Shown: one piece after another, positions 1-64,000 of the stretch
How positions within the stretch are numbered: the first letter of the stretch is position 1
Layout: each line of letters starts with the position of its first letter
From: Prauserella salsuginis
Lineage (GTDB): Bacteria; Actinomycetota; Actinomycetes; Mycobacteriales; Pseudonocardiaceae
Length of the DNA: 64,000 nt
Assembly (NCBI RefSeq): GCF_024648885.1
Contig: NZ_JANBBF010000008.1
Span: forward strand, 992,001-1,056,000
Direction: 5' to 3'
Translations under genes and position numbers: made by a program
The notes under the pieces: generated by a model
The model's database searches: none
Seen by the model: the letters and a program-made list of their open reading frames with translations, nothing else
What the model was told of the DNA's origin: nothing

Positions 1-325
1 ACTCCTCCGGAGTCGGCTTCGCCGCCTGCTCCCCCGCCGAGTCGGCTGCGGCCACCGTGTCCCCGGCACCCGCTTCGCCTTCCTCGGTCAGCACGCCTGC
101 GTTCTCGGCGACCTTCAGCGCGACGTCCCGGTGCACGCTGGACTGCGGGCTCCGTGCGGTCTCGCCGAGGTCGGCGAGCATCCCGAGCACTTCCCTGCTG
201 CTCGAGCCGAGCAGTTTCGCCAGCGCGTGGACCCGCACCCGGTTGGGCAGGTCTGCCAGTGCACGTGCGGTGGGTGTGGCGGCGGCCCCGCCGGTGTTCT
301 CGGCGGGTGTGTCCGCGTTCGACAT
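1..325 (-). CDS. rne: Ribonuclease E/G, N-terminal part (cut by window edge)
   Basis: The first 108 codons are visible and the gene runs off the left edge. The ATG at 325 follows a GGAGG at 332-336. After an acidic, Ala/Thr-rich start, residues 26-55 (LPNRVRVHALAKLLG, then REVLGMLADLG) form the small IF2-N-like helical module that begins actinobacterial RNase E/G proteins. The S1 and catalytic domains would lie outside the window. The assignment rests on this module plus position: in actinobacteria rne follows ndk, which lies upstream here on the same strand. The enzyme processes and degrades RNA in the cytoplasm. An IF-2 N-terminus is the main alternative but does not fit the neighbourhood. 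Confidence 0.72.
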   Translation of the reverse strand, partial: MSNADTPAENTGGAAATPTARALADLPNRVRVHALAKLLGSSSREVLGMLADLGETARSPQSSVHRDVALKVAENAGVLTEEGEAGAGDTVAAADSAGEQAAKPTPEE

Positions 326-929
326 ATGTCTCCTCCGCCCCCGGGCGCGCCTGCGTCCGTCCGGCCGAGGCTTCTCACCTCGCTGCCGGCACCGGCTCAC
401 AGGACGCGGCCGCACAGGGGCCGTTCCTTGTTTACCGCCGTGGTGGGCTCACCACCGGCGGGAATCCTGTTGTCACTCGTGCCACGTGAGCGCCGGATCT
501 TCCGACATGCCCGATGTGGCGGGTCCCGCGGCGACGCGGCCGCCCTGTTCGCGACCTCTCGGTGCCTCCCGAGCCGTCGACGTCGACACAGCGTTCCGGC
601 GTCCGAGCCCGGTGTCCACGTCGTCCCAGCCGCCAGGCACATGGCGCGTGCCCGCGGCGACGACTCGGATCCGGAATCGGCACGTCACCGGGCCACCGCC
701 CCTGCGTGCGCCGTACTGATCCGGCGACGACGGCTCGATGGCCGCGTCCAGTATCCCACACACCGCGGCGGGCACCGCGCGGCGCGGCCTCCACGACACC
801 TCCGGTCCGGTCACCCGGGTGGTGCGAAATGCTTGGCGCTCGCACAGACCCGTGGCTACGGTGCGTCATGGGGTAGTCGCGGATCACGGATGCCGACGCG
901 GCTGTCCCGCCGACATCGACGGAGGTCCC
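326..929. other. Gene-free stretch between rne and the subtilase
   Basis: About 600 bp between divergent genes. All open frames here are overlapping GC-driven frames without ribosome sites or recognisable domains. It must hold the promoters of both neighbours and probably a long rne 5' leader, but I cannot place either promoter. The one clear element is a hairpin at 435-461. Confidence 0.5.
435..461 (-). promoter_or_regulatory. Hairpin in the presumed rne leader
   Basis: An 11-bp inverted repeat with one bulged C (CCGCCGTGGTG against CACCACCGGCGG) closes a 4-nt loop. It lies about 110 nt upstream of the rne start codon. RNase E leaders are known in other bacteria to carry structures that let the enzyme control its own mRNA; that role here is inference. 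Confidence 0.35.
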
Positions 930-2426
930 GTGCTCGGCCGGAGGAGCCTGCCGCTCGCGTGCGCCGCACTCGCCGTCGCCGCACAACTGACGGCCACGAC
1001 ACCGGCGCACGCCGCACACAGTGAGACCTGTCACACCGACTCCCGGGCGTGGCGGTATGTCGTGGTGTTCGCCCCGGGAACGTCGGATTCCGAGGCCCGC
1101 CACGCCGTCGACACCGCATGCGGCGCCCTGACCGGCTACTTTCCCGAGATCGCGGTCGCCGTCGCCACGTCGAGCGACCCGGACTTCGACACGGCGCTGG
1201 GACCGGACCGGACGTTCAGCGCCCAGCGCGCCCGCCACCTGCGCGCGTGGGGCTCCACCACCGGGGCGACCAGCCGGCGGACCCCACGGCAGGAGGGTGC
1301 GGCGACGGCCGCCACCGGTGAAACGGGCCACGATGGCGTGCGGACCCCCGATCGGACCGGCGAGCAGTGGAACCTGCACATGACCGGCGCTCCCGGTGTC
1401 GACGCGGATCGCACCCACCCGGCGCAGGCCGACCTCGCCGACGTCACCGTGGGTGTCCTCGACTCGGGCATCGACGCGACGCACCCCGACCTGGCCGAGG
1501 CCGTCGACCCCGCCGCCTCGGCAGGCTGCGTGCGCGGCGTCCCCGACCGGCGCCGATCGGCGTGGTCGGCGCGCCGTTCCGCACACGGCACCCACGTCGC
1601 GGGCCTCGTCGGCGCAGCCGACGACGGCCGCGGCATCACCGGCACCGCACCCGGCGTACGGCTCGCGTCCCTGCGGGTCGTCGACGACGACGGGTACGTC
1701 ACCCCGGAGGCCGCCGTGTGCGGGTACATGTGGGCGGCGCGCCGGAGCATGGCCGTGGCCAACAGCAGCGTCACCGTCGCGCCGTCGGGCGTGTCGTGTG
1801 CGGCGAGCCGCGGCAGCCGGGTCGTGCACGAGGCCGTGGCGCGGGCCGTCGAGTTCGCCGAGCGATCGGGCACCCTCACCGTCGCGGCGGCCACCAACGA
1901 CGGCTTCGAATTGGGCCCCCTCCCCCACAGCGAGCTACACCACGGCGGGAGCGCCGGGAACGGTGACCTCACGCGGAACTGTGTGGCCGTGCCCGCCGGG
2001 CTCCGGAACACGGTCACGGTCGCCGCCGTCGACCATCGCGGCACCAAGACCGACTACAGCTCCTACGGGCGGAACGTGATCGATCTCGCCGCGCCGGGCG
2101 GCTCGTCGGGTCACTGCGTGCTGTCGACCGTGCCCGGGGGCTACGACCGGATGTGCGGCACCTCGATGGCGGCCCCGCACGTCGCGGGCGCGGCCGCGCT
2201 CCTGGCCGCGAGCGGTTCCGACGGGCGTTCCCCGGACACGCTGCGGCGGATGCTGCACCGCCAGGCCCGGCCGATCGCGTGCCCCGGGGCCGCGCACGAG
2301 GACGGTGCCTGCACGGGACCGCGCGAGGACAACACGTTCCACGGCAGCGGCATGGTCGACGCCGGTGCGGCCCACGCGACCCACGCGGTGCACCGGTTGC
2401 TGGTGCGGCTCGGCGAGCAGCACTGA
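930..2426 (+). CDS. Secreted subtilisin-like serine protease (S8 family)
   Basis: The GTG at 930 is chosen because GGAGG lies at 921-925 and a clean Sec signal peptide follows: an Arg pair, a hydrophobic Leu/Ala core and an AHA-type cleavage site near residue 28. The catalytic triad of the family is present: Asp178 in VLDSGID, His219 in SAHGTHVAG and Ser412 in GTSMAAPHVAG. Four extra cysteines suggest disulfides in an exported enzyme. Residues up to about 150 act as a prodomain or linker. It has 498 residues, normal for an actinobacterial extracellular subtilase, and no C-terminal membrane helix, so it is not a mycosin. It stands alone, so the substrate is unknown. Confidence 0.9.
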   Translation: MLGRRSLPLACAALAVAAQLTATTPAHAAHSETCHTDSRAWRYVVVFAPGTSDSEARHAVDTACGALTGYFPEIAVAVATSSDPDFDTALGPDRTFSAQRARHLRAWGSTTGATSRRTPRQEGAATAATGETGHDGVRTPDRTGEQWNLHMTGAPGVDADRTHPAQADLADVTVGVLDSGIDATHPDLAEAVDPAASAGCVRGVPDRRRSAWSARRSAHGTHVAGLVGAADDGRGITGTAPGVRLASLRVVDDDGYVTPEAAVCGYMWAARRSMAVANSSVTVAPSGVSCAASRGSRVVHEAVARAVEFAERSGTLTVAAATNDGFELGPLPHSELHHGGSAGNGDLTRNCVAVPAGLRNTVTVAAVDHRGTKTDYSSYGRNVIDLAAPGGSSGHCVLSTVPGGYDRMCGTSMAAPHVAGAAALLAASGSDGRSPDTLRRMLHRQARPIACPGAAHEDGACTGPREDNTFHGSGMVDAGAAHATHAVHRLLVRLGEQH

Positions 2427-2482
2427 CGGCGCCAGCCACGCGCACGTCGCGTCGCCGAACCAGTCACCGCACCAAGGAGCAG

Positions 2483-2497
2483 CTGAACGACGTTCAG
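2483..2497. promoter_or_regulatory. Perfect palindrome, candidate TetR operator
   Basis: CTGAACGACGTTCAG is a perfect 7+1+7 palindrome 58 bp before the TetR gene. A second, imperfect half-match (TGAACAGTGCTCA, 2499-2511) abuts it, and a TAGGGT-type -10 lies at 2515-2520. This is the usual layout of an autoregulated TetR gene. Binding is inferred. Confidence 0.5.
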
Positions 2498-2554
2498 GTG
2501 AACAGTGCTCAGGTTAGGGTGATGGGCACCGATCGACCGACGAGAGGGGTCCGC

Positions 2555-3133
2555 ATGCGTCACAGCCGGTCCGATGTCGTGGCGCACGCGATCACCGTGC
2601 TCGACGAGTACGGACTCGAGTCGTTGACGATGCGCAGGCTGGCCACAGAGCTGGGAGTGCGTCCCAGCGCGCTCTACCACCACGTGCCGAACAAGCAGAC
2701 CTTGCTGGCCGCCGTCGCCGACGAGATCCTGGCGAGAGGCCGGCGGCCGGCACGGGCGCACCGGTGGGACGCCCGGGCTGTCGAGATCTGCACCGAGCTA
2801 CGGGACGCCATGCTCGCGTATCGCGACGGCGCGGAGGTCGTCGTCACGGCGCACACGTTTGGGCTCGGGGCGGACGGTCCCGCGGAGCGGCTGCGCACGG
2901 CCCTCCGCGACGGCGGGCTGCCCGCCGACCTCGTCGAAACCGGGGCGCGCGCTCTGCTGCACCTGGTGTTCGGGCACACCGCCGAAGAACAGACCGCGTT
3001 GCAGGCCGCCAGCGCAGGAGCTATCGATGGCGTTCCCGTCGGCCGGTCCGATGTCGAACCCTCCCTCGAGCTCCTGCTCGACGGACTGCGCGCACGCGTG
3101 GCCGCCGGCGACGAGCACGCCCGGCACACGTGA
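2555..3133 (+). CDS. TetR/AcrR family transcriptional regulator
   Basis: A 192-residue repressor. The N-terminal helix-turn-helix is clear: a helix with AITVLDEYGLESLTMRR, then LGVRPSALYHHVPNKQTLL at about residues 30-50, the TetR signature. The C-terminal two thirds should form the ligand-binding and dimerisation domain (TetR_C type). The ATG at 2555 follows a GAGAGGGG stretch; an in-frame ATG at 2522 close to a -10-like sequence would give an 11-residue longer, possibly leaderless form. It ends 7 bp from the convergent ABC exporter genes, so it may control them, but the palindrome lies before its own gene. Confidence 0.85.
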   Translation: MRHSRSDVVAHAITVLDEYGLESLTMRRLATELGVRPSALYHHVPNKQTLLAAVADEILARGRRPARAHRWDARAVEICTELRDAMLAYRDGAEVVVTAHTFGLGADGPAERLRTALRDGGLPADLVETGARALLHLVFGHTAEEQTALQAASAGAIDGVPVGRSDVEPSLELLLDGLRARVAAGDEHARHT

Positions 3134-3140
3134 GGAACGG

Positions 3141-4028
3141 TCAGCGCAGCAGCAGGCGCGCCAGGCGTTTCGCGGTGAAGTAGGAACCGGCCGCGGCGAG
3201 CACGAACAGATACGCGGCGTGGCCGATCATGCTCACGTCCAGCACGCCGACCGCCAGCCCCCTGGTGAGTTCGACACCGTGGTACAGCGGCAGGCACTGC
3301 ACCGCGTACTGCAGCGGCTCCGGGTAGACCGACAGTGGGTAGAACGTCGTCGACAGCAGGAACATCGGCATCACTGCGAGCTGGACGAAGTCGAACTGCG
3401 CGGGGGACTTCAGGAACGTCGCGCACACCATGCCCACGGCGGAGAACGCGAACGACACCAGCAACGCCACCGGCAGGAGCAGCAGCGCCCACGGCGAGGT
3501 GACGAGCCCGAAACCGGTCATCACACCGAGGAACGCCAGCGCGTACAGCCCGCCACGCAGGACCGCCCAGCTGATCTCGCCGAGCGCGATGTCGAGCGGC
3601 CCGAGCGGGGTCGCGAGGATGGCGTCGTAGGTCTTGTTGTAGCGGAACTTGAAGAAGACGTTGAACGTCGAGTCGAACACCGCGCCATTCATCGCCGAAG
3701 CCGCCAGCAGTGCCGGTGCGACGAACGCGACGTAGCTCATCGTCTGCCCGCCGGGACCGGTGACCTCCTCGACGAGCTTGCCGAAGCCGACCTGGAACGC
3801 CAGCAGGTACAGCAGCGGCTCCACCACGCCGGAGACGAACACGAGCCAGGCGCGCGAGTACACCATCGCCGAACGCTCCAGCAGGGCACGCGCGCGTCCC
3901 GCGTAGAGGGGCGCCGGCAGCATCCGCAGGAGCAGGCCGCGCCGCGCCGGCTTCGTGGTGTCCGGCTTCGTGGCGTCCGGCCCGGCGGCGCCCGGTGCGG
4001 TCGTCGAGGTCGTCGGGGAGGTCCGCAT
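3141..4028 (-). CDS. ABC-2 type export permease (NodJ/DrrB-like), second subunit
   Basis: A 295-residue polytopic membrane protein with about six hydrophobic segments and the ABC-2 permease hallmark YDAILATPLGPLDIALGE near the middle. It pairs with the permease encoded just upstream, overlapping it by one base (ATGA), and with the ATPase before that, so the three form one heteromeric exporter. Such exporters move lipids, polyketides or drugs outward; the substrate cannot be read from sequence. The N-terminus carries short Pro-Asp-Thr-Thr-Lys repeats, one of several 15-bp tandem arrays in this window. It ends 7 bp from the TetR gene. Confidence 0.82.
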   Translation of the reverse strand: MRTSPTTSTTAPGAAGPDATKPDTTKPARRGLLLRMLPAPLYAGRARALLERSAMVYSRAWLVFVSGVVEPLLYLLAFQVGFGKLVEEVTGPGGQTMSYVAFVAPALLAASAMNGAVFDSTFNVFFKFRYNKTYDAILATPLGPLDIALGEISWAVLRGGLYALAFLGVMTGFGLVTSPWALLLLPVALLVSFAFSAVGMVCATFLKSPAQFDFVQLAVMPMFLLSTTFYPLSVYPEPLQYAVQCLPLYHGVELTRGLAVGVLDVSMIGHAAYLFVLAAAGSYFTAKRLARLLLR

Positions 4029-4933
4029 CACACCACCAGCCGCCGATAGAAGTACCGGCGCGCCAGCACGGCGCTGACGCCGAACAGCGCACCCAGGAAC
4101 GCCAGGTGCCCGAGCGCGGGCCCGATGCCGAGACCGCCGAGGGTCACGCCGCGCGCGAGTTCGGTGCCGTGCCAGACCGGCGAGATCCAGGCGAGCCACC
4201 GGACCGCACCGGGGATCTGCTCGATCGGAAAGAACGTGCCGGAGAACAGGATCATCGGCATGACGAGGAACCGGAAGATGGCGGCGAACCGCTCCCCTTC
4301 GTTGTAGGTCGTCGCCGCGACCGCCATGATCGGCACGCCGCACGCCACGGCCGCGAGCACGCCGACGGGGATGACCAGCAGCGCCCCGGCGTTCAGCCAG
4401 GCGCCGAACAACAGCGCGATGATCGCGTACACGACACAGGCGATCCCCACTCGCAGCGCGATCCAGATGATCTGCCCGCCGAGCAGCTGTCCCGCCGTCA
4501 CGGGCGTCGCGGTCACCGCGTAGTAGTCCTGTTGCCATTTGAACCCGGACAGCACGGGATAGCTCAACTCGCCGATGGCGTTCTGCACCGCGCCGGCGAC
4601 CAGCAGCGCGGGCGCCACATAATGCAGGTACGCCAGCCCGCCGGTGGCAGGACCCGCCTCGACCTGGGAACCGAAACCGAGGCCCATCGCCGCGAGGAAC
4701 AGCACCGGTTGCAGCCCCGACGAGTACAGGCTCGACTGCCAGTACCGCCGATACCACGTCCAGTGCGCCTCGACCCGCAGCCAGGCCGCGCGCCACGATC
4801 CGAGCACCCAGCCGGCCGAGCGGGATCCGGTCTCCACGCGCGCCGTCGCGCCCGCCATGTTCCCGCCCGTCATGTCCCTGCCCGCCGTGTCTCTGCCCGC
4901 CGTGTCTCTGCCCGCCGTGTCCCTGCCCGCCAT
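4028..4933 (-). CDS. ABC-2 type export permease, first subunit, with repetitive N-terminus
   Basis: A 301-residue ABC-2 membrane protein with six hydrophobic segments and the family motif FKWQQDYYAVTATPVTAGQL. Its ATG begins one base after the TGA of the ATPase gene, so it is translationally coupled to it, and it overlaps the next permease by one base. The first 30 residues are imperfect five-residue repeats (M/TAGRD) from a 15-bp tandem array and are unlike the rest of the family; the conserved part starts only around residue 45. A shorter start at one of the internal Met codons is possible. It works with its neighbours as an exporter of unknown substrate. Confidence 0.82.
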   Translation of the reverse strand: MAGRDTAGRDTAGRDTAGRDMTGGNMAGATARVETGSRSAGWVLGSWRAAWLRVEAHWTWYRRYWQSSLYSSGLQPVLFLAAMGLGFGSQVEAGPATGGLAYLHYVAPALLVAGAVQNAIGELSYPVLSGFKWQQDYYAVTATPVTAGQLLGGQIIWIALRVGIACVVYAIIALLFGAWLNAGALLVIPVGVLAAVACGVPIMAVAATTYNEGERFAAIFRFLVMPMILFSGTFFPIEQIPGAVRWLAWISPVWHGTELARGVTLGGLGIGPALGHLAFLGALFGVSAVLARRYFYRRLVV

Positions 4934-4935
4934 GT
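4854..4935. repeat. 15-bp tandem array in the first permease gene
   Basis: Five to six units of CGCCGTGTCTCTGCC with one to three changes each. The array covers the start codon region and codes for M/TAGRD pentapeptides, so copy-number change would lengthen or shorten the N-terminus without shifting the frame. Confidence 0.85.
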
Positions 4936-5873
4936 CAGTCCACCAGCGTCCGGCCGGTCAGGCGCAGGAAGACGTCTTCGAGCGTGCTGCGCCGGACGAG
5001 GCTCGACGCCGGCCGCACGTCCCGGCCGTGGACCTGTTCCAGCGCACGTTCGCCGTCCCCGGTGTAGACGAGCACGCGGTCCGGCAGCTCTTCGACCCGT
5101 CCGCCGAACTCGGCCACCCGCTCCGCGATGCCACCCTGCTCCCCCGGCGCGAACCGCAGCTCGAGCACCTCACGGGTCGAGTACCGGGCGATGAGTTCCG
5201 AGGGCGAACCCTCGGCGACGATGCGGCCGTCGTCCATGACGACGAGCCGGTCGCACAGCTGCTCGACCTCGTCCATGTAGTGACTGGTGATGATGAGGGT
5301 GACGCCGCCGGCCTTGAGCCGGAACAACCGGTCCCACAACATGTGCCGCGCCTGCGGATCCAGCCCGGTGGTCGGTTCGTCGAGCAGCAGCAGGTCGGGA
5401 TCGTTCACGAGCGAGCGGGCGATCGTCAGCCGCCGTTTCATACCGCCGGACAGCGCGTCCACCAAGCCGTCGGCGCGCTCGGAGAGCTGGGCGAATTCCA
5501 TCAGCTCTGTCGCCTTGCGGCGCACGTCGGCCCGCGACATGCCGAAGTACCGGCCGTAGATCTGCAGGTTCTGCCGCACCGTCAGCTCGGTGTCCAGCGT
5601 GTCCTGCTGCGGCACCGAACCGAGACGAGCACGGATCCGCGGCCCGTCGACGTCCGGGTCCATGCCCAGCACGCGCAGGTCGCCGTCGGACCGCGGTGAG
5701 GTCGACGCGATCATCCGCATCGTCGACGACTTGCCGGCACCGTTCGGCCCCAGGAAACCGAACGCCTCGCCCTTGCGCACCTGCACGTCGATCCCACGGA
5801 CGGCTTCGAAGTCGCCGAAGCGCTTCACCAGCGCCTTGGCCTCCACCATCGGGGCTGCCGCCTCACCGCTCAT
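4935..5873 (-). CDS. ABC exporter ATP-binding protein (DrrA/NodI-like)
   Basis: A 312-residue ATPase with all family motifs: Walker A GPNGAGKS at residues 42-49, signature LSGGMKRRL, Walker B LLLLDEP and the switch TSH. The GMKRR form of the signature and the roughly 80-residue C-terminal extension are typical of DrrA/NodI exporters rather than importers. It is the first gene of a three-gene operon with the two ABC-2 permeases downstream and powers them at the inner face of the membrane. The TetR gene at the far end of the operon is the most obvious local regulator. Confidence 0.9.
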   Translation of the reverse strand: MSGEAAAPMVEAKALVKRFGDFEAVRGIDVQVRKGEAFGFLGPNGAGKSSTMRMIASTSPRSDGDLRVLGMDPDVDGPRIRARLGSVPQQDTLDTELTVRQNLQIYGRYFGMSRADVRRKATELMEFAQLSERADGLVDALSGGMKRRLTIARSLVNDPDLLLLDEPTTGLDPQARHMLWDRLFRLKAGGVTLIITSHYMDEVEQLCDRLVVMDDGRIVAEGSPSELIARYSTREVLELRFAPGEQGGIAERVAEFGGRVEELPDRVLVYTGDGERALEQVHGRDVRPASSLVRRSTLEDVFLRLTGRTLVD

Positions 5874-5969
5874 GTGGTCTCACCGCTCACCCGCGGAACA
5901 TTGCCACAACCCACCGACAGGAAACGACGGATTTCGACACGGCAGTGTCGCCCGCAGCCCGTCGCCGTA

Positions 5970-6506
5970 TCACTCCAGCGAGATGGCCACGGCGGCGATC
6001 GCCACCGTCAACACGATGCTCGTCCCCGCGAGTACCAGCCCGACGACCGGCAGTGTCGTCGGGCGTCCGGCCGCGCGGGCCTTGACCAGCGCTGTGATCG
6101 ACGTAGACAAGCCGATCACAGCGAGGATCAACACGATCAGCCCCATACGGGCGACGACGAGCACACCGGCCCCGAGCAGGGCGAGGAGGCCGAACACGAG
6201 GGCTGTGATCGACAGTCCGTCGGGCCCGCGCGAGGTGGGTGGCCCGCCGCCCGGCGGAACGGCTCCGTACGGCGGTTGCTGCTGCGGCGGCCACCCGTGC
6301 CCGGGCTGCTGCAGATACGGAGCCTGCTGATACGCCGTCTGGTGATACGGACCGGGCGCCTGCCAGGGTGCGCCACCGGGCCCCGGCGCTCCGCCGGGTA
6401 CTCCCTGCGGACCGGGCGCGCCGTGCGGACCGCGCATCCCCTGCGGCTGCTGCGACGGTTGCAGGCCGGGCGCACCCTGCGGGCCGTGGCCGTACGGCTG
6501 ATTCAT
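5970..6506 (-). CDS. DUF4190-like membrane protein with Pro/Gly/Gln-rich N-terminus
   Basis: A 178-residue protein. Residues 1 to about 85 are low-complexity (Pro, Gly, Gln, Tyr), as in many actinobacterial membrane proteins with a disordered cytoplasmic tail. The rest holds two or three hydrophobic segments, beginning at ALVFGLLALLGAGVLVV, that resemble DUF4190, and a final helix ending VAISLE. No catalytic residues are visible. It lies between the ABC exporter and ndk on the same strand and is probably transcribed alone, because a strong hairpin separates it from ndk. Function unknown. Confidence 0.7.
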   Translation of the reverse strand: MNQPYGHGPQGAPGLQPSQQPQGMRGPHGAPGPQGVPGGAPGPGGAPWQAPGPYHQTAYQQAPYLQQPGHGWPPQQQPPYGAVPPGGGPPTSRGPDGLSITALVFGLLALLGAGVLVVARMGLIVLILAVIGLSTSITALVKARAAGRPTTLPVVGLVLAGTSIVLTVAIAAVAISLE

Positions 6507-6526
6507 CGGTCCCCCTCACGAACGAC

Positions 6527-6563
6527 GGTGGCCGCTTCCTCCTCGCGGGAGGAAGCGGCCACC
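6527..6563 (-). terminator. Strong hairpin after ndk
   Basis: A perfect 16-bp stem (GGTGGCCGCTTCCTCC and its complement) with a 5-nt loop, 37 nt past the ndk stop and before the DUF4190 gene. There is no U-run, which is common for actinobacterial terminators. Confidence 0.75.
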
Positions 6564-6599
6564 GGGTGTCGAATGCTCAGCGTGCCCGAGGCACGTGCC

Positions 6600-7010
6600 T
6601 CAGAGGCTGCCGAACCAGAGCTTCAGCTCGCGCTCGGCCGACTCGGGCGAGTCCGAGCCGTGCACCAGGTTGAACTGCACCTCGAGGGCGTAGTCGCCGC
6701 GCAGCGTGCCCGGCGTCGCCTTCTCGACGGGGTCGGTGCCGCCTGCCAGCTGGCGGAAGGCCGCGATCGCGCGCGGGCCCTCGACGGTCATCGCCACGAG
6801 CGGACCCGAGGTGATGAAGTCGACGAGCTCGCCGAAGAACGGCTTGTCCTTGTGCTCGGCGTAGTGCTCCTCGGCCACGGAACGCTCGACGGTGCGCAGG
6901 TCCATCGCGGCGAGCGACAGTCCCTTGCGCTCGATGCGCGAGATGACCTCACCGACCAGGCCCCGCTTGACGCCATCGGGCTTGACCAGAACCAACGTGC
7001 GCTCAGTCAC
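6600..7010 (-). CDS. ndk: Nucleoside diphosphate kinase
   Basis: This enzyme moves the gamma phosphate from ATP to other (d)NDPs through a phosphohistidine. The product has 136 residues, exactly the usual length. It starts [18 protein letters not shown], the family signature, and the active-site His117 is in NLVHGSDS. The GTG at 7010 is preceded by AAGGAG about 9 nt upstream; the longer open frame is rejected because the family N-terminus starts here. It belongs to the conserved folC-DUF4233-ndk-rne block, here interrupted by a PhoD gene on one side and by the exporter genes on the other. Confidence 0.97.
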
Positions 7011-7104
7011 GGGGTATTTCTCCTTCAACACAAAACGGTATTGGAAAAAGCGTAGCGGCCCCTCCCCGCGCCCTCTCGTGAGGGCGGGAGGCCGCCGGCC
7101 CGGT

Positions 7105-8688
7105 TCACTCCGGCTGCAGCGTCTTCGACCACAGGGCGGCGCCGGTGCCGTCACGCAGATCGACGGTGAGTGCACCGCTCCGTCCGTCCACGTTGATCTC
7201 GCCGAAGTGCTGGAAGCCCTCCATGGGCGAGGCGTTCTGCCCGTCGGCGGGCGGTGCGTGCGTGAACACGGCCTCCGGACCGAACGTGCCGTCCAGGTCG
7301 CCGGGACCGAACGCACCCGCGTGCAGCGGGCCGGAGACGAACTCCCAGAACGGGGCGAAGTCGGTGAAGCTCGCCCGTTCGGGGCTGTAGTGGTGCGCCG
7401 CCGTGTAGTGCACGTCGGCGGTCAGCCACACGACGTTGCGAATCTGCCTGCGGGCGATCTGCGACAGCACCCACGCCAGCTCGGTCTCGCGCCCGCCGGG
7501 GGCGCCGCCGATCCCGTTGGACACGCCTTCCATGTCGCCGTCGTCGCCGTCGGCGACATGGAGGCCGATGGGCAGGTCGGCCTGCACGATCTTCCACGTC
7601 GCCTTGCTGCGGGCCAGGGCGCGCACGAGCCAGGCCGCCTGCCGCTCGCCCAGCACGGAACCGTCGCGGCGGGCGTCGCCGTCGTTGCGGTCCTTGTAGC
7701 TGCGCATGTCGAGCACGAACACCTCGACGTGGTCGCCGTAGGCGAAGTTGCGGTACACGCGCCCGTCCTCGGCGGCCTTCGGGTCGATCGGGTGCCATTC
7801 GTGGAACGCCCGGAACGCGCGCCGCGCCAGCACGTCGACACGCTTCTCGGTGTATTCGGGCAGGTCCAGGATCTCGCCGGGGTACCAGTTGTTGACGACC
7901 TCGTGGTCGTCCCACTGCACGTAGCTGGGAGTCACGGCGTTGAACTCGCGGACGGCGTCGGCGAGCAGGTTGTAGGCGAACTGGCCGCGGTACTCCTCGA
8001 GCGTTTCGGCGACCTTCGACTTGGCCTCGGTGACCAGGTTGCGGTACACCCGCCCGTCCGGCAGCGTCACCGAGTCCTCGAGGGGCCCGTCGGCGTAGAC
8101 GGTGTCGCCGCAGTGCAGGAACAGGTCGGGGCGGCGCTCGGCCATCGCCGTGTAGGCGGGCATGCCGCCGATGTCGGCGTTGATGCCCCAGCCCTGGCCC
8201 GCGACGTCGCCGGACCAGGTGAGGCGGACGTCGGAGCGGCCCTTCGGCGCGGTGCGGAGCCTGCCGATCACCGGTTCGGACGTCACGCGCCCGTCCAGGT
8301 CCTCGGCGGTGACGCGGTAGTACGTGTCGGCGCCGGTCGGCAGCCCACGCAACCGCAGTTTGCCGGTACCGTCGGTCTCGGGACTCAGTACGGGGCCGCG
8401 CACGTGGCGACTGCGGCGGAAGGACGGGTCGGCCGAGACCTCGACGAGCATGCGCGAGGGGCGGTCGGCGCGCGTCCACACCATCGCCGAGTGCATGTCG
8501 ACGTCGCCGGACTGCACGCCGTGGGTGAGCACCGGACGGCCGGAACGGGTGAAACCGGCGGCCGTGCCGCCGGTCAGCGTGGCGGCGGCGAGCACGCCCG
8601 CGCCGACGGCACCCGCTTTCAACAGTCTGCGGCGCTCGAAGCCGTCATCGGCCGCGGAAACATCGTGGTGGGGAGGAAGATCGGTCAT
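7105..8688 (-). CDS. phoD: PhoD-type alkaline phosphatase/phosphodiesterase, Tat-exported
   Basis: A 527-residue protein whose first 45 residues are a twin-arginine signal (ERRRLLKAG followed by an Ala/Gly-rich hydrophobic stretch). A beta-rich PhoD N-terminal domain comes next ([14 protein letters not shown]), then the metallophosphatase core with [21 protein letters not shown] and [13 protein letters not shown], which supply the Fe/Ca ligands. It cleaves phosphate from mono- or diesters outside the cell during phosphate need. It sits between DUF4233 and ndk, genes normally adjacent, so it looks inserted into a core operon. No PHO box was identified. Confidence 0.92.
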
Positions 8689-8819
8689 GCCGCACTTCTA
8701 CCGGGCGGGCGGGGCCGCCGGTTCAACGCCGCGTGGCCGGGCGGTGAACGACGCGGGGCGGTGACGATCTCACGCCCCGGCGCCTCCGCGCCGCCGTGCG
8801 AACAGGAGACGGGCGGTGT

Positions 8820-9245
8820 CTACCCCTGCTGTTGGCTGGGGAGCGTGCCCTGGGCCATGCGCCGCGCGACGTCGCGGCGCAGCCACAACAGCCACAGCCA
8901 CACCCCGAGGAAGATCAGCCCGATCACGGCGATCGACGGCAGCGCGACGACGAACGCCAGCAGCACGACGTGCAGGCCGAGGATCGCCCATACCGCCCAG
9001 GGCTGTTTCAGCAGCCCGCACAGCACGAGCAGCGCGGCGACGACGGCCATGACGGTCCAGCCCTGGAAGCTCGTCACGCCGTCACCGAGCGTGCCGACCA
9101 CGGGCAGCGCCAGCGCGACGACGATCGCCTCGATGACCAGCGTCCCTGCCTGGACACCGCGGAAACCCTTCATCGGGTCGGTCGCCGGGGCCGGCGCGTC
9201 GCCGGTGGGCTCGGCCGCGCCCGAGGGGGTGCCGTCGTCGCTCAT
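8820..9245 (-). CDS. DUF4233 membrane protein
   Basis: A 141-residue protein with a 30-residue acidic/Pro-rich start and four hydrophobic helices (IVVALALPVVG, VMAVVAALLVLCGLL, AILGLHVVLLAFVV, LIFLGVWLWLLWL). This is the length and layout of DUF4233, the small membrane protein found directly after folC across actinobacteria. Its ATG overlaps the folC stop by 4 bp (ATGA), so the two are co-translated. Function is unknown; constant linkage to folC and ndk suggests a housekeeping role, which is inference. Confidence 0.88.
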   Translation of the reverse strand: MSDDGTPSGAAEPTGDAPAPATDPMKGFRGVQAGTLVIEAIVVALALPVVGTLGDGVTSFQGWTVMAVVAALLVLCGLLKQPWAVWAILGLHVVLLAFVVALPSIAVIGLIFLGVWLWLLWLRRDVARRMAQGTLPSQQQG

Positions 9246-10720
9246 GCGGGCTCCTTGCCGAACAGCGTGCGGGCCTCGCCCGCGGTGACCACCGAACCGG
9301 TGACGAGCACCCCGCCGCCCGCGAGGGGTTCCTCGGGGTCGTCGGGCTGTTCGACGAGACTGATGGCGGTCTCGATCGCGGTGTCGAGCGCGGGCTCGAC
9401 CGTCACCCGCTCCTCGCCGAACACGGCCATCGCGAGCTCGGCCAGCTGCTCGGCGGGCATCGCCCGCGGCGAGGTGTTGACGGTGACGACGACCTCGTCG
9501 ACGACCGGGTCGAGCGCCTCCAGAATGCCCCGGACGTCCTTGTCCTCGAGGACGCCGATGACGGCGACGAGCCTGCGGAACGCGAACTCCTCGTCGATCG
9601 TGGCGGCCAGCGCGGCGGCGCCGTGCGGGTTGTGCGCCGCGTCGACGAGCACCGCAGGCGCGGCGCGGACACGTTCCAGCCTGCCCGGCGTGACGATCTC
9701 GGCGAACGCCGCGCGCACCGATTCCCCGACGAGCTGGCGCTCCTTGCCCGCCCCGAAGAACGCCTCGACCGCGGCCAGCGCCAGTGCGGCGTTGTCGGCC
9801 TGGTGCTTGCCGTGCAGTGGCAGGAACACTTCCTCGTACACGCCGCCGAGACCCTGGATGGTGAGCATCTGCCCGCCGACGGCCTTGGTGCGGTCCAGCA
9901 CGGTGAACTCGCTGCCCGCACGTGCGACGGCGGCGTCGACCTCGACGGCCCGTTCCAGCAGCACGCGCTCGGCGTCGGATTCCTGCTCGGCGATGACCGC
10001 CACCGAACCGGCCTTGATGATGCCCGCCTTCTCCCCGGCGATGGTCGCGCGGTCGTCACCGAGGTAGTCGGCGTGGTCGATGCCGACCGGCGTGACGACG
10101 GCGACCTGGCCATCGGCGACGTTCGTGGCGTCCCACGCGCCGCCCATGCCCGCCTCGAGCACTGCGACCTCGACGGGCGCGTCGGCGAACGCGGCGAACG
10201 CCATACCGGTGAGCACCTCGAACTTGCTCATCGGCGGCGCATCGGCGGCGCCCGCCTGGTCGACCATCTGCACGAACGGCGCGACGTCGCGGTAAGTGTC
10301 GACATAGCGCTCGGCGGAGATCGGCTGCCCGTCGATGCTGATCCGCTCGGTCACCAGCTGCAGATGCGGACTGGTGTAGCGGCCGACCCGCAGGCCCATC
10401 TGCGTCATGAGCGCCTCGATCATGCGCGAGACCGAGCTCTTGCCGTTGGTGCCGGCGACGTGCAGCACCGGATAGGTGCGGTGCGGATCACCGAGCAGGT
10501 TCATCAGCGCGGAGATGCGCGTCAGCGACGGCTCCAGCTTCGTCTCCGGCCACCGCTCGTTCAGCTCGGCCTCGACGATCTGCAACTCACGCCGGGACTG
10601 CTGCTCGATGGCGGCCTCGGCCTCGTCGCTGAGCGGCTCCGGGTCGTCCGGCAGCGGACCGGCGATGAAGTTGTCGCCCTCGGTGAGTTCGGGCGGAAAC
10701 TCCTGCTCGTCGTCCGACAC
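9242..10720 (-). CDS. folC: Folylpolyglutamate synthase / dihydrofolate synthase
   Basis: The enzyme adds glutamate to dihydropteroate and to folates, using ATP. The product is about 492 residues. After an acidic 50-residue N-terminal extension come the Mur-ligase-like P-loop HVAGTNGKSS, the YTSPHLQLVTERI motif, a FEVLTGMAF segment, the GGAWDATN loop and the C-terminal AHNPHGAAAL motif. The GTG at 10720 has GGGAG 7 nt upstream; an ATG at 10726 is in frame but too close to that site. It overlaps DUF4233 by 4 bp. valS, usually upstream, is absent; a repeat island and dapF are there instead. Confidence 0.93.
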   Translation of the reverse strand: MSDDEQEFPPELTEGDNFIAGPLPDDPEPLSDEAEAAIEQQSRRELQIVEAELNERWPETKLEPSLTRISALMNLLGDPHRTYPVLHVAGTNGKSSVSRMIEALMTQMGLRVGRYTSPHLQLVTERISIDGQPISAERYVDTYRDVAPFVQMVDQAGAADAPPMSKFEVLTGMAFAAFADAPVEVAVLEAGMGGAWDATNVADGQVAVVTPVGIDHADYLGDDRATIAGEKAGIIKAGSVAVIAEQESDAERVLLERAVEVDAAVARAGSEFTVLDRTKAVGGQMLTIQGLGGVYEEVFLPLHGKHQADNAALALAAVEAFFGAGKERQLVGESVRAAFAEIVTPGRLERVRAAPAVLVDAAHNPHGAAALAATIDEEFAFRRLVAVIGVLEDKDVRGILEALDPVVDEVVVTVNTSPRAMPAEQLAELAMAVFGEERVTVEPALDTAIETAISLVEQPDDPEEPLAGGGVLVTGSVVTAGEARTLFGKEPA

Positions 10721-10846
10721 GCACATTCTCCCTGCTGGTACTGCATTGACAGGTTCGAGTCTACGTGCGCCGCGTGTCACGAGCGGCCACACCCTCCGTC
10801 CACAATGATCATGACCACCCGTCCTTCCCCCGGACCACTACGGCAA

Positions 10847-10951
10847 CACCGCGTGTGCTGCACTCCGGCACGTGTTCGCCGTTCGCGGCCACGGCCTGCC
10901 GGCGATGCACGAGCGCAGGACACGCGGGTATGAGCGCAGGACACGCGGGTG
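10847..10951. repeat. Dispersed 21-bp-period repeat, locus 1
   Basis: Two direct units GAGCGCAGGACACGCGGGT start at 10911 and 10932, exactly 21 bp apart. A further unit in the opposite orientation (read on the minus strand as GAGTGCAGCACACGCGGTG) lies at 10847-10865. The same unit occurs at 35.9 and 41.4 kb. Confidence 0.8.
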
Positions 10952-11093
10952 ACGGAGCTACGGACCCGCCGAACCGTCACCGCGGGTCGGCAGGTCGACG
11001 GCGGGTCCAGTCCCTGGCCGGCGCGGCCGGCGCCGTCGCACGCACCATCGGCCGAGCACCGCCGGCCGATGGTGCCCGTCCTGCGCTCCGGCA

Positions 11094-11140
11094 CATGCAC
11101 TCCGGCACATGCACTCCGGCACATGCACTCCGGCACGTCG
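11094..11140. repeat. 14-bp tandem repeats
   Basis: Three near-identical units CTCCGGCACATGCA followed by a partial fourth. Units are directly joined with no unique spacer, so this is not a CRISPR. Confidence 0.8.
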
Positions 11141-11244
11141 GCGACGCATCCGCCGGCTCGTCGGCGGCACGTGGGCGACGCATCCGCCGGCTCGCAGATC
11201 CGCGGGGCAGCAGATCCGCAGGGCAGCGGGTCGGCGGCGACGGA

Positions 11245-12087
11245 TCAGCGGTTGCGGCCCCACCAGCCGGCGTCGAGTTCGCCGCGGGCGACGAACTCGG
11301 CCGGGCCGGTCAGCGTCGCTCCCTCGCGGTCGACCGTCACGGTCACCCGCCCACCCGGGATATCCACTGTGGACGAACCGTGGTCCGTCCCCGAGAGATG
11401 CAGCGCCGCCGCGACGGCGGCCACGGTGCCGGTGCCGCACGCCCGGGTCTCCCCCACTCCCCGTTCGTACACGCGCATGCGGAGCGCGCCGGGCTCGACG
11501 GTGTTGATGAACTCGAGGTTGACGCCGTCGGGGAAGAAGTCGTGGTCGAACCGGGGCTGCTCCCGCAGGTCGAGACCCGACACGTCGTCATCCATTGTGG
11601 ACACCAGGTGCGGGTTGCCGACGTCGACGGCGACCCCGGACAGTTCTCGCCCGTCGACCACCGCGACCGAGGTGCCGATGATCCGCGCCGGCCCCATCTC
11701 CACGGTCACCGACAGATCCCGGTGCACCTGCACCGGCCGATCCCCCGCACGGGTGCCGACGGCGAACTCCCGCCGCTCCTCGAGGCCGGATTCGACGAGG
11801 TAGCGCGCGAACACCCGCACCCCGTTCCCGCACATCTCCGCGGCCGAACCGTCGGCGTTGCGGTAGTCCATGAACCATTCGGCGGCCGAGTCCTCGGTGC
11901 CCGGGACGTCCCCGTCCACGGCCGACACGCGCACGACCCGCAGCACACCGTCGGCGCCGAGCCCTCGTTGCCGGTCACACAGCGCGGCGACACGCTCCGG
12001 CGTCAGCTCCAGCGCACCGACCGCATCGGGCAGGATCACGAAGTCGTTCTGCGTGCCGTGCCCTTTGAGGAACTCGATTCCACCCAT
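11245..12087 (-). CDS. dapF: Diaminopimelate epimerase
   Basis: It converts LL- to meso-diaminopimelate for lysine and peptidoglycan synthesis. The product has 280 residues. It starts with FLKGHGTQNDFVILPD and carries both catalytic cysteines: Cys86 in EMCGNGVR and Cys217 in TRACGTGT, the two-base pair of this cofactor-independent racemase. It ends AGWWGRNR. It lies 10 bp downstream of miaA on the same strand, as in mycobacteria, but hflX, the usual next gene, is missing. Two TCCAYNGTGGA palindromes (11363-11373, 11591-11601) lie inside the gene. Confidence 0.97.
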   Translation of the reverse strand: MGGIEFLKGHGTQNDFVILPDAVGALELTPERVAALCDRQRGLGADGVLRVVRVSAVDGDVPGTEDSAAEWFMDYRNADGSAAEMCGNGVRVFARYLVESGLEERREFAVGTRAGDRPVQVHRDLSVTVEMGPARIIGTSVAVVDGRELSGVAVDVGNPHLVSTMDDDVSGLDLREQPRFDHDFFPDGVNLEFINTVEPGALRMRVYERGVGETRACGTGTVAAVAAALHLSGTDHGSSTVDIPGGRVTVTVDREGATLTGPAEFVARGELDAGWWGRNR

Positions 12088-12097
12088 GCCGTCCAGA

Positions 12098-13006
12098 TTA
12101 CGGCGTCACCAGACGGCGGACGCGATCACCCAGTTCCGGATCTCCACCGTCGAACCAGTGGATGCGCGTGTCACGCCGGAACCACTTGCGCTGTTTGCGG
12201 ACGAACCGTCGGGTCGCCTGCGCCGTCTCGTCGGCGGCCTGCGTGAAATCCCCGGTCCCGGCGTCGATGGCCGCCAGCACCTGCTGGTACCCGAGCGCCC
12301 GCGACGCGGTCTTGCCCTCGCGCAGCCCCCGTCGTTCCAGGGTGCGCACCTCCTCGACGAGCCCGTCGGCGAACATCCGCTCCACGCGCAGGTTCACCCG
12401 CTCGTCCAGCTCGGCGACGTCGCGGTCCACGCCGACCAGCACGGTGCCGTACCGGGGCTCGCCCGGGGTCGGCAGATTCGCCGAGAACGGCTGCCCGGTG
12501 ATCTCGATGACCTCCAGGGCGCGCACGATCCGCCGCACGTTGCCCGGCAGGATCGCCGCGGCCGCATCCGGATCGAGAGTGCCGAGTCGTTCGTGCAGCG
12601 CCGCTGCGCCGACCCGCTGTGCCTCGGCCTCCAGCGCGGCCCGCACCTCGGGGTCGGTACCGGGGAACCGCAGCTCGTCGACGACGGCCTGCACGTACAG
12701 TCCCGATCCGCCGACCAGCACCGGCACCCGCCCCTCGGCGAGCAGCCGTTCCACCTCGGCGCGCGCGTCACGCTGGTAGGCCGCCACCGACGCCGTCTCC
12801 GTCACGTCCAGCACGTCGAGCAGCCGGTGCGGCACGCCCCGGCGTTCGGCCACGGTCACCTTCGCCGTACCGATGTCCATGCCGCGGTACAGCTGCATCG
12901 CGTCGGCGTTGACGACCTCCCCTCCCAGGGCGAGTGCCAGCTCCACACCGAGCGCCGTCTTCCCCGTGGCCGTCGGCCCGACGACCGCCACCGGTCGGAT
13001 GCTCAT
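12098..13006 (-). CDS. miaA: tRNA dimethylallyltransferase
   Basis: It transfers a dimethylallyl group to A37 of tRNAs reading UNN codons. It has 302 residues. The P-loop is GPTATGKT at 10-17, followed by [17 protein letters not shown], the substrate-binding signature, and [11 protein letters not shown]. The C-terminal part carries the tRNA-contacting [15 protein letters not shown] motif. Its ATG overlaps the stop of the upstream Rv2728c-like gene by 4 bp (ATGA). MiaB, which acts on the product of MiaA, is encoded 3 kb upstream in the same block. Confidence 0.97.
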
Positions 13007-13719
13007 CCCGCCTCCCAGTACGCGACGTGGTAGCCCACACCGCGAGGAGCGTCCGAATACACGAGGTCACCGCGCCAGGCGACGCCGCGGGCGCGGGCGA
13101 AGCCGGCGAGGACCTGCCACGGGGCGCGGCCGGCCACTCGCAGCTCATCGGCCAGAGCGGGGTCGATGTCGAGCAGGGCCTCCGGGTCGGCGGCGGCGAG
13201 CGCGGCGGCGACGGCACTGTCGAAGCCCTCTGCCCGCTCGTCCTCCTCACCGGGCGGTGCGGTGTCCCTGCGCGCCGATCCGTCACCCACCACCAGCAGT
13301 CCGACCGGGTCGCCGGCCGGGTCGTCGGTCGCGGCCAGTTTCTCGCCCAGCGTCACGCAGTCGGAGGGGCTCGCGTCCTCGGCGATCAGTTCCGCACGCA
13401 CCGTGTGCGCGCCCGCCCGCACCCGCAGCCACGCGGCGACGAGCGCGGACAGCGGAAGGTCCTCCGGCGGTCCGGCGGCATGCTCGCCAAGAGGTACGAC
13501 CACGTCGGCGCCGAACGCGCGGAACGTGCCGGCCCGGTCGGCCTCGACGGTGGCGGGCGCGCTGCCCGCGGCAGCCGCGCCCACGGCGATCCACCGGGAC
13601 GGCAACCGGGACGCCGCGTCGACGGCGGCGGCGCGCACCGCGTCGGCGAGCCGCGTACCGGGGACCAACTCCGGCACCAGAAGCGGTGCAGCGGGAACCA
13701 CGACGGCACACGAGATCAC
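13003..13719 (-). CDS. Rv2728c-like protein, class III extradiol dioxygenase fold
   Basis: A 238-residue protein starting at a GTG (13719) with [18 protein letters not shown], whose opening and the later [12 protein letters not shown] segment resemble class III extradiol dioxygenase-like (LigB/Memo) proteins. The metal-binding His pairs of true dioxygenases are not evident, so it is probably not an active oxygenase. Position between miaA and the DUF349 gene matches M. tuberculosis Rv2728c. It overlaps miaA by 4 bp, so the two are coupled. Function unknown. Confidence 0.75.
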
Positions 13720-13926
13720 GCGTCCAGAGGCTACCGGCAGCACTCTCCGCGGTACGTCTTGAGGCAATCTTCCGGCAACGGAGTACCGAGAACCGCGCTG
13801 ACCTGTTTGAATGCGGACAACGACCCACCGGATCGCCCGCGATCCCAGGCAGTGACACCGACAGCACCACCCGGCCCCGCCCGCGGCGGGGCGCCCACCA
13901 CGGGCCTAGGTGAGAAGGAGCCGGCC

Positions 13927-15237
13927 ATGGCCGAGCAGAACACCCCGGAGAACACGACGCACGTGCCGGCGCCCAGCGAGGTGCCGCACACACAGGCCGC
14001 TTCCACGGTTCCCGCGGCGGAACCGCACCCCGAGCGCTGGGGCCGCATCGACGACGAGGGTGCGGTGTTCGTCCGCGCCTCCGACGGTGAACGGCAGGTC
14101 GGCGTGTGGCAGGCGGGCACGGCCCAGGAGGGCCTGGTCCACTTCGCGCGGCGGTTCGACGACCTGCGCACCGAGGTGGAGCTGCTGGAGACCCGCCTCT
14201 CCTCCGGTGCCGGCGACCCGAAGCAGGCGCTCAGCAGTGCCACACACCTCAAGGAAGGCCTCCCCGACGCGGCGATCGTCGGAGACGTCGACGCCCTGGC
14301 GGCGAAACTGGACGCCGTGATCGCACACGCCGAGCAGGCCGTCTCCCAGGTGAAGGAGAAGCGGGAGCAGGCGCGCGCCGAGGCCGTCGCCCGCAAGCAG
14401 GAGCTCGCCGCGGAGGCCGAGCAGATCGCCGCCGAGTCGACCCAGTGGAAGTGGGCCGGCGACCGCCTCAAGGCGATCCTCGAGGAGTGGAAGACGATCA
14501 AGGGCATCGACCGCAAGACCGACGACGAACTGTGGAAACGGTTCTCGAAGGCGCGGGAGGCGTTCAACCGCAGGCGCGGCTCGCACTTCGCCGAGCTGGA
14601 CAAGCAGCGGGCCACGGCGAAGCGGCGCAAGGAGGAACTCATCGCCGAGGCCGAGTCGATGACCGAGTCGACCGACTGGGGCCCGACCGCCGCGCGGTAC
14701 AAGCAGCTCATGGCCGATTGGAAGGCCGCGGGCCGGGCGCCGAAGGACGCCGACGACGCGCTGTGGCAGCGGTTCCGCGCCGCCCAGGACGCGTTCTTCT
14801 CCCGCAGGGCGGCGGCGTTCTCCGAACGGGATGCCGAGTTCGCCGAGAACGCTTCCCGCAAGGAGGAACTGCTGGTCGAGGCGGAGAAGATCGACCCGTC
14901 GGCGAATCTGGAGGCGGCTCGCTCGCAGCTGCGGCGCATTCAGGAGCAGTGGGACGAGATCGGCAAGGTGCCACGGGAACGCATCCGCGAGCTCGACGGC
15001 AGGCTCAAGGCGGTGCAGGACCGCGTGCGCGGGGCCGAGGACGCCAAGTGGCGCCGGACCGACCCCGAGGCGCAGGCGCGCGTGGCGCAGTTCCGCGAGA
15101 AGGTGGAGCAGTTCGAGGAGCAGGCCGCCAAGGCCCGCGACGCCGGGGACGACAAGCGCGCGGCGAAGGCCGAGCAGCAGGCCGCGCAGTGGCGCGAGTG
15201 GTTGTCGGCGGCCGAGGCCGCGATCGCCGACCGCTGA
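13927..15237 (+). CDS. DUF349 coiled-coil protein
   Basis: A 436-residue, highly charged, mainly alpha-helical protein. An N-terminal 100 residues include a beta-like GRIDDEGAVFVRASDGER and a DLRTEVELLETRL coiled coil. At least three DUF349 repeats follow, with the signature WKXXGRAPKDADDALWQRF and related WKTIKGIDRKTDDELWKRF. The ATG at 13927 has AAGGAG 8 nt upstream; the open frame extends far upstream but lacks a better start. The orthologue in M. tuberculosis is Rv2731 by position. Cytoplasmic; function unknown. It is divergent from the miaA group and convergent with the miaB group. Confidence 0.88.
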   Translation: MAEQNTPENTTHVPAPSEVPHTQAASTVPAAEPHPERWGRIDDEGAVFVRASDGERQVGVWQAGTAQEGLVHFARRFDDLRTEVELLETRLSSGAGDPKQALSSATHLKEGLPDAAIVGDVDALAAKLDAVIAHAEQAVSQVKEKREQARAEAVARKQELAAEAEQIAAESTQWKWAGDRLKAILEEWKTIKGIDRKTDDELWKRFSKAREAFNRRRGSHFAELDKQRATAKRRKEELIAEAESMTESTDWGPTAARYKQLMADWKAAGRAPKDADDALWQRFRAAQDAFFSRRAAAFSERDAEFAENASRKEELLVEAEKIDPSANLEAARSQLRRIQEQWDEIGKVPRERIRELDGRLKAVQDRVRGAEDAKWRRTDPEAQARVAQFREKVEQFEEQAAKARDAGDDKRAAKAEQQAAQWREWLSAAEAAIADR

Positions 15238-15247
15238 TCCGGCTGCG

Positions 15248-15289
15248 CCGGGTGACCGCGGCCCTCCTCACCGGGGCGCGGTCACCCGG
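15248..15289. terminator. Hairpin between convergent genes
   Basis: A 13-bp perfect stem (CCGGGTGACCGCG and complement) around a 16-nt loop, 11 bp past the DUF349 stop and before the convergent Rv2732c-like gene. Likely bidirectional. Confidence 0.65.
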
Positions 15290-15361
15290 ACGCCGAAGCC
15301 GGTCCGTCGACGCCGGGCCCGGGCCAACCAGCCGGTCAGGCGATAGCGGGGCGAGCGCCCG

Positions 15362-15835
15362 TCAGGACCGTGACCACGCGAGGCGCGTCCACTGCACGGC
15401 GAGCACGACGACGCAGATCCACATGACGATCATGCCCGCACCGGGGCCGGTGCCGGCGTGACCGCTGACGGGTGACGACTGCTGCGACCAGATGGCCAGC
15501 AGGCCGTCCACCGACGAGACCCAGCATCCGACCGTGCAGATCCAGCTGAGCCACCAGCGACGGGTCACGAGGGCGGCGGCTGAGGCCAGCACAGCGAACA
15601 ACGCGCTGGTGGACACGAACAGCAGCGGGATCGCGCCGCCTTCACCCGCGAACATGCGCCAGCCGGGCTCGCCGCCGGCCCATGGCAGCAGGATCGCGAT
15701 GAGCGCCACGAACACGACGACGGCGATCGTGAACCCGGAGCGCCCGGGCTCGATGGTCTTCTCGGCCTTGGAGAGGGTGGCGTCGACGTCGGCGCCGAGT
15801 TCTTCGACCGCGGGGTCCCGTTCGTCGTCGGTCAC
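15362..15835 (-). CDS. Rv2732c family membrane protein
   Basis: A protein of about 157 residues. After a 35-residue acidic start ([16 protein letters not shown]) it has four hydrophobic helices, the first [21 protein letters not shown] and the last [15 protein letters not shown]. Size, topology and position directly after miaB match Rv2732c of M. tuberculosis. The GTG at 15835 gives a GTGA overlap with the miaB stop, the pattern seen at several junctions in this window; an ATG at 15844 would add three residues. No catalytic motif; function unknown. Confidence 0.8.
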
Positions 15836-17346
15836 AGTCCGCATCCCGTCGCCGTGGTCGTCGCGGCGGCTTCCGCGGCTTCGGCGGGGCGGCCGAAGCT
15901 CGGCAGGCCGAGGCTGACGCCGTCGGTCTTGGGCCGCTGCCCCGCCTCGGCGTTGTCGCCCGCGCGGGTTCTGCGGTGGCTGAGCAGGTCACCGTCGGCC
16001 ACCAGGTGGTGCGGCGCGGCGTAGGTCACCGTGGTCTCGACGATGTCGCCGGGCCGCACGGCCGTGTCGATCTCCGGACCGGTGGGCGTGAAGTGCACGA
16101 GCCTGCCGTCGCGGGCGCGTCCGCTCATGCGCCGTGTCTCCGCGTCCTTACGGCCTTCACCTGTGGCGACGAGGAGTTCCACGCGCCTGCCGACCTGCTT
16201 GCGGTTCTCCTCCCAGGAGATCTCGTCCTGCAGGGCGACGAGCCGCTCGTACCGCTCCTGCACGACCTCCTTGGCCAGCTGACCGTCGAGTTCGGCGGCG
16301 GGCGTTCCGGGCCGCTTCGAGTACTGGAACGTGAACGCGCTGGAGAACCGGGCGCGGCGCACCACCTCGAGCGTCTGCTCGAAGTCCTCCTCGGTCTCCC
16401 CGGGGAAGCCGACGATGATGTCGGTGGTGATCGCGGCGTCGGGCATCGCGGTGCGCACCTTGTCCAAGATGGACAGGAACCGTTCCGACCGGTACGAGCG
16501 GCGCATCGCCTTCAGGATGCGATCGGAACCGGACTGCAGTGGCATGTGCAGCTGGTGGCACACGTTGGGGGTCTCGGCCATCGCGTCGATCACGTCGTCG
16601 GTGAACGCGGCCGGGTGCGGGGAGGTGAACCGCACGCGCTCGAGCCCGTCGACGGAGCCGCACGAGCGCAGCAGCTTGCCGAAGGCGTGCCGATCGCCGA
16701 ATTCGACCCCGTAGGAGTTGACGTTCTGGCCGAGCAGGGTCACCTCGAGCACGCCCTCGGCGACCAGCGCCTCGACCTCGGCCAGGATCTCGCCGGGCCT
16801 GCGGTCGCGTTCCTTGCCCCGCAGCGACGGCACGATGCAGAACGTGCACGTGTTGTTACAGCCCACCGAGATCGACACCCAGCCCGAGTAGGCGGAGTCG
16901 CGCCGGGCGGGCAGCGTGGACGGGAACGTCTCGAGCGCCTCGAGGATCTCGACCTCGGCCTCGGCGTTGTGGCGAGCGCGTTCCAGCAGTGTCGGCAGCG
17001 ACCCGATGTTGTGGGTACCGAACACCACGTCGACCCAGGGCGCCCGCTTGACGATCTCGCCGCGGTCCTTCTGCGCGAGACAGCCGCCGACCGCGATCTG
17101 CATGCCGGGCTTCTCGTTCTTACGGGCGCGCAGATGACCGAGGTTGCCGTACAGCTTGTTGTCGGCGTTCTCCCGCACGGCGCATGTGTTGAGCACGACG
17201 ACGTCGGCGGCGTCGCCCTCGGCGGCCGCGACGTATCCCGCGTCCTCCAGTTGTCCCGCGAGACGCTCGGAGTCGTGGACGTTCATCTGGCAGCCGAAGG
17301 TGCGGATGGAGTACGAACGGGTCACGTCACCAGGGTAATCAGGCAT
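15832..17346 (-). CDS. miaB: tRNA-2-methylthio-N6-dimethylallyladenosine synthase
   Basis: A radical-SAM methylthiotransferase that adds the 2-methylthio group to i6A37, the MiaA product. It has 504 residues. The N-terminal UPF0004 domain holds Cys19 (TFGCQMN), Cys55 (LNTCAVREN) and Cys89 (VGGCLAQ) for the auxiliary cluster. The radical-SAM cluster cysteines are 163, 167 and 170 in [14 protein letters not shown] domain follows near residue 390. The last 60 residues are an Ala-rich tail beyond the family core. The start may instead be the GTG at 17325 ([11 protein letters not shown]). It is the first gene of a minus-strand pair with the Rv2732c-like gene. Confidence 0.96.
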
Positions 17347-17547
17347 CTAACGGGCACCTCGGTGGGCCGGATCGGGCTCGAGTGGATAGGCTCCCGCGAG
17401 CAGCTCCGGTCACGCGCCGTAGGCGACCCGGGGCGAAAGATTGCGATTTGACTTAAATGGCGCACCGGGATTGACCCGATGGTGTTCAATCTCGGGGTTG
17501 CCGGACATGCTCGTCGAACCGGCAGCTCACCGTTATGGAGGCAAGAT

Positions 17548-18330
17548 TTGAGTACCGAGGCGTCCGGCTCCGGCGGCGCGTCCACGGGCACCACCCCGCC
17601 GATGATCAAGGCGGCGTCCGTGGACAAGTACTTCGGCGACCTGCACGTACTGAAGGACATCAATCTCGAGGTCCCACGCGGGCAGGTCGTGGTCGTGCTG
17701 GGACCGTCCGGGTCGGGTAAATCGACCCTCTGCCGCGCCATCAACCGCCTCGAGCCGATCAACTCGGGCACGATCGAGGTCGACGGCGAACCGCTGCCGG
17801 CCGAGGGCAAGGCGCTCGCTGCACTGCGCGCCGACGTCGGCATGGTGTTCCAGCAGTTCAACCTGTTCTCGCACAAGTCGATCGTCGAGAACGTCACGCT
17901 CGGCCCGGTCAAGGTGCGTAAGGCCTCGCAGAGCGAGGCGCGCGAGACCGCGATGGAGCTGCTCGAGCGCGTAGGCATCGCCGACCAGGCCGACAAGTAC
18001 CCGGCACAGCTCTCGGGCGGCCAGCAGCAGCGCGCGGCGATCGCCCGCGCGCTGGCGATGAAGCCGAAGGTGATGTTGTTCGACGAGCCGACCTCCGCAC
18101 TGGACCCCGAAATGGTGCAGGAGGTGCTCGACACAATGACCTCACTCGCCGACGAAGGCATGACGATGGTCGTCGTCACGCACGAGATGGGCTTCGCCCG
18201 CCGGGCCGCCCACCGCGTGATCTTCATGGCCGACGGCGAGGTCGTCGAGGATTCCACACCGACCGACTTCTTCACTGCGCCGAAATCGGACCGCGCGAAG
18301 GACTTCCTCGGCAAGATCCTCACCCACTGA
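17548..18330 (+). CDS. gluA: Glutamate ABC importer, ATP-binding protein
   Basis: A 260-residue polar amino acid ABC ATPase with Walker [10 protein letters not shown], signature LSGGQQQR, Walker B LFDEP and the conserved [15 protein letters not shown]. The TTG at 17548 is preferred because GGAGG lies at 17537-17541, giving a short Ser/Gly/Thr-rich N-terminus before [16 protein letters not shown]. It is the first of four genes whose order (ATPase, binding protein, two permeases) and place beside recX match gluABCD of Corynebacterium glutamicum. Substrate glutamate is inferred from that match. Confidence 0.93.
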
Positions 18331-18421
18331 TCGCACATCCGGCCCCGCGATACCCCTGCCGGGGCCTGTCCCGACACCCGCCGGAGGCGGGCGAACCACC
18401 TGGCAACGGAAGGAACACGAC

Positions 18422-19279
18422 ATGCGTTTCAGCCGAGTACTACGTACCGGCGCCCTGGTGGCGGCGGTCGGCCTGACGCTCGCAGCCTGCGGCCAACCGA
18501 ACAGCGAAGAGGACGCGAACAAATCGCTCGTCCAGCGCGCCGAGGACAACGGTTCGCTGACCATCGGCGTCAAGATCGACCAGCCCGGCCTCGGCCTGAA
18601 GAAGCCGGACGGCTCGTACGAGGGCTTCGACGTCGACGTCGCCACGTACGTCGCCAAGGAGCTGGGCGTCGAGGAAGGCGACATCGAGTTCGTCGAAACG
18701 CCGTCCGCCCAGCGCGAGAACATGATCCAGAAGGGCGACGTCGACATGATCGTCGCCACCTACTCGATCACGCCCGAACGCGACGAGGCGGTCGACTTCG
18801 CAGGCCCGTACTTCCTGGCCCACCAGGACCTGCTCGTGCGGAAGGGCGACGACTCGATCCAGGGTGCCGAGGACCTCAACAAGAACAAGAAGCTCTGTTC
18901 GGTCAAGGGATCGACCTCGGCCCAGAACGTCCGCGACGACTTCGCCCCGAAGGCACAGCTGCAGGAGTACGGCGGCTACTCCGAGTGCCTCACCGGCGTC
19001 GAGAACGAGGCCATCGACGCGATGACCACCGACGACACGATTCTCGCCGGTTACGCCGCTCAGCAGCCCGGCAAGTTCCAGCTGGTCGGCGCCGAGCTCA
19101 GCAACGAGAACTACGGCATCGGCCTGCGTGAGGGCGACGACGAGGGCAAGAAGGCACTCGACGAGGCGATCCAGAAGATGATCGACTCCGGCGAGTGGAA
19201 GAAGGCCGCCCAGCAGCACTTCGGGCCGGCCGGTTACGAGGTCCCGGAGGCGCCGACCGTCGGCGAAGTGGTCGAGTAA
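18422..19279 (+). CDS. gluB: Glutamate-binding lipoprotein of the ABC importer
   Basis: A 285-residue solute-binding protein of the SBP_bac_3 family. The lipobox LAAC places the lipidated Cys at residue 23, so it is anchored outside the membrane. The domain shows GSLTIGVKIDQPGLG, the SYEGFDVDVATYVAKELG segment and MIVATYSITPERDEAVDFAGPY, typical of amino-acid binding proteins. It contains a Cys pair (LCSVKG, SECLTG). It feeds the GluC-GluD channel; it starts 91 bp after gluA. Confidence 0.94.
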   Translation: MRFSRVLRTGALVAAVGLTLAACGQPNSEEDANKSLVQRAEDNGSLTIGVKIDQPGLGLKKPDGSYEGFDVDVATYVAKELGVEEGDIEFVETPSAQRENMIQKGDVDMIVATYSITPERDEAVDFAGPYFLAHQDLLVRKGDDSIQGAEDLNKNKKLCSVKGSTSAQNVRDDFAPKAQLQEYGGYSECLTGVENEAIDAMTTDDTILAGYAAQQPGKFQLVGAELSNENYGIGLREGDDEGKKALDEAIQKMIDSGEWKKAAQQHFGPAGYEVPEAPTVGEVVE

Positions 19280-19364
19280 CTGACCTGAGACAGACACCGA
19301 TTCGAGCTCGGGCCCGCCTCAACGGGGTCGGCCCGGGCTCGTTCGGTCTCCGGAGGAGCACCAC

Positions 19365-20033
19365 GTGTTCGATTTTCTGACCGAGTACGACATACTCGGC
19401 GCTTTCTGGGTCACCGTCCAGCTCACCGTGTATTCGGCGATCGGTTCGCTGCTCTGGGGAACCATTCTCGCCGGTATGCGGGTCAGCCCGGTCCCCATCA
19501 TGCGGGCATTCGGCGGGGCCTACGTCAACATCGTGCGAAGCATCCCGCTGACCCTGGTCATCATCTCGATGTCCCTCGGTCTCAACCAGACCCTGGGGGC
19601 GGCGCTGGGCGGGGATGTCCTCACTACGATCAACTTCCGGCTCGCCGTCCTCGGCTTCGTGCTGTACACGTCGACGTTCGTGTGCGAATCACTGCGCTCG
19701 GGCATCAACACCGTCCCGGTCGGACAGGCCGAGGCGGCGCGGGCTCTGGGCCTGAACTTCGGCCAGGTCCTGCGCATGATCGTGCTGCCGCAGGCGTTCC
19801 GGTCCGTGATCGGTCCGCTGACCAGCGTGCTGATCGCGCTGACCAAGAACACGACGGTGGCCAGCACTATCGGCGTCGCCGAAGCCTCGCTGCTGATGAG
19901 CGAGATGATCGAGAACGAGAGCGACGTCATCGGGCTGGTCTTCATGACCTTCGCGATGGGCTTCGTGATCCTGACCCTGCCCATCGGGCTCCTGCTGGGC
20001 CGGGTCGCCAAGAAAGCGACGGTGAAACGATGA
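19365..20033 (+). CDS. gluC: Glutamate ABC importer permease
   Basis: A 222-residue membrane protein with about five helices and the importer EAA loop GQAEAARALGLNFGQVLRMIVLPQAFR, which contacts the ATPase. It begins with a GTG at 19365 after GGAG and ends in an ATGA overlap with gluD, so the two permeases are made together. It belongs to the His/Glu/Gln/Arg permease family. Confidence 0.93.
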   Translation: MFDFLTEYDILGAFWVTVQLTVYSAIGSLLWGTILAGMRVSPVPIMRAFGGAYVNIVRSIPLTLVIISMSLGLNQTLGAALGGDVLTTINFRLAVLGFVLYTSTFVCESLRSGINTVPVGQAEAARALGLNFGQVLRMIVLPQAFRSVIGPLTSVLIALTKNTTVASTIGVAEASLLMSEMIENESDVIGLVFMTFAMGFVILTLPIGLLLGRVAKKATVKR

Positions 20034-20905
20034 GCGCTCCCTCCGTCCTCTACGACGTCCCCGGGCCGAAGGCCAAGACGCGCAACGCCGTCTACACGGT
20101 GCTGTTCCTTCTCGCGCTCGCCGGTGTCGGCTGGTGGATCATTGCGACGCTGGCGGAGAAGGACCAGCTCACCTGGCAGAAGTGGGGTCCGTTCTTCACC
20201 GAGGGCCAGGTGTGGACGACCTTCATCTTCCCGGGACTGCTGAACACGCTCATCGCCGCGGGGCTGGCGATCGTGATCGCGCTGCCCATCGGCTCGTTGT
20301 TCGGCATCCTGCGACTGTCGGATCACGTGTGGATCCGCGTGCCCGCCGGAACCGTGGTGGAGTTCTTCCGCGCCGTTCCGGTGCTGATCCTCATGTTCTT
20401 CGCCAACGAGTTCTACTCCGAGTACACCGACGTCGACTCGGACTACCGGCCACTGTTGGCCGTGGTCACGGCGTTGGTGCTGTACAACGGAGCCGTGCTC
20501 GCCGAGGTGGTGCGTGCGGGCATCCAGTCGCTGCCCACTGGCCAGACGGAGGCGGCCAAGGCGATCGGCATGCGCAAGACGCAGACCATGACGAACGTGC
20601 TGCTGCCCCAGGCCGTCACCGCGATGCTGCCGGCAATCGTCAGCCAGCTCGTCGTGATCGTGAAGGACACCGCACTGGGTGGTGCCGCGCTGGGCTTCAG
20701 CGACCTGTTCAGCCAAATCCGACCGATCTCGAACAACTACTTCGCGAACACGATCGCCACCCTGACGATCGTCGCGGTGATCTACATCCTGTTGAACAAC
20801 CTGCTCACGGCCGCCGCAGGCTGGCTGGAGAAATGGTCCCGGCAGCGAAAGACGAGCTCCGGCACCGTGGTGAAGCCGCTCGACGACGGTAACAACGAGT
20901 TGTAG
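20030..20905 (+). CDS. gluD: Glutamate ABC importer permease
   Basis: A 291-residue permease paired with GluC. A first helix (VYTVLFLLALAGVGWWII) is followed by a periplasmic segment and the conserved five-helix permease core with EAA loop GQTEAAKAIGMRKTQTMTNVLLPQAV. It ends in a charged, disordered tail. It overlaps gluC by 4 bp and is followed 56 bp on by a strong terminator, closing the operon. Confidence 0.93.
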   Translation: MSAPSVLYDVPGPKAKTRNAVYTVLFLLALAGVGWWIIATLAEKDQLTWQKWGPFFTEGQVWTTFIFPGLLNTLIAAGLAIVIALPIGSLFGILRLSDHVWIRVPAGTVVEFFRAVPVLILMFFANEFYSEYTDVDSDYRPLLAVVTALVLYNGAVLAEVVRAGIQSLPTGQTEAAKAIGMRKTQTMTNVLLPQAVTAMLPAIVSQLVVIVKDTALGGAALGFSDLFSQIRPISNNYFANTIATLTIVAVIYILLNNLLTAAAGWLEKWSRQRKTSSGTVVKPLDDGNNEL

Positions 20906-20960
20906 TCACTCCGCCCGGTTCGCGTCCGAGTGTGGGCCTGCGACTCCAGGCCACGACCGC

Positions 20961-20999
20961 GAAGGGCCACCTTCCCCCAGCCCGGGAAGGTGGCCCTTC
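20961..20999 (+). terminator. Terminator of gluABCD
   Basis: A perfect 16-bp stem (GAAGGGCCACCTTCCC and complement) with a 7-nt loop, followed by CTGCTTTTC, a weak T-run. This is the most canonical intrinsic terminator in the window. Confidence 0.9.
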
Positions 21000-21134
21000 T
21001 GCTTTTCAATCGACTGAACCTCACGAATATCCACGTTCGATTCAAGATAACCGGAACGAGGGACTTCACGCGGCACAACCCTTGCGTAGCATCGAAATCG
21101 TTTCGTCGAGATTCCGATGAACGAAGGGCGAATC

Positions 21135-21602
21135 GTGAACAATACTCATAAAACGCGACGCGGAGCATCCCTGCTCGGCATTGTCACACTCTCGATGGCG
21201 CTCTTTTCCTCGCCGGCGCACGCCGGCACGAACACCCCGTTCGGCGGGGGAAACTGCAAGGGCAACCTCAAGGGGCACACCGCCTCGGACAACATGGGTG
21301 CGCGGGAACGGCTCACCATCTCCGCCGAATGCAGTAAAGATCAGCACAACCTACTGCAGATCAAGACCGAGTTCACATACTTTGCCGTCCAGGGCAATTC
21401 GAAACACTATTTCGTCAGCGCAGCCAAAGGGAACAACGTAGCGTACGGCGCGGAAGGGGCGCACTCCATGCTGGTTCGGGCCGACGCCCCCACCAAGTAC
21501 GCCGAGTACTGCGCTTCGGCCGTCGTTACCTATATCGGACTGTCAGGAAGCGGGAACACTGTCACGATGACACAGGAGTCGGGGCTCGTCTGCTGGAACT
21601 GA
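21135..21602 (+). CDS. Small secreted protein of unknown family
   Basis: A 155-residue protein. The GTG at 21135 follows GAAGGG at the right distance; an ATG at 21117 would add six residues. A Sec signal peptide (KTRRGASLLGIVTLSMALF...SSPAHAG) ends near residue 31. The mature part is about 120 residues, beta-prone, with four cysteines (NCKGN, AECSK, EYCAS, VCWN) that could form two disulfides and keep the protein stable outside. I recognise no domain. Its base composition is visibly less GC-rich than its neighbours, with many A-ending and T-ending codons, which hints at transfer. It stands alone between two terminators. Confidence 0.75.
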   Translation: MNNTHKTRRGASLLGIVTLSMALFSSPAHAGTNTPFGGGNCKGNLKGHTASDNMGARERLTISAECSKDQHNLLQIKTEFTYFAVQGNSKHYFVSAAKGNNVAYGAEGAHSMLVRADAPTKYAEYCASAVVTYIGLSGSGNTVTMTQESGLVCWN

Positions 21603-21771
21603 ACACACCGAGGGGAACAAGAACCGGTCGAGAATGATCACTGCCGCGTCACAGTGAAGGTGATGTTCACAGCCCCTGCCCACAGAAGGCCTTGACCTCC
21701 ACGGAGCCGACATTACCTACGACCCGGGCCCGACCCTGTGATCAGCAATTCCCATCCGATCGCCATGCCGG

Positions 21772-21809
21772 AGCAGTCAGGGCCACCGCGATCGGGGACC
21801 CTGACTGCT
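21772..21809. terminator. Hairpin between the secreted-protein gene and recX
   Basis: An 11-bp perfect stem (AGCAGTCAGGG and complement) with a 16-nt loop, between two convergent genes. It lies 36 bp past the recX stop. Confidence 0.6.
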
Positions 21810-21845
21810 GACTCGTCTTCGGAGGAGTAGCCCCACACGGGGTGG

Positions 21846-22418
21846 TCAGTCCGGGGTGGCGTCGTCGAGCGGGGTCGATTCGGCTCCGGCATTGCGGAGT
21901 TCCTCGCGCACGACGCCGTAGGACAGGCCCTGCGGATAGCCCTTGCGCGCCAGCATGCCCAACAGCCGGCGCGTGGCCTTCTGCTCGTCGACACCCGTCA
22001 TCGTCCGCAGCTTCTTGCGGACGAGCTCCCGCGCACGCTCCTCCTCGGCGCGGGCATCGATCTCCCCCGCCGCCTCCGCAGCCACCTCGCTGTCGACGCC
22101 CTTGCGCCGGAGCTCCGCGACCAGCGCGCGCCTGCCCAGACCCTGATGGGTGTGCCGGGATCGCACCCAGGTCTCCGCGAACGCCGCGTCGTCGATCAGC
22201 CCGGCATCGTCGAGCTTGCGCAGCAGCTCGTCACAGACCTCGCCGTCGAAGCCCTTCCGCGCCAGCGCCGACCGCAGTTCCTCCTTGGTGCGAGGGCGAG
22301 CGGCCAGCAGGTCGAAGCAGACCTCCTTGGCCTTGCGCCTCGCCTCCTCCGGCGGCAGCTCGGACACCGGGGTGCGGGCGCGCGACCGTCGCGCACCCGT
22401 CGAATCCGGTTCGCTCAC
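21846..22418 (-). CDS. recX: RecA regulator RecX
   Basis: A 190-residue helical protein made of RecX three-helix repeats: ARRKAKEVCFDLLAARPRTKEELRSAL, then LDDAGLIDDAAFAETWVRSR and GRRALVAELRRKGVD. RecX binds RecA filaments and inhibits them. It starts 11 bp after the recA stop, the usual arrangement, and so shares the recA transcript and its SOS control. Confidence 0.95.
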   Translation of the reverse strand: MSEPDSTGARRSRARTPVSELPPEEARRKAKEVCFDLLAARPRTKEELRSALARKGFDGEVCDELLRKLDDAGLIDDAAFAETWVRSRHTHQGLGRRALVAELRRKGVDSEVAAEAAGEIDARAEEERARELVRKKLRTMTGVDEQKATRRLLGMLARKGYPQGLSYGVVREELRNAGAESTPLDDATPD

Positions 22419-22429
22419 CGGCAGACCCC

Positions 22430-23491
22430 TCAGAACTCGACGGGTGCAGGCTCGGCCGCGGCCTCCTCGGCGTCGACCTTGGCACCGACCCCGAGCTTCT
22501 CCAGGATCTTCTTCTCGATCTCGTTGGCGACGTCCGGGTTGTCCTTGAGGAACCGCCGCGAGTTCTCCTTGCCCTGGCCGAGCTGGTCACCCTCGTACGT
22601 GTACCAGGCACCGGACTTGCGCAGGATGCCCTGATCGACGCCCATGTCGATCAGCGAGCCCTCACGGGAGATACCGACGCCGTAGAGGATGTCGAACTCG
22701 GCCTGCTTGAACGGCGGGGCGACCTTGTTCTTCACGACCTTCACGCGGGTGCGGTTGCCGACCGGCTCGCCACCGTCCTTGAGCGTCTCGATCCGCCGCA
22801 CGTCGAGCCGGACCGACGCGTAGAACTTCAGCGCCTTACCACCCGTGGTGGTCTCCGGCGAGCCGAACATCACGCCGACCTTCTCGCGCAGCTGGTTGAT
22901 GAAGATCGCGCTGGTGCCGGAGTTGTGCAGCGCACCGGTGATCTTCCGCAGCGCCTGGCTCATCAACCGCGCCTGCAGGCCGACGTGGGAATCACCCATC
23001 TCGCCCTCGATCTCCGCACGCGGCACGAGGGCGGCAACGGAGTCGATGACCACGATGTCGAGCGCACCCGACCGGATCAGCATGTCGGCGATCTCGAGCG
23101 CCTGCTCACCGGTGTCGGGCTGCGACACCAGCAGCGCGTCGGTGTCGACACCGAGGACCTTGGCGTACTCCGGGTCGAGCGCGTGCTCGGCGTCGATGAA
23201 GGCGGCGATACCGCCGTTCTTCTGTGCGTTCGCCACGGCGTGCAGTGCCACGGTGGTCTTACCGGACGACTCGGGGCCGTACACCTCGATGACCCGGCCG
23301 CGCGGCAGGCCGCCGATACCCAGCGCGATGTCGAGCGCGATGGCCCCGGTCGGGACGACCTCGACCGGCGGACGGGTGTCCTCGCCCAGTCGCATCACCG
23401 AGCCCTTGCCGAACTGCTTGTCGATCTGGGCCAGCGCCAGGTCGAGCGCCTTGCCCTTGTCCGGTGCACCCTTGTCCGATGCTGCTGCCAT
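22430..23491 (-). CDS. recA: Recombinase RecA
   Basis: A 353-residue recombinase that coats single-stranded DNA, pairs homologues and triggers LexA cleavage. P-loop GPESSGKT is at 72-79; the loop-2 region [19 protein letters not shown] and the family signature ALKFYASVR are intact. There is no intein, unlike M. tuberculosis. The ATG at 23491 follows AGGTGGG and matches the family start (MAAASDKG); the open frame runs 44 codons further upstream, but those codons are a tandem repeat. An SOS box and -10 element lie about 240 bp upstream. Confidence 0.98.
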
Positions 23492-23516
23492 GGAACCCAC
23501 CTCATTGGCCTTCGCG

Positions 23517-23576
23517 GTTGCTGTATCCGAAGTTGCTGTATCCGAAGTTGCGGTGTCCGGATCTGCTGTATCCGGG
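23517..23576. repeat. 15-bp tandem array in the recA leader
   Basis: Four units of GTTGCTGTATCCGAA type, two identical and two with three to five changes. They end 25 bp before the recA start codon. Read in the recA frame they would encode repeats of Asp-Thr-Ala-Thr-Ser. Confidence 0.9.
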
Positions 23577-23719
23577 TCGTGCTCGTGCGCCGGCACCGAG
23601 TCGGTGCACGCATGCCGGGTCACGCGTGCCGGTCGCCGAGGGCCGACACTACGGGCGGGGTCCGACAGTCGGCGCGAGTCACGCTGAATCTGTGGACAGC
23701 CAACCCCGATGTGGACAAC

Positions 23720-23741
23720 ATCCTAGAGAACATCTGTTCGA
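23720..23741 (-). promoter_or_regulatory. recA promoter with LexA-binding SOS box
   Basis: The box GAACATCTGTTCGA (23728-23741) fits the actinobacterial LexA site (CGAACNNNNGTTCG) with one arm base changed. Directly downstream on the minus strand is TAGGAT (23725-23720), a good -10. LexA bound here would block the promoter until DNA damage. Confidence 0.85.
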
Positions 23742-23782
23742 GATCGAAAGCGACACCCCGATGCGATAGGATCTTTCGCTCT

Positions 23783-23977
23783 TCACCGGCGCTCGACGGG
23801 CACCTCGAACTCCGTGCAGACCTGCTTCCAGATCTCCTTCGCGGGAACCCCCGCCTCGAGCGCCTCCTCGACCGTCCGGCCGTCGAGACCGCTCAGCACG
23901 TGGTCCTTGGCCAGCATCTCCGCCCTGGTGGCGCCGAACTCGTCGGCCATCAACCGACGGAACACCGTGATCCGCAT
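23783..23977 (-). CDS. DUF3046 protein
   Basis: A 64-residue protein starting MRITVFRRLMADEFG and continuing LAKDHVLSGLDGRTVEEALEAGV and KEIWKQVCTEFEVP. This short, acidic, helical family always sits next to recA in actinobacteria (Rv2738c in M. tuberculosis). Function unknown. It lies just upstream of the recA promoter on the same strand. Confidence 0.88.
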   Translation of the reverse strand: MRITVFRRLMADEFGATRAEMLAKDHVLSGLDGRTVEEALEAGVPAKEIWKQVCTEFEVPVERR

Positions 23978-24020
23978 CGACGCCAGCGTAGCCGCGCCGC
24001 GGCGCCGTATCGTGGGCACC

Positions 24021-24134
24021 ATGCCACCCGACTCCGGAATCGGCTCCACCGCACTCACCCTGGCCGCCATCGCGACCGTGACCGCCACACTCGTGGTACT
24101 GCTCGTGCAGATCCGGCGCAACCGGCGGAAATGA
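24021..24134 (+). CDS. Small single-helix membrane protein (putative)
   Basis: A 37-residue open frame: a short start, one hydrophobic helix (LTLAAIATVTATLVVLLV) and a basic tail (QIRRNRRK), giving a clear inside-positive anchor. It overlaps no other gene and is divergent from the DUF3046 gene, ending 79 bp before lhr. I find no good ribosome site. It may be a real small protein or chance; I give it moderate weight. Confidence 0.4.
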   Translation: MPPDSGIGSTALTLAAIATVTATLVVLLVQIRRNRRK

Positions 24135-24213
24135 CCACCGCTGACCACCGCGGCGCGCAGGACCGGACCCGGCCCGCACCCGGAATGTCGGTGACCGGCC
24201 GCATCATGGGGAC

Positions 24214-27200
24214 GTGACCGACCGCGCGCTCGACCTCTTCTCCCCTGCGACCAGGGACTGGTTCGCCGGGGCCTTCGCTGCGCCCACCTCCGCCCAGGAG
24301 GGCGCGTGGCGGGCCGCGCACGCGGGTCAGCACGCGCTGGTCATCGCACCGACCGGCTCGGGCAAGACACTCGCAGCCTTCCTCTGGGCCCTCGACCGGC
24401 TGGCCACCGCACCGCCGCCGGAGGACGCCCAACACCGGTGCCGGGTCCTGTACGTGTCCCCGCTCAAGGCGCTCGCCGTCGACGTCCAGCGCAACCTGCG
24501 CTCACCGCTCACCGGCATCGCACAGGCCTCGCAACGACTGGACCTGCCTGCGCCGGACATCACCGTCGGCATGCGCACCGGCGACACCACCCCGGCCGAA
24601 CGCCGGTCCTTCCAGCGCACCCCGCCCGACGTGCTGGTGACCACTCCGGAGTCGCTGTTCCTCCTACTCACGTCGTCGTCCAGGGAATCGCTACGGGGTG
24701 TCGAGACGGTGATCGTCGACGAGGTGCACGCCGTCACCGGTGGCAAACGCGGCGCGCACCTGGCGCTGTCGCTGGAGCGCCTGGACGACCTGCTCCCGAC
24801 ACCGGCGCAGCGCATCGGGCTCTCGGCGACGGTCCGTCCCGTCGACGAAGTGAGCTCGCTGCTCGCAGGCGGCAGGCCGGTCACGGTCGTCCAACCCGAG
24901 GCCGCGAAGACCGTCGAGGTGCGCGTCGAGGTCCCGGTCGAGGACATGGCCCAACTGGACGGCCCCGCACCGCAGCCCGAACCGGGCTCCCTCGAGGACG
25001 AGGTGCCCGCCGCAGGGGCACCGAAGCCGTCCATCTGGCCGTCGGTCGAAGGACGCGTGCTGGACCTCGTGCGCGCGCACCGATCGACCATCGTGTTCGC
25101 CAACTCGCGGCGGCTGGCCGAACGGCTCACCGCCCGGCTCAACGAACTCGCCGCCGAACGCACCGAACTCGAACCCGGCGACGAGTTCCCCGCCGAAGCC
25201 ATCGGCGAATCCGGCCTGACCACCGGCGCCGAACCGACCGTGGCGAAGGCCCACCACGGTTCGATGTCCCGCGAGCAGCGCACACGCGTGGAGGAGGAAC
25301 TCAAGACCGGCAGGTTGCCGTGCGTGGTGGCGACGTCGTCCCTCGAGCTCGGCATCGACATGGGCGCGGTCGACCTGGTGGTGCAGATCGAGGCACCGCC
25401 CACGGTCGCCTCGGGTCTCCAGCGCGTCGGACGCGCGGGCCACCACGTCGGCGCGGTCTCCAGCGGCGTGATGTTCCCCAAGTTCCGCGGCGACCTCGTC
25501 TCCTGCGCGGTCACCGCCGAGCGCATGGGATCCGGCGCGATCGAAGCGACCCGCTACCCGCGCAACCCACTCGACGTGCTCGCCCAGCAGATCGTGGCGA
25601 TGGTGGCACTCGAACCGCGCACCGTCGACGACGTGGCCACCACCGTGCGCAGGGCCGCGCCGTTCGCCTCCCTGCCGGACGACGCCCTGCACGCCGTCCT
25701 CGACATGCTGGCCGGGCGCTACCCCAGCGAGGAGTTCGGCGAACTGCGCGCCCGCATCACCTGGGACCGCGTCACCGGCGAACTGCAGGGCAGGCCCGGT
25801 GCGCAACGGCTGGCCGTCACCTCCGGCGGCACCATCCCCGACCGCGGACTCTTCACCGTGATGACCCCCGGCGACGACGGCGACCGGCCGGCAGGCGCTT
25901 CCGGCAGTGCCGATGTGCCCTCGACGGGAAGACGTGCCTCGGGCAGTGCCGATGTGCCCTCGACGGGAAGACGTGCCTCGGGCAGTCGCGTCGGCGAGCT
26001 CGACGAGGAGATGGTCTACGAATCCCGCGTGGGTGACACCGTCCTGCTCGGCACCTCGTCGTGGCGGATCACCGACATCACCCACGACCGCGTCATCGTC
26101 GTTCCCGCACCCGGCGTCCCCGCACGCATGCCGTTCTGGAAGGGCGACGCGCCCGGCAGACCCCTCGAACTCGGCAGAGCCCTCGGTGCGTTCCTGCGCG
26201 AGGTGTCAGGAGCCCGCGACGACACCGCCCTGCGACGCGCGGCCGACGCGGGCCTCGACGAGCGCGCGGCCACGAACCTGCTCGCCTACCTGCGCGAACA
26301 GCGCGAGGCCACCCGCCACGTGCCCAACGACCGGACCCTGCTGCTCGAACGGTTCCGCGACGAACTGGGCGACTGGCGCGTCGTGGTGCACTCGCCGTTC
26401 GGCGCACAGGTCAACGCGCCGTGGGCGCTGGCGATCACGGCGAGGCTGCGTGAGACACGCGGCGTGGACGCCCAGGCGGCCCATTCCGACGACGGCATCG
26501 TGTTGCGCCTGCCCGACGCACTCGACGCCGACGGCCAAGAGATCACGCTGACCGGCGAGGACGTGCTGCTCGACCCGGATGAGGTGGAATCACTCATCGT
26601 CACCGAGGTCGGCGGATCGGCACTGTTCGCCGCCCGGTTCCGCGAATGTGCGGCGCGGTCGCTGCTGCTGCCGCGGCGCAACCCGGGCAGGCGGAGTCCG
26701 CTGTGGCAGCAACGGCAACGCGCCGCGCAACTGCTGAGCGTGGCGGCCAAGTACGAACGCTTCCCCGTCGTGCTGGAGGCGATGCGGGAGTGCCTGCAGG
26801 ACGTCTACGACGTGGACGGGCTGCGCGAGCTGATGACCGATGTGCGCAGCCGCACGGTGAAGCTCGTCGAGGTGGAAACACCGTCGGCGTCGCCGTTCGC
26901 GCGCAGCCTGCTGTTCGGCTACGTCGGCATGTTCCTCTACGAGACCGACGCGCCGCTGGCCGAACGCAGGGCGGCGGCCCTGTCGCTCGATTCGACGCTG
27001 CTGGCCGAACTGCTCGGCACCGAGGCGGTCAGGGAGCTGCTCGATCCGGATGCCGTCGCGGACGTGGAACGGGGACTCCAGCGGCTCGACGAGGACCGCC
27101 ACGCCCGCGGCCCGGAGGACACCGCCGACCTGTTGCGTTTCCTCGGGGACATGACGGCCGACGAGGCCGCGGCGCGCGGGGTGCGGCGCGAATGGCTGAC

Positions 27201-28893
27201 CGAACTGGTCGAGAGCCGCCGCGCGATCGTGGTGCGCATCGCGGGCGAGGACCGCTACCTGGCGATCGAGGACGCGGGGCGGGTGCGGGACGCACTGGGA
27301 GCGGCCCTGCCCGTCGGCGTACCCGAGACGTTCACCGAACCGGTCGACGACCCGCTCGGCGACCTCGTCACCCGGTATGCGCGCGGGCGCGGGCCGTTCG
27401 CGGCCGCGCGGCTCGCCGAGCGGTTCGGCATCGGCACGGCCGTCACCACGGGTGTGCTCGACCGGCTGACCGCCGACGGCAGGCTCGTCCGCGGCGAGCT
27501 GAGCCCGCAACCCCACGCACCCGGCGGAGTCGAATACTGCGACGCCGCTGTGCTGCGGCGGCTGCGGCGCGCGTCCCTGGCGAAACTGCGGGCCGAGGTC
27601 GAACCCGTCGAACCGGCGGCACTCGGCCGGTTCCTGCCCTCCTGGCACGGCATCGGTGGCCGGCTGCGCTCGGCGCCGACCGCCGACGACGTGCTGTCCG
27701 TCGTGGAACAGCTCGCCGGGGCGCCCCTGCCGGCCAGCGCCGTCGAATCGCTGATCCTGCCGAGCAGGCTGCCCGGCTACCACCCGGCGCTGCTGGACGA
27801 GCTGACGACCGCGGGCGAAGTCGTCTGGGCGGGCTGCGGCGCGCTGTCCGGCGGGGACGGCTGGGTCGCGCTCGCACCGGCCGACGTGGCCGACCTGCTC
27901 CTGCCCGACGCCGACGACGACGTCGCCGAGGCGGGCCCGGTCCACGCGGCCGTGCTGTCCGCGGTCGAACACGGCGCACTGTTCTTCCGCCAACTCGTCG
28001 ACCGCGTGACGCCGCTGCTCGACGCTCCCCCGGACGACGCCGACGTCGTGGCCGCACTGTGGGACCTCACCTGGGCCGGCCTCATCGCCGGTGACACCCT
28101 CGCGCCGCTGCGTGCCCAGGTTTCCGGTGGCGGCGCGGCGCACAAACCCCGCAGGTCCGCACCACGCGGCCGCTACGCCCGCATGCGCGCGGGCAGGCCC
28201 GCGATGCCGTCACGCACCGGACCGCCCACCGTCGCGGGCCGGTGGGGGCTGACGCCGCCGCGGGAGACCGACCCGACCCGGCGAACCCACGCGCGCACCG
28301 AGTCGTTCCTCGAACGGCACGGCGTCCTGACCAAGGGAGCGCTCGACACCGAACGCGTCACGGGCGGCTTCTCCGGCATCTACAAGGTGCTGCGGAGCAT
28401 GGAGGACTCGGGACAGGTCATCCGCGGCTACGTCGTCGACGGCCTGGGCGCCGCGCAGTTCGCCGCGCGCGGAGCCGTCGACCGGCTCCGCGCGGCGTCC
28501 GACACCTCCGGAACGCGGGACACGCAGGGTGCGGTGGTGCTCGCGGCAAGCGACCCCGCCCAGCCCTACGGCGCGGCGTTGCCGTGGCCCGAGCCGCTCG
28601 GCACCACCAAACACCGGCCCGCACGCAAGGCCGGGGCACTGGTCGTACTGGTCGACGGCGTCCCCGCGCTCTACGTCGAACGCGGCGGCCGGTCCATGCT
28701 GTCGTTCACCGAACACACCGAGTCGCTGCGCCAGGCGGCAGAGGCGCTCTCGGCCGCGGTCAGGGAGGGATGGCTGGGCAAACTGCAGGTACAGCGCGCC
28801 GACGGCGAACAGGCGCTGACCTCGCAACTCGCGGACGTGCTGCGGGAGGCCGGTTTCCGCGCCACCCCGAAAGGCCTGCGGTTGCGGGCCTGA
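24214..28893 (+). CDS. lhr: Lhr-type ATP-dependent DNA helicase
   Basis: A 1559-residue superfamily 2 helicase. Domain one has Walker A APTGSGKT (Lys51), a DEVH box at 169-172 and SAT motif III; domain two has HHGSMSREQR and VATSSLELGIDMG and QRVGRAGHH. These are followed by a winged helix, the Lhr core and the long C-terminal domain of full-length bacterial Lhr, which is usually about 1500 residues. Lhr translocates 3' to 5' and unwinds DNA or RNA-DNA in repair. The GTG start at 24214 fits the reading frame. Residues 564-589 are a 13-residue sequence in two identical copies (see the repeat). Its place near recA suits a repair role. Confidence 0.95.
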   Translation: MTDRALDLFSPATRDWFAGAFAAPTSAQEGAWRAAHAGQHALVIAPTGSGKTLAAFLWALDRLATAPPPEDAQHRCRVLYVSPLKALAVDVQRNLRSPLTGIAQASQRLDLPAPDITVGMRTGDTTPAERRSFQRTPPDVLVTTPESLFLLLTSSSRESLRGVETVIVDEVHAVTGGKRGAHLALSLERLDDLLPTPAQRIGLSATVRPVDEVSSLLAGGRPVTVVQPEAAKTVEVRVEVPVEDMAQLDGPAPQPEPGSLEDEVPAAGAPKPSIWPSVEGRVLDLVRAHRSTIVFANSRRLAERLTARLNELAAERTELEPGDEFPAEAIGESGLTTGAEPTVAKAHHGSMSREQRTRVEEELKTGRLPCVVATSSLELGIDMGAVDLVVQIEAPPTVASGLQRVGRAGHHVGAVSSGVMFPKFRGDLVSCAVTAERMGSGAIEATRYPRNPLDVLAQQIVAMVALEPRTVDDVATTVRRAAPFASLPDDALHAVLDMLAGRYPSEEFGELRARITWDRVTGELQGRPGAQRLAVTSGGTIPDRGLFTVMTPGDDGDRPAGASGSADVPSTGRRASGSADVPSTGRRASGSRVGELDEEMVYESRVGDTVLLGTSSWRITDITHDRVIVVPAPGVPARMPFWKGDAPGRPLELGRALGAFLREVSGARDDTALRRAADAGLDERAATNLLAYLREQREATRHVPNDRTLLLERFRDELGDWRVVVHSPFGAQVNAPWALAITARLRETRGVDAQAAHSDDGIVLRLPDALDADGQEITLTGEDVLLDPDEVESLIVTEVGGSALFAARFRECAARSLLLPRRNPGRRSPLWQQRQRAAQLLSVAAKYERFPVVLEAMRECLQDVYDVDGLRELMTDVRSRTVKLVEVETPSASPFARSLLFGYVGMFLYETDAPLAERRAAALSLDSTLLAELLGTEAVRELLDPDAVADVERGLQRLDEDRHARGPEDTADLLRFLGDMTADEAAARGVRREWLTELVESRRAIVVRIAGEDRYLAIEDAGRVRDALGAALPVGVPETFTEPVDDPLGDLVTRYARGRGPFAAARLAERFGIGTAVTTGVLDRLTADGRLVRGELSPQPHAPGGVEYCDAAVLRRLRRASLAKLRAEVEPVEPAALGRFLPSWHGIGGRLRSAPTADDVLSVVEQLAGAPLPASAVESLILPSRLPGYHPALLDELTTAGEVVWAGCGALSGGDGWVALAPADVADLLLPDADDDVAEAGPVHAAVLSAVEHGALFFRQLVDRVTPLLDAPPDDADVVAALWDLTWAGLIAGDTLAPLRAQVSGGGAAHKPRRSAPRGRYARMRAGRPAMPSRTGPPTVAGRWGLTPPRETDPTRRTHARTESFLERHGVLTKGALDTERVTGGFSGIYKVLRSMEDSGQVIRGYVVDGLGAAQFAARGAVDRLRAASDTSGTRDTQGAVVLAASDPAQPYGAALPWPEPLGTTKHRPARKAGALVVLVDGVPALYVERGGRSMLSFTEHTESLRQAAEALSAAVREGWLGKLQVQRADGEQALTSQLADVLREAGFRATPKGLRLRA
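25903..25980 (+). repeat. Perfect 39-bp tandem duplication inside lhr
   Basis: Two identical 39-bp units (25903-25941 and 25942-25980) in frame, each giving GSADVPSTGRRAS. The unit starts to recur a third time (GGCAGT at 25981). Identity at every third position points to a recent duplication. Confidence 0.95.
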
Positions 28894-28992
28894 TCGGCGG
28901 CGGCCGGAGCGGTCCTAAGCTGGCATCCCGACGAACCCGGTGCGGACAGGACCGCACGCGAGCAGCACGAGCCCGGCGGAGGACGACTGGCG

Positions 28993-29493
28993 ATGGCCGT
29001 ACGCGAACTGCGGTATTTCGGTGACCCGGTACTGAAGAGCGTGGCCGATCCGGTGAACCGGTTCGACGACACGACGAAACGGCTGGTCGACGATCTGCTG
29101 GACACCGTCGACATGCCCGGCCGCGCCGGACTGGCCGCGCCGCAGATCGGGGTCGGGCTGCGCGCCTTCAGTTACCGTCTCGACGGCACGGTCGGCTACG
29201 TGCTGAACCCCGAGATCGTCGAACTGGCCGAGACCACCCACGACATCGACGAGGGCTGCCTGTCCGTGCCCGAACTGCGCTACCCCGTGCGGCGCGCCAC
29301 CTACGCCGTCGTACGTGGTGTGGACCTGCGCCAACAGCCGGTCACGATCGAAGGCGACGGAGTGACGGCACAGTGCCTGCAACACGAGGTCGACCACCTC
29401 GACGGCATGCTCTACCTGGACCGGCTGGCGACCGAGCAGCGTCGCTCCGCACTGCGGGACATGCGCTCCCGCGACTGGTTCCGCCTCCGCTGA
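28993..29493 (+). CDS. def: Peptide deformylase
   Basis: It removes the formyl group from new proteins. The product has 166 residues with the three family motifs: GLAAPQIGVG (46-55), EGCLSVP with metal ligand Cys89, and QHEVDH with ligands His131 and His135 and catalytic Glu132. The ATG at 28993 is 99 bp after lhr. Many actinobacteria carry two deformylases; which copy this is cannot be said from this window. Confidence 0.95.
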   Translation: MAVRELRYFGDPVLKSVADPVNRFDDTTKRLVDDLLDTVDMPGRAGLAAPQIGVGLRAFSYRLDGTVGYVLNPEIVELAETTHDIDEGCLSVPELRYPVRRATYAVVRGVDLRQQPVTIEGDGVTAQCLQHEVDHLDGMLYLDRLATEQRRSALRDMRSRDWFRLR

Positions 29494-29734
29494 CCTTCCC
29501 GGTTCACCGGGTCTCCCGGCCACGCCACGTCAAGCTGACACGCCAGAACACCGCGTGCACGGCCAGTGGTGCGCACCACCATCCCCCACCGGGGGACTCC
29601 CTGACCAGCGAAGATCAGAAAGGTTGTCTCGACCTGCTGTGCGCATTGCCACTCGCACGTGACGCCCCCGTTGCCGGTTCGTAACCTGTCACCACCCCGA
29701 CAGCCCACCCCGAGCAATCCCGAGGCAGGTCCCC

Positions 29735-30496
29735 ATGGCAGGCCGACATCGTGCGGCGAACCCGCGCGCCCGAAAATCCCGAAGACCCACCCCCGGCGAC
29801 TCCCCGACGCCGCATGAGCAGCCCGGCGAACGATCCCGACGTTCGTGGCCGCTGCCCGTCGGACTGGGGCTGGCCGCCGCGGCCCTGCTGGGTGCCACCG
29901 TGTCGATCACGGAAGGGCTCACCGGCTCCGGAGCCGAACCCACCAACGCGGCGCTCGCCATGAGCGCCCCCACGGCGTCGTCGACCTCGTCGGCTCCGAC
30001 GACGAGGTCGACGACCGACAAGCCCACCCCGAGCAGCACCACCTCGAAGCCGAAACCCGAGCCGACGCCGTCCACGACGACGCCTACGACCACGCGGAAG
30101 CCATCTCCTCCTCCCCCGCCGCCGACGCCGGAGCCCGAACCGTGCTCGACGGAACTGGAGGGCACGCAGCCGCACGTGGCCCAGGTGGGAAACCACGTGC
30201 TCACGAAGTTCGAGGTCGACTCGGTCGGCGGCGTCGCCAGCCGATCCGGGGCGAGCGACCACCCGAGCGGACTCGCACTGGACTTCATGACCACCGGCAC
30301 CACCGGTGACCAGATCGCCGAGTACATCCTCGCCAACCAGTCCGAGTTCGGCGTGACGTACGTGATCTGGGAGCAGCGGTACAACGACGGCAGTGGCTGG
30401 TCGTACATGGAGGACCGGGGCAGCGACACCGCGAACCACTACGACCACGTGCACGTGTCGTTCGAGTCCTCCGCCGACGTGGACGTCACCTGCTGA
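29735..30496 (+). CDS. Secreted/membrane-anchored protein with ARB_07466-like C-terminal domain
   Basis: A 253-residue protein. An Arg-rich start is followed by one hydrophobic segment at about 47-60 (a signal anchor), then about 80 residues of Thr/Ser/Pro/Lys linker, typical of cell-wall-spanning regions. The C-terminal 120 residues carry HPSGLALDFM and NHYDHVHVSF, the histidine and aspartate pattern of ARB_07466-like domains, related to M15 D-Ala-D-Ala peptidases. A peptidoglycan-directed role is inferred. Two cysteines lie at the domain ends (PCSTEL and the terminal Cys), a probable disulfide. Confidence 0.78.
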   Translation: MAGRHRAANPRARKSRRPTPGDSPTPHEQPGERSRRSWPLPVGLGLAAAALLGATVSITEGLTGSGAEPTNAALAMSAPTASSTSSAPTTRSTTDKPTPSSTTSKPKPEPTPSTTTPTTTRKPSPPPPPPTPEPEPCSTELEGTQPHVAQVGNHVLTKFEVDSVGGVASRSGASDHPSGLALDFMTTGTTGDQIAEYILANQSEFGVTYVIWEQRYNDGSGWSYMEDRGSDTANHYDHVHVSFESSADVDVTC

Positions 30497-30521
30497 CACG
30501 TCACGTGACCCGCATCCGTGA

Positions 30522-30559
30522 CGCCGCGGTGGGCGCCGACACCGGTGCCCACCGCGGCG
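30522..30559 (+). terminator. Hairpin after the ARB_07466-like gene
   Basis: A 13-bp stem (CGCCGCGGTGGGC and complement) with a 12-nt loop, 26 bp past the stop codon. Confidence 0.65.
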
Positions 30560-30689
30560 CTCACGTCGGCCGGTGCGCAGCGGTCCGAGCGCCCCGGTCT
30601 CGCGTCCGCGCACCGCGACGACCCTCCGGCTGCACGGCGTCCCGGAACACCACGGCGGATCGAGACCACGGCGAATCGAGCACCGCGGC

Positions 30690-30815
30690 AGCGCGAGCGC
30701 CACGGCCACACGAACATCACGGCCACACGAACACCGGCTGTACGAACACCAGCCACTCGAGCACCACGGTGACGTGAGCACCACGGCTTGCGCACCACGA
30801 CTTGAGCACCGCGGC
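30690..30815. repeat. Degenerate 15-17-bp tandem repeats
   Basis: Runs of CACGRACAYC(A)CGG and GAGCACCACGG units with variable spacing; too diverged to define one period, consistent with an old array that has lost selection. Confidence 0.6.
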
Positions 30816-30899
30816 ATCCCGGAGAGCACCCGGACGTCCGGAACGGCGCAACGATCGGGCGCCGGAACGATGGGACGGCGGAGGACTCCGGCATCGACT

Positions 30900-31850
30900 T
30901 CAGTACCGGGGTACGAGGTCGATCACGGTGCCGTCCGGATCGAGAAGCCGTCCCGCTCCGCGGCGGGTCGCGCCGAGCAGGCACAACCGGTCCGCTTCCG
31001 CGGCGAACTCATCCGGTGCGTCCGACGCGGACCGGCTTGTCCGCGCGGCCGACGCTCCCGGGGCTCCTGTGGCCGGGGCTCCTGCGGTCGGGGCTCCTCT
31101 GGTCGGTGCTTCGGTGGCCGGTGCTTCGGTGGTCGGAGCAGCAGAGGCTCCGGGCGTTTCCGGGGTTTCGGGCATCGGTCCGGGCCTCTCCGTCCCCGTT
31201 GCCGTCGCCGTGGATCCACGGCCGCTCGCCGACACGGCCAGTTCGAGCCGGCAGCGAGGAGTCACCGGCGGGCACGGGTCGGCCGACAGCAGTTCCAGCC
31301 AGGGACCCCTGCCTTCGGGAGCACGCAGGCTGACGAGCTCGGGGTCGGTCCGCACGGTCGGCCACCACGTGGCACCGGACCAGAACTCGGCCAGCCGGTG
31401 GGGGTCGGGCGATTCGATCACCACCGCGGCGAGTGCGCCGGTGGCGGTGTACTCGCCGCGTGGTTCGAGGACACAGAACTCGTTTCCCGCCGGATCCGCC
31501 AGCACATACCAAGGCGCCGGAACAGGGCCCGCGTACTGCCCGATGTCGATGTGTACGGCACCGAGTCGTATCGCTCTGTCCACAATGGCTTGTTGCGTAC
31601 CGCGGCCGGTTCCGCCGTCACCGTCGGAGGCGAGATCGAGGTGGATCCGATTCTTGGCGGACTTTTCCGCCGTGGCACCAACGATGTGCACCGTGGGGCC
31701 GTCCGGGAGCCGGACCCGCAGCCGGCCGCCGTCGTGGCGGCCGGCGTCATGACCGTCACCGACGAGTTCGCCGCCCAGCAAGGCGGCCCAGAACTCCGCA
31801 ACCTCCCGTGGCCGTTCGGCTTCGAACACCACTCCGGGCATCCCGTTCAC
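30900..31850 (-). CDS. VOC (glyoxalase/bleomycin resistance) superfamily protein with low-complexity insertion
   Basis: A 316-residue protein. The GTG at 31850 has GGAGG 6 nt upstream (31857-31861). Two VOC-like modules are visible: FEAERPREVAEFWAALLGGE with WYVLADPAGNEFCVLEP, and VVIESPDPHRLAEFWSGATWW. The second module is broken by about 80 residues of Ala/Pro/Thr/Gly repeats before it ends LLDPDGTVIDLVPRY. VOC proteins use a metal to rearrange or bind small molecules; the substrate is unknown. It lies 48 bp after the mycothiol-type gene and may be the third gene of a HEPN-led operon. Confidence 0.8.
   Translation of the reverse strand: MNGMPGVVFEAERPREVAEFWAALLGGELVGDGHDAGRHDGGRLRVRLPDGPTVHIVGATAEKSAKNRIHLDLASDGDGGTGRGTQQAIVDRAIRLGAVHIDIGQYAGPVPAPWYVLADPAGNEFCVLEPRGEYTATGALAAVVIESPDPHRLAEFWSGATWWPTVRTDPELVSLRAPEGRGPWLELLSADPCPPVTPRCRLELAVSASGRGSTATATGTERPGPMPETPETPGASAAPTTEAPATEAPTRGAPTAGAPATGAPGASAARTSRSASDAPDEFAAEADRLCLLGATRRGAGRLLDPDGTVIDLVPRY
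31060..31149. repeat. 15-bp tandem array in the VOC gene
   Basis: Six 15-bp units, four of GGGGCTCCTGCGGTC or GGTGCTTCGGTGGTC type and two more diverged, in frame, giving EAPAT/RGAPT-like pentapeptides on the minus strand. Confidence 0.85.
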
Positions 31851-31898
31851 CACACACCTCCGTCGTCCCGGCGACATCTGCGACACGGCGCGGCCATG

Positions 31899-32669
31899 TC
31901 ATCGCGTCGCCAACCGCATGAGCGCCAACAGCTGCCCGGCCGCGTCGTCGTCGCCGGCCACGTCGACGGCGCCGGGCCGGTTCCGGCCCCACAACCACAG
32001 ATAGACCGCCTCCGGCTCGCCCGACACCACGGCGGCGGCACGCCGTGCCTCGGGCTCCCCGCATCGGCGCACGGCCGTCTCGTCCGGGCCCGCGGACACG
32101 AGCCAGCCGTACCCGCCCGTGCACACGCCGACCTCGCCCGCTCGCGTGCCCCGGAGCCCGAGTCGTGGCAATCGGTGGCCGAACCACAGTAGGAGAGCCT
32201 CGTCGACACCGTCGAGTGCCACGTCGGCCGCGACCCCGGACCACGTCGTGCCTGCGACGCGTTCGACGTCCACCCGGTGGACGGTGGTGTCGTGCGTCAT
32301 GCGCCGCCGCCAGAACCCGTACGTCCGGTCCTGCGGCCACCACGTCGCCGCGGGTTCGCCCGGCTCGTGGAAGTCCAGGATCTCGCGCAGATCCGCGTAC
32401 CCCTGCCGAACGTAACTCTCCTCGCTCTGCCCCGGTGCGGGATCGCGCTGCCATTCTCGCGGCCGCTCGCCGTCGATCAGCCACGCCTGCGCCACGCGGT
32501 AGATGCTGCCGACGTGCCGGACGGTGTCGCCGACCGTCCATCCGGGACACGTTGGCACCGGCGTCTCGGGTGCAACGCCGCGTGAGGCCTCGATCAGCAA
32601 CGTGACCTCGTCGCCGAACGCCTCGGCGAGCCGCCGATGATCGATCACCGGGCCACCGCTCGTCACCAT
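31899..32669 (-). CDS. Maleylpyruvate isomerase-family mycothiol-dependent enzyme
   Basis: A 256-residue protein of the DinB-like MDMPI family. The N-terminal four-helix bundle shows PTCPGWTVGDTVRHVGSIYR, the conserved CPGW motif and the first metal-ligand His, and later MTHDTTVHRVDVE, which carries the second ligand region. The C-terminal half is a SCP2-like domain ending LALMRLATR. Such enzymes use mycothiol, the actinobacterial thiol, to isomerise or conjugate reactive compounds. The ATG at 32669 overlaps the stop of the HEPN gene by one base (TGATG), so it is translated with it. Confidence 0.88.
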   Translation of the reverse strand: MVTSGGPVIDHRRLAEAFGDEVTLLIEASRGVAPETPVPTCPGWTVGDTVRHVGSIYRVAQAWLIDGERPREWQRDPAPGQSEESYVRQGYADLREILDFHEPGEPAATWWPQDRTYGFWRRRMTHDTTVHRVDVERVAGTTWSGVAADVALDGVDEALLLWFGHRLPRLGLRGTRAGEVGVCTGGYGWLVSAGPDETAVRRCGEPEARRAAAVVSGEPEAVYLWLWGRNRPGAVDVAGDDDAAGQLLALMRLATR

Positions 32670-33199
32670 CACCGTCTCCGCGACCGCCGCCGCGGAAACG
32701 GCACCGGGGCATCACACTGCGAAGGCGTTTCCCGTCCACCGGATGCCGTCTGCCCGCGCACGACCACATCGGCGATGGCGAGAAACTCGCCCGCCCGCTG
32801 CAGCAGTTCGTGCGCGGACTCCTCGTCCGCGCCGCGGTACGCACCCGACCGGACGGCCGAGTACCGCGCCGAGTACCCCGCGAAGTACGCCGCCCAGCCC
32901 GCCAGTTCCGGAGCTGCCGACTCCAGCAACGACCAGGTGCTCTGCGGCTTGGCCCTGCCCCGGTGCGGCCTGCCGCGCGCGGTCAGTACCGCCGCCGCGG
33001 CACGCAGCGCCGACAGATAGGCACCCGTGAACCTCTCCACCACGTCCGACTCCCCACGCGCCGCCTGGATGCCGCGACGCGCCTGGGCCAACAGCGGAGC
33101 CGCCGCGGGCGCGGCGGGCGGCGCCTCCGCGAACGGCAGCGCGGGCTGCGTGACCCGCCTACGCACCGACGGATCCTGCGGCGTCATGGCTACCGACAT
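32669..33199 (-). CDS. SAV_6107-type HEPN domain protein
   Basis: A 176-residue protein, starting at the ATG of MSVAMTPQDPSVRRR. An Ala/Pro-rich N-terminus is followed by a helical HEPN-like domain: LAQARRGIQAARGESDVVERFTGAYLSALRAAAAVL, a linker, and SARYSAVRSGAYRGADEESAHELLQRAGEFLAIADVVV. Many HEPN proteins are ribonucleases using an R-x4-6-H motif; here R-x7-H is the closest match, so enzymatic activity is uncertain. The gene is coupled to the mycothiol-type enzyme and has an SOS box 138 bp upstream. I match it to SAV_6107-like proteins by length and Tyr-rich C-terminal helix, from memory. Confidence 0.7.
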   Translation of the reverse strand: MSVAMTPQDPSVRRRVTQPALPFAEAPPAAPAAAPLLAQARRGIQAARGESDVVERFTGAYLSALRAAAAVLTARGRPHRGRAKPQSTWSLLESAAPELAGWAAYFAGYSARYSAVRSGAYRGADEESAHELLQRAGEFLAIADVVVRGQTASGGRETPSQCDAPVPFPRRRSRRR

Positions 33200-33336
33200 G
33201 GCCGCCCCCTTCCCAGTCCGGCCGCTCTCGGAACTCCCGCTCCAGCAACTCCGGCCCTGGGGACTCCCGGTCGAGCGGCGTCCGGCACGGGACGTTTCCC
33301 CGTCCACCTGCCGGACTCACCAGGGATTCCCGTTGC

Positions 33337-33351
33337 CGAACATCTGTTCGA
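33337..33351 (-). promoter_or_regulatory. Second SOS box, upstream of the HEPN gene
   Basis: CGAACATCTGTTCGA has perfect inverted arms (CGAAC, GTTCG) and the same core and orientation as the recA box. A -10-like TACCGT lies just upstream of it on the minus strand. The nearest minus-strand gene is the HEPN gene; the YbaK gene starts 96 bp away on the other side. Confidence 0.8.
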
Positions 33352-33446
33352 CACCATCACGGTAGCGCGCCACCGGCTCCCCGACAAGCGCCGACCGGGA
33401 GCGATCTGCGTCGCAGTCCGCACGGCGGACGTGATCTCATGAAGTC

Positions 33447-33968
33447 ATGAGCACCCTCGACCATCCATCGGTCGCGAAGGTCGCGGCCGCGCTCTCGGAA
33501 GCCGATCAGGACGCCGCTGCGCAGGGAATTCGTCTCCTCCCCGAGGACGCCCGCACCGCCGAGCTGGCCGCCGCGGCACTGGGCATCGAGGTCGGCGCGA
33601 TCGCCAACAGCCTGGTGTTCCGGGCCACGCTGCCCGACGGCACCGACCGCGCACTACTCGCGCTGACGTCCGGGGCGCACCGGGCGAACACGACGACGCT
33701 CGCCGAGCTCATCGACGCGGACACGGTCGGCAGGGCCGATCCGGAGTTCGTCAAGACCTCGACGGGACAGGCGATCGGCGGCGTCGCCCCGGTGGGCCAT
33801 CCGCAGCGCATCCTCACGCTCGTCGACACCGCGCTGGCCTCCTACGACGTCGTGTGGGCCGCCGCAGGACACCCGAAATCGGTCTATCCCACCACGTTCG
33901 ACGACCTGCTGGCCGCGACCGGCGGCACCGCGGCGGACGTCGCCACCGAGCCGGGACAGCGGCGATGA
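33447..33968 (+). CDS. YbaK/EbsC-family aminoacyl-tRNA deacylase
   Basis: A 173-residue protein of the Cys-tRNA(Pro)/ProX-type editing family. It shows LPEDARTAELAAAALGIEVGAIANSLVFR, the conserved Lys loop (KTSTGQAIGG), and VAPVGHPQ plus AAAGHPKSVYPTTF. It hydrolyses wrongly charged tRNA in trans. The start at 33447 has no striking ribosome site, but the family N-terminus begins close by. Its stop overlaps the next gene by 4 bp (ATGA). Confidence 0.9.
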   Translation: MSTLDHPSVAKVAAALSEADQDAAAQGIRLLPEDARTAELAAAALGIEVGAIANSLVFRATLPDGTDRALLALTSGAHRANTTTLAELIDADTVGRADPEFVKTSTGQAIGGVAPVGHPQRILTLVDTALASYDVVWAAAGHPKSVYPTTFDDLLAATGGTAADVATEPGQRR

Positions 33969-34528
33969 CCGCGATGCCGAGCGCGCAGCGCTACGTCCGG
34001 CTCTCCGGCGAGGAGTTCCGCATGCGGCTGCGTGAGGCCCTCGACATCTACGTCGCCGCGATGAACTACCCGCCGGGCACCGCCGAGCAGCGCGCCCCCA
34101 TGTGGCTCACCCACGCACTCCGCGAGGGCTGGCGCGCGGTCGCCGCCCTCGATGACGAGGAACGCCTCGTCGGCATCGCCTACGGCTACCGCGGCATGCC
34201 TGGCCAGTGGTGGCACGAACAGGTGCGCCGCGGCGTCACCGACCGCGAAGGCGAACAAACCGCCAACGCGTGGCTGGGCGACTACTTCGAACTCACCGAG
34301 ATCCACGTACGCCCCGGCGGACAGGGTCGCGGAACCGGCGAGGACCTGCTGCGCATGCTGCTCGACGGCGTTCCCGACGGGCGGGTACTGCTGTCCACGC
34401 CGGAAGGCGACAGCCGCGCCTGGAAGCTCTACCGCAGGGTCGGATTCGGCGACGTCCTGCGGCAGTACCGGTTCGCGGGCGACCCGCGCCCGTTCGCGGT
34501 GCTGGGCCGCACCCTGCCGCTGGACTGA
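33965..34528 (+). CDS. GNAT-family N-acetyltransferase
   Basis: A 187-residue acyl-CoA transferase. The acetyl-CoA pyrophosphate loop is at LTEIHVRPGGQGRGTGEDLLRMLL, with the QGRGTG P-loop, and the C-terminal beta strand pair RVLLSTPEGDSRAWKLYRRVGF is standard for the fold. It overlaps the deacylase gene by 4 bp, so both come from one transcript. Acceptor unknown. Confidence 0.88.
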   Translation: MTAMPSAQRYVRLSGEEFRMRLREALDIYVAAMNYPPGTAEQRAPMWLTHALREGWRAVAALDDEERLVGIAYGYRGMPGQWWHEQVRRGVTDREGEQTANAWLGDYFELTEIHVRPGGQGRGTGEDLLRMLLDGVPDGRVLLSTPEGDSRAWKLYRRVGFGDVLRQYRFAGDPRPFAVLGRTLPLD

Positions 34529-34535
34529 ACCGGCG

Positions 34536-34567
34536 GCCCGGGTTCGCGGCGCGGACCGCGTACCCGG
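34536..34567. terminator. Hairpin between GNAT and EamA genes
   Basis: A 13-bp stem with one mismatch (CCCGGGTTCGCGG against CCGCGTACCCGGG) and a 6-nt loop, between convergent genes; it can end both transcripts. Confidence 0.7.
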
Positions 34568-34575
34568 GACCCGCG

Positions 34576-35478
34576 TCACCGCCGCAGGTAACCCGCGGCT
34601 ACGGCCGTCAACAACAACGCCGCTCCGCACCAACCCGTCACGCCGAGCCGGTCGCCGAGCAGCAGCACCGACAGCACCGTCGCCGTGAGCGGTTCCAGGA
34701 GAGCCGCCAGGGCAGCGAACACCGGAGGCGCGGTGCGCAGTCCGCGGAAGTAGGCCGCGTACGCCAACGCCGTCGGAACGGCACCCAGATAGCAGGCGGC
34801 GGCGAGCACGTCCCAGTGCAGCGGGATCGACAACCCCGACCACACGGCAGCAGGAAGCAACAACGCACCGCCGAGCAGACAGCCGAACCCGGTCGTCCGT
34901 ACCGGATCGAGCCCGGCCACCCGGGTGCGCGTGGCAAGCGTCAACGTCGCGAACCCGGCACCGGACACCAGCGCCGCGACGAGCCCGGCCACGAACCGGC
35001 CGCGTTCCGCGGTTCCCTCCGGCGACCACGTCAGCAGCACCAGTCCCGTCACGGCACCGGCGACACAGAGCGATGTGATCGCGTCTGGCAGACAGCGCTG
35101 CCGCACCGCGGAGGCCCCGGCGACGAACACCGGCACACTGCCGATCGTCGCCATCGTGGCGATGCCGACCGACGTGGCCGCCACCGATGCGAAGTAGCAC
35201 GCCTGGAACAACGCCAGGAGTCCACCGGTGATGAGCACCCGGCGCACCACCGCCGGCGTGCGCGGCACACCACGCAACCGGCCCAGCACACCGAGCGCCG
35301 CGACGGTGAACAGGCCGCCCAGCACGAGACGGCACGCAGCCACCGACAGCGACGACAGACCGGCCGTGGCGGCGAGGACGGAGCCGGCGATCCCGCCGGT
35401 GCCCCACAGCACTCCGGCCGACAGCAAGTTCACGGTGCCCGCACGAGGACGCGCGGATGTGGAGACGACAACAGACAT
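34576..35478 (-). CDS. EamA/DMT-family transporter
   Basis: A 300-residue membrane protein with about ten helices in two homologous halves: N-terminal VLWGTGGIAGSVLA with RLVLGG, and C-terminal GAVPTALAYAAYFRGLRTAPP with LEPLTATVLSVLLLGDRLG, the two EamA repeats. Members export amino acids, metabolites or drugs; here the substrate is unknown. The start at 35478 has a weak ribosome site (GGAG 10 nt before). No obvious operon partner. Confidence 0.88.
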   Translation of the reverse strand: MSVVVSTSARPRAGTVNLLSAGVLWGTGGIAGSVLAATAGLSSLSVAACRLVLGGLFTVAALGVLGRLRGVPRTPAVVRRVLITGGLLALFQACYFASVAATSVGIATMATIGSVPVFVAGASAVRQRCLPDAITSLCVAGAVTGLVLLTWSPEGTAERGRFVAGLVAALVSGAGFATLTLATRTRVAGLDPVRTTGFGCLLGGALLLPAAVWSGLSIPLHWDVLAAACYLGAVPTALAYAAYFRGLRTAPPVFAALAALLEPLTATVLSVLLLGDRLGVTGWCGAALLLTAVAAGYLRR

Positions 35479-35842
35479 GAGAACGCTCCAGCGTCGGAAA
35501 AGAGAACGGGAAACTCTTCGACGCGGGGCGCTTCGACCTCAGCGGCACCGTCGACTCCCGCCGCACCGGCGCAGACCGGCCACGTCGTGGTCCGACGTGC
35601 CGGTGCGGCGGCATGGTGTGGCGCCGTGGTGTTGCGGCCGCACGAGAGAACCGTCGGAGACGGCGACGTCGCTACGACACGAGAACGTCGCCCCGACGGG
35701 AGAACCGCACACGAGGACCGCGCGGGCCGCCCTCGATCAGGGCCGGCCCGCGCGGCGTGCCTGTACGCCTACGCCCCGCGAACGGGGCGCGGCGGCGGAG
35801 TGATCGGAAACAGCCGGTGCATGCCGCGATCCTAACGAGCGA

Positions 35843-35884
35843 CCGGGTCGTGGGGCACGGAATTTCCCGAGCCCCACGACCCGG
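35843..35884 (-). terminator. Terminator hairpin of the DUF885 gene
   Basis: A perfect 14-bp stem (CCGGGTCGTGGGGC and complement) with a 14-nt loop, downstream of the DUF885 stop with the repeat pair in between. Confidence 0.75.
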
Positions 35885-35887
35885 CAC

Positions 35888-35930
35888 GAGTGCAGAACAC
35901 GTGGGTCCGAGTGCAGAACACGCGGGTGGG
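35888..35930. repeat. Dispersed 21-bp-period repeat, locus 2
   Basis: Two units GAGTGCAGAACACGYGGGT starting at 35888 and 35909, exactly 21 bp apart. The second runs directly into the DUF885 stop codon at 35931. Confidence 0.9.
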
Positions 35931-37586
35931 TCAGCCGAGGAGGAGTTCGCGGAGGGTGCCCAGGCCCATGCCGCCCATGCGGAGTGCGCGGCGGTGGAAG
36001 GCGGCCAGGTCGAACGCGTCCCCCTCCCTCCGCTGGGCGTCGTCGCGCGCCTCGAGCCACAGCTTCTCGCCGAGCTTGTAGGAGGGAGCCTGGCCGGGCC
36101 AGCCGAGGTAGCGGTCGATCTCGTCGCGCACGTGGTCGGCGTCGGTGATCGTGCGGGTGAGCATGAACTCCAGGCCCAGTTCCGGGCTCCACCGCTCGCC
36201 CTCGTGGAAGCCGGTGCCGGCAGGGATCTCCAGTTCGAGGTGCATACCGATGTCGATGATCACCCGTGCCGCGCGGAACAGGTGCGCGTCGAGCATCCCG
36301 AGCAGGTTGCCGTCGTCCGACAGGTAGCCGAGGTCGCGCATGAGCCGCTCGGCGTACAGCGCCCAACCCTCGGCGTGGCCCGAGGTGAACGCCATGAGCC
36401 GCTGGAACCTGTTGAGCGACTGCTCGGCGACCGACGTGGCGATCTGCAGGTGATGACCGGGCACGCCCTCGTGGTAGACGGTCGTGACCTCACGCCACGT
36501 GGAGAAGTCCTCCTTGCCGGGCGGCACCGACCACCACATGGTGCCGGGGCGGGAGAAGTCCTCACTCGGGCCGTTGTAGTACGCGCCGACGCCGCCGCCG
36601 GGCGGGGCGATCCGGCAGTCCAACGCCATCAGCTCGTCGGGGATGTCGAAGTGCGTACCGCGCAACGACCGCAGCGCCTCGTCGGAGAGGTTCTGCATCC
36701 ACTCGCGCAGCGCCCGCTGCCCGGTGACGCGGTACTTCGGGTCGGCGTCGAGCGCGGCGGCGGCCTCGGCGAGCGTGGCGCCCGGCTTGATCCGCTCGGC
36801 GACCTCCTTGGCCTCGCGTTCGACGCGGAAGAACTCCTCCCAGCCCCATTCGTAGGCCTCGCGCAGGTCCAGTTCGGCGCCGATGAAGTTCCGCGAGCAC
36901 AACCGGTAGACGTCCGCACCCGCGGCGTCCTTCTCCCTCGCCTCGGGGGCGAGTTCGGCGCGGAGGAACCCGGCGAACTCGGCGTACGCCTCCTGGGCCA
37001 CCTGCGCGGCGTGCTCGAGCTCGCCGCGCAGCGAGTCCGGCACGTCGGCGCCCGACACCATGGTCTGGAAGTAGCCGTCGCCGCTCATCCCGGCCCACGT
37101 CTCAGCCTGCCCGGCGACCTTGCTCACCTGGCGGATGGCAGGCACCCGCCCGGTGTCGGCGGACGTGAGCAGTGACGCGCGGATGCCGTCCAGCGCCTCC
37201 GGCACTCCCGCCATGCGCTTGGCGATCGTCTCCCACTGCTCCGGTGTCTCCTGCGGCATCAGATCGAACACCTCGCGCACACCCTGCACGGGGCTCGCGA
37301 TGACGTTCAGGTCCACCAGGTCCAGACCCGCCTCGTGGAGTTCGACGGCCACCTGCCCCCGCTCGGTGAACACCGCCTTCGCCACGCGCTCCGCCTCGTC
37401 GGCCGGTTCGGCCGAATCCATGTCCCGCAGGGCACGGCGGGTCAGTGCCGCGCGGTTGGCGTGCCCCTCGGGCGAGTAGTCGGTGAGCTGGTCGTCGAAC
37501 CCGACAACCCCCATCGCGGTCGCGTCGATGGGATCGGCGGCCGCATGATCGTCGAGGTACTGGTTGGCAATGTCGTGCACGCTCAT
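35931..37586 (-). CDS. DUF885 metallo-hydrolase
   Basis: A 551-residue protein of the DUF885 family, thought to be zinc carboxypeptidases. The metal site HEGVPGHH (in TVYHEGVPGHHLQI) is intact, followed by TSGHAEGWALYAERLM and ELGLEFMLTRT, the conserved C-terminal motifs of the family. No signal peptide, so it is probably cytoplasmic. The ATG at 37586 (MSVHD) is chosen over a GTG three codons upstream. It is bounded by a terminator and repeats downstream and a non-coding gap upstream. Confidence 0.88.
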   Translation of the reverse strand: MSVHDIANQYLDDHAAADPIDATAMGVVGFDDQLTDYSPEGHANRAALTRRALRDMDSAEPADEAERVAKAVFTERGQVAVELHEAGLDLVDLNVIASPVQGVREVFDLMPQETPEQWETIAKRMAGVPEALDGIRASLLTSADTGRVPAIRQVSKVAGQAETWAGMSGDGYFQTMVSGADVPDSLRGELEHAAQVAQEAYAEFAGFLRAELAPEAREKDAAGADVYRLCSRNFIGAELDLREAYEWGWEEFFRVEREAKEVAERIKPGATLAEAAAALDADPKYRVTGQRALREWMQNLSDEALRSLRGTHFDIPDELMALDCRIAPPGGGVGAYYNGPSEDFSRPGTMWWSVPPGKEDFSTWREVTTVYHEGVPGHHLQIATSVAEQSLNRFQRLMAFTSGHAEGWALYAERLMRDLGYLSDDGNLLGMLDAHLFRAARVIIDIGMHLELEIPAGTGFHEGERWSPELGLEFMLTRTITDADHVRDEIDRYLGWPGQAPSYKLGEKLWLEARDDAQRREGDAFDLAAFHRRALRMGGMGLGTLRELLLG

Positions 37587-37754
37587 GTCCGGCACGCTAC
37601 CCGTACGCCTTCCCGCGCCGCGTGGGATTTGGCGCCGCTCGAACCGCGGTCGTTACCCGCTCGGTACCCGCGTGCTCCCGCATCGTCGTTTCCCTCGCCA
37701 CACCTCGGCGATCGCCCCGCGCAGGCCGCACGCGGCGCCTGGAACGATGGGGCC

Positions 37755-38840
37755 ATGACCCAGCCCGACTTCGACGCCGACCTGCCCGCGGCCATCGGCG
37801 AGGCGCTGACCGAGTTCCTCCGCGACTCGAGCGAGTCGATCGGGCGGACCGAACCCGCGTTCACCGGCGCCACCGACGCGTTGCGGGAGTTCGTGCTCGG
37901 CGGCGGCAAGCGATTGCGGCCGACCTTCGCATGGTGGGCCTGGCGTGGGGCCGGTGGCGCCGCGACCGGAGACGACGCGGCGGGCGTGGTGCGTGCCGTG
38001 TCGAGCCTCGAACTGATCCAGGCGTGCGCCCTGATCCACGACGACGTGCTGGACTCCTCCGACTCCCGCCGTGGCTGCCCGACAGTGCACGTGGCGTTCG
38101 CGGACGAGCACGCGCGGGGCGGCTGGCTCGGTTCGGCCGAGCAGTACGGGCTGGCCGCGGCGGTCCTGATCGGCGACCTCGCACTCGCGTGGGCCGACGA
38201 CATGTTCGCCGACGCGCCGCTGCCCGCCGACGTGCTGCGCAGGGCGCGGCCCGCGTGGCGGGCGATGCGCTCGGAGGTCCTGGCCGGCCAGTACCTCGAC
38301 GTGCGCACCCAGGCCACGGGCGATGCGTCGGTGGACGCCGCGCTGCGCATCGACCTGCTCAAGACGGCCGCCTACACGGTGCAGCGGCCGTTGCACCTCG
38401 GCGCGGCGCTGGCGGGCGCGGGTGACGACGTGATCGACCCGCTGCTCTCGTTCGGCGGCGACATCGGCGTGGCGTTCCAGCTGCGCGACGATCTGCTCGG
38501 CGTGTTCGGGGACCCTGCGGTCACCGGCAAGCCCGCCGGTGACGACCTGCGCGAGGGCAAGCGGACACTGCTGGTCGCGCTCGGCCTGCAGCACGCGGGC
38601 GAGGGGTCCGAGGCAGCGCGGGTCATCGACGCCGCCCTCGGCGACGCTCAGCTGACCGACGCCACCGTCGACCGGGTGCGCGAGGTACTCACCGACGTCG
38701 GTGCCGTCGCCGAGGTGGAGCGCCGCATCGAGACGCTCACCGACTCGGCGCTGACCGCGTTGGACACCGCGGGTCTGGCCGATCCGGCGCCGAAGCGGCT
38801 CACCGAACTCGCCGTCAAGGCGACCCAGCGCTCCCGCTGA
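37755..38840 (+). CDS. crtE: Polyprenyl (geranylgeranyl) diphosphate synthase
   Basis: A 361-residue trans-prenyltransferase that extends isoprenoid chains, here likely to C20 for carotenoids. It has LGGGKRLRP, the first Asp-rich motif DDVLD (96-100) and the second QLRDDLLG. The ATG at 37755 is close behind a GGGG-type site. It is the first gene of crtE-crtI-crtB, all one strand. Position relative to pknL and aroG also matches M. tuberculosis idsA2, so it may have been recruited to carotenoid synthesis from a core gene. Confidence 0.93.
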   Translation: MTQPDFDADLPAAIGEALTEFLRDSSESIGRTEPAFTGATDALREFVLGGGKRLRPTFAWWAWRGAGGAATGDDAAGVVRAVSSLELIQACALIHDDVLDSSDSRRGCPTVHVAFADEHARGGWLGSAEQYGLAAAVLIGDLALAWADDMFADAPLPADVLRRARPAWRAMRSEVLAGQYLDVRTQATGDASVDAALRIDLLKTAAYTVQRPLHLGAALAGAGDDVIDPLLSFGGDIGVAFQLRDDLLGVFGDPAVTGKPAGDDLREGKRTLLVALGLQHAGEGSEAARVIDAALGDAQLTDATVDRVREVLTDVGAVAEVERRIETLTDSALTALDTAGLADPAPKRLTELAVKATQRSR

Positions 38841-38913
38841 TGCGAGCCGCACCCATGCTCTGCCGATCGAGGACCTGCCGGCCGACTGCGCACGCGAGGA
38901 CGAGGAATCACTG

Positions 38914-40419
38914 ATGCGGACGGTTTCCGGGGCCACCGACCGGGTGGTCGTGGTCGGTGCGGGCCTGTCCGGGCTGTCGGCGGCACTGCACCTGACCGGC
39001 GCAGGCCGGGAGGTCACCGTGCTCGACCGGGCACCCCGGCCGGGTGGGCGCGTGGCGACCGAGACGATCGGCGGCCACGCGTTCGACACGGGCGCCACGG
39101 TGCTGACGATGCCGGAGCTGCTGGACGAGGCGTTCGCCGCGGTGGGCGAGAAGACCGCCGACCGGCTGACCCTGACTCGCCTCGACCCGGCGTACCGGGC
39201 ACATTTCGCCGACGGTTCGACGCTGAACCTGCACACCGAACCGGAGGCGATGGAGGAGGAGCTGCGCGCGGTGGTCGGCCCGCACGAGGTGGCGGGCTAC
39301 CGCAGGCTGCGCAGGTGGCTGACCGAGCTGTACACGGCCGAGGCCGAGCACTTCATCGGCGGCAATTTCGACAGTCCGTTCGACCTGCTGCGCTCCGACG
39401 CACGGCCCGCACTGGCCCGGCTCGTCGCACTGGGCGGGTTCGGCAGGCTGTGGCCGAAGGTCGCCGGGCTGGTCACCGACGACAGGGTGCGCAGGCTGTT
39501 CTCCTTCCAGGCCCTGTATGCCGGGCTCGAGCCGCGGCGGGCACTCGGTGCGTACGGGGCCATCCCGTTCATGGACACCGTGGGCGGCGTGTCCTATCCG
39601 GAAGGGGGCATGGGCGCTATCGCCACCGCGATGGCGGGCGCCGCCGAGCAGGCCGGCGCCACCGTCCGCACGGGCACGCAGGCGGCATGGCTCGAGCGCG
39701 TCGGCGACCGGGTACGCGCGGTGCGCACCAGTGACGGCGAACGCATCCCGTGCGACGCCGTCGTCCTCGCGACGGAGCTCGCGGCGGCCTACCGCCTGCT
39801 CGGCATCCACCCGCGCAGGCCGGTCCGGCCCCGGTACTCGCCGTCGGCGGTCGTGCTGCACGGCGAGACGTCGCGCAGCTGGGACGCGCTGGACCACCAC
39901 ACGATCTTCTTCGGCGGCGCCTGGCACGAGACGTTCCGTGAGATCGTCCGCGACGGCAGGCTGATGAGCGATCCGTCGCTGCTGGTCACCCGGCCCACGG
40001 CGACCGATCCGACGCTCGCCTCCGGCGGACGCCAGCTCGTGTCCGTGCTGGCCCCGGCACCGAACCTGCGCACCGGACCGTTGGACTGGCCGCGGATCGC
40101 TCCTGCCTACCGCGACGAACTGGTGCGCACCCTGCAGGACCGCGGCCTGGACGGCTTCGCCGGCGAGTTCCGCCTCCACCGCATGGACACCCCGCAGGAC
40201 TGGGCCGCCGACGGCATGGCGGCGGGCACGCCGTTCTCGCTCGCCCACACACTCGCCCAGACCGGTCCGTTCCGTCCGGGCAATCTCGTGCGCGGTGCGG
40301 CCAACGTCGTCCTCGCCGGATCCGGCACCCGGCCGGGCGTGGGAATCCCGCCGGTGCTGATCTCCGGACGGCTCGCGGCCCAACGCATCACCGGCGCCGC
40401 GACGTCGGAGCGGCCCTGA
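38914..40419 (+). CDS. crtI: Phytoene desaturase
   Basis: A 501-residue FAD-dependent desaturase that turns colourless phytoene into a coloured carotene. The Rossmann motif VVVGAGLSGLSAALHL is near the N-terminus, with GGRVATETIGGHAFDTGATVLTMP following. The C-terminal FAD contact is GAANVVLAGSGTRPGVGIPPVLISGRLAA. It lies 73 bp after crtE and 5 bp before crtB. The number of desaturations cannot be told. Confidence 0.94.
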   Translation: MRTVSGATDRVVVVGAGLSGLSAALHLTGAGREVTVLDRAPRPGGRVATETIGGHAFDTGATVLTMPELLDEAFAAVGEKTADRLTLTRLDPAYRAHFADGSTLNLHTEPEAMEEELRAVVGPHEVAGYRRLRRWLTELYTAEAEHFIGGNFDSPFDLLRSDARPALARLVALGGFGRLWPKVAGLVTDDRVRRLFSFQALYAGLEPRRALGAYGAIPFMDTVGGVSYPEGGMGAIATAMAGAAEQAGATVRTGTQAAWLERVGDRVRAVRTSDGERIPCDAVVLATELAAAYRLLGIHPRRPVRPRYSPSAVVLHGETSRSWDALDHHTIFFGGAWHETFREIVRDGRLMSDPSLLVTRPTATDPTLASGGRQLVSVLAPAPNLRTGPLDWPRIAPAYRDELVRTLQDRGLDGFAGEFRLHRMDTPQDWAADGMAAGTPFSLAHTLAQTGPFRPGNLVRGAANVVLAGSGTRPGVGIPPVLISGRLAAQRITGAATSERP

Positions 40420-40424
40420 CGACA

Positions 40425-41351
40425 GTGGCTTCCGCACACCCGACCACCGCGACGAGCCGGTACCCGATGTCCGGCCGGTCCCTGGCCCCGGCCTTCCGTG
40501 CCTGCCGGCGGATCGCCGCCCGGCACGGCCGCACCTACTTCCTCGCCACCCTGTTGCTGCCCGCCCACGCGAGGCCTGCCACCTACGCGCTGTACGCGTT
40601 CGCGCGGCAGGTGGACGACGCCGTCGACCTGCCCGGCGGCGATCCGCACCGGGCACTCGACGACGCCGCGCAACTGCTCGACGACGTCTACGCCGGCCGC
40701 GTGACCACCGGACCGGTCGCGACCGCACTGGCCGCCACGGTGCACCGGTACGACCTGCCGCGCGTCTGGTTCGACGCGTTCCTGCACTCGATGCGAATGG
40801 ACCTGCACACGGCCGAATACGCCACGTTCACCGCGCTCGGCGAGTACGTCCACGGCTCGGCGCGCGTCATCGGCCTCCAGATGCTGCCGGTGCTCGGCAC
40901 GACGGTGCCGCAGGCCGAGGCCGAACCGTACGCCGCGGCACTGGGCGAGGCCTTCCAGCTGACGAACTTCCTACGGGACGTGGGTGAGGACCTGCGCCGC
41001 GGCCGGGTGTACCTGCCGGCCGAGGAACTCGCCGCGTTCGATGTGGACAGACAGCTGCTGGAATGGTCCCTGGCCACCGGCAGGCCCGACCCACGGATCC
41101 GCCGTGCGCTGCAGGCACTGGTCGCCCACAACCGTGCGGTCTATCGCAGAGCGCGGCCGGGCATCGCACTCCTGCGGCCCGAGGCCCGCCCGTGTGTGAC
41201 CACGGCATTCACGCTGTACCAGGGCATTCTCGACGAGATCACGGCCGCCGACTACGACGTGCTCGGCCGCCGGGTCGTGGTCGACGGGAAACGCCGCGCC
41301 GGCGTGGCCGCCCGCGCGTTCCTCGGCAGGCTGACCAGCCTCAGCCCGTGA
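40425..41351 (+). CDS. crtB: Phytoene synthase
   Basis: A 308-residue enzyme that joins two GGPP into phytoene. Both Asp-rich motifs are present, YAFARQVDDAVD and LRDVGEDLRRGRVYLP, plus ALGEAFQLTNFLRD, the family signature. The GTG at 40425 is 5 bp after the crtI stop and lacks a good ribosome site; an ATG at 40467 would remove 14 residues. No lycopene cyclase or ketolase lies here, so the end product is unknown. Confidence 0.94.
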   Translation: MASAHPTTATSRYPMSGRSLAPAFRACRRIAARHGRTYFLATLLLPAHARPATYALYAFARQVDDAVDLPGGDPHRALDDAAQLLDDVYAGRVTTGPVATALAATVHRYDLPRVWFDAFLHSMRMDLHTAEYATFTALGEYVHGSARVIGLQMLPVLGTTVPQAEAEPYAAALGEAFQLTNFLRDVGEDLRRGRVYLPAEELAAFDVDRQLLEWSLATGRPDPRIRRALQALVAHNRAVYRRARPGIALLRPEARPCVTTAFTLYQGILDEITAADYDVLGRRVVVDGKRRAGVAARAFLGRLTSLSP

Positions 41352-41373
41352 CGATCCCACCGTGAACTGTCTT

Positions 41374-41448
41374 CGCGTGTTCTGCGTTCAGCACCGCGTG
41401 TTCTGCACTCGGCCACGGGTGTTCTGCATGGCCGCGCGTGTGTTCCGC
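41374..41448. repeat. Dispersed 21-bp-period repeat, locus 3
   Basis: Units CGCGTGTTCTGC start at 41374 and 41395, CGGGTGTTCTGC at 41416, each exactly 21 bp apart, and a diverged fourth at 41435. The minus strand reads GCAGAACACGCG, the core of loci 1 and 2. The array lies between the crtB and methyltransferase 3' ends. Confidence 0.9.
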
Positions 41449-42281
41449 TCCGCCCGTCGCCCGGCCACCACCCCTCGACGACGCGCTACCGCGCGACCGC
41501 ATCCTCGCGCGTGGCCTGCACTGTGCTGACGCGGCCGAACGAGCGGTCCACGTGATCGACCTCCCGGGCGTCGGCGAAACCCGGCGCCGGAGAGCAGCTC
41601 GACGAGCCCATCGCTGACGCTGCGTGCCACCACCGGACCTTCCTCCCCCTTCGCACGCAGCAGCCGCCTCAGTCCCCGCACGGCCTGCAACGGTCCGTGG
41701 CCGTGCCCGTGGCCGTGGTCGTGGTCGTCGCCGTGGTCGTGGTCGTGGTCGTGGCCGTGACCCGCGTCCTGCTCACCCGGAGCCGGCCCGGCGAAATCGA
41801 CGATGGTCACGGTCCCGCCCGGCCGGAGCACCCGGAAGGCCTCGTGGGCGAACGCCGTCCGGTCCTCGTCGGCGAGGTGGTGCAGCGCCAGCGCCGAGAT
41901 GACGTGGTCGAACGAACCGTCGTCGGCGGGCAACCGGTCGGCGTACCCCTGGGTCAGGGTGAGCGGCACCCGGCGACGGCGGGCCTTGCGGGCCGCCCGG
42001 CGCAGCGCACCGCCGTCCGGGTCGATGCCGGTGACCCGCGCACGCGGCGTCGCCTCGAGCAGGGTGAGCGCGAGGTTGCCGGTGCCGCATCCGACGTCGA
42101 GCACCGCCTGGCCGGGCCGGACCCCGGCGACACCGACACCGCGCCGGTGCAGCTGCGCGACGCCGAGTGCGCGGGAGAACACGTCGTAGATCGGCATCAG
42201 CCAGGCCTTGCCCATGCCGGGCAGAAACGTGCGGTCCCGCTCGTCGGCGGTGCGTTCATCGACGATGTGTACGTCGCTCAT
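41388..42281 (-). CDS. Class I SAM-dependent methyltransferase, frameshifted at the 3' end
   Basis: The frame opens MSDVHIVDERTADERDRTFLPG and has the SAM-binding motif VLDVGCGTGNLALTLL, LADEDRTAFAHEAFRVLRPGG and IVDFAG. Between these and the end is a 25-residue His/Asp-rich loop (runs of GH, DH). At 41577-41579 an AAA run (TTT on the coding strand) appears to hold one base too many. Removing one base restores GAGFADAREVDHVDRSFGRV and a stop at 41486-41488. As written, the reading frame diverges and runs into the repeat array to 41388. Either the gene is broken or this is a base error. Its methyl acceptor is unknown. Confidence 0.72.
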   Translation of the reverse strand: MSDVHIVDERTADERDRTFLPGMGKAWLMPIYDVFSRALGVAQLHRRGVGVAGVRPGQAVLDVGCGTGNLALTLLEATPRARVTGIDPDGGALRRAARKARRRRVPLTLTQGYADRLPADDGSFDHVISALALHHLADEDRTAFAHEAFRVLRPGGTVTIVDFAGPAPGEQDAGHGHDHDHDHGDDHDHGHGHGHGPLQAVRGLRRLLRAKGEEGPVVARSVSDGLVELLSGAGFRRRPGGRSRGPLVRPRQHSAGHARGCGRAVARRRGVVAGRRAERNTRAAMQNTRGRVQNTRC

Positions 42282-42415
42282 GGTCTGCTCCTCGCATCGT
42301 GTGCCGTATCGGGTGGCGCGCTGTATCGAATGGCGCGGGTGTCCGAGCGTTATGGGTGTCCCAACTCCAGGATTGGACATTTCATGGCAGACCGGCAGGA
42401 AATATCTTGGTAGAC

Positions 42416-43474
42416 ATGGCACATTCGTCGGGTACGACAGACTCCCCGGGCTCCGACACCCCGGACTCCGACTCCCCGGGCTCCGACTCCCGGGACGCCG
42501 ACTCCCCTGCCGCTGACTCCCCGCCCCCGCCCGCCGGATCTGACGGGGTGGTCGGCGGCACGCGGCAGCTGCGGACGATGCGGGCGGACGGCACTCCCGT
42601 CTACCGCCACCGCCAGCCGGTGAGCATGCCCGCCGTGGCGGTGAACCGGCTCGCCCCCACGGGACCGGCCACGGCCGACGCCGCGCGGGACACTCCCGGC
42701 CCGCCGGAACACCGCCACGCACACGACTTCCTCGTCCTGACCTACGTCGAAGCCGACGCCGGTGCGATCGAGGTCGACGGCGCGTCCAGGCCGCTGCGGG
42801 CAGGCGAGGTCCACGCGCTACTGCCGGGACAGGTCGTGAAGCCGGTGGTGACGACCTCGCCTGCCGGCGGCCGCGCGTGGTCGGTCTCGTTCGTCCCCGA
42901 CGCCGTTCCCGCGCTGGCCTCGGTGTCGCCGCTGTCCTGGACCCGGCATCCGCTGCTTTCCCTGTTCGCACCGCAGGTGGGCGTCGCGCTGGTTCCCGAA
43001 CCGGACCGCGACCGCTGGTCCCGGCACCTGGCCGACCTCGCTGCCGAACTGGCCGCACCGGAGCGCCTCGGTGCGCGGGAGGCGGTGACGAGCCTGCTCA
43101 CCCGCGTGCTGGTCGACGCGGCTCGGCTGGCCCCGCGGCAGCCCGACACGCGGGACGCGCTCGTGGAGCGGGTGTTCGACCGCATCGAGGAGACGTTCCG
43201 CGAGCCGATCTCCACCGCGGACGTGGCGGCCGCACTCGGGTACACGCCAGGGCATCTGACGACCCTCGTCCGGGAGCGCACCGGCAGGCCACTGCTGGAG
43301 TGGATCACCGAGCGCCGGTTGACCGAGGTGCGCCGGCTGCTGCGCGAGACCGACCTGCCGCTCGGGGTCGTGGCCGCGCGCACCGGGCTGCGCGACGCGT
43401 CGTACCTGGTGCGCCGCTTCCGCGGGCACTACGGCGTCACCCCGCAGCGCTGGCGCGAGGCGCAGACCCGGTAG
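42416..43474 (+). CDS. AraC-family transcriptional regulator
   Basis: A 352-residue regulator. The first 45 residues are Ser/Asp/Pro-rich pentapeptides. Then a cupin-like AraC sensing domain (PPEHRHAHDFLVLTYVEADAG and LRAGEVHALLPGQV) leads to a C-terminal two-HTH domain: ISTADVAAALGYTPGHLTTLVRERTGRP and a second HTH DLPLGVVAARTGLRDASYLVRRFRGHYGVTPQRWR. It is divergent from the methyltransferase, so it may control it or the carotenoid genes; the ligand is unknown. Confidence 0.9.
   Translation: MAHSSGTTDSPGSDTPDSDSPGSDSRDADSPAADSPPPPAGSDGVVGGTRQLRTMRADGTPVYRHRQPVSMPAVAVNRLAPTGPATADAARDTPGPPEHRHAHDFLVLTYVEADAGAIEVDGASRPLRAGEVHALLPGQVVKPVVTTSPAGGRAWSVSFVPDAVPALASVSPLSWTRHPLLSLFAPQVGVALVPEPDRDRWSRHLADLAAELAAPERLGAREAVTSLLTRVLVDAARLAPRQPDTRDALVERVFDRIEETFREPISTADVAAALGYTPGHLTTLVRERTGRPLLEWITERRLTEVRRLLRETDLPLGVVAARTGLRDASYLVRRFRGHYGVTPQRWREAQTR
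42440..42529. repeat. 15-bp tandem array in the AraC gene
   Basis: Six in-frame 15-bp units, GACTCCCCGGGCTCC type, with one to seven changes. They give SPGSD, TPDSD, SRDAD and SPAAD pentapeptides. Confidence 0.92.
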
Positions 43475-43748
43475 AACCCGGCGGCCAGCGCGCCTGCGTC
43501 GCCGCCGCGACAAGCAGGCACGCCGTCAGCGACCACGCCGGCGAGCGCGGTCCTCCCGGCCACGCCGTCGATCTTCAGGCTCGCGCCGATCGTGAACAGC
43601 CGCGCGCACCTCCAGTCCGCGCCGCTACGGCTCGGCCCGGTGCGTCACCCGCGAACGCGTCGCGGCGCACCGCAGACGCGACTGAGGGGCAGACACGACT
43701 GAGGACCGCGCGGCGTCGGAGTCCGCGCGGCTGGAGTGAACCCGCCGG
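43475..43748. other. Gap between AraC and Rv2175c-like genes
   Basis: About 270 bp. It has a repeated GCAGACGCGACTGAGG (about 43671-43704). On the minus strand roughly 43480-43620 reads with strong GC-ending codons (LFTIGASLKIDGVAGRT), which might be a gene relic; no start or domain supports a gene call. Confidence 0.4.
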
Positions 43749-44117
43749 TCAGAACGCCATCGCCTGGGCGCGGCGTTTGACCTCGGTGCCGTGGCTGGTG
43801 CGCAGGGCGTTGATCGGCGTCGCTCCGGGCAGCGACTCGTCCTCGGCGAACAGCCAGCGCAGCATCTCGGTGCGGGTGAAACCGGCGTCCGACAGCACCG
43901 TGATCGTGCCGGCCAGACCCTTGATCACCGCACCGTCCCGCAGGAAGTCGGCCGGAATCATCAGGTCGCCGTCCCTGCGGACGGCGATGAGGTGGCCGTC
44001 CCGGAGCATCTGCCGGACCTTGTTCTGCGCCACGTTCAGCGTCTCCGCGACCTCGGCCACGGGTACGACCGCGACGTCGGCATCGAGCACATCGTCAGCC
44101 AGAGGGATTGCACTCAC
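43749..44117 (-). CDS. Rv2175c-like DNA-binding protein
   Basis: A 122-residue protein: IPLADDVLDADVAVVPVAEVAETLNVAQNKVRQMLRDGHLIAVRRDGDLMIPADF, a winged-helix-like DNA-binding fold, then TRTEMLRWLFAEDESLPGATPINALRTSHG, ending RRAQAMAF. It matches the M. tuberculosis protein Rv2175c, which is phosphorylated by the adjacent kinase PknL; pknL is divergent here too. Start assumed at the GTG 44117 (VSAIPL), with GGTGGAG nearby. Its target sites are unknown. Confidence 0.85.
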   Translation of the reverse strand: MSAIPLADDVLDADVAVVPVAEVAETLNVAQNKVRQMLRDGHLIAVRRDGDLMIPADFLRDGAVIKGLAGTITVLSDAGFTRTEMLRWLFAEDESLPGATPINALRTSHGTEVKRRAQAMAF

Positions 44118-44211
44118 ATGCTCCACCCTGCCACACGCCGCGCCGCCGGAGCGGGCGTGCCAGGCCAATGGCCTAGCGGGGACACCGGGCGTCACCCACA
44201 TCGCCCGGCCG

Positions 44212-44217
44212 TAGGAT
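44212..44217 (+). promoter_or_regulatory. -10 element of pknL, leaderless
   Basis: TAGGAT lies 8 bp before the pknL GTG, so transcription would begin at or next to the start codon. No ribosome site lies between. This fits leaderless mRNAs, frequent in actinobacteria. Confidence 0.6.
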
Positions 44218-44225
44218 CCCACGGT

Positions 44226-46253
44226 GTGACACGGACGGACGAAAACCTCGTCGGAGCGCTGCTCGACCGGCGGTACCGCGTGGACGGGCTGCTCGCACGC
44301 GGTGGGATGTCGTCGGTGTACCGCGGCGTCGACACCCGACTCGATCGGCCCGTGGCCATCAAGATCATGGACTCGCGGTTCGCCGACGACCGCAGCTTCG
44401 TCGAACGGTTCGAACGCGAGGCCCGCTCGGCGGCGAAACTGCACCATCCGCACGTGGTCGCCGTCCACGACCAGGGCTTCGACGGCACACCCGGCACCGA
44501 GCAGCGGCGCGCGTTCCTGGTCATGGAGCTCGTCGACGGCGGCACGCTGCGGGACCTGCTCGACGAGCGCGGGGCCCTGACCCTGCCGCAGGTGCTGACG
44601 ATCGCCGAGGACGTGCTGTCCGCACTCGGCGCCGCGCACGCGGCGGGTCTGGTGCACCGCGACGTCAAGCCCGAGAACGTCCTCATCGGCCGCGGTGGCC
44701 AGGCGGGCAGCGGAGTGGTCAAGGTCGGCGACTTCGGCCTGGTCCGCGCCGTCGCCGCCACGGCCAACACGACGGGCAGCGTCATCCTCGGCACCGTCGC
44801 CTATCTGTCGCCGGAGCAGGTGACGAGCGGTTCGGCCAGCGAACGCGGCGACGTCTACTCGGTGGGCATCCTGCTGTACGAGATGCTCACCGGCCACGTG
44901 CCCTACACCGCGGACACGCCGATCTCCGTGGCCTACCGCCACGTCAACGACGACGTCCCCGCGCCGAGCGCCTCCCGTGCCGATCTGCCGCCCGCACTCG
45001 ACGATCTCGTCCTGCGCGCGACCCGTAGGGACGGCGAGGCCCGGCCCGCCGACGCGACGGAGTTCCTCGAACAGCTGCGCGAGATCCGCGGCCAGCTGGG
45101 CATCCAGCGGACCGCCGTGCCGATCCCGGCGCCGCAACGGCCGCCCCAGCCCCCGCCTCCCGGGCCCACGGGATCCGAGGAGACGACCCCACCCGAATCC
45201 GACGCCGAGCGCACCGTCCCGGCGATGCAGGCGGTGACCGCGCCGACGGCAGGCGGCCCGACCGGCACTCAGGCCCTGCCCCGGTCCACCGCCGCCGCGG
45301 CCCCTGCTCCCGACGACACGTCCGGCGACCAGCCCGCGACGTCCCACCGGCGCGGCCGGTGGCTCGCGCTGTGGCTCGTGGCGGCCCTGCTGCTGGTGGG
45401 CGGTGTGGCCACGGGCGGCTGGTGGCTGTTGTCGGGCCGGTACGTCGACGTGCCCGACATCTCCGGCATGGACCGGCAGCAGGCCACGCAGGCGCTCCAG
45501 AACGCCGAGCTGACGCCGACGTTCGAGGAGGAACGGCACAACACGGTGCCGAGCGGCACCAGCATCCGCACCGACCCGCCCGCGGGTGCGCAGGCCTTGC
45601 GGGGCGACCGGGTGACGGTGATGGTCTCGCTCGGCAAACCGGTGGTGCCGGACATCCAGCCCGGCACGTCGGTGGAGCAGGCCCAACAGGCGATCGAGCA
45701 GGCACAGCTGACGCCGACCCGCGACGAGAACACCGACCAGTACAGCACCGACGTCGAAGAGGGCGCGGTCATCTCGGTGTCTCCACAGCCCGGCACCCAG
45801 GCCAACATCGGCGCCAACGTCGCCGTAGTCGTGTCGAAGGGCCCGGAGCCACTCCCCGTGCCGTCGGTGACGGGCATGCCCCGGGACGAGGCGTTCACGA
45901 CGCTGCAGGAGGCCGGGTTCGAGCCGTACGACGCCGGTGAGGATTTCTCCGACGAGGTCGCGGGCGGCCACGTCGTGCGCACCGAACCGGCGAGCGGCGA
46001 CACCGTCGACCAGGGATCGCGCATCGGCGTCTACGTGTCCAACGCGGTCGACGTGCCGGATGTGACGGGCAGGCCGCTGCCGGATGCCCGGCAACTGTTG
46101 TCCGACGCGGGCCTGTCGGTGGCCGGTGACTCCGGTGATGGCGACGACGGCGGGCTCGGCGGCGACCGTTTCGTGTTGGTCGTCGGCCAGGACCCCGAGG
46201 CGGGAACCCGGGTGAAGCGGGGCTCGAAGGTCACCCTCTCGACGCTTCCGTGA
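44226..46253 (+). CDS. pknL: Serine/threonine protein kinase with PASTA domains
   Basis: A 675-residue transmembrane kinase. The kinase domain has GLLARGGMSSVYRG, ATP-binding Lys46, catalytic Asp146 in HRDVKPEN and Asp169 in the DFG motif. A Pro-rich linker leads to one membrane helix at about 379-402. Outside are four PASTA repeats (VPDISGMDRQQATQAL and so on) that may sense peptidoglycan. By position and partner it is PknL. The neighbour Rv2175c-like protein is its known substrate in M. tuberculosis; the same pairing here is inferred. Confidence 0.93.
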   Translation: MTRTDENLVGALLDRRYRVDGLLARGGMSSVYRGVDTRLDRPVAIKIMDSRFADDRSFVERFEREARSAAKLHHPHVVAVHDQGFDGTPGTEQRRAFLVMELVDGGTLRDLLDERGALTLPQVLTIAEDVLSALGAAHAAGLVHRDVKPENVLIGRGGQAGSGVVKVGDFGLVRAVAATANTTGSVILGTVAYLSPEQVTSGSASERGDVYSVGILLYEMLTGHVPYTADTPISVAYRHVNDDVPAPSASRADLPPALDDLVLRATRRDGEARPADATEFLEQLREIRGQLGIQRTAVPIPAPQRPPQPPPPGPTGSEETTPPESDAERTVPAMQAVTAPTAGGPTGTQALPRSTAAAAPAPDDTSGDQPATSHRRGRWLALWLVAALLLVGGVATGGWWLLSGRYVDVPDISGMDRQQATQALQNAELTPTFEEERHNTVPSGTSIRTDPPAGAQALRGDRVTVMVSLGKPVVPDIQPGTSVEQAQQAIEQAQLTPTRDENTDQYSTDVEEGAVISVSPQPGTQANIGANVAVVVSKGPEPLPVPSVTGMPRDEAFTTLQEAGFEPYDAGEDFSDEVAGGHVVRTEPASGDTVDQGSRIGVYVSNAVDVPDVTGRPLPDARQLLSDAGLSVAGDSGDGDDGGLGGDRFVLVVGQDPEAGTRVKRGSKVTLSTLP

Positions 46254-46441
46254 CCCCCGATAATGTGACGTCGCACCCACACCCCTCAAGCCGCGCGGTG
46301 GGATGCGCCGACAACGACGACGGGGATCGACACCAGCCCTGCCGGACGTTTCCGGGTCGGTAACACGACGACCACGTCGGCGTCACGTGCGGCTGGTGCA
46401 CTGATACCCAGCCGCACGTACCCATCTTCCGGGAGATTCCT

Positions 46442-47761
46442 ATGGCACCGGAACGGCTCAGCGCACTGGACACGGCCTTCCTCTGTCTGGAAGGCGACGC
46501 GACACCGATGCACATGGGCGCGGTCGCAACGTTCCGTCCCCGCCGTGACTGGGACGCCGACCACGTCGCGGGGCTGCTCGCCGAACACGCCGCCCGCATT
46601 CCGCGTCTCCGGCGGCGGGTGCGGACCGGTCTGCTTCCGCTCAGCAGCGCCCACTGGGAGGACGACCCGTCGTTCGACCCGGCCCGCCACGTGGCCGTCA
46701 GCAGCCTGTACGACCGATACGCCGCCGATCCGCTCGCGACCTTCGCCGAACACTGGATCGCCGAACCGCTCGACCTCAATCGTCCATTGTGGAGCGTGCA
46801 ACTCGTGACGGGCCTGCCGGACGGGGATTTCGCCCTGCTGGTGAAGTTCCATCACGCGCTCGCCGACGGGATGGGTGCGGTCGAACTCGCCCTCGCGCTG
46901 CTCGACGACATCACGCTGCCGTGGCAACGCCGTCCCGCCGACGACGAGCCCGAGGAGACGTCGCGGTCGCCGCTCGGTGCGGTGGCGGACACGGCGGCCG
47001 CACTGCTCGGCCAAGCGGCCGAATCCGCCGGCATCGCCGGGTCGATCGTCACGTCGGCCAGGCCGTTTCCGCTGTCGCCCACCGCGACCGTCAACTCGCC
47101 GAGCCGCCGGATCGGCCTCGTGCGGCTACCCGGCAGCGATATCCGCACCGTCCGCACGGCACACGGCGGCACGACCCACGACGTGGTCCTCGCGGTGCTG
47201 GCGGGCGCACTGCGCGAGTGGATGATCAACCGTGGCCAGCGCGCGGACGCGCGGTCGCTGCGCGCGCTCGTGCCGGTGAGCCTCCGAGGTCGCGACAGCC
47301 GCGACACCGGCAACAGCCTGTCCGGCTACCTGTGCGATCTGCCCGTCGAGGTGGACGATCCGGTCGAGCGGCTGCGTCTCGTGCGCGAGGCGATGGCCCG
47401 CAACAAGGAGGCCGGGCCGACGCGGGGCGCTGGCGCACTGCCGGTGCTGGCGAACCGCCTGCCTGCGGGGCTGCACCGGCTGGCGGCGAAAGCCGCCGGA
47501 CAGGCCGCACCACTGCTGTTCGACACGGTCGTGACGACGGTGCCGGTGCCGAGCATCCCGCTGTCACTCGCGGGGGCACGGCTGCGGGAGGTGTACCCGT
47601 TCGTGCCGTTGGCTCCGCACCAGTCGGTGGGCATCGCCGTGGCGACGTACCGCGACGGCGTGCACGTCGGACTGCAGGCCAACGGCCACGCTGTCAGCGA
47701 CGTCGGTTCACTGGCCGACGCGGTGACCAAGTCGATGGCGCGGCTGCAGCTGGAGTCGTGA
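46442..47761 (+). CDS. Wax ester synthase/diacylglycerol acyltransferase (WS/DGAT)
   Basis: A 439-residue acyltransferase that makes wax esters or triacylglycerol from acyl-CoA. The active-site motif HHALADG is in LLVKFHHALADGMGAVELA, with NRPLW and the C-terminal PVSLRGRDSRDTGNSLSGY. The ATG at 46442 has a GGGAG site. It points to storage lipid synthesis, common in this family of organisms. It is monocistronic and convergent with aroG. Confidence 0.93.
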   Translation: MAPERLSALDTAFLCLEGDATPMHMGAVATFRPRRDWDADHVAGLLAEHAARIPRLRRRVRTGLLPLSSAHWEDDPSFDPARHVAVSSLYDRYAADPLATFAEHWIAEPLDLNRPLWSVQLVTGLPDGDFALLVKFHHALADGMGAVELALALLDDITLPWQRRPADDEPEETSRSPLGAVADTAAALLGQAAESAGIAGSIVTSARPFPLSPTATVNSPSRRIGLVRLPGSDIRTVRTAHGGTTHDVVLAVLAGALREWMINRGQRADARSLRALVPVSLRGRDSRDTGNSLSGYLCDLPVEVDDPVERLRLVREAMARNKEAGPTRGAGALPVLANRLPAGLHRLAAKAAGQAAPLLFDTVVTTVPVPSIPLSLAGARLREVYPFVPLAPHQSVGIAVATYRDGVHVGLQANGHAVSDVGSLADAVTKSMARLQLES

Positions 47762-47799
47762 CCCGGATGGGCCGGGGACCGTTCCCCGGCCCATCCGGG
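47762..47799. terminator. Bidirectional terminator between WS/DGAT and aroG
   Basis: A perfect 17-bp stem (CCCGGATGGGCCGGGGA and complement) with a 4-nt loop, starting one base after the WS/DGAT stop and ending 7 bp before the aroG stop. Confidence 0.85.
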
Positions 47800-47806
47800 A
47801 GCACCG

Positions 47807-49634
<1,828 letters not shown>

Positions 49635-50591
49635 CTACGCGGCCGACGCCTGCTCGTACACCGCCTCGGCCTCGTCACCGAAGTACGGGCCGAACATCAC
49701 GTTGGGCAGGAAGGTGTAGCCGAAGCTGTTCACCGATTCCTGGACGCCCGTTCCCGTCTCCGGGTCGAAGCTGCTGAACCACGGGCCGCCACTGGAGCCG
49801 CCGGTCATGTCGCAGTTCATGCCGTGGTCGTCGGTCAGCAGCGGATCGGTGAACGTGCTGCCGCTGCAGTAGGTCAACGTGCTGCCGTCGTACGGGTCGG
49901 CGGCCGGGTAGCCGAACGCATACATCTCCTGGCCACGCTCGCCGTTGAAGGCGATCTGCTGCGTGCCGACCGTGTCGGCGACGGTCCTGCCGTCCTTCTC
50001 CTCGACGACGGCCATACCGACGTCGTGGTTCATGTCCTCGTCGGATTCCCACTGCGGTGTGGTCATCGTCTGCTCGGCGGCCCACTCTCCGTGTGGCGCG
50101 TCACCGTTGTCGTAGCCGGGCACGAACACCCAGTCGGTGTGCCAGGTTCCCTGGTACTTCACGCAATGGCCCGCGGTCACGACGACGCTGCCGTTGCCGC
50201 TCTCGACGACGTTGCCACTGCACGACGCGTCCTGGCCGTCCATCTTGAAGAACACCCGGCCCGCGGTCTTCGTGACCTCGCCACCGCCGGTCCACTCGTC
50301 GCCTGTGGAGGAGGCCTGCTGAGACGGAAGCAATCCCTTTACGGCGCTGGCCAGGCCACCCGTGAGTCCAGTTGCGGACGACAACACCTTGTCCAGCGGC
50401 ATGGCCGACCGCATCCGCTGCGGCGTCCAGTCCGCGGCATCGGCATCCATCCGGTTCACCGCGACGTCGCCGGACGAATCCGGCGTCTGCCCTTCGGCTG
50501 CGGCCGGCATGGCCACCATCGATGTCACCATCGCGGCGCCTGCCGCCACCGCGGCGACTCTTCGAACTCCTCGTGCCCAACGCAACCGCAC
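49635..50591 (-). CDS. Secreted trypsin-like serine protease
   Basis: A 318-residue exported protease. The GTG at 50591 is chosen since AGGAGG ends 8 nt upstream; it gives a signal peptide MRLRWARGVRRVAAVAAG... with AAA cleavage near 33. The triad is His142 (VTAGHCV), Asp190 (MNHDVGMAVV) and Ser267 (GGSSGGPW). Four cysteines flank these residues (SCSGN, HCVKY, YCSGS, NCDMT). About 100 residues before His142 form a propeptide. The substrate is unknown. Confidence 0.9.
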   Translation of the reverse strand: MRLRWARGVRRVAAVAAGAAMVTSMVAMPAAAEGQTPDSSGDVAVNRMDADAADWTPQRMRSAMPLDKVLSSATGLTGGLASAVKGLLPSQQASSTGDEWTGGGEVTKTAGRVFFKMDGQDASCSGNVVESGNGSVVVTAGHCVKYQGTWHTDWVFVPGYDNGDAPHGEWAAEQTMTTPQWESDEDMNHDVGMAVVEEKDGRTVADTVGTQQIAFNGERGQEMYAFGYPAADPYDGSTLTYCSGSTFTDPLLTDDHGMNCDMTGGSSGGPWFSSFDPETGTGVQESVNSFGYTFLPNVMFGPYFGDEAEAVYEQASAA

Positions 50592-50751
50592 GATCACGCC
50601 TCCTTGTCGGAGATTCACAGAACCCCGTAAGAGTGACGTGGGCAACAACCATTTTGTACCGCCGAGTAACCCAGCTCCCACGCCGCCGAACCGGCTCCCC
50701 TACTAGCCCGAACAGAGCAGTGATTCATGGACGGTTCAGCCGAATCGGGTG

Positions 50752-51402
50752 TCAACCATCACGCTGCAGAACCGCGGCGACGACACGTTCGTATCCCTGG
50801 GTGAACGGCATGATCGCCGCCTTCCGAGCGCGTTCGCGACGGATGATGCCGGCGGTGCCGATCACAGTGCCCATCAGCAGGACGGCACACCCGACGCCGA
50901 GCACGAGCGCGGTCGTGCCGCCGTCGCCGAACAGCCTCCCCGCGGTCACCAGCACGACCAGCAACGTCAGCCCGCTGAGCACGGCCAGCGCAGCGAACCG
51001 GTTGGTCGCCTTCCGGTGCGCCTGGTGCGCCGCACGGGTCTCGTTCAGCGTGACCGTGGACAACGGGTCCACGCCCAGCTCACGCCGCACCTGCGCCGCG
51101 ACCTCACGCGCCTGCGGGTACTCGCGCAGCTCCGCCAGTGACGGGCCCGTGACGAACAACGAGTCACGCCGGTCGACGCTCGCCGTCCCGGGACGCGTAA
51201 GCACCCAGTACGTATCGCCGCGTTCCTGTGCCACCGACCGGAACGTCCACCCGTGTGCCTCGGCGAGTTCGCGGCAGCGACGCCACGACGACCGCGGGAT
51301 ATCCGAGACCTCGACCCGCGCCGTACCGCCGAGATCCGGGCGCAACGCGTCGAGCCGGGCCAGGAACTCCGACTCGGCGTTCGCCGCGTCGCGTTCGGTC
51401 AC
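50752..51402 (-). CDS. Membrane protein of unknown function, N-terminal RELAEA domain
   Basis: A 216-residue protein. The N-terminal 90 residues are soluble, with PRSSWRRCRELAEAHGWTFRS and VLTRPGT. Residues from about 140 contain two hydrophobic helices (FAALAVLSGLTLLVVLVT, ALVLGVGCAVLLMGTVIG) and a basic C-terminus. Its GTG overlaps the upstream gene's stop by 4 bp. It shares the RELAEA-x-G-W/Y motif with its neighbour. I recognise no family. Confidence 0.7.
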   Translation of the reverse strand: MTERDAANAESEFLARLDALRPDLGGTARVEVSDIPRSSWRRCRELAEAHGWTFRSVAQERGDTYWVLTRPGTASVDRRDSLFVTGPSLAELREYPQAREVAAQVRRELGVDPLSTVTLNETRAAHQAHRKATNRFAALAVLSGLTLLVVLVTAGRLFGDGGTTALVLGVGCAVLLMGTVIGTAGIIRRERARKAAIMPFTQGYERVVAAVLQRDG

Positions 51403-51716
51403 CCCTGCTCCTGACCGGGCAGTGCCCGCTGGAAGTTCAACTGGCGGTTGTTCAGTCCCGAGTAGCCCGTCCACCGGTAGCCGTTCGCCTCGGCCAGCTC
51501 GCGCACCGCGTCGTCGTTCACGCCGCTCCGATAGCCGGACAGGATCGACGTCGCCCCGGTCGGCGTCTCCTCGTTCCGCAGCTTCTCCAGCACCTGCTGC
51601 TTACGCTGTTCGATCGGGGTTCGCCGCTGCTGGATGGTGGCGTACCCAGCGATCCCAACGACGGCCAGCGCCAGCGCGCAGAGCAGGCCGAAAAAGATCC
51701 AGAGTGCGATGTCCAT
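51399..51716 (-). CDS. Small membrane protein with RELAEA motif
   Basis: A 105-residue protein: one N-terminal helix (MDIALWIFFGLLCALALAVVG), then a charged linker and a soluble domain with DDAVRELAEANGYRWTGYSGLN. The motif repeats that of the next gene in reverse topology (there the domain precedes the helices). The overlap GTGA couples them. Unknown function. Confidence 0.68.
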   Translation of the reverse strand: MDIALWIFFGLLCALALAVVGIAGYATIQQRRTPIEQRKQQVLEKLRNEETPTGATSILSGYRSGVNDDAVRELAEANGYRWTGYSGLNNRQLNFQRALPGQEQG

Positions 51717-51730
51717 CTCAGCCGTCCGTC

Positions 51731-52024
51731 TCAGCCATCCAGCACATTGCCGATCCTGCCGGGCTCATCAGCGCCTTCCGCCCAACGGATCGTCTTGCAG
51801 ATCTCAGCCATCATCTCGACGTAATCGTCCCAGTCCCAGAGGCACTCCGTGCTCAGTGCGAAGAAGGCCAACTGACCACGGTCGACGAGCGGGAAGGCAC
51901 CGGCCGACTTCCAGGTCGATATACCGGCCTCGGCACATCGCTGAGGAAAGCAATGGTCGACCGCCGCGGGCTGTGCCAGCCTGATGACGATGAGATTCCG
52001 CAGGTTACGCCGCAACCACGCCAC
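51731..52024 (-). CDS. Unrecognised small protein, first gene of a three-gene set
   Basis: A 97-residue open frame with no known domain: an Arg-rich start, then AGISTWKSAGAFPLVDRG and ECLWDWDDYVEMMAEICKTIRWAEG. Acidic, Trp-rich and probably cytoplasmic. It ends 14 bp before the next minus-strand gene. The GTG start overlaps the divergent gene on the plus strand (from 51984), so one of the two starts is uncertain. Confidence 0.5.
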   Translation of the reverse strand: MAWLRRNLRNLIVIRLAQPAAVDHCFPQRCAEAGISTWKSAGAFPLVDRGQLAFFALSTECLWDWDDYVEMMAEICKTIRWAEGADEPGRIGNVLDG

Positions 52025-52610
52025 CTATCGCCGGCAGCGGTTTCTCGGCAAGCGCCGTGCTTCCAAGAACTTCTGGCATCACTATGCGGGCATAGAAGCC
52101 CGGATGCGCGACAGCGCCGGGGACCTGCCGTTGTTCGGCCAGCAGGCGTGGACCGGCATCCTGCTGACGGGCCGCTGGGCGTTCAGCGACGACGAAACAC
52201 GCGCCACCACGATCGGTCTCGAGCACGGCGACCCCGATGATGAGGCGACTCCCTGGCTGAACGTCCTCAGCACCCGCGACCCCGCGGATCACCCGGTCCG
52301 GGATCTCCTTCGTGACAGCAGCTCGACCGCCCCGACCGATCGCGGAACCGCACCCGCCCACCGGCGCGGTGCGAGTACAGCTACCGCGGAACGTCGGGTC
52401 GACATCGTCGTCGACGGGCAGCCACGCGTCTTTCGGCTCTGGGACGCCGACGACCGATGGTACGCAGCTTCGGAGGCCGGCGACCGGCACGCGATCGTCA
52501 TCGCCGCCCGCCACGTCGACCCCGACGTCACACTGGTACCGATTCGGGACATCGAGCCGTACCTGGCCGGCCGACGGGAATGGATCCGTGCCCGCAGACA
52601 GAGCGGATGA
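51984..52610 (+). CDS. Unrecognised protein, divergent and overlapping at its 5' end
   Basis: A 208-residue frame. Residues 1-40 are Arg-rich. The middle holds GQQAWTGILLTGRWAFSDDETRATTIGLEHGD, and the end, from RRVDIVVDGQPRVFRLWDADDRWYAASEAGDRH, reads as a beta-rich soluble domain. No membrane segment. Its first 41 bp overlap the start region of the minus-strand gene; an internal ATG near 52105 would avoid that. Function unknown. Confidence 0.5.
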   Translation: MTMRFRRLRRNHATYRRQRFLGKRRASKNFWHHYAGIEARMRDSAGDLPLFGQQAWTGILLTGRWAFSDDETRATTIGLEHGDPDDEATPWLNVLSTRDPADHPVRDLLRDSSSTAPTDRGTAPAHRRGASTATAERRVDIVVDGQPRVFRLWDADDRWYAASEAGDRHAIVIAARHVDPDVTLVPIRDIEPYLAGRREWIRARRQSG

Positions 52611-52757
52611 TCCGTTTCCCGATCTCGAAATCCACCCTCGAGCCTGCCTGTCCGAATGAGCTGTCCCGAGAACCCGCCTCGCACGGAACGGGGAGCCGGA
52701 GCCCGTGCGGCACCGACTCCCGTACGTCCACATCAGACCAGTCCATCGGACCAGCCG

Positions 52758-54266
52758 TCAGACGACCGCCAGCGGGATGGCCGTGGGATGTACCGGTGAC
52801 GGCAGGTCCGACCCGCCGGTCAGGTAGGCATCCACCGACGCGGCCACCGAACGGCCCTCGGCGATCGCCCACACGACCAGCGACGCGCCCCGGTGGGCGT
52901 CGCCGCACACGAACACTCCCGGCGCGCCGGTCTGCCAGTCCGCGCCGCACGACACGGTGCCACGCCGGTTCAGCGACAGTCCGAGGTCGTCGATCAGCCG
53001 CATGTGCTCGACGCCTTCGAACCCGATCGCCAGCAGCACCAGGTCGGCGGGCACTTCCTGCACCTCGTTGCTGGTGGGCACGACCTCGCGCCGACCCGTC
53101 TCCGGGTCCTTCTCCACCCGCACCGTGTGCAGCTCGGCCGCCCGCACCCTGCCGTTGTCGTCGCCCACGAACCGCTTGACGGCGACCGCGAACAGCCGCT
53201 CCCCCGTCTCCTCGTGCACCGGGTAGGTACGCAGGATGTACGGCCACGTCGGCCACGGCGACCGCTCGTCGTCGCGGGAGTGCGGCGGCTCCGGATATTG
53301 GTCGAGCTGCGTCACCGACAGCGCGCCCTGGCGGATCGCCGTGCCGTAGCAGTCCGCACCCGTGTCACCGCCGCCGATGATCAGCACGTGTTTGCCCTCT
53401 GCGGTGATCTCCGCCGGACCGTCCCCCTCACACGCCCGGTTGGCGGGCACCAGATGCTCCATCGCGAGGTGCACACCGTCCAACTCGCGCCCCGGCGTGA
53501 CCGTGTCGTCCCGGCCGCGCAACGCGCCGACGGCCAGCACCACAGCGTCGTAGGTCTCCCGCAGCTCCGCCACGGTGACGTCGACACCGACCTCGCAGCC
53601 GGTGACGAACCTCGTGCCCTCGCTGTGCAGCTGCGCCAACCGCCGATCGAGGACCTTCTTCTCCATCTTGAACTCGGGAATGCCGTACCGGAGCAGCCCG
53701 CCGAGCCGGTCGTCCCGTTCGAAGACCGTCACGTCGTGGCCCGCACGCGTCAGCTGCTGCGCCGCGGCCAGCCCCGCAGGACCCGATCCGACGACCGCCA
53801 CGTGCCTGCCCGTCGCCACCTCGGCCGTGCGCGCCTCGACGTAGCCGGACTCCCACGCCTGCGCGGAAATCGTCTCCTCGACCCGCTTGATCGCCACCGG
53901 ACCGCCGGACAGCCCCGAGATCGACAGCGTGCACCCGGCCTCGCACGGCGCGGGACACAGCTTGCCCGTGAACTCCGGGAAGTTGTTCGTGGCGTGCAGC
54001 CGCTCGCTCGCCGAGAACCAGTCGCCACGGCTCACCAGGTCGTTCCACTCCGGGATCAGGTTTCCCAGTGGGCACCCCGACCGCTCGTTGTGGCAGAACG
54101 GGATACCGCAGTCCATACACCGGCTCGCCTGCGTGCGCACCGCCTCGTTGCGCTCCTGCCGGCCCTGGTCCGCGTAGACCTCCTGCCAGTCCTGCATGCG
54201 TTCGGACTTCGGCCGTTTCGGCGGCTCCGCGCGCTCGTACTTCAGGAAACCCGTCGGGTCAGCCAC
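52758..54266 (-). CDS. gltD: Glutamate synthase small subunit
   Basis: A 502-residue subunit that feeds NADPH electrons to GltB. The GTG at 54266 has GGAGG 6 nt upstream. It holds the N-terminal ferredoxin-like cysteines (CMDCGIPFC, CPLGNLIP, CPAPCEAGC) and two nucleotide-binding motifs, VAVVGSGPAGLAAAQ for FAD and VLIIGGGDTGADC for NADPH. The gap to gltB holds a 124-bp duplication. Confidence 0.96.
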   Translation of the reverse strand: MADPTGFLKYERAEPPKRPKSERMQDWQEVYADQGRQERNEAVRTQASRCMDCGIPFCHNERSGCPLGNLIPEWNDLVSRGDWFSASERLHATNNFPEFTGKLCPAPCEAGCTLSISGLSGGPVAIKRVEETISAQAWESGYVEARTAEVATGRHVAVVGSGPAGLAAAQQLTRAGHDVTVFERDDRLGGLLRYGIPEFKMEKKVLDRRLAQLHSEGTRFVTGCEVGVDVTVAELRETYDAVVLAVGALRGRDDTVTPGRELDGVHLAMEHLVPANRACEGDGPAEITAEGKHVLIIGGGDTGADCYGTAIRQGALSVTQLDQYPEPPHSRDDERSPWPTWPYILRTYPVHEETGERLFAVAVKRFVGDDNGRVRAAELHTVRVEKDPETGRREVVPTSNEVQEVPADLVLLAIGFEGVEHMRLIDDLGLSLNRRGTVSCGADWQTGAPGVFVCGDAHRGASLVVWAIAEGRSVAASVDAYLTGGSDLPSPVHPTAIPLAVV

Positions 54267-54382
54267 GAGCCGCCTCCTGTGTCTTGCGGGACACCCTCCC
54301 CTGCTGTGGCGAAAAAGCCTGCCACAGCGGGGGCCCAACCCGGTCGGTGGCCGTGGCCGCTGCTCCGCAAGCTCCGCGATTG

Positions 54383-54401
<19 letters not shown>
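54258..54401. repeat. 20-bp direct repeat flanking a 104-bp insert between gltB and gltD
   Basis: GTCAGCCACGAGCCGCCTCC occurs at 54258-54277 and 54382-54401, exactly 124 bp apart. The first copy is the gltD ribosome site and start, the second the gltB end. The insert has an inverted pair near its ends (CTTGCGG, CCGCAAG) and a 13-bp hairpin (54298-54310 with 54321-54333). Confidence 0.9.
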
Positions 54402-58954
<4,553 letters not shown>

Positions 58955-59340
58955 AATCAGACCTCCTGCGTCGTCTTCGTGCTCGGTTTCAATGGGGCAC
59001 GGGACGACGATGGCCCGCCTGTTATCGCGACTTTAACACTCGGGAAACGCCCCGGTGCCGGATCAGCGGCCGTTTTTCCGGCCGAACCGTAACGATCCGA
59101 CGACCCCGGACGATTCAGTTTCTGATGAGCGGACGGCCACGGCAAGTGCCGGCCGCCTCGTTTTTCTCGGCGGCTCGTTTCCCGGCGACGCTGGTTCTCG
59201 GCGACGCTGTTTCTCGGCGGGTCTGTTTCGCCCGGCCGTCCTCACCCGAGTACCCACGCCCAGCCACCCACGCCCAGTCATCGCCGCCTGGGCACCGCCT
59301 TCACGCCGAGTGTAGTTCGTACGAATCCGACATCCCCCGG
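58955..59340. other. Gap between gltB and the cobalamin riboswitch
   Basis: About 385 bp between divergent genes; it should hold the gltB promoter. From about 59163 to 59226 lies a 15-16-bp tandem array (TTCTCGGCGACGCTG units). No gene is supported. Confidence 0.55.
59163..59226. repeat. 15-16-bp tandem array upstream of the riboswitch
   Basis: Four imperfect units of TTCTCGGCGACGCTG type. Two share 15 of 15 bases over the core. Confidence 0.75.
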
Positions 59341-59349
59341 TCACGCGAA

Positions 59350-59490
59350 CATGAGCTGGTAACGTCACCTCGACGCGGGCGGTAGCGAAGTCCGGTGCGA
59401 ATCCGGCGCTGTGCCGCAACTGTGATGACCGTCGAGGCGGGACGACCCCGGTGCTGTCCCGCCCGGCCGGATCGAGTCAGGTCGCCTTCG
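59350..59490 (+). promoter_or_regulatory. Cobalamin riboswitch
   Basis: The conserved core is plain: GGTAGCGAAGTCCGGTGCGA, ATCCGGCGCTGTGCCGCAAC, then TGTGAT, followed about 60 nt on by GAGTCAGGTCGCC, the B12-box end. It precedes btuF by about 170 nt and should switch off the transporter when adenosylcobalamin is plentiful. Limits are approximate. Confidence 0.92.
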
Positions 59491-59665
59491 CCCGCGTCGA
59501 CGCCTTGCCCACCTCCGGCGCAGAGGTGCGGCGTCAGGGACGGCCCTCACTTCGCCGCCTCGGGCGCTCGAGGACTCCCCCGCGGGTTCCGCACCGGCAT
59601 GCCCGACCGCCCCGCGCGGCCGCGGGCACGCCTCCGCCGGCCGACCCGAACGCCCGAGGCCCCCG

Positions 59666-60727
59666 ATGGCTCACCAGCCCACTCCCCACCCTCGTACGCG
59701 CCTGCGCCGATCCGTAGCGCGCCACGTTGCGGCACTCCGCACCCCGGCGCCCCGCGCCCCGGCACTGCACACCCAGGCGCGGCACGGCACTCGCCCGCCG
59801 CGCCGGTTCGTCCGGCTGCTCGCCCTGCTGCCCCTACTGGGTGCGCTCGCCCTCGCCGGCTGTGCCCAGCGCGCCGACGAGGACAACGGTGACGGCGACG
59901 CCGGCACGGCCTTCCCCGTGACCGTCGAGCCCGCGGGCGCACCCGCCGTGACCCTCGACGCGCAGCCACAGCGGATCGTCTCGCTCGTCCCGTCGGTCAC
60001 CGAGACGTTGTACGAGGTGGGGGCGGGCGACCAGGTCGTCGCCGTCGACGAGATGTCCACCCATCCGGCCGAGGCGCCGCGCACCGAGTTGTCCGGCATC
60101 GACCCGGACCCGCAGCAGATCGCGAGCCACGACCCCGACCTGGTCGTCGTGGGCTCCGACGCGGAGGACAAGCTGGCCGGCGCGCTGAGCAAGACCGGCG
60201 CCGCCACGCTCGTGCTGCCCGCGCCGGAGACGCTGCGGGACGCCTACGCCCAGTTCACGCTCGTCGGCAAGGCCACCGGGCACGCCGACGCCGGACGGAC
60301 GCTCGCCGACGAGACCGAGCAGACGATCACCGAGCTCGCGGAGTCCGCCCCTGACAAGGACCTGAGCTACTACCACGAGGTCGACCCGACCTACTACACG
60401 ATCACGTCGGCGACGTTCCTCGGCGAGGTCTACGATCTGTTCGGTCTCCGCAACGTCGCCGACCAGGACGACCCGAACGCGATGGGCGGGTATCCGCAGC
60501 TGTCGGCGGAGAAGATCGTCGAGGCGGATCCGGACCTGGTCTTTCTCGCCGACACAAAGTGCTGCGGGCAGAACGCCGACACGGTGGCCGAGCGCCCCGG
60601 CTGGGACACGATGACCGCCGTCGAGCAGGACCGGGTCTTCGCCCTCGACGACGACATCGCCTCCCGCTGGAGCCCACGCCTGGTCGAGTTCGTGCGGGTC
60701 GTGGCCGACGCGGTCGCGGAAGCCTGA
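59666..60727 (+). CDS. btuF: Cobalamin-binding lipoprotein
   Basis: A 353-residue substrate-binding protein of the periplasmic binding class used for corrinoids and siderophores. The riboswitch upstream argues for cobalamin. An unusually long, Pro/Arg-rich leader of 44 residues precedes the hydrophobic core; the lipobox LAGC puts the lipid anchor at Cys66. Fe/B12-type motifs include QRIVSLVPSVTETLYEVG and DPDLVVVGSDAEDK. No closer start codon is in frame. It overlaps btuC by one base. Confidence 0.9.
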   Translation: MAHQPTPHPRTRLRRSVARHVAALRTPAPRAPALHTQARHGTRPPRRFVRLLALLPLLGALALAGCAQRADEDNGDGDAGTAFPVTVEPAGAPAVTLDAQPQRIVSLVPSVTETLYEVGAGDQVVAVDEMSTHPAEAPRTELSGIDPDPQQIASHDPDLVVVGSDAEDKLAGALSKTGAATLVLPAPETLRDAYAQFTLVGKATGHADAGRTLADETEQTITELAESAPDKDLSYYHEVDPTYYTITSATFLGEVYDLFGLRNVADQDDPNAMGGYPQLSAEKIVEADPDLVFLADTKCCGQNADTVAERPGWDTMTAVEQDRVFALDDDIASRWSPRLVEFVRVVADAVAEA

Positions 60728-61818
60728 TGCTGCGCACCCGTTCCCGGTGGCGGCGCGCCGCGGACCGCATCACCCGAACGCCCGCGCACACCACCCGACT
60801 GACCCCGCTCGCGCTGGGCGTCGCGGTGGTCACGGTCGTGGCCGTCGCGCTGCTCGGGCTGCTGATCGGACCGGGCGAACTCACCGGGGACCGGGTGCTG
60901 GCGGAGATCACGGCCCAACTGACGGGCGGCATGTCGCCGTTGTCGGACTCCGAGGCGGCGATCGTGTGGCAGCTGCGACTCCCGCGGGTGTTGCTGGCGG
61001 CGCTCGTCGGGGCCGCCCTCGCGGGTGCGGGTGCCGCGTTCCAGGGAGTGTTCCGCAACCCGCTGGCCGATCCGTACCTGCTCGGCGCCGGCGCCGGGGC
61101 CGGCATGGCGGCCACGGCGGTCATGGTGTTCGTGCCCGCGGTGACGGCGTGGTCGCTCGGCCCGGTGGGCCCGCTGCCGCTCGCGGCGTTCGCGGGCGCC
61201 CTGCTGGGCGTCGGGCTGAGCTGGGCACTCGGCCGTTCGACGGGCGGTGCCGGCACGGCGGGCCTGCTGCTGGCGGGCATCGCGGTGACGGCCTTCCTCA
61301 CCGCGATCCAGACCTTCGTCCAGCAGCTCAACACCGAGACCCTGAAACAGGTGTACACGTGGACACTCGGCGGGCTGAACATCACCGGCTGGACCGACGT
61401 GGGACTGGTCCTGCCCTACGTGGGGCTCGCGGCGATCGTGCTCGTGGCGGCAGCCCGGCTGCTGGACCTGCTCACGCTCGGTGACACCGAGGCCGCCTCG
61501 CTGGGCCTGCGACCGGGCCGCATCCGCCTGGCCGTGCTGTCGGCGGCCTCGCTCGCCACGGCGGCGGCCGTGTCGGTGAGCGGCCTGATCGGCTTCGTCG
61601 GGATCGTCGTGCCACACCTGGTGCGGCTGTTGGCCGGCGCGAGCTACCGCGTGATCGTGCCGCTCTCGCTCCTCGGCGGTGCCGCCTTCGTCATCGGCGC
61701 GGATCTCGTCGCGCGGACGATCATGCCGGGCGAGCTGCCGCTCGGCGTGGTCACCGCGTTCGCGGGTGCTCCGTTCTTCGCGCTGGTGCTGCGCACGAAC
61801 CGGGAGCGGCTGTCGTGA
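60727..61818 (+). CDS. btuC: Cobalamin ABC importer permease
   Basis: A 363-residue FecCD/BtuC-type permease with about ten helices. Family motifs include RLPRVLLAALVGAALAGAGAAFQGVFRNPLADPYLLG and SGLIGFVGIVVPHLVRLLAG. It starts on the A of the btuF stop (TGATG), and its stop overlaps btuD, so all three are co-translated. Confidence 0.93.
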   Translation: MLRTRSRWRRAADRITRTPAHTTRLTPLALGVAVVTVVAVALLGLLIGPGELTGDRVLAEITAQLTGGMSPLSDSEAAIVWQLRLPRVLLAALVGAALAGAGAAFQGVFRNPLADPYLLGAGAGAGMAATAVMVFVPAVTAWSLGPVGPLPLAAFAGALLGVGLSWALGRSTGGAGTAGLLLAGIAVTAFLTAIQTFVQQLNTETLKQVYTWTLGGLNITGWTDVGLVLPYVGLAAIVLVAAARLLDLLTLGDTEAASLGLRPGRIRLAVLSAASLATAAAVSVSGLIGFVGIVVPHLVRLLAGASYRVIVPLSLLGGAAFVIGADLVARTIMPGELPLGVVTAFAGAPFFALVLRTNRERLS

Positions 61819-62618
61819 CCGGCACCCCGCCGCCGACCGCGCTGTCGCTGCACGACGTCGGCGCGGGCTACGGAGCCGAGCCCGTCGTGCAGCACGTATC
61901 CCTGGAGGCCCGCCGCGGCCGGTGGCTGGCGATCGTCGGGCCGAACGGCGCGGGCAAGTCCACCGTGCTGAAGGCCGTGGCAGGCCTCGTCCCGCGGCAG
62001 GGCACGGTGCTGCTCGACGGCACCGACACCGCGACGTTGCCGCGCAAGGAGCTGGCCCGCCGCGTCGGCTACGCCCCGCAGAATCCGGCCCTGCCCGAAC
62101 GGCTCACCGTCACCGACTACGTGCTGCTCGGCCGCGCACCGCATCTCGGCACGCTGGCACGGGAATCCGCATCCGACATGTCCATTGTGGAGGACGCACT
62201 CGCGCGGCTCGACCTGCACGACATGGCAGGGCGTCGACTGGGAACCCTGTCCGGTGGCGAGGCACAGCGGGCGGTGCTGGCCCGCGTACTGGTCCAGCGC
62301 ACACCACTGCTGCTGCTCGACGAGCCGACGACGGGACTGGACATCGGCCACGCCCAGACACTGCTCGAACGCCTCGACCACCTGCGCAGGGAGGACGGGA
62401 CGACGGTCGTGACGACGCTGCACGATCTGACGGTCGCCGCGCAGTACGCCGACGAACTCGTGCTCCTGGACCGCGGCGGCGTCGTCGCGGCGGGCCCGCC
62501 GTCCCAGGTGCTCACCACGGAACGGCTGCGCGAGCACTACGCCGCCGACGTCGAGGTCCTCACCACCGCCGACGGACACCCCGTCGTCGTGCCGGTGCGC
62601 CCCGCAGCCGTGCGCTGA
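61815..62618 (+). CDS. btuD: Cobalamin ABC importer ATPase
   Basis: A 267-residue ATPase with Walker A GPNGAGKST, signature LSGGEAQRAVLARVLVQ, and Walker B LLLLDEP. The Q-loop lies in VGYAPQNPALP. It drives the BtuC pump. A TCCAYNGTGGA palindrome lies inside the gene (62181-62191). It ends against a convergent small membrane-protein gene with no gap. Confidence 0.93.
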   Translation: MTGTPPPTALSLHDVGAGYGAEPVVQHVSLEARRGRWLAIVGPNGAGKSTVLKAVAGLVPRQGTVLLDGTDTATLPRKELARRVGYAPQNPALPERLTVTDYVLLGRAPHLGTLARESASDMSIVEDALARLDLHDMAGRRLGTLSGGEAQRAVLARVLVQRTPLLLLDEPTTGLDIGHAQTLLERLDHLRREDGTTVVTTLHDLTVAAQYADELVLLDRGGVVAAGPPSQVLTTERLREHYAADVEVLTTADGHPVVVPVRPAAVR

Positions 62619-62780
62619 TCAGGAGAGCCAGGCGACGGCGCCGCCGATCGCCACCAGCGCCGCCAGCCCGAAGGCCGCGGCCAGCACACGAGAACCGTTG
62701 CGCCAGGTGCTGTACACGCCGCCGACGAGGAAGCCCGCCACACCGAGCAGCAGAAGCGGAACCCACTGTTCCTGCGACAT
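62619..62780 (-). CDS. Small two-helix membrane protein
   Basis: A 53-residue protein, MSQEQWVPLLLLGVAG, with two hydrophobic helices and a basic loop between (YSTWRNGSR). It starts 2 bp after the hisB stop, so it is likely co-transcribed with the his genes. Its codons match the neighbours. Too short for most ORF finders; function unknown. Confidence 0.65.
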   Translation of the reverse strand: MSQEQWVPLLLLGVAGFLVGGVYSTWRNGSRVLAAAFGLAALVAIGGAVAWLS

Positions 62781-62782
62781 GC

Positions 62783-64000
<1,218 letters not shown>

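Follow-up and report, generated by a model that had tools for sequence, protein, structure and literature searches.

Does the LexA-like box that precedes an HEPN gene of Prauserella salsuginis mark a damage-inducible operon, and, if it does, what might such an operon contribute to the cell? The window analyzed here is a stretch of 64,000 nucleotides from this genome. It contains the box CGAACATCTGTTCGA at 33337-33351, precisely where a sequence-only reading of the same DNA had placed it, and a single other match with no more than two mismatches, namely AGAACATCTGTTCGA at 23727, the similar site upstream of recA to which that reading had likewise pointed. The predicted LexA operator with its CGAAC-N4-GTTCG core (33337..33350, no strand assigned) is proposed from the sequence and its conservation, and is situated at the predicted transcription start around 33352. 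Two or more matches to the box pattern with up to two mismatches were encountered in none of 100 shuffles of the window, and CGAAC-N4-GTTCG, which occurs once in the 64 kb, was found at least once in 7 of 100 shuffles. Across the whole 5.64 Mb genome the exact box pattern is present 20 times, against 2 occurrences of a reversed control. Since 11 of the 15 sites examined out of these 20 fall inside an open reading frame (by rough gene calls), an exact box alone is no proof; taken by itself, the box at 33337 is improbable only mildly, and it is conservation that is decisive.

The gene that follows the box encodes a HEPN_SAV_6107 protein of 176 aa on the minus strand (32669..33199; PF18726, 97.6 bits against a cut-off of 27.2). 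Its start is most likely the ATG at 33199, which is supported by the Shine-Dalgarno-like GGGAAGGGGG and by agreement among aligned members of the genus; a GTG at 33307 was considered and rejected in favor of this ATG, as it falls within the leader hairpin described below. The distance from the box to the start codon is consequently about 138 bp and not 30 bp. A TGATG overlap couples the HEPN gene to a DinB-fold mycothiol-dependent enzyme (MDMPI; 31899..32669, minus strand), which is recognized by PF11716 and PF07398 (MDMPI_N 64.6 bits, cut-off 24.2; MDMPI_C 30.1 bits) and by TIGR03083, the mycothiol-dependent enzymes of the maleylpyruvate isomerase family (57.3 bits, cut-off 50). The two genes very probably form one operon. 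The probable third gene, a VOC/Glyoxalase_6 member (30900..31886, minus strand; PF18029, 100.8 bits), has an uncertain start and appears to be a local addition; no NCBIfam model matched the HEPN or VOC protein of the window at E 0.01. The gene order HEPN-MDMPI-VOC given by the sequence-only reading thus stands with respect to the overlap, whereas the 48-bp gap that it reported between MDMPI and VOC hinges on the VOC start chosen. On the other side of the box a divergent YbaK (aminoacyl-tRNA editing) gene begins at 33447, so that the box lies between YbaK and HEPN. The recA gene (22667-23741) is situated about 10 kb from HEPN (32669-33350) in the window, and in 12 other genomes of the family, compared by eye, the two are found on the same contig at distances of about 10 to 43 kb.

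Conservation of the box was assessed at increasing phylogenetic depth. Among 60 relatives the PF18726 domain is present in 51, with one match per genome in all 51. Of these 51 genomes (that of the window included), 45 have an exact box in the 650 bp preceding the domain and 49 have one with no more than one mismatch; extending the search to 850 bp raises these counts to 47 and 51, respectively. As a benchmark, 30 sampled recA loci searched over 650 bp gave an exact box in 23 and, with one mismatch allowed, a box in 29, the one miss being a cut locus. In the class as a whole, PF18726 was detected in 142 of 196 Actinomycetes genomes. Of 53 loci from 39 families, 46 have an exact box within 1 kb upstream of HEPN and 52 have a box with no more than one mismatch, G146 being the exception, and 36 of the 39 families are represented by at least one locus with an exact box. 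The background, taken from 736 kb elsewhere in the class loci, contained 3 exact boxes and 68 with at most one mismatch, corresponding to expectations of 0.004 and about 0.09 per kb. A further 62 named loci (55 from Nocardia, 3 from Rhodococcoides and 4 others) all possess a box with at most one mismatch, only 6 of them exact, most of the HEPN boxes of the Nocardia set having one mismatch. By this comparison, SAV_6107-type HEPN genes throughout the class have retained a LexA-type box upstream. What had been a single "possible" box would thereby become the mark of a class-wide SOS gene, with an operator about as well conserved as that of recA.

A few phyletic peculiarities of the HEPN genes may be recorded here. 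All 11 listed genomes of one genus (g37) are without HEPN. In Nocardia grenadensis a single contig (NZ_BDCJ01000010.1) carries two HEPN loci (L210 and L211) separated by about 196 kb, which show equal identity to the query and represent a duplication or an assembly effect. A contig from a viral collection (L067, IMGVR_UViG_2923649072_000003) encodes a relative of the HEPN protein with 47% identity to the one query used.

The surroundings of the box are those expected of a promoter. On the HEPN strand the order is TTGTCG-N17-TACCGT-N8-box upstream of the HEPN gene: the predicted -35 element TTGTCG (33382..33387, minus strand), recognized from the sequence and similar across the genus, lies 17 bp from the predicted -10 element TACCGT (33359..33364, minus strand), which in turn is 8 bp before the box. 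A TAnnnT element 5-14 nt upstream of the box is seen at 63 of 86 HEPN boxes of the class (mode 9), 60 of the 63 being at 8-11 nt, compared with 6 of 1720 random places in the same loci; both elements together, with TTG[ACT] at a spacing of 15-20 nt, accompany 57 of the 86 boxes and 1 of 1720 background places. This geometry over 86 boxes implies that the box covers the expected start site, the classical position for a repressor, and comparison thus suggests that it overlaps the predicted start of a sigma-A-type promoter reading into the HEPN gene. An alternative is that the box serves YbaK and not HEPN, which its location between the divergent genes, about 100 bp from the YbaK start, would allow. 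As the adjoining promoter elements are oriented towards HEPN, and a divergent YbaK on the other strand upstream is found in only 20 of the 31 loci of the window's family, the box staying with HEPN elsewhere in the class, we regard this as extremely unlikely. LexA control of the HEPN locus, in contrast, is supported with high confidence by these comparisons: the orthologues were checked for boxless cases, which the sequence-only reading had held would speak against its proposal, and the box was found ahead of them.

The nature of the HEPN protein bears on what such control might achieve. The sequence-only reading had suggested an RNA-cutting toxin, which by analogy with the SOS-induced toxins of other bacteria would be released on damage. 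Members of the HEPN superfamily are often RNases, as stated in the available part of PMC3710099, and two features of the present family are consistent with this idea: an [RK]-x4-[HY] motif in the early part of the domain is present in 80 of 86 rows of the alignment, with the strict form R-x4-H in 52, and there is a weak match to the PADLOC model PDC-M05B (E 0.0064). The placement of this motif nevertheless argues against a catalytic role. The protein shows a weak profile match to AF0298 (2hsb) over the whole chain (E 0.048), and by our own reading of that weak alignment the canonical Rx4-6H site would fall around residue 113, and not in the first part of the domain. At the place so aligned, which depends on the weak profile match, an arginine is found in 76 of 86 rows and a histidine 5-7 residues later in only 1, and the protein of the window has a tyrosine where the catalytic histidine would be expected. 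Some Rx4-6H motif anywhere in the 75 residues after W89 occurs in 10 of 86 rows, at scattered places, and W89, P97 and F139 are themselves invariant in all 86 sequences. The conserved R-x4-[H/Y] near the start of the domain may therefore serve another function. In the accessible portion of PMC3710099 (Anantharaman et al. 2013) the same Pfam family is treated as the HEPN-M (SAV_6107) family of Actinobacteria, and its catalytic motif is tabulated as "No", that is, not conserved; the corresponding entry for an operon or SOS link is "-", unlike the box-linked loci described here. The one-per-genome occurrence of the domain in all 51 relatives with it, and the lack of any antitoxin or nucleotidyltransferase family among the seven neighboring proteins scanned in the window, likewise do not favor a toxin, and this interpretation is considered improbable. 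As PMC3710099, in the part available, suggests that HEPN domains without the conserved charged and polar residues are non-catalytic binders or adaptors, the missing Rx4-6H favors a non-catalytic binding or adaptor role.

The genes that accompany HEPN offer some indication of the process that it might serve. Downstream of HEPN on the same strand, a Y-family polymerase is found in 32 of the 53 class loci and a DnaE-type polymerase in 25, all of them among the 47 loci outside the window's family (f1, taken from its gene content as Pseudonocardiaceae). These counts come from tblastn, by position and strand only, and are independent of the gene calls in the relatives, for which a simple GC3 caller was used that is rough and missed some HEPN genes. 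The DnaE matches separate into a high class of 1430-2234 bits (6 loci), DnaE2-like by query, and a low class of 348-464 bits (18 loci) representing a more distant DnaE, with one additional match of 102 bits about 8 kb off. Further partners in the class are a SAM methyltransferase and DUF3040 or DUF6504; a DUF6504-like small protein stands between the box and HEPN at six loci (L112, L113, L127, L130, L137 and L140), and the loci of three families (f27, f29 and f32) have none of the partners sought. Polymerases of the same kinds make up the PolY-DnaE2 and ImuA-ImuB-DnaE2 mutasome operons (PMC6511836, as far as available), with the difference that in the window's genome HEPN is not beside any polymerase. 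That genome has three Y-family genes, all apart from HEPN. The first, at a distance of about 10 kb from the mraW RNA, has a methyltransferase as its neighbor and lacks a convincing box; the second has no box with at most one mismatch in the stretch examined; the third is followed by the start of a DnaE-like open reading frame, and about 1.3 kb before its domain there are two boxes with one mismatch each. The methyltransferase-Pol IV pair without HEPN (L287, G000:C1:500597-501037) is possibly a place that HEPN has left. Given this separation and the 21 of 53 loci with no Y-family polymerase within the stretch taken (6 of the 21 being from the window's family), the link with polymerases is a genomic association and not a mechanism. 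That HEPN acts as a polymerase accessory is accordingly a reasoned guess, with about even chances; were it true, an unstudied family which often precedes translesion (mutation-making) polymerases in Actinomycetes would prove to be an unrecognized piece of damage-induced mutagenesis.

In the window's own family the partner is a different one. An MDMPI gene lies downstream of HEPN on the same strand in 30 of 31 loci, which bears out the pairing of HEPN with a DinB-fold enzyme that the sequence-only reading had drawn from a single genome, whereas VOC is found in only 9 of the 31. The HEPN-isomerase-VOC module envisaged there hence appears too narrow a description of what across the class looks like an SOS gene with translesion polymerases frequently in its vicinity. 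Thiol transferases are known from the DinB superfamily, and it is conceivable that the box mainly regulates the mycothiol enzyme, in an SOS detoxification operon with HEPN as a passenger. Besides the near-constant presence of MDMPI in the family, four genomes (G005, G027, G028 and G035) lack PF18726 and retain the exact box, the promoter, the leader hairpin and MDMPI. Diverged HEPN genes were ruled out in all four, the domain being deleted or a mere remnant; G028 retains a truncated N-terminal piece. These losses imply that the leader is tied to the transcription unit and that HEPN is dispensable. Outside the family, however, MDMPI is near HEPN at 0 of 47 loci and the box is still with HEPN, and the passenger interpretation is on balance rather unlikely. 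Irrespective of this, a DinB-fold enzyme under a LexA box would provide a possible concrete link between the SOS response and mycothiol-based detoxification.

One member of the family has probably been encountered before in expression data. In the available part of PMC5055667, Corynebacterium glutamicum cg2381 is a LexA-regulon gene, a call that goes back to Jochmann et al. 2009, with the function given as unknown and the annotation "conserved hypothetical protein"; it is up on ciprofloxacin with an M value of 3.86, the same as that of recA, and mraZ is cg2378 (M -1.13). In PMC4046766, again as available in part, cg2380 adjoins cg2378 on the same strand and an mraW motif is placed at cg2377. 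PF18726 signals are present in C. glutamicum, and the order HEPN-DUF3040-mraZ is seen in 56 of the 62 named loci; judged only from this correspondence with cg2381-cg2380-mraZ, cg2381 is the probable orthologue of HEPN, which it would resemble in its position before mraZ, its LexA-regulon membership and its induction by ciprofloxacin. To the extent that PMC5055667 is available, cg2381 is thus already known as a LexA-regulon gene. The word HEPN has 0 occurrences in the available parts of PMC5055667 and PMC6511836, and 0 in the available main text of PMC9380542, a LexA ChIP-seq study of S. venezuelae. Among the matches listed for searches on HEPN, DnaE2, ImuB and translesion HEPN is absent, the name "SAV_6107 family HEPN" retrieved no literature, and searches joining HEPN, LexA, SOS and actinobacteria found toxin-antitoxin systems only.

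Between the box and the HEPN start codon our analysis uncovered a further conserved element, which the sequence-only reading had missed. The motif GGGGAA[GA][AC] is present upstream of HEPN in 37 of 51 relatives (29 of 31 in the window's family and 8 of 20 outside it), and in nearly all of these it makes up the loop of a GC-rich hairpin (imperfect in L062), the consensus loop being GGGGAAG. In an alignment of 21 family leaders 95.2% of the pairs of the 16-bp stem are standard ones, and at 13 of the 16 both partners have changed; the covariation score of 0.509 compares with 0.194 +/- 0.021 in shuffles (0 of 500 reaching it) and at most 0.118 in slid alignments. These statistics are flattered by selection, as the alignment comprises 21 of the 29 motif-bearing leaders of the family, eight (G000, which is the window's own, G002, G003, G004, G006, G009, G030 and G034) having been dropped for shifted, bulged or irregular stems, and the window's genus being absent from it on account of its bulged stems; another leader alignment took 31 of the 37 motif-bearing leaders. 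The stem contains 24 G-U as against 4 A-C cells in the family and 11 as against 2 in other families, an excess which indicates that pairing is maintained at the RNA level, in the HEPN strand.

Searches with covariance models are consistent with the association of this element with HEPN. In the 60 genomes the family model gave 34 matches at E<=0.1, of which 26 precede HEPN, 4 precede MDMPI in genomes that have lost HEPN, and 4 are elsewhere; at E<=0.001 the 29 matches are distributed as 24, 4 and 1, respectively. Match positions were compared by eye with those of PF18726, and since 21 of the searched genomes trained the model, 9 of the 30 well-placed matches are independent. A second model, built from 13 leaders of other families and applied to the 196 class genomes, gave 25 matches at E 0.1. 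Sixteen of these are well placed, being no more than about 1 kb upstream of a PF18726 domain in the same orientation, and 9 are not; at E 0.02 or below all 13 matches are well placed, including 6 that had no part in training. As only 24 of the 196 genomes have a match, the leader in recognizable form is much rarer than the box. Of the 53 class loci, 21 have the hairpin, with 2 such hairpins elsewhere on the HEPN strand. In 19 of 37 leaders, as against 23 of 1825 background windows, the next 100 nt contain a second hairpin, whose loop CUUCC[CU]C is the complement of the first. The stem of this second hairpin covaries at 3 of 6 pairs in one alignment and 2 of 3 in another; the two-loop alignments (A5, with 11 of 12, and A6, with 13 of 14 of the leaders bearing both loops) required both loops, and the invariance of the kissing pairs in them is hence an effect of selection.

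The copy in the window (33280..33316, minus strand) has the loop GGGGAAAC and no recognizable second hairpin. In a 351-base search model R1 scored it at 16.9 bits on the HEPN strand, against 11 on the other strand and 63.4 bits for the best relative with the leader model; its fold has a z of -2.56, it has no model match in its own genome at E 0.1, and it is degenerate and possibly decayed. Rfam 15 has no family at gathering score in the window, none at gathering level in 12 HEPN loci and none at E 0.1 in 18 more. In the relatives, the covariation and pairing pattern make it very probable that the leader is a real conserved RNA; that it is both functional and undescribed, the latter as judged by Rfam 15, is probable, and its role would most likely lie in the translation or stability of the mRNA. 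At one additional place (L104, G032:C38:172436-172474) a one-mismatch LexA-like box stands 25 nt before a leader hairpin, ahead of an apparently unrelated open reading frame, as if box and leader could move as a unit.

Taken together, these observations are likely, as a whole, to be best explained by a LexA-repressed SOS operon that combines a non-catalytic HEPN accessory protein, detoxification by MDMPI and tuning by the leader. DNA damage would lead RecA filaments to cleave LexA and so switch on the operon, with a transcript that would often begin with the conserved hairpin and frequently with two hairpins of complementary loops. The non-catalytic HEPN protein would assist damage tolerance, and most likely the translesion polymerases, as a small helical accessory or as a partner that binds nucleic acids; the DinB-fold enzyme would add a mycothiol-based removal of electrophilic DNA-damaging compounds, and the leader would tune the translation or stability of the induced mRNA, thus placing an RNA layer on an SOS operon.

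The leader shows a certain likeness to the mraW RNA (RF01746), which also forms a long GC-rich hairpin and has a C-rich loop complementary to that of the HEPN leader. The mraW RNA is, however, a separate element, found in 57 of 60 genomes (41 over cut-off) away from the HEPN places. The possibility that the leader is this known RNA was rejected: its best match among 12 loci, in leader L020 (G016), is on the opposite strand and reaches 38.8 bits against a cut-off of 50, and 18 further HEPN loci gave 0 matches at E 0.1 and the window none. The sole overlap between mraW and HEPN places is one of the two G016 matches, which corresponds to the opposite strand of the leader. One could further envisage a new riboregulator, in which the leader hairpins kiss through GGGGAAG/CUUCCCC or the GGGGAAG loop instead binds CUUCCCC of the mraW RNA in trans, thereby adjusting division genes on damage. 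The loop CUUCCCC is indeed present in the mraW RNAs of 14 of 20 regions (L267-L286; the hairpin finder met another hairpin in 6), but co-variation of the loops as a test of such pairing gave nothing in its favor, the leader loop in the window's genome having changed as above with the mraW loop there still being ACCUUCCCCG, and the one member of the HEPN-less genus g37 that was searched (G042) carrying an mraW RNA. We consider this riboregulator very improbable, and a trans link between leader and mraW RNA is speculation. In C. diphtheriae the mraW motif is reported to lie upstream of the mraW transcription start (PMC5784534).
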